Part shown: in pieces, positions 1 to 64,000 of the stretch
Layout of the letters: each line of letters starts with the position of its first letter
Numbering within the stretch: position 1 is the stretch's first letter
NCBI GenBank assembly: GCA_963691655.1
Contig: OY829326.1
Span: 93,489,235-93,553,234 of the forward strand
From: Toxonevra muliebris
Lineage: Eukaryota > Arthropoda > Insecta > Diptera > Pallopteridae
Direction of reading: 5' to 3'
DNA length: 64,000 nucleotides
Translations under genes and position numbers: made by a program
Notes under the pieces: model-generated
Told to the model about the DNA's origin: nothing
Database searches by the model: none
The model's input: only the letters and a program-made list of their open reading frames with translations

Positions 1-1217
1 CACAACACTAAATAATATTATTTTGCTTTGTTTGTTGCAATAAAATTTAAAAAATGCGTCGTTGCACCTGTAAAAATCAAAAGTAAGAAACAACAAAAAA
101 TCGAAAAACAAAAAAAAGTTTGAATACACGCCAATTAAGTTTTTTGTTTTTTAATTTTTCTATAATTATGTAAATGTAATTAATTGTAGTACGATATCGT
201 ATTTATTTGTTTTTGTAATGCCACATAATGTTCCAAGTTCAAAATCACTATTTTTTTAATACGCTGCCAACTTGGCACGCGACACATTCATCGCTGCTGC
301 ACGCGTGATTAAATTTTTCACTTTGCATAATTCGCAAGTGTCGGTCCGTGAAAAATTAAAATGAGGCGCCACAAATGCATAAAAATACACAGTACCTCGT
401 GCCACTTTGTGCTTTGTTCTCATACAAATATTTACTCATATGTAAATGCACATACACACACTCATTCACACGTACATACACACATGAAGGTGCACATGTA
501 CAACTAGCACGCGATTTCAAATTGTATTTTCTTTGTTTCAGTTATACGCGCGCGCGCAATTTCCTTTTAACTGCTTGTTCAAAGCGCGATTGATGATTGG
601 TACTGGTGGTACTTGAAGCAAGCAAGCGGACGAGGAGCGTTTTATCACGTTACATTAGAGTCTCGAAATGAAAGTGAAACTGCGGCCGCTTTTGTGTTTG
701 TTTTTATAGTGTGCTATTTTCCAGAGTTGCCGTCTGGAAAAACTAACATTCAGCGAACGCGCTGCCACCAAAGCCGCGGCTATGCCTTTCATTGTGTACT
801 CTGGGCGCCTGCCAACATTTTGTTGCACGCACATGCAATCGGTGCAAGCACCTTCCACGATGGCATCACACCATCATCACATCATCAAGCAGCGATATGT
901 TAGCATAGGAGGAAGTTGCTACATTGCCGCATTGCTGAACACTGATTTCGTCTCGTTTATATCATTGAACCAATAACGTTCAATTGCTGGTGGTGTTGTT
1001 AGCATAATAAAAACAAAATTGCTTTTTTTTATAATTTTGTAAAGCAAATAATTAATATAGGTACTTATAAATAAAAATATTATAAGCAAATAATTAATAA
1101 ATGCATCTGCTTATTATCAAAAGGTATAGGATGAATCAATTAATTTGCTTATAATTGCACAGTGCAACAATTGAACACCTGTACTCAGATTTTCGCTATC
1201 GTGTCTGGAATCCTCGC
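1..1217. other. Stretch without a supported gene
   Basis: AT-rich sequence with a somewhat GC-richer island at about 240-960. Short open frames occur on both strands, but none has a recognisable domain, a convincing start or conserved-looking composition. The island could be an untranslated exon or a regulatory region of a gene lying left of the window; nothing in the sequence decides this. Confidence 0.4.
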
Positions 1218-1249
1218 TATAAAAGAGGGAAAAAAATTGTCAGTCAGCA
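1218..1249 (+). promoter_or_regulatory. Candidate TATA + initiator core promoter without a gene
   Basis: TATAAAAG at 1218-1225 is followed by overlapping initiator-like TCAGTC/TCAGCA at 1240-1249. This puts a candidate start site 24-28 bases after the first T of the TATA box, close to the usual insect spacing. No open reading frame of note follows before the transposon at 1924. It may be a fossil promoter of a mobile element or belong to a non-coding transcript. Confidence 0.35.
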
Positions 1250-1923
1250 ACACTCCATCTAACCCCATTATCCACCCTTTGGGTCGTTATATAAAGCCAT
1301 TATCCGATATAAATAGTTATAGTAAGTAAATATTCTCCATTTAAAGCAGTTGTTGTCACTGAATGCTAATTTCATCTAGGTTCAACCTCTTTCAAGAAAT
1401 TAAACCTTAAAATACAAAATTTGTTGTTGTTGCAATAACGATTTTATACTTGATTAACCTAAAAAATAACAAACAATCGCACGAGAAAATATTTCCTATC
1501 GAAAAGTAGCTAGGGACATCGAAGGTCAAAACCACCTAAGTTCAATTTTGCCAAAAAAAAAAATACTCGAAAATAGAAAAAATGGATTTACAGGGTCATT
1601 ATAAGATCTACTGTGTTCCATATATCTGGTAGGTCCATGGCGAAAAAAAAGGTTTGACAGTGGTAACGATTTGATGTGCCTACCAATGCATCACAAAATC
1701 AGCAGCCCTGAACGCTATTTGTTCGCTAACTTGTGCTGGTACAATGCTACCGTAAACTGCGCTTAAATTGGCCCTATCGTCTTATAATAAATTAGATAGA
1801 GAGCGAAGCTCGGGCGCGTCTTAGTATCTGATTAAAATATACATGTGTAAATACAATACATTGGTAATAGAATTAATCATTCTTTGGAGTTATACGAATC
1901 TTAAGTTAAAAATTTTTAACTTA

Positions 1924-3199
1924 AGGAGTGAGATTGAAAAAATCTTAACACACGTTTTACCTAATAATTGTTTTTGGGTGTAAAATTTAAAAATTTCTTT
2001 GATGTAGTTATCTTTGAAAAATATGTCAGTTGTTATTTTTAATGACAAACATGTTGATTTATTGTGAGTTTGATCAAAATGAGTGAAGAAAAAGAAGTAC
2101 GTCTTAAAATTATTAAAAATTTTCAAAAAAATTCAAATTGGTCCTACAAAAAATTGGCCAAAGAATTGATGGTCTGCCGTCAAACTGTTTCCAATGTTAT
2201 TAAACAGTTTCATGAGAATTTGACCATCGATAGGAAACCTGGTTCGGGAAGAAAACAAGGACCTCATGATATTGGGAAAGCCAAGAAAATAAAAAGCATA
2301 TTGAAAAGATCTCCAAACACATCTGGTAGAAAAGCTGCCCGGATAGCCCAGTGCTCTGACTATTTGGTGCGAAAAGTTAAAGCCAACCCATGTTTGAAAA
2401 CATATAAAGTCCAAAAAGTTCCAGACAGGAATGCTGCAAAAAATTTAGACTCCAAAAGTATGGCTCGGAAATTAAAATCGAATTTCATACAAAAATATTC
2501 ATGTTGTATAATGGACGACGAAACTTATGTACTGGCAGATTTCACGCAGCTTCCGGGTCAAAATTTTTATGTTGCTGATGCTCGAGGAAATGTCGAAGAA
2601 CAATTTAGAATCCAAAAGCAGACAAAATTTTCTAAAAAATTCCTGGTATGGCAAGCTATATGCAGTTGCGGCAAAAGAAGCAAGTCATTTGTTACAGTGG
2701 GCTCTATAAATACCGAAATATACATCAAAGAATGTTTGAAAAAAAACTTCTTCCTTTCATAAGAGAGCACAATGTGTCCACATATTTTTGGTCCGATTTG
2801 GCATCATGACACTACGCCAAGAAAGCTCTAGAGTGGTACCAATGTAATAACATAGTTTTTGTAACAAGAGAGGCCAATCCTCCAAATTGTCCGGAGCTAA
2901 GACCAGTGGAGAGATATTGGGCTCTTGTGAAAATAAACTTAAAGAGCACAAAAAAGGTGTCCCAAAATATCGAAGATTTTAAAAGGAGATGGGCAAACTG
3001 GTGCCTGAAACAACTATCAAATCTCTAATGGAAGGCTTACCAAAAAAGGTCAACGAGTTCATAAATAGTGGTTAGAACTATAAAAGTTATACTTTTCTGT
3101 AATTTGTAAAATATTATCAATTAAATAAGAATCTCTAAGATCAACCGTTTAAAAATTATTGAATTTTATATATATTAAGATTTTTTCGATCTCACTCCT
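1924..3199 (+). mobile_element. Tc1/mariner superfamily element, DD37E type, defective
   Basis: The element begins AGGAGTGAGATTGAAAAAAT and ends with the inverted counterpart ATTTTTTCGATCTCACTCCT. The terminal repeats are about 25 bp with one mismatch. Both ends are flanked by TA (1922-1923 and 3200-3201), the target duplication of the superfamily. Total length is 1276 bp, normal for a full-length Tc1-like element. It carries one plus-strand transposase gene broken by a frameshift and a stop. The superfamily is certain; the exact family name is not. Confidence 0.9.
2064..3075 (+). pseudogene. Tc1/mariner-like transposase (broken)
   Basis: The product would bind the terminal repeats through N-terminal helix-turn-helix domains and cut and paste the element with a DDE catalytic domain. 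The reading frame is open from 2064 (a second ATG at 2079 is equally likely) to about 2745 and covers the helix-turn-helix region (SYKKLAKELMVCRQTVSNVI) and the first catalytic block (IMDDETYV). A one-base loss in an A run near 2745 shifts the frame. The continuation LLPFIREHN..YFWSDLAS carries the second Asp and then a TGA at about 2807 where a Cys codon is expected. The third acidic residue is in PELRPVERYWA, 37 residues after the second Asp. Translation resumes to a TAG at 3073-3075. Inactive as it stands. Confidence 0.85.
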
Positions 3200-3479
3200 T
3201 ATTTGTGGAAAAATTTAAAAACAGAGCGATGGTATATTTAATATTGAAAAAGTATTGAAAGTGCCCCCCATGTATAATTTTTCTTTATTCATTCATCAAT
3301 CAATTATGTTTATTAGATTATGTTAATAATGAATTTTTTCATACTTTTCTCTTTGTTTAATAAAAACAACAGTTGAATTAAGGGGTTATATATATTATAT
3401 TAGTTGTGTTGGTTGAAATAATCGAAAATTTGTTTATTGCATTTTTTCAAAGAACATAAATATATAAAAATATTTTACA

Positions 3480-3905
3480 GCGAAAGTTACAGTTGTCAAC
3501 AGCGCGCTACCTTCGACTACCTGAACATGGCGCCGAAAGTTTAAACGCGATTATCTCGAAATGTTGCTCCGTTGCGGTGAGAAAGGTTTCTCAAAAACCA
3601 TTTCACCAATCGATCTGAATTTTTACTGGCTACTTTATAACAGTAATAGCCTCTTAGTGAACGAAGGAATTTTTATTTGAAACAAAACTTTTTTTTCTGG
3701 CTACCAAAACCAAATTTACAGACCCTCGAAAACCAAGAATTTAAAAAAAAATTATCAAGATTTTTTTCACTAAAAGCTTGACGATGACAACCGAAACATG
3801 TTCTGGTTTTTTGCTTTTTAGGTAAACCGTTCTTCATTTATCATTCTCACCGCGAGGGGTAACGAAAAAAGGTGTTTTGGCACAATGGCCGTATAGCCCC
3901 TTTTT
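3480..3905 (+). repeat. Interspersed repeat, unclassified, copy A
   Basis: This segment is a diverged, opposite-orientation relative of 15965-16325. Shared blocks include TAGTGAACGAAGGAATTTTT, CTGGCTACCAAAACCAAATT and CAGACCCTCGAAAA, and the motif ATTATCTCGAAATGTTG. No coding capacity or clear termini are visible. It is some kind of dispersed element of unknown class. Confidence 0.65.
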
Positions 3906-6400
3906 TCCGACAACAAGTTCATATAACCCCTCAAAGGGTTTTGATTATTTGCCGGAAATGACAATTTTTAAACAGCCATAATGTCAGTTGACTTTATTTC
4001 CACTTTGAAGATATATAATGTCAATCTTCTTTATGGCACTTTGAAATGGACACATTGTCAATTGATATTATGGCCAATGGTATTATGTCATTCTTCACTC
4101 TCGCCCTTCACCCTTACCCACCCTTTACAAAAAAAAATACTTTTCGATGGGGAATATTTAATTTTGACTGTTGTAATTTTTCTGCCTGCAGATCAGTAAG
4201 TGTTTGTAGATTATTTCAGTGTTAATAATTGGTGAAATAAAGGCATATTGTGACAGTGCTACTCTGCTTCTTTTATATTGATTTTAAATAACTTAGTGTC
4301 GTATAGACCCCAAGGTACAGAAACTTGTTCGGAATATCAGAAGGAAAAAATTTGTCATTTTATAACTTTTTCTAATGAAAATAATAATGTTTTTTCGCAT
4401 TCAACGGCCAATAGTTAAAATTATTATGGCAATAGTTTGTCGATTGAAATTTTTAAGCTATTGGTTGGAGAAATTTGTTTCCTTCCCGTAATGTGATGTT
4501 GATGAAATAATTAACTCTATCAAATATTGTATAAAAGGCTAATACAATTTTTTTTATCATAACCGCGACTTTTTGATAAATATTTTCCTCGAATGTGCGA
4601 TGATTTTAATGTAGCAAATATGCCGGAAACAATTTCAATATCCTTAACAATGAAAAACATTAAATTTTTTACAGTTCAATGTCAATAGCAGAGCACATAA
4701 ATGCATGTATCCATATTTATATATACTTAGATATACATGAATACTATATCTAAATAATAAGTTTCCTTTAAGCAACTCTAAAGCAAAATTAGGTAAACAA
4801 AAAATGGCGAGAAATTCACTTTTCCTCTCAAAGAAGGAAACAAATTCACTTTTAGCCAAACAAAAAAATTTAACAACAACTAGTGAAATGATATAATTTC
4901 TCTGTTAAGCTTTTCAGCATCTGTATATATATACATATATATTTGTATATACATATATATATAAAGACACGTACATACTATATAATTATGCAACAGTTGA
5001 AGTTGCACTAACAGCATTCAATACTCATTGAGACGACAACATTACCAAATTTAGAGCTTAATAAAAATAAAAAGTGAATCAGTGCGCAAAACGCAATTTT
5101 CGCAGCTTGGTGGCATGCCATCTTGACCAACAGGTTCCATCGCTTCATTATAATCACTGCAGTAGACAACAAACTCCATTTATTAATGCGGAATAATTGC
5201 ACTGGATTTCGGACTGGTTTAAATAAAAAACATCACCAGCAACAGCAACAGCAGCAGGCACAGCAGCAACAGCAGAGCGCCAGTTTGCTCATTTATTCGC
5301 CATTTCCACTAGATGCCCGCATCTGCTTTTGACTGTTCGCTCACTATTGCAATTATAGCTCAAATCCATTCGCATTCGTATTAAATTACCTCAGGCTTTT
5401 CAATGGATTTTTCTCAATTGCAAGTGGGAAAGTTTAAAAAGTTTTTGTTTTTTCAACACTTCAGGCGATTGACTTTCTACGAACAGTGACGATGACGCTA
5501 ACAAAGACTACGGCGATGAGTTACTTCATTGCAGCAACACCAATTTGGAACAAAGTTAGAAAAGTGCCCCAGTCGCGAGAAACTTCACAAAGTATGAATG
5601 CGATTTTCATGTTGAACTGCAAACAACCGCAGGCGGTGGCAAACAGCAAACATTTCAATCCGATGGATGGATGGAAGCTGGGAGTATCGATAATATTTAA
5701 TTCATTGTCGTGTCGTAACACTTGTTGTAATTGTGTTGTAATTAAGAAAATGCCTTTCAAGTACCTACCAACTATTCACAGGTACTTAAGTATGTATTTA
5801 GGTACACATCTACATACATATGCACACATATGTATATATTGTGTAATTTGCACTTCCAAACTTCCATCTAATACATAATTTAAAGTAATTAACATTGTTA
5901 TTAAATCAAGCGGATTTAATGTTATCAAAATTTTTGTTTTAATAGAGAGTTCAAATTTAATAAAGAGTGCATAGCTTTATTGATTCAACAAAAATGCTTG
6001 GCTTTTGTGGTTAACTAGTATACCCCGTATACAAGAATGATACATACAAAATGCGATTAGAATTCAACTAACCAAAAGTTGTTTAAATCAATATGTAAGT
6101 ATTTAAGTATGTAAGTATATTTTTACCGGGTAAACTGTCGCTAGCGCGGATAAAAAGATCTGATTCTTTCTTAATAAATTTGTTTATTGAGGCTCAGGCC
6201 AATTTTCTTCCAGTGTAATGAGGGAAAGTACCGAAATTCGTCATTCAAAGGTTTTAATATGTGTCCCGGAAAAAAAAATTAAATGGATTTAGCTATTTGC
6301 ATGAAATATTTTATATATCATTATTCCATGAAATGGGAAAAAGGTGGGTGAAATTAAAAATAGAGGCATGGCACCTCCCATATAACCTATGGAATATCTA
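3906..6400. other. Stretch without a supported gene
   Basis: AT-rich sequence with an alternating TA/TATATACA microsatellite at about 4921-4965 and a CAG/CAA trinucleotide tract at about 5236-5277. The trinucleotide tract encodes a Gln run in one frame, but the frame around it has no recognisable domain, start context or splice structure. I treat it as a simple repeat, not a gene. Confidence 0.4.
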
Positions 6401-6741
6401 ATAGCGTTTTCTTTTCTCGATAAAATGTTGCATTTTTTCTGCACCGTGCTGTCAAATTTTCTGTTCTATTCTGAAAAAGGGGCAGCCTTTTCAGAGTATC
6501 TTTTCTAAAAAATGTTGCCTTCTAAGCGGGAAAAAATGTTACACTTTTGCACTCAATTAAATGACGGGGTGAGAATGTTGCCCTGAAAATTAGCTGATTC
6601 TGACACAGTAGCATTTTTATATTCTTTTCTTGTACTAAAAAGTCAACATTTTGGCAGGGTTGAGGGCAACATTAAAAAATTGTTGCCATCGTACTAGGCA
6701 AAAAAAAAATGCAACATTTTGTCAAGAAAAGAAAACGCTAT
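6401..6741. mobile_element. MITE with about 42-bp terminal inverted repeats
   Basis: The left end ATAGCGTTTTCTTTTCTCGA (6401 on) and the right end ending AGAAAAGAAAACGCTAT (6741) are inverted copies, matching for about 42 bp through AAAATGTTGCATTTTTT. The 341-bp interior has no open frame. A target duplication is not evident (at most the AT at the tips), so the superfamily is left open. Confidence 0.65.
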
Positions 6742-7179
6742 CAGTAATCATTTGTAGTAAAGCTCGAAGATTTAGTATGAAAATGTTAATTATTAATGGC
6801 ATTCTGTAAGAAAAATATGGATAGCCGAGAAGAAGGGGGCGTGGTCCTTGCCATACAGCTCTAATGCTTTTTTGGATATATGTACAACAACCGTTCCAGT
6901 AAAGCACTGTAATTTTGTACAAAGATGTTCGTTGACAAAACCATACAAGAAAAACGTGGGTGGGATTGAAAAAGAGGGTGAAGCATTTTCATTATTACGT
7001 TAATTTTCATTATGGGATATCTGAGGAACCATTTATGGCGCGGTTCTAAGATCCGGTGTTAAAATATGATTTCTGGGTGCATGAGTAGTGGGTGTGTCAC
7101 CTCTCTTGGAAACCTGATTTTTAATACAGTGCATTTCCTAAATTATTTGTGGACCAGTGATGATAGTTGGCTAGATAGT

Positions 7180-7250
7180 GGTTGCTGTAGTCTAGTGGTT
7201 AGTGTTCTGAACTGCTACGCAAGCTGACCTAGTTCAATGCTCGGCTCAGT
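7180..7250 (+). repeat. tRNA-derived SINE head (degenerate)
   Basis: TAGTCTAGTGGTTAGTGTTC resembles an RNA polymerase III A box with its D-arm context, and AGTTCAATGCTCGGCT about 35 bases on resembles a B box. The cloverleaf is not intact and AT-rich sequence follows, so this is a SINE promoter remnant, not a functional tRNA. Confidence 0.5.
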
Positions 7251-7693
7251 CAAAAAAATATATATATTTCAGAAAACCCCCTCCCCACTGAAACTTTTTT
7301 CTGCGTACGTGCCTATCTGGTAGCCTTAGCCTAGGCCCTCCAATGATATATACCCGTGCATCAAATTTTATTTAAATGAAGCTTTGGATGAGAAACCTCT
7401 GCATGCTGAGGACATCGCAAACGTTTAAAGAACAATGATTTAAGGATATGCACCTGGAATAAGCGAACGCTTTATAAGGAAGGTGCCTCTATTCAGCTGA
7501 CAGATATCCTCGATAAATATCGAGCTGGCATTAGTGCTATCCAAGCAATGCGCTAGATGGAACAGGGTTGCTCCAAAAGAGCATCCCGTGAAATATACTA
7601 GAGCTGGCATGACCTAAGGCACAAATTTCTAGATGCATTTGTGTCTAGTAAGAGGCTTAGCGTTTGTGTATGTAAGCCAATAAGTTATATCAC

Positions 7694-7900
7694 AGGGGTC
7701 GTGGCGCAGTGATAATGTGCTGGATGTGCTTGAGTTCGGTACTCGAAAAATGAAAAATAGAAAATACAAATTTGTATACACGGCACAACCTCTTGGCTGG
7801 CAGTGAAGTGACAAGAGGAGTGGCAAGAGATAAAATTGCCTAAGATAAGCTTTTCACTTAACCATTCGGATTTGGCATACAACTATAGGCTACTTCCATA
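7694..7900 (+). repeat. tRNA-headed SINE with conserved 3' domain
   Basis: The head has GTGGCGCAGTGATAATGTGC (A-box like) and GAGTTCGGTACTC (B-box like). The tail CCATTCGGATTTGGCATACA..CTATAGGCTACTTCCATAA is shared with the tails at 18660-18735 and 30450-30530. The three tails define one SINE superfamily in this window. Confidence 0.65.
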
Positions 7901-7929
7901 ACATGAATTGCTGAGCTATTACTATTGCT

Positions 7930-10110
7930 GAGCAATTTCTTAACCCGTCTACTGCTATCGATGCTTCTTCGACATTACAAATTTCTCCTGTAGCTATGGA
8001 AATTGAAACATCTCCCATAGTTATTGATAACTCTCCAGTTGTACTAATTATTACGACTGTGTGAAATCTTTTAGCAGTCTATCGTTGCCTTCATCTGCTG
8101 TTGAATTTAGTATGCTGGTTCCTAAAATGATACTTCTATTGATGATATAAAGTTTCACATAAAATCTAAAATTAAAGTAGATCACATTTCCGTTCCTAAA
8201 TTTAACTTTTCATATCAAAGAAATATTTTATCTTTCAAAATTATTATTCCGATTGATATGTTCGATAAAATCAGTGAAAACAATTTTTGGCCAAAAGGTG
8301 CAATTTTGAAAGAGTTTGTTATAAAGCTAAGCCAATTTCTAAAAACGTTGTGCGTGTTCGTCGAGTAGATCCAAAAAACTAGTTAAGGTTCCCGATCTTC
8401 TGCTAATTTTGTATCAGAATGTCAGAGAGGTTAATTCAAAACTAAACAGCCTTTATCTTAAAAGTTTTACGTGCCAACATTTTAGTCTTTTCTGAAATTT
8501 GGCTTAAACTTTCTGTGCATGATGCTGAAATTCTTTGTAATTACTTCCCAATTTACTGATAGCCGTTCAGATTTCTTATCCTTCCGAGGTTTATCCATTA
8601 GATTATTCTGATGACATTGAATTCTTATGTGTTCGCATATTCCACCAAATTCTACTGTTGATATTTATCTTAAGCGTGCTTTTTTCTTGACAGCGATTTG
8701 CTCTGAAATGAGAACAATAGATTCTTTGATTGAGCTTGGCGATTTTAATATGCCGGGTGTTACATGGAACTTTGACGAAGCTCAACATCTTTTTCCATGC
8801 ACTATAGATGAACGCTTTTCTAACTTTTTGGATACACTTTCTGAATTTAGACCTTGCTTATGTAGACGATGACTCAAAAATTAGTCTTTCTCGATGCAAG
8901 CCCTTTGCTCTTTATCTTTGAATCACCTTATAGCCAATGTATCAGTATAAAACCATTTAAATCAAAATACCGTTTTCAAAGAACTAACTATAATAAACTT
9001 TTAGATATTCTTTCATTTGTCTCTTGACCACTAGATATCAAAAACTTAATGAAGAATGCTATAAGGACCAATTGAATGACTTAAAAACTAAAATTCATCA
9101 CGACCCAAAATCGTTTTATGACTTTGTAAACTCTAAATGTAAGACCAGCGATTTCCCACCGTTCATGCGGCTGGGTAATGGTATGTAATGATGATAAGAA
9201 AATTACGAACTTGTTCGCTGATTTTTTCAAATCTACATATTTCTCGTTTAACTTCAATATTAACGAAATTCTCCCATTCTCTATTTATTTTATTTGCTTT
9301 CCTATAATAGATTCTTAAGTCTCTTAAGCAGTCATTGGCATCCGGTCCTGATAATATTCCAAAATTTTTGACAAATCTCTGAAAACAGAGTATTTCCCAG
9401 TCTGTTGGAAAGAATCTTTTATTTATATTCATAAAAGTGGTGCAATTTCAAATTATAGAGGTATTGCTAAATTAAGTGTAATACCCAAAGTTGTTTGAGT
9501 CAATTATTACAACGTTGATTAACACATCATGGATTCCTAAAGGAGAGATCTACAACATCGAAACGTTTGGAATTCACCACATGTGTGGTAAATGGATTTA
9601 TTAATGGCCAACAAACTGATGTTATATATAATGATTTAGCAAAGCATTTGACAAAGTAAACCATGCTCTTCTGATTAAAAAGTTGAGCTTAATTGGATTT
9701 CCGCCCATGTTCTTAAGATGGTTAGAGTCATATATCAATAATAGAAAGCAAAAGGTTATCTTCCGAAATACCTTATCAAAAAACATTGATGTTACTTCCG
9801 GAGTCCTCAAGGAAGCCATTTAGGATCTTTATTATTTCTTTTGTTTATTAATGATTTGCCTTCTTTTATTCATAATTCTAAAATTGTAATATTGTAATGT
9901 ATGCTGATGATGTAAAGCTGTTCTTATCTTATAATTCTTTAATCCAACAGAAACTTCTACAAGAAGAAGATCTTGAAAGTTTTTCCAAATGGTGCCACAT
10001 AAACTTAATGGTTCTTAATCTTGATATATATAAATTTATGACATTCGTGAGGAGGCAACCAACAGTATACCGCCAAACCATTAAAAAAACCACAAATTTC
10101 CTCTGATTTT
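7930..10110 (+). pseudogene. Degenerate non-LTR retrotransposon (ORF1 end, endonuclease, reverse transcriptase)
   Basis: Plus-strand fragments in shifting frames follow the order of a LINE. At about 8170-8330 there is an ORF1-like end (FKIIIPIDMFDKISENNFWP). At about 8490-8560 and 8627-8870 come apurinic endonuclease blocks (FSEIWLKLSVHDAEILC and LIELGDFNMPGVTWNF). At about 9330-10080 come reverse transcriptase blocks (SGPDNIPKFL, FSKAFDKVNHALLIKKLS, RWLESYINNRKQKVIF, LFINDLPSF, YADDVKLF). Many stops and frameshifts make it inactive. The block order and the GDFN and YADD motifs fit a Jockey/CR1-like clade; finer placement needs alignment. Confidence 0.8.
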
Positions 10111-10757
10111 TCGTAAATGAAAAGAGTTTTAACAGTTTTAAAAAGATTTTGCCCAACTTTTTTTAGGAACTGTTTTCTGGTGACAATTTAGGACCGATTT
10201 GTCAAGTAATGATGGAAAAATTTATCCTTACTGCGGAAATTTAGTTTTTTTTTTTAAACCAAGGATTCGTTTTTAGATAAAAAAAATTTTCGCTTTGACT
10301 TTCAACATTTTTTTAATTTGCACCATAAGTGCATATATGTTTCTATCCAATTGCATCTTCAGCTGACTTCATATGTATGCCTGCAAGGATCTGTGTAACC
10401 ATAAAGAGAGGACTTATTTTAATCGTACCATTGCATCTTTCCACAATTGGCGCAAAAACTTTTGCCATTGTAATCTATTACACTGTTCAACAGGCAAAAA
10501 TGAGCAGAGACGCTGAGTCCGAATCCATGATCCGTTTTGCTCTGCTACGTCACAATTTTGACATTAAACTTTTTAAAATAAAAAAGTGCAGTTCATATTT
10601 TTTTCATCAAAACATCCATTTTTACAAAAAAAAAATTTTCTGTTTTTTTATTTTTTAACTTTAAAAATTTAGAAAATTTTTTTTAAATTAATTTATTTTT
10701 TCGTAATTTTTTTCATTCTCGTTATCATCGTTCACTTTTATCTCGTTATTAGCTTAA
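10111..10757. other. Stretch without a supported gene
   Basis: AT-rich sequence without coding signals. The motif ACGCTGAGTCCGAAT at about 10510 recurs at about 23846, so it is probably part of an old repeat. The left TTAA of the adjoining piggyBac-like MITE is at 10754-10757. Confidence 0.4.
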
Positions 10758-10887
10758 CCCAGTAATGCCTAGCGGTGCCATATGGCACCTTGTCGCTGAG
10801 CCGTTCCTGAGCCAGGTTCAAAAACAATTTTTTTCTCAAGTTACTTTCTTGATCTATCTACTTTGGTTCCCGCTCGTCCTTAATGGG
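10758..10887 (+). mobile_element. 130-bp piggyBac-like MITE, copy 1
   Basis: The element starts CCCAGTAATGCCTAGCGG and ends as the inverse of CCCATTAAGGACGAGCGG. It is flanked on both sides by TTAA (10754-10757 and 10888-10891), the target site of piggyBac elements, whose termini begin CCC. A 16-bp palindrome GGTGCCATATGGCACC lies near the left end. An inverted second copy of identical length is at 23700-23829. There is no coding capacity. Confidence 0.8.
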
Positions 10888-11274
10888 TTAAAGCAATGAT
10901 GGCCAAACGTATACTTAAATGCAAAATGAGCTTTAAACTCTTAATACATATCGTAAACGAATACGTATACAAATACGCCAAATCAATTCTCAGGTTAAAA
11001 TGTCCTGCAAGATTTACAACATATATTTTTTTTAATTATTACACAAAAATGTATTATTTCTAGTTTACCTCATTTTCTCCTTCCAATTTTCAATGCGTGC
11101 TTAAAATCTATTCGTACGCCGAGGTATTTTTCAGGAATGATGGTATTTATTTCCTCGCTTTCAATTTTTCCCAAATGAGAAATTTAAATACCGTACTCTA
11201 CAAAAAGTTTAGGACATTAAAATAAGTTTTTCTCTTTTTACATTTTTATTATTTATTATTTACTTTGGCTCTGT

Positions 11275-11457
11275 TCATAAACAAAATTTAGGCAAACGCC
11301 ACTCCTTAAGTAGGCTCCTTAACTCATCAGTTTTTTGGTTTTGTTGCGCAGGAGCAAATGAACTACCGCTTTCAGATTCAGCTAATAAAAAACCTTCATT
11401 CAACTCTGATAAAAAGTTGTTCATTTCAGAATTTAATGTAGCCACCGTATAGTTCAT
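11275..11457 (-). other. Short open frame, possible transposon protein fragment
   Basis: A 60-codon frame, MNYTVATLNSEMNNFLSEL..DELRSLLKEWRLPKFCL, has protein-like composition. Its end (DELRSLLKEWRLP) resembles the SAM-like or helix-rich N-termini seen in some transposon-encoded proteins. It is isolated: no exon or domain continues it, and direct repeats of AGTTAA-type sequence follow at 11590-11960. I do not recognise it, and it may be chance. Confidence 0.2.
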
Positions 11458-12001
11458 ATCGTTCTATTATATAGTGACAAAAAATTCACAATTATCAACA
11501 CCAAATTTGATAGGAATTAAAATGTAATATTAATTACACACGTTTTTCACAATGAAATACAGAATTCGAAATTAAAATTTGGAAAGTTGATTTATTTTAA
11601 ACTTTGTTTCGGAATACAGTTGACTCCGTTCTGAGTTGATTTTACATGATGTTAAAAGTTGAATTTTATTAAACATTTTCGGAGTACAGTTAACTCAGTT
11701 TAGAGTTAATAGTAGATTTTTATAGAAACTTTGAAAATGAGTTATATTTACTCAGAAAAAATTTGATTGATTAATTTTTTCCATGGTTATATTAACCATT
11801 TTCAGAATAATCGAACATATATTGGTTGAAACTGCAGAGTTAATTTGAAATTGCCTTCAGACTTACTCTGACATTGACAAAAAGTTAATATAACCACAAA
11901 AAGAGTTAAATCAACTCAAAAAAACTTCAAACAATTCACAAAAAATGTTGTATTAACTCCGCATATTTTTTTCGGTGTACAAAGGAAATGCTTGAAAATG
12001 C

Positions 12002-12471
12002 ATATCGCTCATTTACTAAAAGACTGTCATAAGTAAAAAAACACGATTTTTGAATTAATGATGCAGAATTATTCATTATGTCAGGGTTCATATTGTGTAA
12101 AAATTTCAATATTAATATCTTGTATACTCAGCGCGTGAGAACTATAAGTTTTCTTCTTTTTTCTGCAAAGTGGGAGTCAATTGAAAACTTTAAACGCGTT
12201 TTCTGCAAAATCGCGTTTTTGAGTTATGACATTCTTTTAGTAAATGAGCGATATATCGCTGCCTTAATTTGCTAAGGCCCTAACATAAAATTTTCCAATA
12301 TCGAGTTTTTGATGGCGTGTCCTCTTTTATCTATACCGACAATTTTGGACACCTAAATCGAAAACTTGCGATATTTTCTTTTAGTTTAAATTACGAATTC
12401 TCGAAACAGTACTCCAAATACAAAAATGTTATTTGTAAAATTAGGGCTTTAGCAAATTAAGGCAGCGATAT
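12002..12471. repeat. Two consecutive overlapping inverted repeats (double hairpin)
   Basis: Arm A (12002-12032) is the inverse of arm A' (12224-12254) with one mismatch over 31 bp. Arm B (12253-12283) starts within the last two bases of A' and is the inverse of B' (12441-12471), again 31 bp with few mismatches. The ATAT shared by A' and B lies at the point where the two hairpins meet. No open frame of note is present. Confidence 0.75.
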
Positions 12472-14300
12472 GGGGAAAGATAATAAGGAAAGCAATGAAA
12501 GTTTAGTTGTAAAGGCTGTATGTTGATAGTTATTAGAGAGCCATAGCAAGAAAGATGATGAAGGTTTGTATGTTAACCTTTAACTATGGAGGTGAATTTT
12601 TTACCTTTTAACTTTTAAATTTTAGTAAAAAAAAGGTTTTTTGATAACTATTTGTTCTTTGAAAACAAGCTAATAACATTTTCAATTAAAATAAATCTAA
12701 AATTTTAAAACTTTTTTTGATGTGTAAACATTTTAGCTCACGGTATGGGCAAAATTTCAAATGTGTAAAATGTAACAATAACTGTATCGTAAGATGTAAG
12801 ATAACTGTAACGTCCAGTTCCCTTCTCGCTCACACTACTGCGCGGCATGACTGTGCTACTTTAAACAACAAAGAGAAGAAGAGAGGGAGAAATTAAAATA
12901 CGAGCGGAGTTTGTTTGTTTATGTTTCGATCAATTTACTCACACATATGTATATGTGCATACGAAAACAAAATGTGTGTGTACATTTATTCGTGGCAGAA
13001 TTATTTGTTGGTGTTAAACGTATGGAGATCGACTATACCATACAAACAGAGAATTCGCCGTAGCAAACACAGGCGTTTGATAGGTTTTGCATTCGGTTAG
13101 TTAGATTGCATTAAAATTAAATATTTTTTAAAATACAAAAACAATACAAAATGATAAGTAATAAGGAATCTAGGTTTCAATAAATGTATAAACAAAACGT
13201 AGTGATAATGATAGCAAATCACGGCATTATAAAAGACAACACTTTTTTTTATCTACATATGTAAATAGCAAATATGTTAAACAGAAAAAATCAGACTTAT
13301 TTATTATAAAATCACTTATTTACTTCAATAAAAATACATTCTTTTTTATTTTTATTAAATGCAGTTAAGACAACTGTCTTTGCGGTGCTTTTAAAAAGTA
13401 GTGGGGTGACTAGTCATCCCTGTTGCCTTCCTAAGGTTAAATGTGGAAAGCACTTATCGTCGCCTGAGGATTGATTTGACGTATGTGTGTACAAATTCAT
13501 ATACCTATACGCCAAATCAATTCTCAGGCGACGTTATGTAAAATTTTCACATCTAATAAAATTTCAAATCGACAGGAAGAAAAACTTAAAGCGCGAAAAA
13601 AAGAATGCGATTGCAGCTGCGTATATGCGAGCATATAGATCCCGATGCATTGAGTAAAAGAAAAATAATGCAACTACAACATATCAGCCATATTCACGAT
13701 TTGGTGCAATTGCAAAATATTTATGCTATCACAACAACAAATATATGTGATATGGAATAAAAATTTGCATTTGCAATGATGTAAGACCATTTGCAATTTA
13801 TGGTGAATTGGGTTATTATATATATAAAAGATAATGATATCTAATAAGTTTTTAAGTTTATAAAATAATTGTTTTAATTTGAATTACCTAAGCATATAAA
13901 TTATACATTAAATCCCTATATATGGCTATACATATGTGAGCTTATGTATATGACATTCAGTTAGTTTAACTGTTTACACATCAAATATCTTGCGTGCCTT
14001 GCACACATCCATTGTTTTTTTAAGTTTAATAAAACTGGCACTTTATTTCACAAGCTGGTGTAAAATTTACCACTACCTCCACAGTTAAAGGTTAAGATGG
14101 GGTGTTCATAGCAATAACTGTGAAGAATGTTGGCACCATTGAACACTTGGGAGTGGAACTACCCATGTAAATGATAGATTTTGATCGGAGACTGACAGCC
14201 TCATATAGCCATATCTCTTGCAAAAGTTTTTGTTGTAATTTTTGCATTACCCCTACTTTGCCAGATCTGGACGGCGAAGCCCAGCTAGTAATTCATAAAA
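12472..14300. other. Stretch without a supported gene, with one short palindrome
   Basis: AT-rich sequence. A strong palindrome lies at 13458-13533 (separate entry). CCAGATCTGGACGGCGAAGC at about 14261-14280 looks like the GC-rich end of an old transposon, but I cannot delimit it. Confidence 0.4.
13458..13533. repeat. Inverted repeat with 26-bp arms
   Basis: CGTCGCCTGAGGATTGATTT (13458 on) faces its inverse AAATCAATTCTCAGGCGACG (ending 13533). The arms are 26 bp with two mismatches around a 24-base AT-rich loop. A single related arm, ACGCCAAATCAATTCTCAGG, occurs at about 10976-10995 without its partner. This suggests the termini of a small mobile element. Confidence 0.7.
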
Positions 14301-14481
14301 TATAAATAAACACAATGCGACATGTTTGTTTTAATCAGTTTGTTTTAATCAGTGTATCTTCGACATAATTCTTACGTAGTTTGTTGTTCACAATTTCACT
14401 TTTTTTATAATTAAAAAAATATATATATTTATATAAAAACATTAAAATAAGAGTTTTAACAATTTTATTCTACATAAAATG

Positions 14482-14841
14482 TTATGAATAACAATGACAA
14501 CTGTCACGGCGACACATGCCCATCCAATGGTTCAGTTTCTCACAATATTCTTGGCAAACTGGATAATGAGGATGGTAACGTGAGAGATTTCTACACAATC
14601 CTCGGTCCATGGCAATTGCACGTGATTTTATTGAAGCAATTGGCAATTGTTCTTTCGATGCAGATTTTTCGTCATCTGCATTATTTCCATTGTCATTATC
14701 ATCATTATCGTTATCATCATCGTCGTCATTATCGTCCAAACTGTTCACATCATCATCGTCTGTATCCCTAGGATTTCTGACTGCTGCAGAGGCACAAGCG
14801 AAAATTACAATAAAAATTAAACAAATGTGAAATAATCTCAT
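14482..14841 (-). CDS. Defensin-like secreted peptide precursor (CS-alpha-beta), acidic propeptide
   Basis: A single-exon frame of 119 codons, probably an immune antimicrobial peptide. I chose the ATG at 14841, 18 codons inside the longer frame, because it opens directly into a signal peptide (MRLFHICLIFIVIFACASA). Then comes an Asp/Asn-rich propeptide (about residues 20-60), a linker with a basic KSR site (about residue 74), and a cysteine module. The six cysteines have spacing C-X12-C-X3-C-X9-C-X4-C-X1-C. Insect defensins have the same order with X12, X3, X9, X4-5, X1, so this is the CS-alpha-beta motif (C-X3-C paired with C-X-C). The stop follows the last Cys by two residues. The long poly-acidic propeptide is unusual and may neutralise the basic mature peptide. 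The family is inferred from spacing only; activity is unknown. No clear NF-kappaB site or TATA box was found upstream. Confidence 0.75.
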   Translation of the reverse strand: MRLFHICLIFIVIFACASAAVRNPRDTDDDDVNSLDDNDDDDDNDNDDNDNGNNADDEKSASKEQLPIASIKSRAIAMDRGLCRNLSRYHPHYPVCQEYCEKLNHWMGMCRRDSCHCYS

Positions 14842-15189
14842 TTTAAAACTTTGAATATTTTTTGAAAACAATGCGTTTATTTCTAAGTCTAACAATATAC
14901 TAATTACTGATTTTATTTACAACTGACATCTGCGTAAATAATACAATTTGAATATTTTTAAATACTCAATGTATTTCCTTATCAGTTGAAGGTTGAATTT
15001 AATCTCGGTATTGACTTTTAAGAAAATACTACGACATACCATACAATGCTTAGAGTTTAATAAAAATTTACAAAGTGTTCGCTGATAATTTTGTCACGGC
15101 TTAAAATTTAGGGCAGCAGGCAAATTCAAACCAACTTAAATTTATGGTAATATGCAGAGTATAAACAATACTCAATACTCTTTGTATTC

Positions 15190-15835
15190 TTTCCCAAAGT
15201 TCGTCGATGGTTTTTGGTGAACTTTCATGCGCACCTAGCTTCCTTTTAACACTAGCCCACAAATTTTCTAATGGATTTAGATCAGGTCTTTGTGCAGGCT
15301 ATTGCATCACCTGAAGACTTTGATTTCAAGACAATTTTTAACCACTTTCACTCTGTGTTTTGGATCTCCGTTTTGCTGGAAGACGATTTCTTCAGCTGGA
15401 TAAGTGCATTCATCAACAAAGTCAGGAAGATTGGTTTGTAGAGTGTTTAAATAATCTTCTTTCTTCATAATGCCTTGGATTCTCAACAAAGGACCAATGT
15501 TCTGCCAAGTAAAACAACCCCAAGCCATTATCTCACGTTTCATAGTTTCCTTCACTTGTTGTTTTTGGATGCACTCGTGCGGTCGATGCCAATAATATCT
15601 TTGCCATTGATTGCCAACGACTGACTTTTATTTCATCACCCCATATAACCCGCATAATAGTTCTGTTGCCAAAGTATGGAGAAATTGCAATCGATCCCGC
15701 AAAGTATTTGAAAACAGACATCAGGGCTGTCTGGATGAATCTATAAAATTTTGTGAAGATCCACAAGAATTCAACCCAGAAAAAATTTTCACCGATCTTG
15801 GTTATGGCACAACAAATCACGGCAATGCTGCCCGA
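15190..15835 (-). pseudogene. Tc1-like transposase fragment
   Basis: Read on the minus strand, fragments in several frames give the Tc1 order: VIWGDEIKVSRWQS, then MAWGCFTW..GPLLRIQGIMKKEDYLNTLQ, then VFQQNGDPKH with the second catalytic Asp, and near 15240-15300 PAQRPDLNPLENLWASVKRK with the third catalytic Glu. Stops and frameshifts separate them, and the N-terminal DNA-binding part is not recognisable. This is a different Tc1 lineage from the DD37E elements at 1.9 and 20.4 kb, which have PVERYWA/PIERYWA instead of PLENLWA. Confidence 0.8.
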
Positions 15836-15964
15836 ACGTTTTTTTTTTAATATCCAGTCACTTCTTTAAGTGCAGGTATTTCTTTGAATTTCTTTAACAC
15901 TCCTTTGTATCCAGTATATTTACGTGTCTAATCATTAATTTTACAAGGCGAAACTTCTTTTTTC

Positions 15965-16325
15965 GACACCCCTTGCGGTGAGAACGATAAATAAGGAACG
16001 GTTTATCCGAAATGAATGAAAAAAACCATGAACATGTTTTAGTTTTCATCGTCACGCTCTTAGTGAACGAAGGATGAACGATGAATGAAACTGGTGACGA
16101 TTTTCGAGGGTCTGTAAATTTGGTTTTGGTAGCCAGAAAAAAAAGTTTTGCTCCAAATAAAAATTCCTTCGTTCACTAAGAGGTTATTATAGATATAAAC
16201 CAGCCTGTATAAATTTAGATAGATTTGTGAAATAGTTCTTGAGGAACCTTTCTCCCGCAACGGCGCTTTTTGAAAACCAACATTTCGAGATAGCCAGAAC
16301 CAAGTTCTGGTAGTCGGAGGTAGCG
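15965..16325 (-). repeat. Interspersed repeat, unclassified, copy B
   Basis: An inverted, diverged relative of 3480-3905. The blocks ACGATTTTCGAGGGTCTGTA, AATTTGGTTTTGGTAGCCAG and AAAAATTCCTTCGTTCACTA correspond to its inverse. CCCCTTGCGGTGAGAACGAT at about 15970 matches the inverse of ATCATTCTCACCGCGAGGGG. It ends by about 16325 with AGCGCGTTTTTGACAGC. No open frame is credible. Confidence 0.65.
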
Positions 16326-16525
16326 CGTTTTTGACAGCTGCTTGTTGACCTTTATCCATAGTACTATATGCCTTCAAGTATTCATAGGACACTTATTCAC
16401 GGGCCTGAAAGCAGTACATCTACCTATGGGCATGTTTTCAGAAGAGGCTTTCGAAGCCCGCAACAAAGACTGCCAAAGGTATAGGGAATATCATTCCAGA
16501 AAGTTTTCACAGGAGCAAACTAGTC

Positions 16526-17060
16526 ATAGTCTCCTAAAAAACTATCATACACTGATCGAATTGGGTCTGTTCAGAAAAAATGACACCTGGAATAATTTTC
16601 TCACAAACACATATACTGTCTCATGTATTAGACTTTCAAATAACGAACTGTTTGTAACATTTGTAACTAGTCTGCATGACTAGTTACAATGAAAAAAATA
16701 CAACAACAAATAAGTATGTAGAACGGTAGTGATAGTTTCTTTCTATATATCTATTTAGTGAAGATATTTACAATCAAATCTGTAATTCTTAGTAAGGTTA
16801 AATATTAGTACCTTATATAAGATATTGAAAAACTCAGAACTATCATTAAGATCACTGATGAGTAATTATGGCGGATTCCGAAAGGGACGTCTGATTTGCC
16901 TATCTCAATATACACTGTTGTTGTTTTAACTATATTTGTTCATTAAGCCTCTGTTATAATATATAGCTTCAAATAAAGAATTAAACATGAACTTAGGTCA
17001 TGACTTTGCAAATTAACGTCTAGATTTAATTTTCATACTCTCCTAAAAAACTATCGTGAA
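16526..17060 (+). mobile_element. Old copy of the hammerhead-ribozyme repeat
   Basis: This locus contains slightly more than one unit of the family described at 37776-38894. AGTCTCCTAAAAAACTATCAT at the left recurs as ACTCTCCTAAAAAACTATCG about 507 bases later. It is clearly more diverged than the other two loci, and no target duplication could be recognised. It has no coding capacity. Confidence 0.75.
16848..16897 (+). ncRNA. Hammerhead ribozyme, degenerate
   Basis: CTGATGAG at 16855-16862, GAAA at 16880-16883 and GTC at 16889-16891 occupy the hammerhead core positions, with TGATTT after the cleavage triplet and AAGATCA before the core for stem I. Stem II is weakened (GTAAT opposite ATTCC). 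The base after GAAA is G where C is needed to pair with the G of GTC. Cleavage is probably lost. Confidence 0.6.
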
Positions 17061-17221
17061 TTGTTCTTGTTAAAATCTAAAAATAGAATTTTGAATATAT
17101 TTAATGAGTTAAAGTTTATTTGTGTATACAATAAATTATTTTAAAAAGAGAAAATTCTATTATTTTACAAAGGTGCCTTACAGGCGAAGATTAGTATTAA
17201 AGGACAACTAAATTACTTTAA

Positions 17222-18356
17222 CCCTTCGCAAGGTGCGCCTCGGCAAATTAGCCACAAACTGTTTAATTTATGTTTTGCAAATACTAATCATAGTACCATA
17301 ACATTTAAAAATAAATGCTTAAAATATTTCAATATCACAAGAAAGCAATCTTGTTTTTTTTTTTTGTTGGAACTCCAAAAGATGAATTCAAGAATACAGC
17401 ACTCAGACAAATTTTACGCCCATTGTACTTTATCCTGTGTTTCCTTTTGCTATTCTTTGAATCTACCAGATTTATTAACAAATCTTAGCAGACCCTGCGG
17501 TGTTAAAAAGTTCAGGTGTTTGTCTCTCACCACCTTCCAAATATGCTTGCTCTGACCCGACAGAAAACGGGGCAGACACAAAGAAAGTGGTCGGCCGTCT
17601 CTTCACATTCTTCCTCCAAACCACAGGAAGTACAGAAGGCACTAGCTCCCAGGCCAATCATACTCAAATGTTTGGTCCAAGAGAAGTGACCTGTGTATAA
17701 TCCCACCAGCTGCCTACAGCTCTTTCTGTTAAGTGATAACATAAAGTCTTTAGATGCTTCGAGATACCAGGTAAAATGACCTTTGTCTATCTAAAGACCC
17801 TCAGTTCTTCCCATTTACGATTGTTGATCAAATCAACCCACTTATTAATGGTGGTCTTGATTGCTGTAGACGACAAAGAGAGTACAGGTTCTGGGCCCAG
17901 GAAACCAGTTTCCGAACCTTTTCTGACCAGAAGGTCAACAGATTAATTTCCTGAGCCATATCGACAACAGGTTACTGTGTTTTCGATAACAATCAAGCCT
18001 GGATCTACAATGCATAACTAGTTTAGATGGTTGAAGGATTAAGCAAGGATGCACGAGCAGCCTGACTGTCACTATATACACAGATACTTCTTTCTTTTTA
18101 ACCATTATCAATGACAAGGTTCATTGTCTTGATGATTGCAAAAATTTCTTCTTGAGAAGTGAAAGTGCACTCCATCATTTTCAATGAAGCCCCAGAACCC
18201 GAACCATATTCTGTTTTGGAAAGTAAAAGCAATCACTTGTTTTATTCTTTGGTATAAATAAGAAAAATTGCAGTCGATACTATGAAATACACTGTGCGGC
18301 TTAATTACCGCGGCGTGCCCTCTCGTGTAACTTTTCAGAGCGCGCCCTCCGAAGGG
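17222..18356. mobile_element. Possible piggyBac-like element ends around a LINE fragment
   Basis: TTAA (17218-17221) is followed by CCCTTCGCAAGGTGCGCC. At the other side the inverse of CCCTTCGGAGGGCGCGCT runs into TTAA at 18357-18360. TTAA sites with CCC-starting inverted termini are the piggyBac pattern. The interior is LINE-derived, so this is either a chimeric non-autonomous element or two unrelated ends. Confidence 0.4.
17475..18240 (-). pseudogene. LINE ORF2 end: RNase H and C-terminal Cys/His domain
   Basis: On the minus strand the upstream part (about 18180-17800) has RNase H-like blocks (QEEIFAIIKTMN and VYSDSQAARASL). The downstream part has the C-terminal domain typical of RNase H-bearing LINEs: CRQLVGLYTGHFSWTKHL, then a C-X2-C..H-X4-C motif in FCTSCGLEEECEETADHFL. 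Several stops interrupt it. This fits the I/R1/LOA-type group, not the lineage at 8-10 kb. Confidence 0.75.
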
Positions 18357-18494
18357 TTAATAATAATAATAAAATTACAAAAAAACTATGTTTTTTATTT
18401 GTTTTTATTTGAATAAAGTTGAACCAACTGAACAAACTATGTAGTATACTCTCAAAATTGTACGAAAATATATGCTTTTCTATGAACACACTTA

Positions 18495-18738
18495 GACGAC
18501 CTCGATAGTCTAGTGGATAGTGCACTAGACTTTCATCCAGAAGGTTGCGGGTTCGATTCCCGTCTTGGTCTGGTGGTTAATTCTCATAAACTTCTTATAT
18601 TCACTATCGATATGAAGTGGATGAGAATTATAAGAATGTGTACAAGTACACACCTTGGTTGGTAATGGCAAGACCACCGAGCTGATAAAAAATTGCCACA
18701 AAGCCGTTCGGAATCGGCGTTAAACTGTAGGTCCTACT
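18495..18738 (+). repeat. tRNA-headed SINE, nearly complete
   Basis: The head ATAGTCTAGTGGATAGTGCAC followed by GGGTTCGATTCCCGTC gives good A and B boxes for RNA polymerase III. The 3' domain (GTTCGGAATCGGCGTTAAAC..TGTAGGTCC) is shared with the copies at 7.8 and 30.5 kb. The head is close to a Glu/Asp-type tRNA arrangement but is not followed by a tRNA 3' half that folds. Confidence 0.75.
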
Positions 18739-18740
18739 AT

Positions 18741-18813
18741 CGCCACTGTGGTCTAGTGGAAGAGTGCCAGACTCTTGTTTCTGGAGACCCGAGTTCGATT
18801 CTCGACTTGGGAA
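18741..18813 (+). repeat. Second tRNA-like SINE head, directly downstream
   Basis: TGTGGTCTAGTGGAAGAGTG (A box) and GAGTTCGATTCTCGACTT (B box) abut the end of the preceding SINE. TTTC-rich simple sequence follows at about 18826-18860. It is related to the degenerate head at 51655-51730, whose continuation (ATTTCTTACCTATC) matches TTTCTTATCTATC here. Confidence 0.6.
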
Positions 18814-18863
18814 TGTTTCTTATCTATCTTTCTTTCTCCCTTCCTTTCTTTCTTTCTTAGGGC

Positions 18864-19600
18864 TTTGGTACAAAAGATCTTATAGGTCGCAGTGCCTGAC
18901 TTTCGAGTCGTCCTTCCTTCAAATAATAATAATGAACACACTTTAGAACCACATCCAGACTATAATAAAAGTTTAAGAAATTAAAATATTTCTCATCTTA
19001 GAAGTAAATAGTAGACTCAGTCATAGCTAACGACCACCAACCACCATATTACCACCTAAATTACTATAAATGACCTCTGTACGATAGCTTAACTTAGAGC
19101 CGAACTCCTTATAGTTTTTTCCGTCTTTTGTATGAAGTCTAACCACTGTTCGCCAAAACAAAGACGCGTAACACCAGTTCGTGGTTCTTCTAGTCTGAAT
19201 ATTTTGCGCATGTGCTTTTCGATATTCCTCAATCCTTCCACGAACTCTCCTTTAGTATTTGTTTCATTTTATTTGGGAAGTTCGTTCCAAGATTTCAGCT
19301 GTAATCTACAAGAAAAATTCTTATTTTTGATAAACTACCGAGCTACAAACTTTAAACATATTTCAAGATCATCCGTCAAAACTTTATTTCGCACAATGAT
19401 GAGTGCTCTGCAATTTACGTGTATTTAAAAATGTGAACTATGGCATATACTCGTAATCTCTGCTCCTGAAATTTATTTTTAAAGTTGTTAAGCTGCTCTT
19501 ACTTTAACGACAGATTAAAAATGCAATACAAATAATTACATTTAAAATTATTCACATTGAAGTGACTGGTTTTTGTTTTTTTTCTGTTATATTTTCGCGC
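18864..19600. other. Stretch without a supported gene
   Basis: No clear gene. The minus-strand translation of about 19100-19430 has protein-like patches (for example RLEEPRTGVTRLCFGEQWLD) broken by stops, so it is probably a transposon remnant I cannot name. Confidence 0.35.
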
Positions 19601-19602
19601 AT

Positions 19603-19621
19603 CAGTGGCGTAGGTAGGGGG
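19603..19621 (+). repeat. hAT-like terminal sequence (left end)
   Basis: CAGTGGCGTAGGTAGGGGG resembles hAT element termini. The inverse end occurs at 25287-25307 and, diverged, at 22893-22908. The eight bases outside the 19603 and 25307 ends do not match each other, so the ends cannot be assigned to one insertion. Confidence 0.5.
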
Positions 19622-20351
19622 ACCAGATATGCATTAAGGGGATAAATAACGCCAAACATATTTCAATTACCAGACAAAATTTTAAAATGCCTTAATATTT
19701 GGTTATTTCTTGGAAAATAAAAAAATGGTTCAACAATTTAAATTTATTTTTGAATTTTTAATAATTTATGGCTACATACTAAGGAATTCTGTGATTTTGT
19801 CAAACTCCTTTCATTTTTTATGTGTTTCTTTTTATGTAATTCGGTGTACTTTAAATTACCAGATTGTACAACAGAAAAAAAATTATACATATTTTGTATG
19901 TTAGATATTTGCGGTTTTATTGTACGCGGAATCCGATTCTCATTTTCTTCAAAAAAATTGCGGAGAAACAAAACCATCGTAGTCCCTTTGTTTCTAGCAG
20001 GTTTGCCACGGCCCAAAAAATTTTGTAATCAAATTCCTCTAAAAATGTTAACAATTAAAAAAAAAAAGTAAACAAACATATATAGTAGTAATAAGACAGG
20101 GAATGCTTATATAGGGGTGATTTAAACAAAAAAAATTTACCCCTGGTTTAATCCCATGTGGAGCCAACAAAATTTTTTTTTAAACCAGTTAAATATTTTT
20201 TTTTTAATTTTCTTGGCTCTACATGGAAGCCTAATGTAATTACAACAAGAAACGATTCCATTATTTACCTATGTAGTGTTAATGGTTTGGTTCTAATCCA
20301 AAAATTCAGTATTTGGGAAATATGTACCTAGTAGGTCATTCTAATGTTCTA

Positions 20352-21497
20352 AAGCGCGGTTCACGCAAAATTGGCACGCAGGAAAGTTGCTGTATCTTTT
20401 TAACCAGAAAACTCAGAATTATGCATTAAATGATCATTTTAATATTGTGTTTTAATACTATAATATTGAAAGATTTAAATTTCTTTGTTGTGCAAAAAGT
20501 TCTGGATACTTTTGCGGCTATTTGGTTCCATTTTAGTAACATTGAATTCACATTTTTGACAATACCTGAATTTTTCTTCAACTTATATTTTGTAATAGCC
20601 CAGTATCTTTCGATCGGTCGAAGCTGGGGGCGATTGGGTGGATTCATATATTTGGGCACTACATCTACTTTATTTGTCTGATACTAATCCATGGTTTTCT
20701 TAAAGTAGTGGCAACTGGCTAAATCAGGCCAAAACTTCACTGGCGAATGGTGGTGACGAACAAATGGCAATAGTCGTTTCGAAAGGTACTCTTTGATGTA
20801 AATATCAGACGTCATAGAAGAGGATGTCACAAATGCCCTGGATTTGAGACCACAGCTGCAAATAGCCTGCCACACCATTGCTTTCTTTGCAAATTTATCC
20901 ATTTTTATGTACTTGAATTTTGAGGGTACATTACCACGATTCGTTGCCATATAAAATGTTTGACCTGGAAGCTGTTTAAGATCAAATTTTACGTATGATT
21001 CGTCATCCACAATAATGCATCCATTGAATTTGGTCAAAACATTATTATAAAGAAGACGAGCACGTTTTTTGGCCAGCAAATTCTGTTTGTCTTTTCTATT
21101 TGGATATTTTATAGCACTTTATCCCAGCTTTTATGTGCCCTTAATTTTAGGTTGGTGGTTCCCGTTTTGTTCACAACTTTTTTAGCTCTTTCAACACTAA
21201 GAGTTTCTTTATATCGTTTTATAACTCTACATACCGTTCTTTAGGAGATATTTAACACTTTCGCAATCTTTGAACCAGACCACGACGGATTTTCAATAAA
21301 TTTGTTCACAATCAATTTTCTATTTGCAGATTCCATTGTGCACACAATCACCAACTTACGATCAATTAATATGAAAAATTTATCAACTAACGGTAACGGT
21401 ATTGTAAACAAATCCCACTAAAAAATTTGTTATTCTTATGACTAGGGGCGACGTGGTGACCACAACAAAGCGTGCCAATTTGGCGTGAACCGCGCTT
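20352..21497 (-). mobile_element. Tc1/mariner superfamily element, DD37E type, second family
   Basis: Left end AAGCGCGGTTCACGCAAAAT and right end ATTTGGCGTGAACCGCGCTT form about 27-bp inverted termini with one mismatch. TA lies on both sides (20350-20351 and 21498-21499). At 1146 bp it is a near-complete element with a minus-strand transposase. The termini are unrelated to those of the 1924-3199 element, although the transposases are clearly related. Confidence 0.9.
20426..21336 (-). pseudogene. Tc1/mariner-like transposase (broken)
   Basis: The frame starts at the ATG at 21336 (MESANRKLIVNKFIEN), runs into a helix-turn-helix region (WSGSKIAKVLNIS, then a stop, then RTVCRVIKRYKETL), and is interrupted again near 21118. 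The longest intact part (21079-20684) carries the first catalytic block (CIIVDDESYVKF), the conserved LPGQTFYMATNRGNVPSK and the second Asp in FWPDLASCHYFKK. After a stop at 20684-20686 the last part has PPNRPQLRPIERYWAITK with the third acidic residue, 37 residues from the second Asp. The sequence parallels the broken gene at 2064-3075 throughout and gives the same DD37E spacing. It is not functional. Confidence 0.85.
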
Positions 21498-21661
21498 TAG
21501 GAGCCTTCATAATTTTTAACAAGATACATTTTAGTTTTTAATTTTAGTTAATTTTCAAAGTCATGACTTAAGTTCATGTCAATTTCGTTATTTGAAGTTG
21601 TATATAAACAGATTAATGAACAAATGTAGTCATCACAACAACAATGTATATAGAGACGGGC

Positions 21662-21711
21662 AAATCAGACGGCCGTTTCGGAATCCGCCACAATTCCTCA
21701 TCAGTGATCTT
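21662..21711 (-). ncRNA. Type I hammerhead ribozyme
   Basis: Minus strand: stem I AAGATCA/TGATTT, core CTGATGA (21704-21698), stem II GGAAT..ATTCC with loop TGTGGCGG, GAAA, a minimal stem III C-GGCC-G, and the GTC triplet at 21670-21668. Cleavage is predicted between 21668 and 21667. All conserved core bases are present. Confidence 0.8.
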
Positions 21712-22049
21712 AATGATAGTTCTGAGTTTTTCAATATACTATATAAGGTACTAATATTTAACCTAGTCTGCATAACAGTTCGTTATTTGAAAGTCTAGTA
21801 CATGAGAGTGTGTGTGTGTTTGTGAAAAAATGATTCTATGTGTAATTTTTTCTGAACGGTCCCCATTCGATCGGTTCATGATAGTTTTTTAGGAGACCAT
21901 GAAAATTAAATCTAGAGGTTAATTTTCAAAGTCATGACTTAAGTTCATGTCAATTTCGTTATTTGAAGTTATATATAAACATAATTCTGGGTTATGATTT
22001 CAAATATTAGTAGCTTATATAGGATATTGAAAGATTAAGAACTATCACT

Positions 22050-22099
22050 AAGATCACTGATGAGGAATTGTGGTGAATTCCGAAACGACCGTCTGATTT
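22050..22099 (+). ncRNA. Type I hammerhead ribozyme
   Basis: CTGATGAG at 22057-22064, stem II GGAATT..AATTCC (one pair longer than in the sister copies), GAAAC, loop GACC, and the GTC triplet at 22091-22093 followed by TGATTT. AAGATCA before the core pairs with TGATTT for stem I. All conserved core bases are present; the change from GGCC to GACC lies in the stem III loop. Confidence 0.8.
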
Positions 22100-22180
22100 G
22101 CCCGTCTCTATATACATTGTTGTTGTGATGACTACATTTGTTCATTAAATGGTTTATATATAACTTCAAAGATACATTTT

Positions 22181-23699
22181 CTCCAAAAACAGTAAAATAG
22201 TTTTCTCCACGGTGTTTTTTATCTGTCATTTATGGAAAAAGGGGATTTAGAATCCCATTTTCAATAGGAAGGGTAAGAGTTGAAGGAAAAGTGTATATTG
22301 TTTATCACTTTGTGATTAACAATATACACTGAAATAAACAAATTTCTTAATTGCCCCCGAAGATCCCATTTTTCCGACTTCAGGTCATTGTGGGAGAACT
22401 AGATGTGATGGAGAAAAACTGTGTACGCAGTCGTGATCAGCAACCCCAAATTACTACAAAACCGTTGGCAAATCTCTCGGAAATTTGGTTGAAAATTTGT
22501 GGGCCTATGTAATTTTGGTACTACTTACATTTTTCATTCGATAACTCCAAGTATGCATAAACGTAATTAGTGCTACCCTTTAAAAAAAAAATTGCCTATA
22601 TATCAAAATTCTCTTGCAAATTTTAGTTCAATTAAATTAAAAAAAAAATAAACAAAATGAGAAAAAAATACACGTGTACACAACCGTAAAAAAAGTAAGC
22701 AAATTTGCTTACAAATAAACAAAACGGCACCCTGGTTTCTAGCCAAGAGGGGCTACTGTGTGGAACTCAGACACCCTACGTAGGAGTCCAACACACTAAC
22801 CCACTTTACATACATATATAAATAAGTAAAATAAATAAAAAAAATTTATGTTAACAAGACTTTAAAAAAATGATATTCCCCCAAGGGATATTCCTACCTA
22901 CGCTACTGCCGCAGTTTGACACATTTTAAGTCTTTTAATTTAACATATTTTTTATCGAGTGCGCATTAATGAATTAACATAAATGCAGAAATTATTGCAA
23001 AATGTTTATTTGATAACTTTAAAAATTAAATTTAAATATTTTCGCCAAACAAAACATAAGTAAAATATAGCGAGGCTATAGCTGTCACTTAATGTAATAA
23101 ACATTTTATATATGAGTGCTGCTGCTGTACAAACAGAATCGGCGGTATAGCAGATTTTATCGCTCATAAATACACCAGTACACGGAAGATGATAAACAAT
23201 TTCCGCTTGAAAAGTGAGTTCGAACTACAAAAGTGCGCACACGCACGCTGGCTTGGTGTTATAAAGCTATTTCCGGTTTAATAAAGCTATGGCACTTTAA
23301 ATTTAAATGCATACACCCATAAATATGTATGTATGTATTAATGTGTTCATATGTACCATATGCATACACGTACTTTATATGTATGTTAGTGAGTTGTTGC
23401 GTCAGTGGGTTGCTATTTTTATGTGCGTGTTTGTGTGGATTCAAAACGTAATTACAACTCATACGATAAAATTAACTGCATGAAGTGCGAGAAACAAGCA
23501 ACAACTATAACTTGTTATCATATTTAACCTCACATACATTAGTTAATCGGTCGAAAAGCAATTGGCATATGGCAGCGAGCAATGTGTGAAATAAGGATTC
23601 ATCTTACTAGAATTTTATACTACTTAGTTAATAGAATAGTTAATATTTGCACAGACATTCGAGGTTTTAGGTGATCGAAAATAAGCATTGGTTTTTTAG
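22181..23699. other. Stretch without a supported gene
   Basis: AT-rich, no gene. A diverged hAT-like end (TACCTACGCTACTG, 22895-22908) lies inside. ATGTATGTATTAATGTG-type simple sequence is present around 23320-23400. Confidence 0.4.
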
Positions 23700-23829
23700 C
23701 CCATTAAGGACGAGCGGGAACCAAAGTAGTTAGATCAAGAATGTAACTTAAGAAAAAAATAGTTTCTGAACCTGGCTCAGGAACGGCTCAGCGACAAGTT
23801 GCCATATGACACCACTAGGCATTACTGGG
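23700..23829 (-). mobile_element. 130-bp piggyBac-like MITE, copy 2
   Basis: Inverted copy of 10758-10887, also exactly 130 bp, beginning CCCATTAAGGACGAGCGGG and ending at CATTACTGGG. The right flank is TTAA (23830-23833); the left flank is TTAG (23696-23699), one change from TTAA. The central palindrome is slightly decayed (TTGCCATATGACACC). Confidence 0.8.
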
Positions 23830-23833
23830 TTAA

Positions 23834-24722
23834 GTATGTATATGCGTACGCTGAGTCCGAATAAGAATTCAGAATTCTCCTATCACATCAGGATTTCAAT
23901 TTCAAACGTTTTTGCTATTATTCTTATTTAATTTTTTGTGATTATTTTACTCAAGTTTTAGTAAAATTAGGAAACTAAATAAGCATTATGTTTTATCTGA
24001 ATTTCATTCGAATTTATTTTTTATTGCCTATCTAAAATACTCAAAATCATAAAAATCGGCCAACCAATAATAAAGTTTTATGCTAGTAAAAGGAATCATA
24101 TCCTTTAAAAACACTACTTTACAGAATGTAAAGAATTAAAAAAGTGTTTGATCTATGGCATTTGACAGTCATTTCATCATCATCGATGATGAAATCCTGC
24201 GATGAATTTGAAAATGGACTCAAAAAAAATTTAAAATAGAACAGTTTTCGAAATATTTATTCTGAAAAAATTGTTTTTTTTTTACATGCCAATATCTTCG
24301 GTATTGTTAACTTATTTATTAATTGAACTTTATATCAAATGAAAGATAATCGAATTTCCTATAGACGCTTCATACATAACTTTCTAATAAAATTATGGGT
24401 TTAGGCACTATTTATGAGTTTATCGACGATTTTGATTCATTTTTTGCCAAATTTTAGAAATATTTTTCATTTTATTGTGAATTACAACAAGAAAAAGAAC
24501 TTCAGCCCCGATTTTTTAATGGATGTTAAAGCTTAATCTACATATTTCAAAGAAAATAAGCGTTATATTTACGTTCTCTAAACCGAAAGCATTTTTGAGA
24601 AAAAGGTAGGGACGTGGTGCTAACTCTTGAATTGTAGTGAAAACATTACTATTGTAGTGAAATGACAGCACTGTATAACATTTTTTCTGTTGGCGAGAAC
24701 TGCTTCTGAACAAAGTTGATTT
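23834..24722. other. Stretch without a supported gene
   Basis: AT-rich sequence, possibly interior to an old piggyBac-like element whose N-terminal coding fragment follows. No other coding pattern could be supported. Confidence 0.35.
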
Positions 24723-24891
24723 CTATGTAGATTTTGATGGTTGGATTGTCTTCTCTCCAGAATCTTCATCAGTGACATCATCGTTGCAATAATTTGGTGG
24801 TAAAACTGCCACATCTAATCCATTATCAAGAATATCATTGTCATCTGCCGCTTCGATGAGATCTAATAACTCATTTAGTGAAATCTTCCTT
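24723..24891 (-). pseudogene. piggyBac transposase-like N-terminal exon fragment
   Basis: The minus strand reads RKISLNELLDLIEAADDND..LPPNYCNDDVTDEDSGE up to a TAG at 24723. This is the pattern of piggyBac-derived transposase N-termini: an opening RRxxSxxExxxxI helix, then an acidic segment with PP and a DEDS-like end. A good acceptor (TTTTTTGCAG) lies directly upstream at 24892 on, and a donor-like ACG-GTATGT about 180 bases further upstream could end a first exon. The DDD catalytic core is not found. Confidence 0.45.
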
Positions 24892-25286
24892 CTGCAAAAA
24901 ATATTTTAAGAAATAGAGAGATTAGCCCACAACCCTTCTACAGATTCCTGCAGACAGATAAATCACATCAAATTGCCAGTGACCAAATAAATTGTTATAT
25001 CGAGCATTTTTTTAAAGTAAAACCACAGCCTCATATCAAGAATTTATTATAGAAAAAAATAAGACATACCGTTTCTGGGTTTAACACATTCTTTTAGAAT
25101 TCTGATATTTAACATGAACAAACAACATTAAACAACTTAGTATATAGTTATGAATTGCAAAAAATACGATAAAAAATTAAATTGCTTAAAATATTTTTTA
25201 TTTTCCAAATAGTAACTAAATATTAAGCCATTTTCAAATTTTGTCTGTTAATAGAAATATTTTAGGGGGATTTATTCCCTTTATTG

Positions 25287-25307
25287 CCCCCTCTACCTAC
25301 GCCACTG
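25287..25307 (-). repeat. hAT-like terminal sequence (right end)
   Basis: CCCCCTCTACCTACGCCACTG is the inverse of the end at 19603-19621. It marks the border of an old hAT-like insertion or of nested insertions between 19.6 and 25.3 kb. Confidence 0.5.
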
Positions 25308-27153
25308 TTCCAATATATACTGAATCAGGACTTACTGTATAACTTTTTCTTGGCTATTAAGAATGGCTATACCAAGACAGATAGGCAGACGAACATAGAT
25401 CAATCAACTATATGTCCATCCTACGACGCCTAATTATGAGCGCTATAAACAACCTTTACTCGATCAAAGCCAAATGTCTAGCACACAGAGTGTGTAGGGT
25501 ATAAAAATTAGTGCTGTAAAGTGTAATATTAGAAAGAGTTTTTAGGCTAGTACCAAACCATTTTTTCGAGCAAAGCTGGTTTGATTTTGGTTTGGTTCAA
25601 GTGAAACAAAACAAAAATGGTTTGGATGGTTTGGTTCAAAACCGGTTTGCATCCCTGGTTTTGATGCTGAATGAATTCGAAAACAGAATTTTTGTTTCGC
25701 CTACATAAATTTAAAACTGAAAATGTGGAGAAAGTTGTTTTGGGAGTATTTTCATTTTTCAATATTTTCTGTTGCACTGTGTCATTTACATCTTATAAAA
25801 TACGTTCCAATATCTCAGGGTTTTGAAAAGCTATTATTTCGCATAGGAAAGACTTGTAATTTTGTAATCTGGCAACAAGTAAGTACGCAGAAATTTGCTT
25901 AGATGAAATTTGACTGAATAAATAGAAAAAATTTTTTACGGGACTCTTAGGTAATCTGGAAATTCATGTATGGTAAGAAACTAACATATATCAAAAACTG
26001 GAAAAAAAAAGAAATCAACGATTTTGGTAAAGATTTTACAGAATTCTTTACGGATGTAGGTATTATTTTGAACTTGAATAGAAATTAATTTCCAAAACGA
26101 AACTTTTACACCTAGATTTATTTATTTAGAAGTGGAGCCAAGAGCAGAGGTGAGTAATAAAATTATTAAACCACTACAAGAAAAAGTGTTGACCAATTTA
26201 TATAAAACTTTACTTATGACTATTTTACCTCATAATCTTTAAGATGCTGTAATTACTTGGCGCAAACTTAATAGTTGGTTCTTGGTAGCGTGACCAGATT
26301 TTTAGTAGCTAATGCGGACACCCCGTAAATATTTGTTTGGAATCGAAGATGCTAAAATCAGCAATTTCTCAGTTTTAGAATGCAATTCATTTTCATTCAT
26401 TATACCATCACCTTTAGTATTCACCATGGAGAACACAACACCGTACAAAGTTTACATCCATATATAGGCAAGTCAGAATATTCATGGATTTTAATCCATT
26501 AGAATAACTCATTAGCTTTGAGCAAGCAAGCGTTTTAAATTTTTTTTTTATAATTTAATATTGTATTTTCATCATGAGTTTGAATGTCCCAAAGAAATTT
26601 TCATTATAAATTAATTAGAAATTTAAATCAAAATTTAATTAATAGTATTTTCGCAGCTGCCAACACATGTGGCAACAACAAAACAATTTAAGCCAAAACA
26701 TATTTTTGTCTCTCTATTCAGGCGAATATGTTAATATGAATACACAAATATGATAATTAAATGAAGTTTTGTTGTTGACTTCCTGGTATGTTAAAACATG
26801 ATTTGTTTCTTCAATTCGCAATGACCGCAAATTCAAATTGTAAGAGAGTAATCATAATAACCAATCTAAATGCAAATTAATCTCCGAAATGCACTCATCT
26901 GATGATGATTACACTGAGGTTGGCCATAGCATGCATATGATAATTTGCCATTGCGCCTATATTTCTCGGCAGTGTAGATAGATTTTAATATGCACACAAA
27001 TCCTTTCATATACGTAGGCAATACTCTTCTAAAATTTAACTTACCTCATAGACCCTTTGAAACAATTTTAGGTATACAATATTTTAATGCAACATTTTGA
27101 AGCAACAGTTAAATCACTTGCATGCTATTAATTTTAGTGACACAGTGTTGTCT
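25308..27153. other. Stretch without a supported gene
   Basis: AT-rich sequence without coding pattern. A local repeat of TTTGGTTTG/ATGGTTTGGAT type occurs at about 25585-25650. The left target duplication of the next element begins at 27154. Confidence 0.35.
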
Positions 27154-27161
27154 ATTGTAAT

Positions 27162-28447
27162 CAGTGCTGTCGTTTTGAAAATTTTAACGGGAGGAATTTT
27201 TCCATTTAAGAGGAGGATTTTGCTTTATAGGGGAGGAATTTTTCAAAATGTATTACAAGTTTTCAAATAAGTATTACTTAGATAATTGCAAACAGTTGCA
27301 CTAATGTATAGGAATTAGAAAAAAATACAGTTTTTTATTCACAGCTTTTTTCTTACAACTTCAGTCATATTTAACACTCGTATCTTTTTTCGGACCAAAA
27401 ACTGTATATTTCTTACAAAAATTTTTAAAAAACTGTAAATCGATTCCAAAAAAAAGTATATTTCGCGGTATCAATTTTTTCAATGAAAATTAGCAAGGAA
27501 AGCAATTTATCCATCATCTAAATCGTCTTCGTTCTCCATTTTCATATCTCCTTCTGTAGTTGTATTGAATTTGTGCTTTGAATTAATTTGACGAAGCGAT
27601 TCCGGCTTTGCTATGAGATATTTATAGAAATCAACGCATGAATATTTCAAGTTACATTTGTCGACAAGAATCGCCTTCAATGTTTCCACTTCTTTCAAAT
27701 AATAAATAAATAATAATAAAAAAGCAATAATGATTAAAAAACTACAACAAACTTGTCTTCTTTCTCCTCAAGGCCGGGTAAAAAAAGTAGAATGTTATTT
27801 GTGGTACTTTGAACCAGCTTAATCGAAGGTACCTAGTTGGAGGCATCATTTTTGTAGCTTTTCTTACCAACCATTACTGCATTAACAGTTGCAGTCAGCA
27901 AGCAATTTCGTATTTTTGTCTTTTATTAGATTCAATTGAGAAAAAATTCTATTTACCGCTGCACTGCTATCTGGAAAGCTTAAAATTGTCCCAATAAATT
28001 TTCCCAGTTTTGATAGCATTTTTTCTTTTAAAGCATTCTTTAAATGAAAAATTTCACACCAAAATTCTTCCAGTTCCAAATCTAATATATATATAAATTC
28101 ATTACTAATTTATTGATATTTACTAAATATACAAACTTAGTTTTACGCGGTTTTTCTTCTATTGATTTCAATTGTCAAAAATTCCAAATGGAGCACGAAG
28201 TTTTGAATTTTGACAGTAATCCAGCAATAAATAATGTAGTTATAATAACAAATATTTCACAGACAGAACTAAAATAACCCAACAGAACATATTTAGTTTG
28301 ATCTACGTTTACAACCAAAAATTCAACAATACTACAAAAAAATTCAAGAATGTGAAATAGGAGGATTTTTTCCGATTGGGGAGGACAGGAGGATTGAGAT
28401 TTGAGCGGAGTACGAATACTCCGATCGGAGTACCTTCGGCAGCACTG
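27162..28447 (-). mobile_element. hAT-like element with exact 8-bp target duplication
   Basis: The ends CAGTGCTGTCG and CGGCAGCACTG are inverted copies with one mismatch. ATTGTAAT stands directly outside both ends (27154-27161 and 28448-28455). An 8-bp duplication and CAGTG-type termini define hAT elements. At 1286 bp it is deleted relative to an autonomous hAT and keeps only transposase end fragments on the minus strand. GAGGATTTT-rich direct repeats lie inside both ends, as is common in hAT subterminal regions. Confidence 0.9.
27882..28079 (-). pseudogene. hAT transposase dimerisation-domain remnant
   Basis: The minus strand reads FWCEIFHLKNALKEKMLSKL and then LSFPDSSAAVNRIFSQLNLI, matching the C-terminal dimerisation region of hAT transposases (xPxSSxxVxRxFSxxxxIK). 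It ends at a stop, and a further protein-like patch (VDKCNLKYSCVDFYKYL) lies at 27507-27698. The catalytic RNase H-like part is missing. Confidence 0.7.
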
Positions 28448-28455
28448 ATTGTAAT

Positions 28456-30430
28456 TAAGCATAAATGCATTTTTAATAGAGTGAAAGCTTTCCATAGTGA
28501 TAGCTTTGAAGAAACTATGATGGTTCCTGAAATTATTTATGGCTTAAAAAAAAAAAAATTAATGATCGCATTCTGGTACATGGAGCGGCCAAAAATACAA
28601 CTTGGTAGCAGTGCCCCAGAATACTCTCCTACATTTTCTGGCATGTTGCAAAAATGAATTGAAAAAAAAATTAAATGAAAAAACTAATTCTGCCATTTTT
28701 CTTTGATGACTGTCCTTCTTCCTTTTATAGGAACGTACAGAGGCAGCTGCCGGACGGAGTGGAGACATCATCAAGATTTGTTTAATAGCCACCTGCCTTT
28801 GCTTTTTGTTTTAAAATTTTTAATTTTATATTAGGAGAAGCGTACAAATTGTTTGCTACTTTTCTATTTCAGTGCTCAGCTTTCTGACAGTAAGCCGCTC
28901 AATACCAGAATTCAATTGCTCAAGGAGCAGATATAAAAATATTGAACGGCCAATGTTTAAAATTTTAAAAAATTTTCGAAAATAAAAGTGAGAAAGCAAA
29001 TTTTCATAAATTTATATACACACAAATTAAGTACTAACAATTTTTGCATTAGCCCTATTCACGATTTAGAGTAAAGTGCTGCATAACGGGGTAACAGGTC
29101 AAAAGTGGAAAACAAAATTACTTTTTAATAACAATATAAACGGCATTTGTCTTTACCCTCTGGTTCGACGCTTGAAATATTTGTTACACTTTTATCGTAT
29201 AAACACAACTAAAGCAGCCGACTTCATCTTCAACAACAAACACATAAAATCTTATGAACTTGTATGGGGAAAAAAGTTTCTGAGATTTGATGCCGCCTCA
29301 ATGACGCAGCCAAGTGCTACCAAGTTTCAGTACGAAAATATGTGTTTTTTTCGAGTTCATTTTTTGGAAGTTGACAATAAATATTCTTGACGCTAAGGTT
29401 GACGCTCTTGCTGTGTTTATTCTCTCAGAAGAAGTCGGATGTTTTGGTTGTGTTTATAGCATTTCCTTCCATATTTTATTGATTTCTACATCAAAAAATA
29501 AAAGACAAAAGTTTTACTGCAAGCACATTAAATTGGCAACATTGATCGCAGAGAAAAAACAGGTGATTTACTCCAGAGTGTACTATCTCAGTTTCTTTCG
29601 TGTTTTCATATTTATAAGACTAAAGTTGTCGTGATTTCACACTGACGCTAGCGATCGTTCATATCAAAAACACTCAGTCGATGTTGAATGCACTGAGAGA
29701 ATATTTAATATTGTTCGAGGTATGCTGGTTTGCATGCCCTTTTGTTTAAAGATTTTTAAAATGATTTGTAGGAACGTAAAAATAATTCGGAACAACCGGA
29801 CTATAAAGGGATTATGGTTCAACAATTCATCGGAAAACGATGGAGGGTTGATGGAACTGGCCAGAAGTAGAAAACGATTAAGTGCAGCCTTTCGATGAAG
29901 CTTTGCCATCTATAAAATTTGTGTACAGATTTCTACACAACTTGCGACTGTGCAAGGGAACGTTTGTGCACTTGATGACCATTACAGATGAACTGCTGCA
30001 GCAATGTACATGAGCATGAGCAATTCCAAACATATTGAAATTGGCTACAGTTCTGCGATTGAGGAAATATCCTTTGCAATCAACGGATTTGCTAACTGCA
30101 ATTTGTTGCTCATCGCTTTAGACCAGCATAAAATTTACGAAAACCGTTTAAAATTAATTTTTAGTCCCCAAAATCTAAAAAAAAAATTGCAAAATACTTA
30201 CATTTTTAACGATTATTACTCAGCATGCACGTATCGAAAGCAAAATTGTGTTCGACAAAGAGTTCGATGCGCAACAAAAATTTCGACAGGGTTGCACTAC
30301 TCATAATAAGAATTTTACATTCGATATTCGATCTTCCATAACTAGCGAACATCAAACGTCGAAAGCAGCTTATAAAAAGGGCCATAGTAAAAAATCAAAA
30401 ATTTTTCTTCTCATCACCAACTTTTGGTGG
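28456..30430. other. Stretch without a supported gene
   Basis: Several open frames of 80-110 codons occur (29076-29634 and 30004-30306 on the plus strand), but none shows a domain, an intact start context or a splice partner. The composition suggests decayed transposon sequence. I cannot name its class. Confidence 0.35.
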
Positions 30431-30439
30431 ATAATAACA

Positions 30440-30560
30440 AACCTCAAGAGCAAAAATTTGCCTAAGAAAATCTTTTCACTTCGCCGGTTCGACATAAAAC
30501 TTTAGGTTCCTTCCATTCGTGTACAAATATGACTCACACAACATGAATTGATGCGAAAAG
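30440..30560 (+). repeat. SINE 3' domain
   Basis: TTGCCTAAGAAAATCTTTTC, GGTTCGACATAAAACTTTAG and GTTCCTTCCATTC correspond to the 3' part of the SINE at 7694-7900 (TTGCCTAAGATAAGCTTTTC..CTATAGGCTACTTCCAT). The tRNA-like head is not recognisable in this copy. Confidence 0.6.
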
Positions 30561-31601
30561 CTTCGTCTAGTCACTTCATAGGCTGTTATGCTACAAAAAA
30601 AGAAGAAGACTTAACCCCGTTCTGCTCTGAACATATGTATTTTGTTTCAATTTTGCTCTAACCGATGTTCGTGCCGCTTTTGCTCTTAAGGAAAATTATA
30701 CCATTTTATTCTTGTACTGATTTTAGTACAGGCTTTTACATGCTTTTCCGTTTTGTTTAATTTTTCATTGAGAAAATCTGAATTATAAAAATCAGCTTTG
30801 CAAAATTTCAAATGATAGCGACAAAACTATGACAAATCGTTTGAACGAATTCTATGATGTTTTAATTTGAAAAACAGACGCTTTCGAGCTCGAACAGAAG
30901 AAGAATGAATAAATTCTTCGAATTATAGAGATTTCGCAATATCGAGGTTCGAATTATAAAGGTTCTGCTGTATGAATGTAAGACTAATCACTTTTGAATG
31001 TCATAATGTAAAATTTTATGCAAAAACTAAACCAAAATTTGTTTCGAATGTTCGAGCATAGATTTAATTTAATGGCATGTCCTTAATTTGCGTAAACTAT
31101 TTTGTTCCTCGTTTAAATCGATAAAATAGCTTGAAGTATGTTGGTTGGTATATGGTAATGCGTAAATTATATGACAAAAGGCATCTTTTGGCAATTATTG
31201 TTTTTGTGGTTTGTAATATGATTGTGCCTTTCATAATTTTTTGTTTTGGTTTTTGTTTGTGTTTTGTGTATGTTATTGTTATTTGTTCATCAGCATCATT
31301 GATAAGTGATTATGAAAATGTTTTCATATGTGTGACGTTATGATAATTCTAATTAATGATGACATGTCAATTGTTCAATCAATATCTTTTTTTTTCTATT
31401 TATGTTTGTATTTTTGGTACGGGTATTATATCCTTTGACAGTTTGCGGCTGTTTTAATTATCATTATGTGAGGGTAAAAATGTAGGAGTTATAGTGTTCA
31501 AAAAACCATTATAAAAAACATATTTGTATAGGACTACGTGGCAATAATATTTAAGGTCACCAAGGGAAACCCTTCAGGTGACTTGCAAATATAAGCATAT
31601 A
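30561..31601. other. Stretch without a supported gene
   Basis: AT-rich sequence with no recognisable coding or repeat structure. Confidence 0.35.
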
Positions 31602-31603
31602 TA

Positions 31604-32319
31604 GGGAAATGTGGGTAATTTCGAACCATGGGGAATGTCGGACCATTAGTTTTATCTGCATTATGTGACATTCGATTTATACGAAACTTTTGCCATCGTA
31701 TTATTTCAGCTTCATCTCATTTTTTCATCAACAGTGATTTTTAAGATTCCAAAAGTGTTTTTGTGTTTTAAAAACTACATTGCTTTTTCAACATTTTTGT
31801 GTAAAACCAAGCAGGTAAATATTTTTCAAATCATTGTGTGTGAATATTACTTACAGTCAAAAAATTTTCGATGATCTCCAAGAATATTTAGCGGCCATAA
31901 AGGATATTAAAATCGACAATGACTTGCGATGTGTACACATGACTGGTGGCTATTTCACATGCAAAAACTGCGGCTCCGAAAAAATAACATCGATTTTTTC
32001 TCTATATTTTTCATTCAAATCTTATGTTTTTTCATAATGAAGTCATAAATAAACGTTTTACATCAATATTTGTTCGAATTTTCTCAATTTGCAAAGTGCT
32101 TTCACATTCCCCACGATTTTTAAAATGACAAAATCTAATATTTTGATATAATTCTTAAAACTTTTCAACAAACTCGAATTTTTAAATTCTGAAACTCCCA
32201 AAACGTGGCATTTTGTTTCTAGTTTAACCTCCATTGCTCAAATTTTGAAAAAATACGATTTTAGGGTGAGTAGTTATCAGTCAAAATCAAAGTGTGGTTC
32301 GACATTCCCCACATTCCCC
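31604..32319. mobile_element. TA-flanked element with imperfect inverted ends
   Basis: Left end GGGAAATGTGGGTAATTTCG and right end, inverted, GGGGAATGTGGGGAATGTCG match for about 25 bp with a few differences and continue to CGAACCA on both sides. TA lies outside both ends (31602-31603 and 32320-32321), which suggests a 716-bp non-autonomous Tc1/mariner-type element. A short interior frame (31834-32037) has a single CKNC motif and no recognisable domain. Confidence 0.65.
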
Positions 32320-32321
32320 TA

Positions 32322-34300
32322 TGAAAAAAAATTAATACTCACATATATGAAACTGTGACTTTTTCTAATTAATATTTGTATGAACTTTTTTATCATAAGA
32401 GATTTCAGGTCCATATATAGATTCTTTTTTATGTCAATCAGAATATTGCAAACAATCCTAAATTAACACGAATGACATGTCGGAAGTTTTTCAACACAAT
32501 TATAGTTAAAACACTTTTTATTTGAATTATTGATTCTTGAATTTAGATGAAAATATCTTACGGAATTGCCAGAATGCGCCATTTTGCAAATTAAAACTGC
32601 AATACTATTTATGAAAAATGGCCTCAAAGTTAGATAGAACTGAATTGGAAATTGATGCGACTGGTTGGAATGGTATTTTAAATTTAATTTAATTGACTTA
32701 ACACCAATTAGATATAAATACGTTTTTATATATTTTCTCCTACACGTTTCTACTCATAAAATAAACAATGAATAAAAAATCATTTATAAATTGTATCCTT
32801 TAATGTGAGGGCATATTTTAATAACATGAGAAGCAACATATTTTTAAAAAATAATTCCATTATTCATCCATTCTACTAAGCTTTGTGATGTAATGTTAAT
32901 GTATAAAAATTTATTTTTATTTTATAATTTTTTTTTACTATTTATAGGCAAGCGTACGAAGTACGAACCCATCGAGAAAAATTAAAACAGATTGGTTGAT
33001 TTCAATGTGTTGTGGCAAACTATTTAAACAACTATGTACATCTGCATTCGGAGAAATGGCATTGCCGACTATAAGGTGATTTTCTGGCTGAAGCCGAAGC
33101 CAAACTTCGGCCATTTCTCAAAATATAAATTTGCAAACATAAACCAGAATTAAGTAATAATATTGGGAATTCAATTTGTGGCAGAATTTGAAAATAAATT
33201 ATTGATTTTCGTAATTTTTTTTATTTTGAAAAAATTAAAATTGAAAAAAAAAAACTATGACATTATCGAAATGATCCTGGTTCGGGCTAGAACTATAGAT
33301 GCACTAAAGATATCATGAACATTAGAGCGCAAGTCTTGGACATATCGTAGCAGCCATTTGGAAAAATGACTGCTGTGAGACAGCGCCTGCCAAGTTCTAC
33401 ATCTGTAGCTTTCGATCGATTGCGAAATTCAAAAACTCCCCCTTAAAAAAGGAAAAGAAGTGGAGAGCCAATAATGGCAAATGTCGAAATGGAACAATCT
33501 AACGGAGGATGTAGAACACAAATATCAATGTACATATCTTATATAATCACTTTAAATTTATTTGTTAGTATGTATGTATAAATAATTCTAAATAAGAAGA
33601 GGTTTTCACTGCCAATCTGTAGTAAAATTTATTATAAAATATAGTACTTATAATAACATAATTCGAAAAATTAGTGAAAAATAATGTTTTGCGATCTCTA
33701 CACTAAGAAGACAATTAGTTTTTATCCAGATAATTTGAAGTTAGATTTTTTATGGGCGTACTTAATTTGTACAAAGTTCGGACACTATTGCTAAATTTGT
33801 TGTTAGCTAAGCATACAATTTTTTTAATCTGCGGGGGATTCGTTCGCACTTGTGAGCTGTAGAAAGTTACAAATGTTTGAGTCTTTTTGCTAGAATCCTG
33901 AAGTAGAGTTTCAGATCTGCAAAAACAGAAATACAAAGTTATTAGCGCAACAAATAAGCTAATAAAGAAAGCCAAGAAAGCTTTAAACATGTTTTTACTT
34001 ACATTCGAGCGAGGAGAAGAAGTTAAAAAAGCTAGAAGCCAAAGTGAATTTTGAACACGATAGTATCTATTGAACCAATGAAAACATCCAAACCTTATTC
34101 CATAATGCCATAATTGCTAGTCCTTTGGGCACACCAAATGAGCCGGTAAATAACATCACACAATGAACTGTGATAAAGAAAATGCATCACAGCCGAAATA
34201 CTAATCGCATCCATCATGCTACAGAGGATCCATAGTACCAAAAGAACTGCAAAAAATGAGAAAAACATCGACCATTCCTAAAAAACAATAACCATTTTCT
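32322..34300. other. Stretch without a supported gene
   Basis: AT-rich sequence. A minus-strand 91-codon frame (33715-33990) opens with a hydrophobic stretch but shows no conserved pattern. It lies next to LINE remnants, and I do not call it a gene. Confidence 0.35.
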
Positions 34301-34309
34301 ACTAGATTA

Positions 34310-35330
34310 AATGAGAGAAACGATGCTATGTTACGTAAAACTGAAAATCCATCAGAGCTTAAAACAATTTATGCGTAGATATCGAAAAAAAATGATAAAC
34401 CTACTTAAGAATTTGACCAACTATCTAGAATCCTGCAGCTGTTAGCAAAACAGAAAGAGCACTATAAATCGTTCGAGCTGACAACCACCAAAAATGTCAT
34501 TCTAAAAAGCCAACAAACTACATTGGTCAAAAGTTTACAGATTGTGAATATTTTCAACACGTCTTAAATAGCAAGATATGGTATTTTATAAAGTAACAGG
34601 AAAAGTACGTTTTGTTACGTTGCGTTACGACAGTCGAAATTTGCGTTTTGTAACATGTGAACGGCCCCTTAGAACTCATAAGAGAATAACTAAACTTCAC
34701 CGGAAGTGGGAATAAACCAGTCGATAAAACTATATTTAACAACAAAAGCCAAAAACTACGAAACGAAATAAAGAAAATGAAAAATGTATCAGTTAACAAG
34801 TATTAAAAGCATCTTTCTAATGAAAAAAGTACAGACAAAGCAAATAAACACGTTTCAGCCTAATGTCAGCACTAAAGATCTAAAATGGGATATAACTGAT
34901 CAATCAAGCTGTCTCATTACGCGTGAACGAAAAAAATACAAAATAACTTCCAAAAAGCACTATCGTTTGACCTAATCAACAAAAGTAAATTTCTAGCTTT
35001 TGGAGAGTATTGGAGGTGACCATGACTTTAAAATTGGGAAACCCGCCACCGGTGTTTCATCTTATAGACCATTATCTTTACTTCTTGTAATTTCAAAGGT
35101 GTTAGAAAATTTAATCCTTAAGCGACTCAAACTAATAATCAAACGCGATAATTCAAAACCAGTTCATCGATGAACACATATATATAATTAAAAAAACACT
35201 AGAGGAGAAAAATGTCTGTTCTGCTATTTTTTAAGCGTTGCGCAGGCATTCGACAAAAGGTTTGATCCTTAAGCTCAAGCAGAACTTCCCAAATCACTAT
35301 TCATAGCTACTTAAATTGTACCTGACACTA
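34310..35330 (+). pseudogene. Degenerate LINE reverse transcriptase, N-terminal part
   Basis: At about 35030-35140 the plus strand reads GKPATGVSSYRPLSLLLVISKVLENLILKRLK, a classic N-terminal block of Jockey-like reverse transcriptases. It is followed by scattered matches (CSAVFLDVAQAFDK-like sequence at 35210-35265, broken). The stretch from 34310 upstream contains lysine-rich frames that may be the linker. The catalytic YADD block is absent, so the copy is truncated. Confidence 0.65.
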
Positions 35331-35423
35331 AGGGCAAGGCCAAGGGAGAAAATATTTATAATTAATTTTTATGAAACTTATGTTTAAATACAAGAAATTA
35401 AATACGATGTTGCATTTAAGGCC

Positions 35424-36114
35424 ACCTTCTGGTCTAGATTTTTCAAAAATTCAAAAGTATAGGCTTTTAAAAGAATACTGTAAAATTTTCGTATCAATAT
35501 TTCCAGTATTTCGACTTCTACAGTCTATTTAGCAGGTGAGCGCAGAAGCAGGTAAAAGGGCCGACTGAAGTTTAAACTCATTTATCTCGAAACTATATTT
35601 TTCTACACGGTGGGACACAAAAAACAAAAACTACTCGACCGATTCGTCTCAAATTTTACTATATCATTGAGAAAACCAGTGCTTATCGCAGGAACAAAAC
35701 TAAAAACTTTCAACGTTAAATACTTCTTACTTTTTACATACAAAAAGTATGGAAAAAACGGTCTGTTTTCGTAAAAAAAATTTCAACAATGTGGCATTGT
35801 CAATTTTTTGTTTTTTTTTTCATTTTAGTTCCTGCTATAACTACGTTCATACCAATTGTAACCTCTTCTTTTTTTTTGTTTTAGATCAGTGGAAAATTCA
35901 AAACCTGTCCCACCAGCAAGATCCGTTTTTTTGAAGAGGGCAACTGTAACACTAATTTAAGTTTACGTAAAATTATAATTTTTATTATCATTTTTATATA
36001 TTGCTAAAGTAATAAAATATATCTACATATAGTTTAAATACTATTGCTCATTATTACATTTAAAAAAAAAAATCATAAAAACTCGTCAAATTCAAGGGCG
36101 CTAGACCAGAAGGT
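35424..36114. repeat. Segment bounded by 14-bp inverted repeats
   Basis: ACCTTCTGGTCTAG (35424-35437) faces its exact inverse CTAGACCAGAAGGT (36101-36114). The adjoining bases do not give an obvious target duplication. The interior has GTTTAAACTCATTTATCTCG, one of several occurrences of that motif in the window. Possibly a non-autonomous transposon. Confidence 0.45.
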
Positions 36115-37762
36115 CATAGACCCACCCAAATAGCAGAAGTTAATGCTTAATGGAGAGCAACAATTTTGGAGTTGTTTTGATAATTTATACGGAAACTCAT
36201 TGCTTTTAAAACTTTAAGCGTATTTATCTCTAAACCTTGTTTTTTCAAGAACCGTTCAACTGATCAAGCTGAAACTGGCACACATATTAAATAAATTGAC
36301 AGTTTCCCTCGTTTATTTATAATTCACAATTTAATACCGAAAACTGTATTTTTAACATTCAACAGCTGTCATTTTGTCAAAAATAAATTGTTTCAAAATC
36401 ATTTAATTCACCTGCCAGATTCACTAAATAACTGACAAACTGTTTTTATCGAGTTTTGTGGTGAAAACTCCAAAAAATAGACCTGAACGGAAACGTCTAT
36501 AACCCCAACATGAATCAATTTTTTCAATCACTTTTTTTGTAAACGCTCTTCAGTAACACTGCTCGACAGATTTTTATACAAAAGTTTTTACTTCTGATTT
36601 TAGAAGTGAAAGTTTTGCAGATTAACACAGTTCAGTTATGTTAACATAGTTAGTAACTTTTTCCCCCCACTGAAAACTGAGTTTAAAAATTAATAAAAGA
36701 ATAGAAAGAATTGTCGAATTATTATAAATTTACACTTATTTAAAAGAAAATAAAGTGCTAGATTTGCTGGCAATATTATTTGGAATTTTGTAGTGTTATT
36801 AATATTATGGAGATTTTTTTAGAAAATCACATGACTCCATATCTCCACTCCATCATTATTTTCTATTTTAACTTAACTGGTTGCGTAAAAACTTCAAATA
36901 TACTGTATAAAAAATAAGTTTACATTTACAAGGACCCGATATTTCTTTCTATTTATTATTAATTTTTAAATATCACAAACTCCGTTTCAGAACAAAAAGT
37001 TAAAAAGTTATGTAAAGCCACAAGTTTTATATGTAGATTCATTCAAAGAAAGATTTAAAAAAAGGCACCTAAAAGTCAAAAAATCGAAGAGATGGAAAAA
37101 TTTGGTAAATAGGGGAAGTCATCATTTGTTGCTGCCAATCCAACTATGTAGGTCTGTATCTTTGTCGGACCCAAACAAAATATTCTGGTATCACATAAAA
37201 TACTACCACTAAAATTTCCAAATGTTTTAATGCAAAACCTTATCATTCTTGAATTCCTATTACTTGTGACCTTTTATTTGGCCAACTATTACAAAACTTG
37301 CAAAATTTACTAGCTGTTCCGGCAGCCGTTGCCATGCCTTTAGTATTTTAATGTGAAAATTAAGTAAGCAGCAGAAAAAGCTGTAAAAAATAGTAGTAGA
37401 AAATAAGAAAAATTGTGGAAAAAATTAGTAGAAAATAGTATTGAAAATAGTAGTAGTAAATAAAAGTAGGGCATGGTGCCATACCCACTAATTCAACAAA
37501 CTGAAAGAATACGTAAAGATGTTATCACAACAACAATACTTCCATACCAAATCTTAGCACCGTACTACAAATTGTTTCTGCTCTAATCCAGTTTATATAC
37601 GAGGTGCCACACCCCCTCTTCTAATCACATCAATTTTTTTGTAGCATGGTATTGACAACTAACATATTTATGCCAAATTTCAGTACTGTACTGTGAATGT
37701 TTCTGGAGATATACCCAAAAAAGTTGAGTTGTATGGGAGGTGACACGCCTCCTTCTCCAAAC
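36115..37762. other. Stretch without a supported gene
   Basis: AT-rich repeat-like sequence. GTATGGGAGGTGACACGCCT (about 37730) and TACGAGGTGCCACACCCCCT (about 37598) resemble ATATGGGAGGTGCCATGCCT on the minus strand near 6380. This indicates another dispersed repeat family without coding capacity. Confidence 0.35.
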
Positions 37763-37776
37763 GACTTTATAAATAA

Positions 37777-38031
37777 TTTTTTAGGAGACTATGAAAATTA
37801 AATCTAGAGGTTAATTTTCAAAGTCATGACTTAAGTTCATGTCAATTTCGTTATTTGAAGTTATATATGATTTGTCTGATTTGCCCGTCTCTGTATACAT
37901 TGTTGTTGTGATGACTACATTTGTTCATTAAGCCTGTTTATATATAACTTCAAATAACGAAATTGACATGAACTTAAGTCATGACTTTGAAAATTAACCT
38001 CTAGATTTAATTTTCATAGTCTCCTAAAAAA
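37777..38031. repeat. Inverted repeat at the 5' end of the ribozyme array
   Basis: 37777-37868 is the inverse of 37939-38031 over about 93 bp with essentially no mismatch. The 70-base interval between them holds the start of unit 1 (TGATTTGCCCGTCTCTGTAT on). Transcribed, this would form a long hairpin. Confidence 0.85.
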
Positions 38032-38318
38032 CTATCATGAACTGATCGAATGGGGACCGTTCAGAAAAAATGACACCTAGAATCATTTTCTCACAAACAC
38101 ACACACTCTCCCATGTACTAGACTTTCAAATAACGAACTGTTATGCAGACTAGCTACAATGGGAAAAAAACAACAACATAAGTGTATAGAACGGTAGTGG
38201 TAGTTTCTTTCAATATCTCTATTCAGTGAAGATATTTGGAATCAAATCCGTAATTCTGGGTTATGATTTCAAATATTAGTAGCTTATATAGGATATTGAA
38301 AGATTAAGAACTATCACT

Positions 38319-38368
38319 AAGATCACTGATGAGGAATTGTGGCGGATTCCGAAACGGCCGTCTGATTT
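38319..38368 (+). ncRNA. Type I hammerhead ribozyme, unit 1
   Basis: CTGATGAG at 38326-38333; stem II GGAAT/ATTCC with loop TGTGGCGG; GAAAC; four-base loop GGCC; GTC at 38360-38362. AAGATCA before the core pairs with TGATTT after the triplet for stem I. Predicted cleavage between 38362 and 38363. Helix III is only two base pairs, as in the minimal hammerheads of mobile elements, which tend to act as dimers. Confidence 0.85.
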
Positions 38369-38804
38369 GCCCGTCTCTGTATACATTGTTGTTGTGATGA
38401 CTACATTTGTTCATTAAGCCTGTTTATATATAACTTCAAATAACGAAATTGACATGAACTTAAGTCATGACTTTGAAAATTAACCTCTAGATTTAATTTT
38501 CATAGTCTCCTAAAAAACTATCATGAACTGATCGAATGGGGACCGTTCAGAAAAAATGACACCTAGAATCATTTTCTCACAAACACACACACTCTCCCAT
38601 GTACTAGACTTTCAAATAACGAACTGTTATGCAGACTAGCTACAATGGGAAAAAAACAACAACATAAGTGTATAGAACGGTAGTGGTAGTTTCTTTCAAT
38701 ATCTCTATTCAGTGAAGATATTTGGAATCAAATCCGTAATTCTGGGTTATGATTTCAAATATTAGTAGCTTATATAGGATATTGAAAGATTAAGAACTAT
38801 CACT

Positions 38805-38854
38805 AAGATCACTGATGAGGAATTGTGGCGGATTCCGAAACGGCCGTCTGATTT
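38805..38854 (+). ncRNA. Type I hammerhead ribozyme, unit 2
   Basis: Same sequence as unit 1, 486 bp further on: CTGATGAG 38812-38819, GTC 38846-38848, predicted cleavage between 38848 and 38849. Two active cuts would release a 486-nucleotide RNA monomer. Confidence 0.85.
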
Positions 38855-38907
38855 GCCCGTCTCTGTATACATTGTTGTTGTGATGACTACATTTGACTTT
38901 ATAAATA

Positions 38908-39613
38908 GCCTATTTAAAGCCTGAAGCTTGAATAACATACAGACGCACCAACGATTTTATATATATAAAGACTCAGTTGAGCTTGTGTTACTGTTAATAC
39001 TCTCCTTTGCAAAAGTTTAAAATTTGTTTGAACGGAACTATTTTATTTGTTATATCACTTTTCGTTTTCTATAAGACCAACTGTACGACTGCCAAAAGAA
39101 GTAAAAAAACAAGTTTTTAAGAGAAATGTTTTAAATGAATTACCTCTCCGTAGAACATAATAACGCAGATACTCTTCACCCGAAGAGAGTTCGTAAAATA
39201 CCGTTATGACTTTTTTACACAAGATAGATAAATCATGAAATAACGGTTATTTCTGTATACTTGACTCGATTTTCATTTTTAGGTTATAACAGTCTTATAT
39301 AGTCACCATCGCACACCACGCACATGTTTTTCTAACCAAATTTTTTCGCACTGCTCAGTACCCAACGTTAAAGAAATGTTTGCCCGCTCGGCTGCGTCAC
39401 TCACTTTAAACTATTTTCGCCCCAACGAGCGCACACTGTATTACAACCGAAATTGGTTAATTAAAAGACATTAAATTTAACACATCAGATTTGTAAATTG
39501 AAAAAGTTAAGGTATTTATAATAATTACACTTAATTATTATACCTTCAGTCCTTTACACCTACATACGAATTTATGTGAAATTTTCCAAACGGAAGCGCC
39601 TTAATTGACATCA
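38908..39613. other. Upstream region of the odorant receptor
   Basis: No gene. A GC-richer patch with AT-rich flanks lies at about 39290-39450. This interval should hold the receptor's enhancer elements, but I see no motif I can assign. Confidence 0.35.
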
Positions 39614-39650
39614 TATAAATACTAACGGCATTTTGCCATTAATCACAGTA
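39614..39650 (+). promoter_or_regulatory. Core promoter of the odorant receptor
   Basis: TATAAAT at 39614-39620 and an initiator-like TCACAGT at 39643-39649 are spaced about 31 bases from the T of TATA to the A of the initiator. The receptor ATG follows about 40 bases later, giving a short leader typical of insect chemoreceptor genes. Confidence 0.6.
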
Positions 39651-39685
39651 GAAGTCTTGACATTGCATACGGTTCCATTCTAAAG

Positions 39686-40458
39686 ATGTCAGCGTACGAG
39701 AAAGTCAGCACATGGGTGGCATTTAAATATCATTGGCGTGTATGGAAATTTAGTGGTTTTCAGCCTCCGAATCGTGATTCCATATGGCGCATTCCGTATA
39801 TTGTGTTCGCGATTTTGTTAAATGTCATATTTGGATTGGGATTTGCTGCAACATTCGTTATTAACTGCTTCCTTGCGCCCAATTTCAGCGAATTCTGTGA
39901 AGGCGTTCAGGTAACCATTACCGACGTCTTTTGCAATGTGAAATTAGTAAATGTATTTCTGGTGCGTCATGAATTATTGCGAGTTCGTACCATATTGGAA
40001 GAATTGGACTTGCGTGCTAAATCTGCAGAAGAGATAAATATGCTGCAACAGGGCATACAATCAGCGTACCGCTGGTTTTTGACTTTTCTACGCTTATTCC
40101 ACTGTGCTTTTGTGACAGGTCAATTTGCCGCATATTTGTCATCGGAAAACAAACTAATGTATCCAGCTTGGTACCCATGGGATCTAAATTCATCACTAAG
40201 AAATTTTATGTATGCTTACATATTTCAATCGATTGCTTTTCTGATTCAGGCCACACAGGATGTGGCACTTGACACTTATCCGCAAGCATATATGAGAATT
40301 TTATCGGCTCATACTCAGGCATTGGCTTACCGTATACGGCAACTTGGCGTCAAGCAAAGCTGCAATGATGTGGGACACTCGGCTCAATCAGACCAAGAGC
40401 AGGAAGAAAATTATGAGAAACTCGTGGAATGCATAAAGGATCACAAGATAATTATACA
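39686..40458 (+). CDS. Odorant receptor exon 1
   Basis: Encodes residues 1-257 and two bases of the next codon (phase 2). Hydrophobic segments are visible at about residues 35-65 (IVFAILLNVIFGLGFAATFV), 130-150 and 175-195. The start is the first ATG after the core promoter. The exon ends at CA before GTTAAT, so that CA plus A from exon 2 restores a Gln codon. Confidence 0.85.
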
Positions 40459-43400
40459 GTTAATTTGAACAAGCTGTAAGGTTTATTAAAATTAGGGGTT
40501 AGGATGGAAAATGGTCATTCTTCGGCATATATGTAGTGAATTTTTAGTCATTTAACGGCAAACGCTTGTTGCATTGAATTATTGTAGTTTCATTCAACTG
40601 GCTATGTAAGAATCCAAGCCATTTAGCTCAGTTGGTAGAGTAAAAAATGCACCAAAAGCTCAGAAAAATTCTTAACTGCGATTTTTTTTCAGTAATTGTT
40701 AGTGGGGGTATGATAGATGGAAAAATTCACAAAAATCAGTTCTGGGGTTGCAGAGCGACCCCCTGAAAAAACCCCCTCTTTGGTGAAAAAAGCCTTTTTG
40801 TACTAATAACTGGTTAACCGTTGGATATATTAAAGAATTATCTAGCACACATGAAAAACTTAAGTGATTTTCTAAAAAAAGGTGAAACCAGTTATTTTTA
40901 TTAGGCCTGCAAATAGTAAAAGTAGTAAAAACCAACAGACAACTATACTATATTGTTATTTTTGTATACATTGTATATTCGTTGTCAATGAAAATGACAG
41001 AGGATGTTGAAGTTTATATCTTCTTCAAAACCCTTTTTGATTTTTCTTCCTAGCTTGTTTGGTTTTCGAGTAATTCAATTTTTCCTATAGGCTCCACACT
41101 CAAAAATTCAAATAAACAAAGATGCGCGCGCATCCACAGTACATCCAAAGTACTAAATTTGCAATTTCTTAAATATTGAATATCTCGAAAATTTTGACAT
41201 ATACAAAAAAATTACTCAAGCTTTTTTTTGTGGTACTTATTTTTTGATATCTCCAACGGTTAACCAGTTATTAGTAAAAAAAAAGGCTTTTTCACCAAAG
41301 CGGGGATTTTTTTTTTGGGGGGGGGGGGGGGGGTGGGGTCGCTCTGCAACCCCAGAACTGATTTTAGTGGTTTTTGAATCTATCATACCCCCACTAACAA
41401 TTAATGAAGAAAAATCTCAGTTCAGAATTTTTATTATGTAAATCTTTATAATGACTGGACTAATTGTTTCGGAAATATTATTGAATAATGTGATTTCTAG
41501 TCCGAAGTATTTATTAACAAGCCAACGGTTTACATTTTTATCAAAAACCATATCATTTAAAAAAAATGTTTTTTATAGAAAAATTACTCCCTAACCTCAA
41601 ATCTTGACAGCGCTTTACTTTACTCAGAGGTGTGAAAAAATAGACATTTTAAGATTTTTTTAACTTTTTATTTAATACATAATACCAAGTTCTTACATTA
41701 TATTTTAAGCAAAAATAAAAAAAATATTAATTCTGGACTAAGTTATCAACTCGATTGTGAATTTCTCTTTCATAAAAGTGATAAGAGAGAGCGGTGATTA
41801 TCAGTAGTCCTTATAGCTCAAGAATGATAGAATACAAGATTACAATAAGTTGATCAAAATTGCCTCTCTCGGCGCATGTCGTCACAAGTGAAATTTTCAA
41901 AGAGAGAGCGGTGGAGACTACATACATTTTATACGTGAACAATTAGTATGAAATGTGAAAAATTTATGATATTTATTAGTTTTAATTCGGTTATTTGCAG
42001 AAACTAATATAAAATTAAATATTAGTTGTTATTTGTCTTCATCATAAGTTAAAATATTTAACTTTTCATTCATAATATGTGCCATAAATGTAGCGATCAC
42101 GTTGCTTCATAATTCCAGATACTTTGCATAATTAGAATATCCTTAGTGTGAAATTTAATGAGGGATCGAGGAAGAGTAAGACATTTACTTTTGGATTCAA
42201 ACCGAGATTAGATTTTTTAATTTTGGCCAGTTACATTTTTCAGCAGCCTCATAATGCATTGTTTATATGTAAATGCAAATAAAGAAAATTATAATCTACG
42301 TCACAGACACAAAAGCTTCCTCTCAATTTTGTTAGAGCCAAATAACGGAGATACGCGTGGTGTAATCTTGTATTTTATCATTCTTGCCTATAGCTTCATA
42401 GTTTATATTAACACGTTCGCGGACGTGAAAGCTATAATATTCATTTTCGTGGTGTCACAATCAAAAATACATATTTCAGCATTCAATTCTATATAACGTC
42501 CACATAATCCACAACAGAACTGACTGTATATAACAAATAAAATGACATTATTAGAACTTTGGAAAAACGTGTATAATCAAAATTTAAATATTACGATTAC
42601 TTTAAGAGAGCCGCCATGTCCCTCTTTTTGCACCTCGATACACTTTTGAGTGTCCGCGAACGAGTTAAGCTTGATCGAACGTTTTCAAGTTTCGCGAAAT
42701 GGCGGCCTCTGGAATATTTTTATGGAGGGAAAAATCGTTCAAAAAATTAGATTTTTGGTTAAAAAAATCCATCAATCAGGTTACAATTTTTAAAGCTTAG
42801 AAGTAAAAATTGCATCTAAATCCACCTAGTGATTTTTAAGATATCGTAATCACCGTATCGGAAAACTTAGTTTTGAGAACAATGGGTTTCAAAGAATAAG
42901 TTATTTTCAGAGGTTTTGTTTTATAAATCGGAAATAATTATTATTTGTGATAAAAAAAAAATTGAAACCAATTCAAATTTTCTAATATTTTTGTGTGTGT
43001 AAAAATAATCCACAATTTTTATTTTTGAAAAATAGAAATAAAAATCAAAAATAATTTTTAGCATATTGCTTATTTTTTTTTTAAATTTAGTTAAACATCG
43101 CCACACTTATAAACTATTTGAGATAGCAAAAAGTGTTGATAAAAATGTGCTTTTATTATAAATAATTTATTATGTAAAAGTTAAGTTTAACTAAAAGCAG
43201 GTTCTTCAAGCTGATATTACTAACAAGAATTACGATGATTTTTATTCTCCAATGAATAAAAATTAGGATTGATTTTAATTAATATCCTTTATATATAATT
43301 ATTATCCAAAATGGTAATTCATAAAAATTGTAGTTGTAAAATCATGACATATTTTAAAAGAGCTCCCTGAAAGCTGCACAAAACTACCTAAAACATCTAT

Positions 43401-45731
43401 ATACGACCAGATTTTACTTATGATTTTTAAATATAAAAATTTTTAAATAATCAATATTTTAGGTCCGTGTCTATGAATAGTAAAAGAGACCTACAGTTAT
43501 TGCAGGGTATCTTTGAAACTAATTATCAGATCGATTCGAATTTGAATGTTTACAAAACACTCTTGAATCATTATACTTAAAGACAATGCGCAAAAAAAAT
43601 CAATTTTTGAAAATTTTAAGATATTTTGTATAAGTGCTAAAGCTTCGACCAAAATTAATCTTTCATGCTCCCTACTACACTCTACCTCCATAAATTGTCT
43701 CTAGATTGTCGACACCTTGAGCAGATCCTGGGTAGAAAATTCAGGGGCAAATTCAATAATGCACAAACACAAAGCAAATGCAGAAGTGTGTACGCATTTT
43801 CAATTCGAAATTTGCCAGCCAATATTCATTTTTCTAAGATTCTCGTTCAGCATCAAATGCATAAAAACATTGAGGGCGATTATGGCCCGCTGGAATAATA
43901 TAGATAATGAACATAATCTGAAGAATTTGAGCTTTTTTTATTTCCAATATCACAAACTCTATTGAAAATATTCGATGAAGTTGAAATCCATAGCAGATGA
44001 TACGTAGTCACAATTATGGCCTCATTACTTTGGAAGTCAGTTGCGAATGCATACAATATTTTTTAAATACAGTATTTGACGACTTATCAAATCTGTATTT
44101 AATCATAGTAGAATCTCTAATCAACCTAGGATAAAAACTTTCGGCAAATTCAGAGTCGAAATCTTCGTAGTTTGGCATATGCTTTTTCTTCCAGCGCTCT
44201 CTCTCGTCAATCTTACGATTGCTCTCTTAGCCATTCTCTCATTAGACCACAGATTCGAAATGGCTTACAAGGCCGTTGTAAGGCATAATTTCACTGTTCT
44301 TGCAATGAATCTTCATGCCAAAGCTCACCACTTTTTTTTTGAAAAATTCGGTACAACGTTTTGGACATGGATGTTGCTGCGCAGGTGTTGTACTAAGCAG
44401 ATAAAGCAATGTTTTCAAATTGTACTCCTGATTTTTTTACCTAATATAATATCCAACGAGCTGTTACTCCGTAGAAAATAAAGTCTCTAAATGGATTAGA
44501 AGACATAAGTGTAAGCGTATAAGCCACACTCTATGTAAAGACGACGGCAGCATAGCACGGAATTCTATCTAATGAAACTTTTACTTTATTTATATATGTA
44601 TGCGGCCTCATTTCTGCATTTAATATATTACAACGTGCGTCAAAAACCAAAATTTGGAGCCGCATTGCATAACAAATCTGAAAAACTTTTAGCTCGTACT
44701 ATACTAAAACAATAGCTAAAACCTGAATCAAGTGAAAGAATCTTGTGCTCCCAAGTGGAATAGAAGGGCAAAAAGACTGAAACAATAATAAAAAAACGCA
44801 TAGATATGAACTGTGATGTTTGTTTATTCGTAGTCAATCCTCAGAACTTCAAGGTTTTCTAAAATTATATTTTTTTAAATAAAAAAAAAATAATAAAAAT
44901 ATATATAAACAAAAAAGGTTCTTGGAAACATATCACTTTGATTTTTTCTGATGAAAAGGATATGAAAATACCAATTTAAATTTTCATCATTTTCATGTTT
45001 TACAACTTTTTGTTGGCATACAGTGCATTTCATGTAAATTTTGGTACAGTTGGTCAGCTTACTCATGCCAAGAGCTGTCTGTATATTTCCAGTTTGTTCC
45101 TTGTCATTCACAATTCGACTCAGTACGCCCCAATTTTAAGAGTACGTTACGTTATTTTTCTAGATCAACACGCCGTAGCATAACTTATTGAAACCACTCT
45201 TCGTTCACAACCCTAATCTTAAACCTTATCTTATTTTTTTAATTTCAGATTATTTCAGACCATACAAAAACCTATATCGACCACATGTTTGGCACAATTC
45301 GCCTCTACGACCTTATCACAATGCACCATTGGCGTATATTTGCTTTATGTTGGTTTTGACATCACTATTGTATTGAATATGGCGGTCATTTTTATTTCGG
45401 TCTCCCTTGAGACTTTCATTTTATGCTATTGTGGGCATTTATTCTGTCAGGAGTGTGAGAATCTATCAGGAGCAATTTACGAATGTAATTGGATGGATCA
45501 AAGTCAGAAATTTAAGAAAACTCTGTTGATGTTTTTGCGGCGTTCACAAAAACTTGATATGATAATGGCTGGAAACTTGATTCCAGTCCAATTGCCAACA
45601 TTTGTGCAGGTGAGTTAGAAATATGGAGTATTTGAAGAAAATTTTAAATATTACACTTCGTATATATGTACTGATTTCAGGTGATGAAGACAGCATATTC
45701 TGTTTTTGCCTTGCTCAGTAGTTTCAAATAA
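39686..45731 (+). CDS. Odorant receptor, three coding exons (whole gene)
   Basis: Insect odorant receptors are seven-pass membrane proteins with an inverted topology that form ligand-gated cation channels with the co-receptor Orco in olfactory neurons. Exons 39686-40458, 45249-45609 and 45681-45731 join to 394 codons, the usual length. Recognisable parts are the loop ending YEKLVECIKDHKIII before the first intron, then LFQTIQKPISTTCLAQF in exon 2, the segment near the end (CNWMDQSQKFKKTLLMFLRR), and the C-terminal TAYSVFALLSSF. From memory it most resembles the Drosophila Or33/Or59a group (YERLVQCIQDHKVI, SNWIDEEKRYQKTLMYFL, FSFSVFTLV). The first donor, ACA-GTTAAT, is weak; a better-looking donor 13 bases later would follow an in-frame stop. 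Other introns are standard. Intron 1 (4.8 kb) is full of repeats. The reading frame looks intact. Confidence 0.85.
40668..41440. mobile_element. Foldback element in the receptor intron, about 165-bp inverted arms
   Basis: The left arm (about 40668-40835) and right arm (about 41240-41440) are inverted copies containing TTGTTAGTGGGGGTATGATA, TCTGGGGTTGCAGAGCGACC and ACTAATAACTGGTTAACCGT. The right arm includes a long G run (about 41319-41335) next to a T run. There is no coding capacity. A partial tRNA-like sequence (TTTAGCTCAGTTGGTAGAGT) lies just left at about 40622-40641. Confidence 0.75.
42412..42664. mobile_element. 253-bp piggyBac-like MITE in the receptor intron
   Basis: TTAA stands on both sides (42408-42411 and 42665-42668). 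The ends are CACGTTCGCGGACGTG and the inverse of CTCGTTCGCGGACACT. TTAA duplication plus short inverted ends fits the piggyBac group, although the termini differ from the 130-bp family. No open frame. Confidence 0.65.
42669..45248. other. Rest of receptor intron 1
   Basis: AT-rich sequence. The minus strand of about 43500-44300 has protein-like but stop-broken patches (for example MPNYEDFDSEFAESFYPRLI), probably transposon debris. The intron ends with the acceptor AATTTCAG at 45241-45248. Confidence 0.4.
45249..45609 (+). CDS. Odorant receptor exon 2
   Basis: The reading frame begins A-TTA-TTT-CAG and gives LFQTIQKPISTTCLAQFAST, two membrane segments (GVYLLYVGFDITIVLNMAVI and the following stretch) and the conserved YECNWMDQSQKFKKTLLMFL region. 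It ends CAG before the strong donor GTGAGT at 45610, phase 0. A second AG at 45257 would shorten the exon and break the frame. Confidence 0.85.
45681..45731 (+). CDS. Odorant receptor exon 3 (C-terminus)
   Basis: After the acceptor TGATTTCAG the frame reads VMKTAYSVFALLSSFK and a TAA. It corresponds to the conserved C-terminal Ser/Tyr-rich helix of odorant receptors. The intron before it is only 71 bp. Confidence 0.8.
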   Translation: MMKTAYSVFALLSSFK

Positions 45732-45739
45732 TGAATTCA

Positions 45740-45745
45740 AATAAA
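45740..45745 (+). terminator. Polyadenylation signal of the odorant receptor
   Basis: AATAAA occurs nine bases after the receptor stop codon, which would give a very short 3' untranslated region. Confidence 0.5.
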
Positions 45746-48700
45746 TATTGCTTGGTTAAAAAGGCAGAAAGTAAATTTACAAGACCAGCACGAATAAAAA
45801 TGCAATGCAGAATTTTTCTAATAAATTGTTTTTAATTGTAATTTCACTTTATCTCGATATAATGATAATTTTTATCTTAAGTAAGTACAATGACTTAATA
45901 AACGATTTTGACTAGAATTTCAAATAAATATGAATTTTAATTTTTCTTATTTGTTTAATACATTATAAATATACATACACACTCTCATATGTATGCATTG
46001 CATAGAAATTACTTTTATTTTCTCAAACAACTTAAACAAAGGAATTAAAAGGAAATACGAGTATGAATAGAAATGTGACTAGAGTATTTTGCATAAATAC
46101 GAGTAGGTATTCAAAATGGCGACTATCTATATACAATGCTGAAATTACGTTGCGTAAACACACACAATTATATAAATAGTTACAATAAATTATCGTTCAA
46201 CATCACTTTCGATTTCATTAAATTTATTAGTGTACAATAAGATTAATTTTTTTTTTTTAATTTTTGCGAAAGTGAAATTACGAGTAAACATTTAAGATTC
46301 AATAAATTTTAATTAAGATTCAAAACTGGAAACTATTTTCCGATTGCAATGTATTTTTTTTATTTCATGTATTTATATTATTTTTTACAATAATTGAATG
46401 CATTGTGAGTAAATATAAAATTGCTGTTGTTGCTTTAGTTTTTCTCTTGTCAACAATAAATAATAAAAGAACAAAAGAACATTTTGAGCAAATTTTTGGT
46501 TAAAGCAAAAATTTCTATAAATATGTAATTGTAAATAAAAAAATAAAGCTTTAATTAATTGTAAATAAATAAATAAATATTTAGCCATTAGCCATAATCA
46601 CCTTTCAGGTACTTATAACATATTTTATATATATATATATTTATATAATATAAAACAAAATTCATAAACCAATAAACAAACAAAAAAAAAATTGCCAACG
46701 AAATTTGTAATTAACTTTTAGAATTTACACACGTATTCACAACAACAAGATTGTAAAATGTTTAAATACTAAACCTTTGAAGCACGTACATCTATGTAAT
46801 GTGCTCATCCCAATAAATCTAGTCATCAGATAAGCTATGACACGTTCCGTCTTCATTCTAAGTAGGTGGGTAGATAGAGTTGTTGTTTTCAATTATATTA
46901 TTGAAAAACAAAATTAACTTTAGACAGTCCAGTTGTTTTGATGCCACATCCTCCTTACTGTTCCGGCAAGAACAGAACATGTCTTTTTTATATTCACCTC
47001 GTGATGTTTAGATATGAGAACAGTCTCCCTAGCTTAATCTTTGAGAACTCACCGAGACCGTACAGAAAGGGTGAATGAAAAGAGCAAAGCAAAGAAAGTG
47101 AGTAGGGATTTCGCTTTCGATTTCTTTGCAACTGCGGTATTATGAGCATTGTGGAGAATACACCAGTCAATGCCACGTGAAGACTGATGTAGGCAAAGAA
47201 AAATCTAGTAACTATTTGGTTCGAATAAGGCAAGTACAGCAGTAATTTTGAAATAAATACGTTATTTAAAAAATAAATAGATAATATATGTTGCATATTA
47301 GAAAATCAATTAGTCCCCTTTTTCACACGGCAAGTTTTGTTGTAGGCAAAAGAGGAGAGACGAGTACAGACTTTCTCGCACCGGTAAGTTTTCTTTTATG
47401 CTGTTCATTCTCTGATATTTTTTCATTTTTATTTGTCATTTTAAGTTGAATTCGAATTGATTTTGGCTTCTTTTTGGAAAAAATAAACATTTTTCATTTG
47501 AAATGTCACTTTTCCTTTTTATTCAATAAACTGATTTTACTTTTCAATTATTTATTAATTTCAATGATATTTTAGTAAAAAGTTTTTCACAATACAAATG
47601 ACGGACAAACTAAAAACAGAATTGCCCAAGAAATCTTGCTGTGTGGAAAAGCAAGCGGCAAGCCCAAAAAAGAATTGGAAACTTGCGTGTGGAAAAGGGG
47701 ACTTATATGGTATAATTTGGTACATTATGATGACAACTGCATCCCTATTGAACCGAAATTTCAATGTTAGATTAATGATGAATCAAGAAATTTTACTTAG
47801 TTTCAGCTCTAAACACTTTAGAGGAGAACAATGACAAAATATTACCTCACATTTTAAGCTTATTTATTTTACTAGAACAAATTTGTAACATAAAACTGAA
47901 CAAAAAAATTAATTTCTTTATGAAATGGTCACATTTTGAAGGAAAGTATTTTTAATATTGAATAGAAAACTTTTATATTCAAGATACAGATATACAATGG
48001 GGTGGCCAGATAAAAGTTACCACCCTACATTTTTGGAAATCAAGTAAAATTTATTTCAAAAGTTGGAAATTTTATTTTGAGCGCTTGCTTGTTGTTAAGT
48101 TTGGAATCTTATTTAACAAAAAATACATTTTAATTTCAGAAAGTCCGTTTTACATATATTTTTTTTCAGTTTCAAAGTATTAACCCATTAGTTGCATATT
48201 TTAAACGTTTCATATTACTGAGATATTTCTGTAGCAATTTTTATGCAATCTTGCAATTTATTTTATATTTAAAATTAGTCATAAATAAATTAAAATTGGA
48301 AAACCTGAATTTTTTCAAAATGTTATATAAATATCATGGAGATCTTTTTATAAAATTTTTTGTTACTTGTTATAACTGTTTTTGCTTACTCATATGATAT
48401 TTATATGACATGAAATTCGTAATCAGAGCCTTCTAAAACAAGATGTGTAGTAGTTTCCTCGTTTGTAAATTATATATTTAGAACGTTGACATTTTTGACA
48501 TTAAAATCGTAATTAGCGACTTCAAACACAAATGGTAGGTGCTTTTAATTCAACTCGCAGTGATGGAAAAATGTGCCCTTGAAAAGGTTAAGTGATCGCT
48601 CGAAAATAATGTTTTTAATTACATTTATGTCAATTAAATAATAACTGTTTGTTAATATAACTTTATTCTACTCTAGCCGATTAAAGAAAGTGTAGAGATT

Positions 48701-49789
48701 TAGAATTAAAGATGGTAGTCTGTATTGCGGTTGGCAGTTATAGTCGGCAACTGCGACAACATTTTTTTTGTTGTTTCTGTACGTATTAGTGCGATTTTAA
48801 TGGCCCCAAGTGTATTTACAGAGTGCATAAAATACATCTATTGCATTTTCTTATATACAATAAGATATCCATTTAAACTTTTGGACATTCCAGTTAAAAT
48901 TTCGTAGAATAGAGAAAATAATATGTCACAAAATACATTGTCACAAAAACACTGTCGGCTTTAAGAGGTTAAAGAAGAATTTACAAAAGTCCGCCGCTTT
49001 ATTACATACATATTAAGGGCCTCGCCCCTGGTCGTAACACATCGTAACAAAACGATTTATTTTTTTTTTTTTAATTTGACCTATTTACATCGATATCTTT
49101 TGAATCACTTAGCCAATTAAAAATCCAATTATGAAAAAGTTGAAAAATGAAAAAATTACAATATCTAATAAAATGATCCATAAAAAAGTTTTAGCCATGA
49201 TTTTCGAATTCAGCGGGAGTTAATTAATTTTATAAACTAACGAATTTTTGAAGTCATCTGTATTTGATATTATAAAATTGACGTTACGTAACGCAGTTGA
49301 TGCCAAATAAAAGCTCTCAAATTATAAATAGACAAAAATGATTGAACCTACCTTTAGGCTACTCAAATTTTAATTAAAATGAATATTAACGTAACTCTGC
49401 TTGTATATTCAAAAATTTGTGTAGAATGGTTCAACTTGCATGTGATTCTATTGAAAGCTTGAACCCAAATGCGATGTAATACTGAGTTTTGTTTAATTTT
49501 TAATACTTCACCCTTATATGAGATTACAATACCCTAACTCAAGCTATGCTTTCTTTTATTTTTTTCCTTACAGAATTGATGAAACTCAAAATCTATTTCA
49601 TGTCAAAATTATCATATTAGAGTCATGTGATGCCAGTGATTTATGCACAGATGTGAAATAGATTTCAGAGTTTTCCCTGCTACGAAAAAGAATCATGAAT
49701 ACGTGTGCACATGTGCCAATAAAGTGTAAAATATAAAAATAAATTCTTCACTTTTTCTCTGACTTATTTATGTGTTATGATGTAATTAT
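45746..49789. other. Interval between the receptor and ewg
   Basis: About 4 kb, very AT-rich, between two convergent genes. No domain-bearing frame was found. It should hold the long 3' untranslated region of ewg on the minus strand. CGTAACACATCGTAACAAAACG at about 49034-49055 resembles the inverse of CGTTTTGTTACGTTGCGTTACG at about 34608-34629, a dispersed repeat. Confidence 0.4.
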
Positions 49790-49981
49790 TTATTGCTCCA
49801 TTATTATAGTATCCTCCGCCTTAACATTACCGGTATGTATGACCTCCATTGTTTTCAGTGTGCCATCTTTGAGACTAACCAGTTGCAGAACCTGAGGCTC
49901 TGATCCGGCAGCGCCCTGTATCATCATTTGATGCATGCCTGGCGATACGGTGATGGTTTCAAGTTGATCACCATTTTCCAC
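49790..49981 (-). CDS. ewg: ewg exon 7 (alternative neural-type C-terminus)
   Basis: Acceptor ATTACAG, then VENGDQLETITVSPGMHQMM and further to TIIMEQ and TAA, 63 codons. The end matches the NRF1 C-terminal pattern. In Drosophila this last exon is joined preferentially in neurons under ELAV control. AATAAA overlaps the stop codon (CAATAAAT), but a true 3' end further down is likely. Confidence 0.85.
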   Translation of the reverse strand: MENGDQLETITVSPGMHQMMIQGAAGSEPQVLQLVSLKDGTLKTMEVIHTGNVKAEDTIIMEQ

Positions 49982-52900
49982 CTGTAATCGTATGAAATAG
50001 TAAAGTTTTAAAATATTTCGGGAAAGAACACATAAATATTTTGCAAAAGATAATTTTACAATTTCTGCAATTAAACATTTTTTGTTTTTATTTTCATCAT
50101 CAAAATCTGAAAGAATCTCAGTCTTTTTGTCCTTAGGACACACCTCTCTAGAAATCAAAAGCAAAATTAAAACTGTAAATAAAAATATATAAGAAGAAAA
50201 ACAATTAAATAAAATGAATAGTTAAAATTATAAATTACCGTTTAGATTTGAAAACAAAAAGTTCAACCAGATTATGTGTTTTTTTTTATTAGTTTTGATT
50301 GCATTAAAAACTTTGTTGTTAAATTATTTTCTTTAACAGTAATTCCAATGTTTATTTTTATAAAAAATATAGTTTACATAAAATCACAACAATAAAAAGT
50401 TTAATAAATTTTATTAGCGAAAAAACAAATACAAATTATTTAATAAATTTCGAAGAAAAACATAAAATTATAAACTAAAATTATGCATAAAAAAATAAAA
50501 TCGTACTAATTTACTATAAATTCCAATAAACAATAGAAATATGTTTAAATTAATTTTTTTTTTTTTTTTAATCCAAAATATTTTTTTATTTTGCCTCCCT
50601 GTTTATTTTTTGTGTTATGTAATTTCTTCAATTAAAAAAGAGAGTAATTGCACTTTGTAGGGTTTTCTTAAATATAGCACTTTTTGCGTTGCGAATTGCA
50701 TTCCGTAAATTGGAAATTAACGAAACATTTAACTAATTATAAGGTTCAATTAATTAATTAATTCATTATTTTCACTACAAATCAAATTAAGTTAGTAGTA
50801 AATTTTTGTAAAATTTTCTTTTTTAAAAGAACATTTTATGCACTTGTATATTAAATAAAATTTTTGGTTTTGTTTCAAATTATTAGCAAGCGGATAATTC
50901 AATTCTAGGAACATTCTATGTAAAAACATTTCTGATGTGGGCTCGTTACAACTTTGGTTTAATAAATAACAATTATGTATGTAAAACTAAAAAATAAAAT
51001 AACAATTTTGATTTTGTATCGAAAAAAAAATCAATGATGGCAAGCTTAAACGCAGGTAAAATAGTAAAATAAACTAAAAAATATAATTAATATAAAAGTA
51101 AAGTTTGTATGTAGTGTAACAGAATATACAATAATCATTCTTGATGTAGATAGGTAGGTATGTAGATGAGTATAATGTACTGCGACCACTATATCTCACG
51201 CCCTCAGTAAGAGCTCAGTTCCCTCAAATTTCAAGAGGTCTTTAAAAAGAATTTTTCAAAATTGACTTGATTTTGCGAGCCATCGTTGCACAAAGAGACA
51301 GGCTAGTAATCTGGTGGTCTGGTTTCACTAGTATTGATATGTTTCTGGGGCATTGAAAATCCGAGTGCAATACACAAAGAGGAATTACTTCCTCTCAAAG
51401 TTGGAGGAGGAAAGGTTATTGGCCAATATTTTTGTTGCCAACACTGTAACTGGTGAACGCTACTGAACTTGTTGTTCATCGTTCTTGTTGCCGCAAATTT
51501 GAGAATTGGGTTTGGAGCACAACACTGGAAATCGACAGTAGCAATTTAATTAAGTAGCCCATTCAAGCAATTTTACAGAAGTATGTTGAAACCATTTACA
51601 AGCCAATTTTGATTATAGGTTCTTAAAAGTTCGTACTTGGGTTCCTTGCCTTGGTATTCTAGTGGCAGCATATTAGACTTTCATTCTTTCATTCCGGGCT
51701 CAATTTCTCGCAAGAACATACCCTCTTAACTATTTCTTACCTATCTTTTTTTCTAATCAACGTATGCTTTTGTTTTAATAGCTTTAAAAAGAATACGGCT
51801 TGTGTGATTTTTTGTCTGAACTTAGAATTGAACCTGTATATTTCACACAAAAGTTTAACACATTAACCATTGTGCTAATGGAAACCATTTACAGAAAGCT
51901 TGTAATGAAAACAAATCCTCTCATTGCTGTTACAGCATACAAACACTAACTTTACATTTTTTTTCTCTAAAATATTATTCTAAAATAAAAAGCTTTTATA
52001 AATTTCTAATTAAATTGACTCCTCTTATTCACGATGTCATTTTCTTGCAACTGCCAAATAATAATAATAATAAAAATAAAAAACACTTAAAAATGTGAGA
52101 CGGTCTGATAAAGTTTCCTCTTACTACTCCGTGCCGCTCCATTTATCCAAACATTAGGCAGCCGCAAAAGACAACGTCTCCCCGTATAAGAAGGAGTCGT
52201 ACAAATTTATATGTACATATACAATATTAAAACTAGTTTGGAAAATATAACGATAATTGCAATAATCAACTGAAAATAATAAAAACAAAAAAAAAATTGT
52301 GAAAAACAATAACGAAACTACTACATAGAGCAATTGCAAGTTCCCGATTTAAAACTTAACACTAAGTATATCTTAATTTTAAAATTTACTTTTAAATTTG
52401 GTGACTAGATGAGAAAGTTGGAAACAACTTTGCTGTTACTTTTTCTTTTACCAAACTTTTTGCTAAACTAACTACGAAGATATTCATAAAAAAACACAAA
52501 ACAGCGGAAAACTGTTGCGCTTCCAATTGAAACATTCTAATTTTCTACTTTTTCTAATTTAATGGCTTTGGTTGGCAAAGTAGTATCACTACCACCACCA
52601 CCATCAGCATCAACAGAGTTGACGACATCGCCACTGTTACCACTAACGCTGACATCCACATGGCCCGTTTGGCTGTCAACAATGTGTATATTCAGAAGAT
52701 TCTCAGATGTGGTGTTGTTTTCGAGTTTAATTGGCACAGTTTTTGAAAAATTTTGCTTACGTCGTTTTTGACTGTTGCTGCGTTTTGTTATTGACGCTTT
52801 GCCTACGACTGTCGCGGGAGTACCAGTAGTAGTTACAACAATGGGTAGCGGCACTAAGCTTGTTGTAATTCCACCAATTTTATTGTTATTGTTATTATTA

Positions 52901-55900
52901 TTTATTGTATTGTTGTTATTGTTTATATTTGCTGCTAAGTTTGTGTTGTTGATGTTAAAACTAAGCGGATTCGCATGTAAATTACCTGCAATCATAGCTT
53001 TTGTTGTTGCAGTTTGAATTTGATTTTGCTGTTGTTGTTGTTGTAGCTGTTGTTGTTGATGATGTTGGTGGTGTGGTTGACTAGAGTTATTACTTAAACT
53101 AGATTGATTGAATATTTGGCAACGTGTTTGATTATTACAACTATTACTACTACGACTATTATTATTACTACTATTACTATTATTATTATTAGCTACATTT
53201 GTTTGGTTTTGATTTGCATTCGGTGGCATAGTTTGGCTAGTTGCAGCCAGTAGTCGGGGTCCCGAGCCTGGTGCTGTTGCCGCCATTATTGAATAACACT
53301 GTATGTGATTATTATTGTTATTATTATGAGAATCTACCTGCATGGGTGTAATGCACACTGTTCCATCGCTATTGGTGTGTATTTGCTGAATGTTGGCAAT
53401 CATTGAATTATACATGGCAGATGTAACTGGAACGGTTATCATACTTGTTACAGGATAGCCTGAAAGATGACGTAATAAAATAGACTGTGAGATTGTTTGG
53501 GCGACTTAAATGCAAACTCTGTTCTAACGCACCTTGGCCATCCTCGGCTGTTATGTAAATTTGCCCATCTTGGCCGACCTCAGTCAAATCGACAGTCATA
53601 TTCTCATGGCCATTCACATCGCCAAGGCTCTGTACTGTTTGTATAGTGGCGCCTCCTTCGCCTTGATGAAGCTTCAATTACAACATATAAATATTAAAAC
53701 GTAGACTTAAATAAAACTTAGAAAAAAGATGTGTTCGCTTTACCGTAGCGACGCCCTGGACTTGCGCTGTTGAACCATCGGGTAATGTGATTATTGGATT
53801 ATTAGGATCGACTTGTATCAGTGAGACAGTACCATCTGCATTTTGTGAGAGCACCGTTTGTGTATACTGCAAAAAGAAAAGATAATTTAATTTTCATTTG
53901 TATCATTTAGCAGAAAAATTAGAGCTGGAAACCAAAAATTGTACAAAAATAAAATAAGAAAAGGAAAAGTTAAACGTTAAAAAAAAAATGCAACAAAACG
54001 ACATAAATAAAAGGAAAAATAGAGAAAAAACATTTTCGTTTTATTAGTTAAAAAGCTAAAATAAAAAAAAAAAACAAAAAAAAAAAACATAACAAAACAA
54101 TCTTAAGCTAACAAAAATCGCAACTTAAAAAATTCAAGAAATAATAAAAATGTTTGTTTTTCATCCAGGCACTGGTAAACTCAAACATTAACAAGAACTT
54201 TAAGCTTTTATATATTTTATTGTTAGTACGAACATCAACATCGCTCAAAGACATCGGATCGATGCAAACCTGCGTGTTTGCAATGTTTTGTGCGTTTGTG
54301 GTAGAGATGACCGTCATCTCATTACTTCTCGTCTGATGTGACTGATGGTGTTGCTGTGACTGTTGTGGCGCAGTGCAGATCTCGATTTTCGTCGATGCCG
54401 GCAGTGTAGCCGTTGTTGTCACATGCTGATTATTCGTACTCTGTATAATGGTCGGTTGTGGATTATTATTATGCAAATTTGGATTATGTGTTGTGATCAC
54501 TGTGCCAGCGCTGTTGATTTTCACCACGTTTACTTGCTACATGCGAAATGTGCGAAATCAGAGAAATTTTAAAATTATATTCCCTTTTTTATTCTACAAA
54601 CATGATTAAATGATTTAATTTTTATACTTAGGCTAATATATTTAGTTACCTATTCATACATATTTTATGCTGAAAACGATATTGCTTAATTTTACAAACA
54701 TACATCTTTATACATATAAAAATGAAAATATATGTGTAGGTCTCGAAATAACACCGAAGCCACAGCACAAATTGACACAAAAATTTGTACAATGATGCAA
54801 TATGTTACTGGTCATAAAATAGACACATTTTGAGTTCAAAATACAATTGAAGTATTATTTGCACATGGCTTTCTGTTTCAATATAATTATAAATAATATC
54901 TAACTGCGAATATGAATAAAATAAAAACAGCAGAAGGAAAGATGTACTTTATATGGGAGAGGGCGCACTCTGTATGTCAAATGAATCCAAAATAAATGTC
55001 ATTTTATAAGAGCAATGAGAAAATATTAACATTTTTACGCATCAAAATTGATAACAAAAAAAATAATGTTCGTCTTCCGTATAAATAATTTCGTTTTGGA
55101 GAAAATTTTTTATTTATTCTGGATTTTGTAGCCACCAAAACAAAATGTTTTAAGTGCGTACTTTTTTACTTCATAAAAAATATAGATTATATAGAAAATT
55201 ATTTTACTTTTGTATTCAAAATGACGACAAAAAGACAAGAGAAAATTATTGGAGCATTGAATCGAAGAAACGTTAGCCCAAAAACGATGTAAAGTTGATT
55301 TTAGGCGAATTTAAAACTATTGCTTTCATTAATTAATATTCAAAGCCCAATTTATACTTTTTTATAATTTTACCACATTTGAGTATGAAGTAGAATCATA
55401 AAAATAAAATATAGAATAATATCAAAAAGTTCATAACATAGACACTAAATAACAAAATGTTGGAAATTTTTTTATCCAGATGACCATTGTTATTGGCATT
55501 CTCTATTGCATATTAAACACCCATAACAACACAAGTGCGCCACAGTACTCAGACTCAATTACAGCAGCACTGATAAGTTAAATTGAAAAAAGGGTGCAAA
55601 TTTTCTAAAACTACCTAAGACGACACTTGATATAAATTCATCCCTTTTTATATTGTTGAGTGTAAGCCAAAACAACGAACATGAAAAAATATGTTGTGAG
55701 AAAAATCGATTTTTATGTTTAATGAAAAGAAAGTTTGCAATTATAAAATCATGCCGGTGTTCTGATGAACTATGGGCTTGCCAATGCTTAATTGTGAAGC
55801 ATATTTAAGTCGAAAGTGGTAAAAATACCTATTGGTGGTTTGGCAACTACCCAATGGTATTTGCAATATATTTTCAATTATTAAGTTACTCGCTCATAAA

Positions 55901-57002
55901 ATTGGTTTTTATTTTCCTGATTTCAATTCTTTTATACTTACATTATGTGTCGTGTTAGTTGCGGCATTGGATACTTGTTGTGCTATCGTCGTCGTTATGG
56001 GTTCTTCATCATCTTCGTCTTCGCCTGTCTGGGAGATCAACTGATTAATCTTATCTTCATCATCGGCGAACGTAGGCAAAAGATCCTCACGTCCATGATA
56101 TTTGTAGCAATTAATGACAATCTTACGCAAAGCATGAGTCCAGCTTATCTATAAAACAACAAAATGCATTAAAATGCGAATGAATTTCGTTTACTATAAT
56201 GGGGATAACGCACTCTCACCTTCTGCTTGTCATCTTCAGAGCGTGCATCCATGCGGACATTAGCCCACGGTAATTCTTTAGGCCACCATGGTGGGCGTGT
56301 TGATTCACGACCCCAGCCCGGCTTACCACGGCCCGTAGAATACTTCAGCATTAGAGGAATAAACGCACGCAACTGTGCCTGTGTCATTTTCTCAACTGGG
56401 GTTGGTATTCCATCGATAATTAATGGGGGCAATTCGAAAAGCGAAGGATCTTCTTGCGGTGGAGGCGGCGCCTGTTGTGCCAATGCACTTTCCAATTCTT
56501 CCATGACAATATTCTTTAGATTTCGCACCACATCTTCCAACGGTTTAGCGCCAAACACTTTGTAGCTGGTATTGGGTTTGCCGGGTGTGGCTACCAGAAC
56601 CACAGCTTGTTTACCGACACGCCCAGTAAACTCATAAATGATGCCGCGCAATTTGCGCAACAGTCTATTTTGTTGTCGCTTACGTACAGAAGGGTTCGTT
56701 TCGAACGAGTGTGCTTTCTTGCGTTTTTTCGATGAAGCAATCGCAGCTGCTGCGGCCACGCCAACTGGTCCAGCGGCTGCCAACTGATTGGCCACATCAT
56801 CTTGTACTGCCATTTGTGCCAAATCTCCATCGCCGTACATGCTGCCATCAGTGCTAATGATGTCATCATCCTCGTCATCCGAGCACATGCTTATTTGCCC
56901 GTCATCGATCATTTCGATTTTGTAGGTCTTGGAATTGAGGGTCGCTGTGGTTGTGTGTTGTGTTGTGGTGCCGGTGCCAGTCGAGACCGTAGTCACATTC
57001 AT
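49790..57002 (-). CDS. ewg: Erect wing, NRF1-family transcription factor (whole gene, seven coding exons)
   Basis: EWG is the fly homologue of vertebrate NRF1, a nuclear DNA-binding activator needed in neurons and flight-muscle development. Exons joined in order (57002-56220, 56148-55942, 54536-54270, 53866-53744, 53671-53533, 53459-52549, 49981-49790) encode about 873 residues, longer than the roughly 730 of Drosophila. The excess is mostly Asn/Gln/Ser-rich runs in exon 6. The DNA-binding domain is in exons 1-2 (nuclear signal KKRKK near residue 92, RKRQQNRLLRKLRGIIYEFT, GRGKPGWG..RPPWWP, then SWTHALRKIVINCYKYHGRE). The end, VENGDQ..DTIIMEQ, parallels the NRF1 C-terminus. If the last intron is retained the protein stops in exon 6 (stop 52537). 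The exon 3 end is the least certain join. The gene reads as intact. Confidence 0.9.
49982..52548 (-). promoter_or_regulatory. ewg: ewg last intron, candidate ELAV-regulated region
   Basis: The 2.57-kb intron begins with a poor donor (AAA-GTAGAA) and ends with a standard acceptor. In the RNA sense it contains dense U-rich tracts: 52096-52058 reads with two AUUUUU motifs and an AUU repeat, and 52300-52280 has a ten-U run. In Drosophila ELAV binds AU4-6 motifs in the corresponding ewg intron to block early 3'-end formation and favour splicing. That the same holds here is inference. Confidence 0.5.
51655..51730 (+). repeat. Degenerate tRNA-like SINE head inside ewg intron
   Basis: TTGGTATTCTAGTGGCAGCA and GGGCTCAATTTCTCGC are weak A- and B-box relatives. 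The downstream TATTTCTTACCTATC matches that at 18741-18850. It lies antisense in the last ewg intron. Confidence 0.45.
52537..53459 (-). CDS. ewg: ewg exon 6, with in-frame stop if the last intron is retained
   Basis: After acceptor TTTCAG the frame completes a Gly codon and reads YPVTSMITVPVTSAMYNSMI, IQQIHTNSDGTVCITPMQVD, long Asn/Ser and Gln runs, and VPLPIVVTTTGTPATVVGKA. It ends KAIKLEKVEN and a TAG at 52539-52537. When spliced, exon 6 stops after K at 52549 and exon 7 supplies VENGDQ. The homopolymer runs are typical of dipteran transcription factors and explain much of the length gain. Confidence 0.85.
53533..53671 (-). CDS. ewg: ewg exon 5
   Basis: 139 bp. It reads LHQGEGGATIQTVQSLGDVN and on to YITAEDGQ with one base of the next Gly (phase 1). 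Acceptor TTGAAG, donor CAAG-GTGCGT, then a 73-bp intron. It corresponds to the NRF1 activation region (QGGEMTIQT-like). Confidence 0.85.
53744..53866 (-). CDS. ewg: ewg exon 4
   Basis: 123 bp, phase 0 at both ends. Acceptor TTTTTGCAG, then YTQTVLSQNADGTVSLIQVD to QVQGVAT, donor ACG-GTAAAG. NADGTVSLIQV is the conserved NRF1 block NPDGTVSLIQV. Confidence 0.9.
54270..54536 (-). CDS. ewg: ewg exon 3
   Basis: 267 bp from acceptor CATGTAG, reading QVNVVKINSAGTVITTHNPN and then Thr/Gln/His-rich sequence. The 3' boundary is chosen at CAG-GTTTGC (54270) because it keeps phase 0 with exon 4 and is the best donor. The open frame continues past it, so a boundary slightly downstream is possible. Poorly conserved, probably a linker. 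Confidence 0.65.
54537..55941 (-). other. ewg: ewg intron 2
   Basis: 1.4-kb AT-rich intron between GTAAGT (55941) and CATGTAG. No nested gene or recognisable repeat. Confidence 0.6.
55942..56148 (-). CDS. ewg: ewg exon 2, end of the DNA-binding domain
   Basis: 207 bp, phase 0 at both ends. ISWTHALRKIVINCYKYHGR and EDLLPTF match the C-terminal part of the NRF1 DNA-binding/dimerisation region. An acidic linker (EDEDDEEPITTTIAQQ) follows. Acceptor TTTTATAG, donor AAT-GTAAGT. Confidence 0.9.
56220..57002 (-). CDS. ewg: ewg exon 1, N-terminus and most of the DNA-binding domain
   Basis: 261 codons from the ATG at 57002. An acidic N-terminal region (SDDEDDD) and an Ala-rich stretch are followed by a KKRKK nuclear signal at about residue 92. 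The NRF1/EWG signature domain comes next, including LRKLRGIIYEFTGRVGKQAV, PPLIIDGIPTPVEKMTQAQL and RPPWWPKELPWANVR. The donor is AAG-GTGAGA at 56219; reading on would stop after a short non-conserved tail. Confidence 0.95.
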
Positions 57003-58920
57003 CGTTTAACTTTATTACTTTATATTTCTTTGTATTCCTAGTTTATATGGTTTTGGTGTTGGGACTGGAATTCCAATCTTTGGTTTTATTGCCAACGTTT
57101 CTCAAACGTTGATTTAGTTTTGCCAACGAGCAACGTTGAGTATGGCCTCTGTTCTGCTGCGGTTAAAGTGATGTGTAAACCTAGCATAATATTTAAATTA
57201 TAAAGTGAAACATTAATAAAGTTAATTGGTGAGATGTTTCGAATTTTCCTCTTCATAAATTCAAAAAAAGAAGTGATTGAATTTGATAAATTTCCCATTT
57301 ATTTTTAAATACATAATTCTTAAGTCAGTAGAACCACTTCTGAATTCATCCCTCCAAATTTTTGAGGCTTTTGTAGTACCTGAAAAGTTTTTGCTCTTAA
57401 ATGTTTTGATTTTGAGAGACATCACTATAGCCCAGAGAGAATGTCGTTGATGACCAATGGGTCACGCAAAACAGTCAAATATTTTTTTTCAGAATAAAAA
57501 GTATCATTTCTTATACAAAATTCACATCACATTTGCGCTTGCGTCCAAATATTAAATAAAACTAATTTTCAAAATAGAACAATATATAAATAAAAACCTA
57601 AAAGTGCTTCATAATCAACCCACAAAGACAAACATATGGCAATAATAAACTGCATTGACCAAATTATTTCGAATATTTGTTATTTTGTTTTGCACAGCTA
57701 AACTTATAGATACACATAAATATATACCTACATAAAACTTGATGATTTTCAGGAAGGATCTAATTGAAGATAAAACTTCACACAACATTCTTACTCTATC
57801 TTACTTTATTTACAATTATTTAATGATTTTAAATGAAAACGAATCAGACTTTTGTTTTTATTTGTTAAATCTTCAACGCAAACGCACTGTGAAACAAAGA
57901 ACTTCCACACACCAACGAACCACCCCACAGACTGAAGAAGAAGAACATTCAAACAACACATGAAAAATCAATATTTGTCATGCGTCACATCACCACCATC
58001 GGTACTACGTTCTTCTACTCTCTCATCAAAGCCACTAGCTGAGACAGCAATACACCTACAACAAGAGCAACTACCATCTTCACCCTTATCCAACGCAGTG
58101 CATAGCTACGGCGGCGCATGTACTACACCCTTAAGCTATCGACTCAATAGCAACAATGAAAAGTTCACTTGCGTTTTATGCTTTCAATGAGAAGACATAA
58201 AATACGTAACTTTTACAGTGTGGTAATTGTATTTGGTTACAATATAAACTTATAACAATTTAAATTAGATTATATAGTGGCAGTGGTGGCCATTTCATTT
58301 GCAGCTGAACCCAATTTGTTCCGAAATGTCTTCAAAACATGAAGCATAACAATACATATAACTAACAAGTTTTTGGAATTATTTATTTTAAGATTATTAT
58401 ACTATAAAAAAATCAATAAAAGTTATTCCGGTACTTTCCCTCCAAGGAAACAATATCGGATGCAATATTAATCATTTATCAGAAAAAAGAAAATACATTT
58501 TATCATAATTATGTTAAGTGTAAAATTAACTTAGAAAAGATATCGAAATGTAATAAAAATAAACCAAGATTTAAAAAAACTTGGCTAAAAAAATTGCAAC
58601 TCATAGGGAGAAGAAAATGGGAGAATAATCTGATTACAATTCAAGCAGAAGGTTGAGCTATTCGCGGTTGATGAATGCCACTATTGTATATAAATTCCAA
58701 ATGAAAGGATTCTAGAGATGAAATTTTGATTACAAGGGTTTTACATGTTGCTGAACACGAATCTATTTTTAAAAATTTCAAAAACAAAATAGCGGATCCA
58801 ATATGGTGGTTGATTTCTCGAAAAGCACAAAATTGCGTATTCAGAAGGTTTTCACGTTCAGTTTTGAATTGAAGAGAAAATAGAAGAGGAAAAGGAAAGA
58901 ATAATATTTACACCTCATCA
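57003..58920. other. ewg upstream region
   Basis: Contains the ewg leader and probably its promoter. 57870-58190 is markedly less AT-rich, with CA/AC-rich sequence in the minus-strand upstream region of ewg, and may be a non-coding first exon or promoter island. No second gene is supported; short plus-strand frames there lack domains. Confidence 0.4.
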
Positions 58921-59640
58921 AATTACTTGGCCTCTTTAAGAAACCTAAGAACATTAGGCAGGGGAATAGACATCCCTACCCAGCAGGCGTCTCCTTTCTC
59001 TTGCGAAGGCGAGACAATAACAGAGAAAATACTCTGTAGTGTCGCTTTCTTCCGCAAGGCAGGGTACATATCCCAGATCGGCAATGACGCCCATGTTGGC
59101 CATATGCTGACCATATGAATTGCTCGCAGTGATCAAACCCACATGATGAAAGAGAAAGTCAGCTGTTTTCTTGTTAGGTTTTTTCATAAAGAACTTCATA
59201 GTTTGCACAGTTCCTGCCAAACTGACGCCGATGATTGGTTCCGGGGCCGCTGGATTTACCGCAGAGCCATGGGTGACCAATTCATCAGCCAGTTCGTTAT
59301 GCTGGCAGCCATATAAGGCATAACTTTTTTAGACTCGCGAAGTTGTAAGCATTACACTTCCTTACGATCTTCGAAAAGTTGATGGGGTTTTCTAAAGCCT
59401 TTAGTGCAGCCTTCTCGCCAAAGTTTTCAATTACCTAGCAAGCTACGTTCAAAATAGCAAATATCTCTGTTTGGTAGACCGTTGCCATTTCTCCTGTAGC
59501 GAAGTACCTATTCTCCAGGTACCAACCAGGACCGGTTCCAATTGTTGTTTTGGAGCCGTTTGTGAAATTCCTGAGGATGACCTCCGGCTTGCTTCACTGT
59601 CTCCGCTCAGGATATTTCACATCACATTTCCTGCTGAATT
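58921..59640 (-). pseudogene. LINE ORF2 end: RNase H and C-terminal domain
   Basis: The minus strand shows RNase H-like FATGEMATVYQTEIFAIL at about 59510-59440, then HMANMGVIADLGYVPCLAEE and TTEYFLCYCLAFARERRRLL with the terminal C..H/F..C-type domain, ending LPNVLRFLKEAK. Frame changes separate the parts. It is a second, independent fragment of an RNase H-bearing LINE, related in layout to 17475-18240. Confidence 0.7.
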
Positions 59641-62600
59641 CGATGTAAGTACCTTTAGGTCAGGGAGAAATGAAAACTGAGAAATTATACGAATTAAGAA
59701 TTATAGTTCGCAGTAATGTAACTACGACCAAAAACCACACAAATATTTTGCTTAAATATTTTATGAGCCAATAATGGTATTTTAAGTATCGTCGGTTAAC
59801 AAAGGGTTAAGAAAACTAGACACAAAAAAATTATTGAGTATTTCTTAAGAGTTTTTTATATGAAGTTTTTGATTTTTTTGAGAGGTGCATGGGAAGCTTT
59901 ATGCCGAACCCCGAAGTGAAATGCTTTTCTTAAGGAGTTTTTATTCTCGAAGGAAGAATTTCTATTTTGACCCTGCTGCACTTCAAACACGGGCACCCTG
60001 CGTAGCGACCCAGCGCACTAATAACAATTCTACGGCGACTATCTTACGTTATGTAACACTACCTTGAAATATCGTCTGAAAACCAGATGGTATTCATAAA
60101 AAATGTTAATAAATCATATAACTTTAACTAAGTTGCAATTTTTGAAGCAAAATTCCAATAGAACAGTGTCTTCTGATAAATCCTGTTAAAAAATCGAGTA
60201 TGTACCAAACAAAATGTATATTTGGCTCTTATTGAATTCCAAGTACTTAGTTATATGCACCATATTTCGCTTCTTTCTATGTTAAATTTCACATATTTGA
60301 TTAATATTATTAAATTTGTAAAGAAATAGAATAATCACACTGTGTGTATCGAGAAGCAAAGAAATACCAGACCGAATATTTTTTGTTTGCATCACAGCAC
60401 AACAAAAGAACAAAAAAACACCCTACGTCTGACACGAGCCAAAACCAAATATTTACAACAATACTGAATATAGAAAATCAAATGGCTCTTGCCAATTGCA
60501 TGAGAATGAGCGAGCAAGTAAAAAGTCGAATCCAAAAAAGGGGGTGGATAAATGGGTCAGCGAAGCACTATGAAATGTTCGAACATAAGCTTATTTATCT
60601 TAAATTTACACATGAATTTCAAATAGTTTTCCGCTGCGTCAGAGACTTATATAAGTTGCATTCTATTTTTAGTAATTGAAATCGAATCCAAAATAGAGCG
60701 AGCTAACGAGTGAACGATACGCTTGTGTGCTGTCTACATCCACTGCTCATGTGCCACTGCCATCTTCATTATCTTTTAGTTTGTTGTTTTAGTTTATCTC
60801 CCACTGCGTCAACGCCAAAGTATCTCATATATACCAAGCAACAACTATAAGAAGAAAAAATCAATATTATACACTTGTACTCGTACACTCTCGCTATTTC
60901 ATTTCCTTTCGTGCGGTACGCATGAGTTTCAGGGTGAATGACTCAATACTCTTGCGTCGTCGTTCTAGCCATCGTTCCTTTTTTCTTGCTGACACAGCAA
61001 GCATAAAAAATCGAGCACGAGTATGCGTACCTTCCCAGATATTATTTTTTCCAATTGGAACTGTACTTGATTGACTCAGCTTTCCGTACGTAACGTACGT
61101 GCAGATAAAAATATTTTCAGGGTATTGTGTCTGGGGGTGGTTCGGTCTCATTCATTCACAGGGTGTCTATTTCAACCCTCTGTATGAATGTGTATATAGG
61201 TATATATGCACATATATTTGGCAGTGTACATGAAAACACATTTTTGCGTTTATAGCTAGTATAAAAATAAGTTATAAACATTTATTTATTGCTTATTTAA
61301 TTTTAGTGTATTTTAAATGAAATGTAATTAAAATTTGACAAGAAAATTTTAAATGAAATTGTAAAAGCCTTAGGTGACAAAATCGTCTGCACTGGTTTTG
61401 TTAAAACTCTTGAAATTCCAAAAGGTTTCAGTGAATTGTAATTGATTACTCGATTGAACACAAAAAATAATACAGTTCTGGATGCGATATTAGGTGGGGT
61501 TGGTCAAAAATAAATCAAAATTTTTAATTTCTTCGAAAGTTCACGTTTAAATTGATTTGTTTGGTAAAGATGCCAATGAGAGCATAGCTTTTCAATTACC
61601 GCGCAAATTTTCAATATATTTCACAGTTTTGGAATAGGTGAAACGATTGTGATGAATTTGTTTTGATTTGATTAATATTTCTGATGTCATATTAAAACGA
61701 ATTACTATTTTAACTAATAGTTGAAACACTTTGTTTGTAGTTGAACCGTTTAATATTTTGTAAGGGAGTGTAGTGATTCACATTTTGCTTGAAGGACTTC
61801 TTGTCCCTTTTGTAGTTAAAAAAGGATTTAAATATGTTGCTGATGTATTCTGATCTGATTCTGAGACTTTTCACCATTCTAAGCAGGGTTGGTGAAAACT
61901 ATCCAATAGAGAAAAATTTGGCTGTGCCACAGGATTTTAAGGATGTAGTCTGGTGTTCCGGCCTAATTTTCAAGGTTTTCTTCGGGAAATTTTTATTATA
62001 ACAAAATAAAATACAATCATTTCAATTTTTTTATATGTTATTATTGACATCTTTAACTGTACAAAAAAAATGTTTGGAGCTTATTTTACGATATCTTTTA
62101 AGTGTTTTTTACACTCAAAGTGGACACTTAAAAGGTGTGTTGCTGACCCGGGTGATTGCGCAAATTGAAGTCATCTGAAACAAAAAATTTAAATGGAATA
62201 CTGTTTTGTATGCTTGTCATTCTGGCAGGTAGTAGATTTAAACATTTTTATTAAAAAATAACAAAATGGCAGACTTCTAAAAACAAAAAATAAAAAATCG
62301 CGCTTTTTTTTGTTGAAAATCGGGGTAAAAATAGGAAATAATAGTTAGAAATAAACAATTCTACTACCAGTGAGCCATTGGCATGTAAAATAACGTATTA
62401 TTATTTCAGCTCAATCGGCTTTATAGAATTTCTTTAAACCCCTGTGCCGATCAATAAAACGTTGTTTCGAGAAAAACGCTTTTAAAGTTTTAACAACAAA
62501 CACAGTTTAACCAATCGGGACTATGTGCTATAACTTTGTTAATATTCTGAATTTTGGTATACTCTTAGTATATTGTAATTTCGAAAAACATAATAAAACA

Positions 62601-63950
62601 AAAAGTAGATTTTTTGAAATTCGAACACCAAGTTACATCCTTAACAATCAAATTCAAGAGCTCGGATTATTTTCTATACACCACTAAACTGCTAAGTAAT
62701 ACCTTAGTGTAGTCTCGCGGGAAGAGTAGGAGGAGATGAAGAAGGTGGTTTTAGTTTAGTCGGTAGAAATTCGACATAGTCGTAGAGCAAGAAATCTGCG
62801 GTATCTATGAAGATTTTCACGTCTCAACGCACGAAAAACCATATCCTATGCATCAGAATCACATAGATCTTATAGTCCATAGTGATACCACAGCACTCAA
62901 AATTCGTTTTTGTAGTATTTAATTAAGTGTTAATCCTTTCATTCCCGATGTTGCCCATAGCCAACATTCACTTTGCTTTGACATAAAATAGGCGTTTAAA
63001 AAATTTTACTACTAATGCTATATTCAGTTCTGTTAAATATCCTTTATATTTACTGATTTCCGAATATTTGAAATTTTATGCTTATGCCATTTTATAATTG
63101 TAAAATCTTTTACACTATTTTTTATTTTTTTTTTTAATTTTAAATTATTATTATAATAAAAGATATGAAAATATGAAAATAATAAAAAAAAATAGAAAGA
63201 GAAAGGTTTATTCATATGTATATTTGTTTAATTTTTCATAAAGGGCTATGAAATTTGTTTGTTACTAATGCAGAAACACTAAATAACCATGTTTTCTGCA
63301 CAAAAGCTTTCAATCAATCCTTATTAATATTCAAGCATGAAAAGGTTAATGCTGAAAGTATTCGTTGAAGATTTTCATAAGATGTGGTTTTTTTTTTGGC
63401 ACTTCGTTTAGTGAACAGAAAAAGCATTGGCGAGCAATTTTAGCCTTAAACCAGAAAACTCTGCGCAGTTACAGAGTACTTAAGAGTTTTTTGTTTCATC
63501 TCGTTTGTTGTATTTTAATTATCATTATTATTAGTTACTGACAAAGATGTTAAAAAACTCTGAGCAAAAATAGAAAAAAGGAAAAAATACAGAAAATTAT
63601 ATTTTAATTCACGCAATTTTTTGCAGCTGTAGTGTTACAAAAAAAAAAAACACAAGATCGTTACAACCTCCAATAAATGTAAACGATTTTTTTGAAAAAA
63701 TTTTGACAACTTAGCACAAAGGAGTACCAAAAGCTTTATGGAGAATCTACAGAAGGAATTCTGTTAATACTCTAATTTATCAAACACCGAATCAAAACTT
63801 TAATATTAGTTTGAACTACACAGTTAAAAATGTTAAAAAAACATTTTTTTTCTTTTATCTGTGTGGTCTTTGCCACCTGATATCACATTTTTTTTTAGAT
63901 ATGTATGTATGTCAACTTACATGCTGTTGCTTAAATTGTTATATTATATA
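59641..63950. other. Stretch without a supported gene
   Basis: AT-rich sequence with a GC-richer patch at about 60680-61200. Open frames of up to 111 codons (60344-60679) have no recognisable domain. CGTTGTTTCGAGAAAAACGC at about 62460-62479 is related in inverse to the TTTATCTCGAAA motif of other repeats in the window. Confidence 0.4.
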
Positions 63951-63957
63951 TATATAG

Positions 63958-64000
63958 GTTTTTTGGCTTCTGCCTTTGTTGGGAATCAAATCCGGGACCT
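63958..64000 (-). repeat. Partial tRNA-like SINE head at the window edge
   Basis: On the minus strand AGGTCCCGGATTTGATTCCC is a B-box-like sequence followed by AACAAAGGCAGAAGCC. The A box would lie beyond the right edge. It could be a SINE or a tRNA gene end. Confidence 0.4.

Follow-up and report, generated by a model that had tools for sequence, protein, structure and literature searches.

A retrozyme-like repeat family of the fly Toxonevra muliebris, probably inserted by a Penelope-like enzyme

A tandem array of ribozyme-bearing units in the window (the whole 64,000 nt stretch of Toxonevra muliebris DNA analysed here) probably represents a new, recently active family of non-LTR animal retrozymes, non-autonomous and integrated in trans by the enzyme of a Penelope-like element (PLE). 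The preliminary description had proposed a retrozyme-like, protein-less element that carries a ribozyme and is copied in trans by a reverse transcriptase (RT), and this is now supported, with 39 more insertions identified elsewhere in the same genome.

The array, element A, lies between two copies of a 13-bp target-site duplication (GACTTTATAAATA; 37763-37775 and 38895-38907), the odds of a given 13-base match being about 7e-8 at the local base composition. Its layout is that of a plain tandem array: unit 1 (37874-38359, plus strand) and unit 2 (38360-38845, plus strand) are 486 bp each, with 0 differences in 486 bases and a G+C content of 34 %, and are followed by a partial third unit (38846-38894, plus strand), positions 38846-38895 repeating the first 50 unit bases without a difference. 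Both the pair of 486-bp units, each with a type I hammerhead core, and the bounding 13-bp duplication had been described correctly. Unit coordinates are numbered here from the first base past the predicted ribozyme cut (38363 is +1). The earlier statement that the array abuts both duplications holds on the right; on the left, the duplication adjoins not a unit but an inverted arm (37776-37868, minus strand), head-to-head with the direct units and the reverse complement of unit +64..159 (homology 37773-37868, 95 of 96 bases matching), which is joined to the direct part by a 5-nt filler, GATTT (37869-37873, plus strand). Likewise, the unit border had been placed at the predicted cleavage site. 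The 5′ border of the direct part does lie 3 nt before a predicted cut, but the 3′ border lies 46-47 nt past one, therefore only one border is at the cut. This inverted arm and three further hammerheads in the window, which are the mechanistically informative parts, had been missed. As had been claimed, no protein is encoded, there being no ATG-initiated frame longer than 58 aa that overlaps element A. Since it encodes neither an RT nor a GIY-YIG endonuclease, element A is not itself an autonomous PLE.

Hammerhead 1 (38320-38368, plus strand) has its predicted cut between 38362 and 38363, and hammerhead 2 (38806-38854, plus strand, limits carried over from hammerhead 1) between 38848 and 38849; the CTGATGA..GAAA..GTC cores are at 38326-38362 and 38812-38848. 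Stem I has 6 bp, stem II has 5-6 bp, and the stem III strand, ACGGCCGU, is self-complementary. This strand is predicted to form a duplex with a second copy (-14.1 kcal/mol) and no hairpin alone, and the minimal hammerhead would probably cut best as a dimer, with two copies sharing an 8-bp stem III. Many hammerheads of animals and PLEs are described as having a weak helix III and cutting as dimers (PMC7761336, PMC6155905). The core motif matches five times in the window, where shuffled sequence gives a mean of 0.02, and four sites fit a structure-aware descriptor of stems I, II, and III, against 0.013 expected. A covariance-model check, as proposed in the preliminary description, gave a full-length match of the element A hammerhead to RF00163 (Hammerhead_1; 1-45, 23.8 bits, E 3.6e-4 in a 91-base search), and focused scans gave full-length scores of 21.8 bits for one element B copy and 17.7 bits for element C; all of these are below the gathering score of 34. 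Rfam scans returned no hits in the window at the gathering threshold, and the element A hammerhead was absent from the hits of a 1301-base scan at E<=10. The matches to microRNA and snoRNA families in that scan were rejected, all being below their gathering scores and the best of them arising from the inverted repeat.

A TATATAG box stands 31 nt ahead of the A in a TCACT initiator-like site (38285-38316, plus strand), forming a putative promoter. Such a TATA-like box, 31 nt ahead of TCA(C/T)T, is present just upstream of all five window hammerheads, with four matches to the pattern elsewhere in the 64 kb, both strands counted; transcription from this arrangement would begin immediately ahead of the ribozyme. 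Folded as a circle, the unit has a z of -7.4. A conserved circular fold was rejected, copy C keeping 130 of 158 pairs against 129.2 expected.

The further family hammerheads in the window (16855-16891, plus strand; 21668-21704, minus strand; 22057-22093, plus strand) belong to two sibling elements. Element B, between 12-bp target-site duplications at 21521-21532 (AAGATACATTTT) and 22169-22180, consists of a minus-strand part (21533-21981, with 21533-21546 aligned by eye only), which lacks about 117 nt internally (unit 278-394), and a plus-strand part (21982-22168) that ends at unit +78. The two parts have 13 differences in the 164 bases compared, and the hammerhead of each fits the structural descriptor. 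Element C (16524-17066, plus strand; 1.1 units, 83-84 % identical) has no target-site duplication that could be found, and its hammerhead, mispaired in stems II and III, fails the descriptor. It is an old, decayed copy. The frame at 16342-16683 beside it was rejected as a coding part of the element, having no Pfam match and no relative at E <= 0.001.

The unit was searched against the host genome (491 Mb, 96 contigs), the best 40 of 2226 first-look candidates being scored. The matches listed were grouped by eye into 40 places, 39 of which are outside the window and were taken with 1-kb flanks. With elements A, B, and C, this gives a sample of 42 insertions, which, being the best-scoring, are probably the youngest copies and not a random sample. 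They hold from 1.1 to 5.2 units. Their 400-bp flanks have six short matches in common, and in no pair are both flanks alike. Fourteen of the 42 carry a head-to-head inverted arm. The hammerhead stretch is altered in only one of 69 full units from 38 insertions (457G>A in L063), a count from which units damaged at the delimiting GAAA..GTC and adjoining TGATT are missing. As expected of a fly element, neither the hammerhead pattern nor the unit had a match in viral contigs, prokaryote contigs, phages, or plasmids.

Target-site duplications of 8-15 bp are listed for 26 insertions (12 bp in nine, 13 bp in four, and 8 bp in four), with an AT fraction of 0.87 (27 scored). In a control that left out L043 and L052, a duplication score of 8 was reached in 26 of the 40 true flank pairs, against 37 of 1560 mismatched pairs that combine flanks of two different insertions; a score of 12 was reached in 14 of the 40 true pairs and in 0 of the 1560 mismatched ones. 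Since mismatched pairs sometimes reach a score of 8, the short A-rich duplications may include a chance match. Of the 16 insertions without a listed duplication, L053 has one by eye and element B has its 12 bp, which falls under the cut-off; that of L052 overlapped unit sequence and was dropped. The duplication boundaries lean to AAC before and AAA after the left boundary and to TTT before and GTT after the right one. This is roughly symmetric, the same sequence being read on either strand, which is the trace expected of an enzyme that cuts both strands symmetrically.

The start points of reverse transcription are concentrated, with 50 of 56 falling within 23 of the 486 nt: 22 in zone P (+78..82 past the ribozyme cut) and 28 in zone D (+152..169), about 77 nt apart. 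Direct 3′ ends (n=42) are at +78..82 in 17 cases and at +155..169 in 21, the others being at 47 (A), 56, 65, and 122 (B). The outer ends of inverted arms are at 78, 78, 78, 81, 82, and 68 on the P side and at 152, 155, 155, 159, 162, 162, and 165 on the D side; the remaining arm, in L043, has its outer end at 411, its left flank being masked. Three of these ends need qualification: that of element A, at +47, is outside the main P cluster; L053 was counted at +80, its duplication placing the end near +58 by eye; and the raw +122 of element B becomes about +158 by eye when a small deletion is allowed for. The end counts do not include an 82-nt piece 34 nt upstream in L036, a separate downstream piece in L069, or pieces of 30 bits or less. 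Apparent end clusters at query positions 50 and 437 were rejected as artefacts of trimmed alignments, having moved on realignment to eight joined units. The 22-bp repeat at the left and right ends of L052 includes D-site sequence, hinting at insertion into or beside an existing copy.

Strand use seems not to be independent of start site. In every inverted insertion with both ends visible, one arm is from the P zone (here +47..82) and the other from the D zone (+152..165), which is 13 of 13 with element B placed by eye and 12 of 13 otherwise, the zones having been drawn after the data were seen. Insertions with direct units only (n=28) use P in 13 cases and D in 15. As the two are used nearly equally, independent choice would give one of each in about half of inverted insertions, and 13 of 13 with a probability of about 1e-4. 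The discordance would be explicable if both strands primed on one RNA, each site being usable once.

The cDNA ends record where synthesis stopped. Seven of 56 are at bases 1-5 past the cut, against 0.58 expected (P 1.8e-6); the other 49 are elsewhere, the majority scattered. The stops at bases 1-5 are read, on statistical grounds, as the mark left by ribozyme cleavage in vivo, and by these seven the self-cleavage assumed in the preliminary description gains indirect support. Five ends are at unit 470-472, in the 3′ strand of stem II, against 0.35 expected (P 2.6e-5, for a window picked after the data were seen); perhaps a folded, uncut ribozyme was blocking reverse transcription. These stops belong to L031, L040, L043, L049, and L052. 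A weak cluster of three inner ends of D-started arms is at 99-102, about 20 nt short of P (P 0.011, window again picked afterwards). When all 5-nt windows are scanned, the largest cDNA-end cluster has a P of 0.0014.

Unit variants bear on the template. Eight multi-unit insertions carry the shared variants 383G>A or 435+T, and in all eight the variant is in all units; in L059 and L069, the private variants 261A>T and 103T>A likewise occur in both units. Across 38 insertions and 69 units, pairs within an insertion have a mean of 0.40 variant differences, against 1.48 between insertions. Running counter to this, two of the four units of L036 carry a 12-base insertion, and private variants of single units, which are later mutations or a mixed template, are found in L031, L041, L043, L049, L054, L065, and L069. 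The overall uniformity fits repeated copying of one circle; a homogeneous transcribed array would look alike. The uncommon 383G>A is in both arms of L043 and L053, a pattern consistent with one RNA as template, and the arms of element B, differing at diagnostic sites, suggest two RNAs. Therefore, one-RNA and two-RNA cases are not separated.

Taken in order, each 486-nt unit would carry its own promoter and a minimal type I hammerhead, and the template would be either an RNA spanning several units or a 486-nt circle derived from it. To judge by the duplications, a PLE-type enzyme would cut both target strands about 8-15 bp apart, mostly 12, at AT-rich sites. Reverse transcription mostly starts internally, at about +80 (P) or +155..166 (D), as the insertion ends show, and when both strand ends are extended, one from zone P and the other from zone D, a head-to-head insertion results, as in 13 insertions. 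Synthesis can span about five units and sometimes halts at the ribozyme cut. A more specific version is offered tentatively and with less than even confidence: a dimeric PLE-type complex may bind a single RNA, probably a circle produced by the ribozyme, at two sites, the strands priming at different ones and neither site being used twice per event, with cDNA that may go round the circle several times. If so, animal retrozymes would be circular-RNA parasites of Penelope-like enzymes. Such a symmetric two-strand, two-site mechanism was not met in those parts of the PLE and retrozyme literature that were compared.

The class of non-LTR animal retrozymes is already known, and the family here is probably a new member. 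Animal retrozymes are defined in PMC7229834, which leaves the mobilising enzyme open and proposes PLEs, regarded as a strong candidate on the grounds that the two groups share type I hammerheads, are in tandem, and co-exist in the genomes analysed there. Like the unit, the non-LTR animal retrozymes of that study are tandem type I hammerhead repeats of low G+C with no protein and many copies; their G+C is below 50 % and their duplications exceed 4 bp, the present family having 34 % (unit) and 8-15 bp. Insects are included among the hosts in one line. The units described are 150-450 bp in the results and about 170-400 nt in the abstract, against 486 nt here, and the discussion refers to circles of 150 to >1000 nt that arise from repeats flanked by ribozymes. 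Fixed RT start sites and head-to-head inversions, found here, are not mentioned for animal retrozymes in the compared passages of PMC7229834. Plant LTR retrozymes are similarly protein-less, with the ribozyme in repeats and a proposed circular RNA intermediate, but differ in having type III hammerheads, LTRs, PBS/PPT, and 4-bp duplications (PMC7229834). A literature search of titles and abstract openings, mostly not of subscription papers, gave no report of retrozyme insertion ends and no fly retrozyme family.

The insertions resemble those of PLEs in kind. The purified PLE protein PAc of Anolis cuts and extends both strands and prefers AT-rich DNA, initiates at two adjacent internal RT sites that share no homology with the target, and still inserted ribozyme mutants in vitro, the ribozyme not being needed (PMC11167929). 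With the unit it has in common a minimal type I hammerhead, two internal starts, extension of both strands, and an AT-rich target; its main start, by our own arithmetic, is 85-92 nt past the cut, against +78..82 for P of the unit (PMC11167929). Pen2a_Av of Adineta has a head-to-head inverted pLTR and a 9-bp duplication, and one of its inverted pLTRs may carry a 31-bp tail (PMC3846280); like the family here, it thus combines an inversion and a short duplication with a tail on one arm only. The tail is about 77 nt here and 30-40 nt in PLEs (PMC11167929, PMC3846280).

PLE-type machinery with open frames is present in the host genome. A genome search for GIY-YIG domains (13 of 13 candidates scored) gave two matches, L070, which is presumably an SLX1-like gene, and the PLE L071. 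The RT fragment of L071 has at least 150 matches (149 of 179 candidates scored), several in open frames of 827-866 aa, and the nearest relatives of this genome's PLE RT fragment are in tephritid and other flies (Eurosta, Rhagoletis, Haematobia, and Calliphora). The PLE loci examined, L072 (the surroundings of L071) and L073-L078, represent about three families. In L073-L075, Pfam found RVT_1 in all three full frames and GIY-YIG in none; with GIY-YIG absent, they are called PLEs on RT similarity and on direct and inverted terminal repeats. Two families have full-length open frames in three copies each (866 aa at C3:82088232, C4:32220825, and C60:41352; 859 aa at C3:56000546, C5:20204534, and C14:3936), from which the PLEs look recently active. 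A hammerhead of the PLE form, CTGANGA-T-stem II, is found in five of the six loci L073-L078, in both pLTRs of L074, and nowhere in 1.6 Mb of shuffled sequence. The five loci have two distinct hammerhead sequences, four loci having one of them. No hammerhead was found in L073, nor in L072 by a stricter descriptor, and Rfam gave no hits in L073-L075 at E <= 10.

The unit encodes neither RT nor endonuclease, and the loci sampled have only weak similarity to it. Descent from such an element is a possibility to be taken seriously, though a rather doubtful one: the family would be a deletion derivative of one PLE, its tandem pLTRs left after the coding part was lost, and not a retrozyme lineage. The insertion mechanism would be the same as in the preferred explanation and only descent would differ, so the probabilities of the two overlap. 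The PLE-like minimal hammerhead and insertion anatomy would be accounted for, and a frame of 22 codons that begins at an ATG within the unit's hammerhead core may be compared with the frame beside the PAc hammerhead (PMC11167929). No partner PLE was found among L072-L078, whose matches to element A are weak; the best, 72 % over 43 nt (E 0.009), is between L075, just past its hammerhead cut, and the inverted arm of A, in the opposite sense, and the others are A-rich or flank sequence. There is thus no clear pLTR similarity in these loci, and the hammerheads identified in the PLEs also differ from that of the unit at the stem II junction, where they have an extra base.

A retrozyme moved by a LINE-type enzyme is unlikely, even though no host PLE partner was identified among the loci sampled. 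Integration would be by target-primed reverse transcription, with 5′ inversions from twin priming, which also yields target-site duplications. However, a second start at a fixed site is not expected of twin priming, and here there is no single 3′ end, most ends being at two internal sites 77 nt apart, at which the inverted strand starts too. In addition, the 26 listed duplications have no poly(A) between them and the unit end (gap +1 or less). Ordinary satellite DNA, spread by unequal exchange and with a hammerhead by chance, is very improbable: the tandem repeats are exact and satellites can hold hammerheads (PMC6155905), but there are 42 sites with arrays of just 1.1-5.2 units, no pair with both flanks alike, duplications above the control, common start sites, and inversions. 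Perfect repeats can arise from misassembly, but unit counts that vary across many loci, 26 with their own listed duplication, make an assembly artefact scarcely credible.

Positional evidence on the mobilising enzyme of retrozymes is added by the shared internal starts, inverted arms, and one-arm tail, and the fly family adds an in-genome footprint consistent with ribozyme cleavage. The PLE mechanism may also be narrowed, in that the two target strands seem to use different start sites. Since the copies compared are young, with identical or nearly identical units, this fly may offer a living system in which the cycle can be tested.

In the neighbourhood, a repeat of another family (37610-37756) adjoins element A on the left and is 72 % identical to 6831-6980 on the opposite strand; short stretches of it also match near L074 and L076-L078. 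Odorant receptor coding parts (7tm_6) are at 39686-40468 and 45289-45618 (plus strand), and element A is about 780 bp upstream of the ATG of the first, a possible regulatory insertion. The frames 2064-2762 (plus strand, with a helix-turn-helix match) and 20684-21079 (minus strand, no Pfam match; about 440 bp from element B) are related, having by eye a common QLPGQ..F(Y)..RGNV..VWQAICSCG stretch, and look like remnants of a transposase family. A tRNA prediction at 18498-18571, with a 2-base anticodon, is probably spurious. At 56169-57002 (minus strand) there is a DNA-binding domain of the NRF1/erect-wing type (PF10491, E 2.2e-88).
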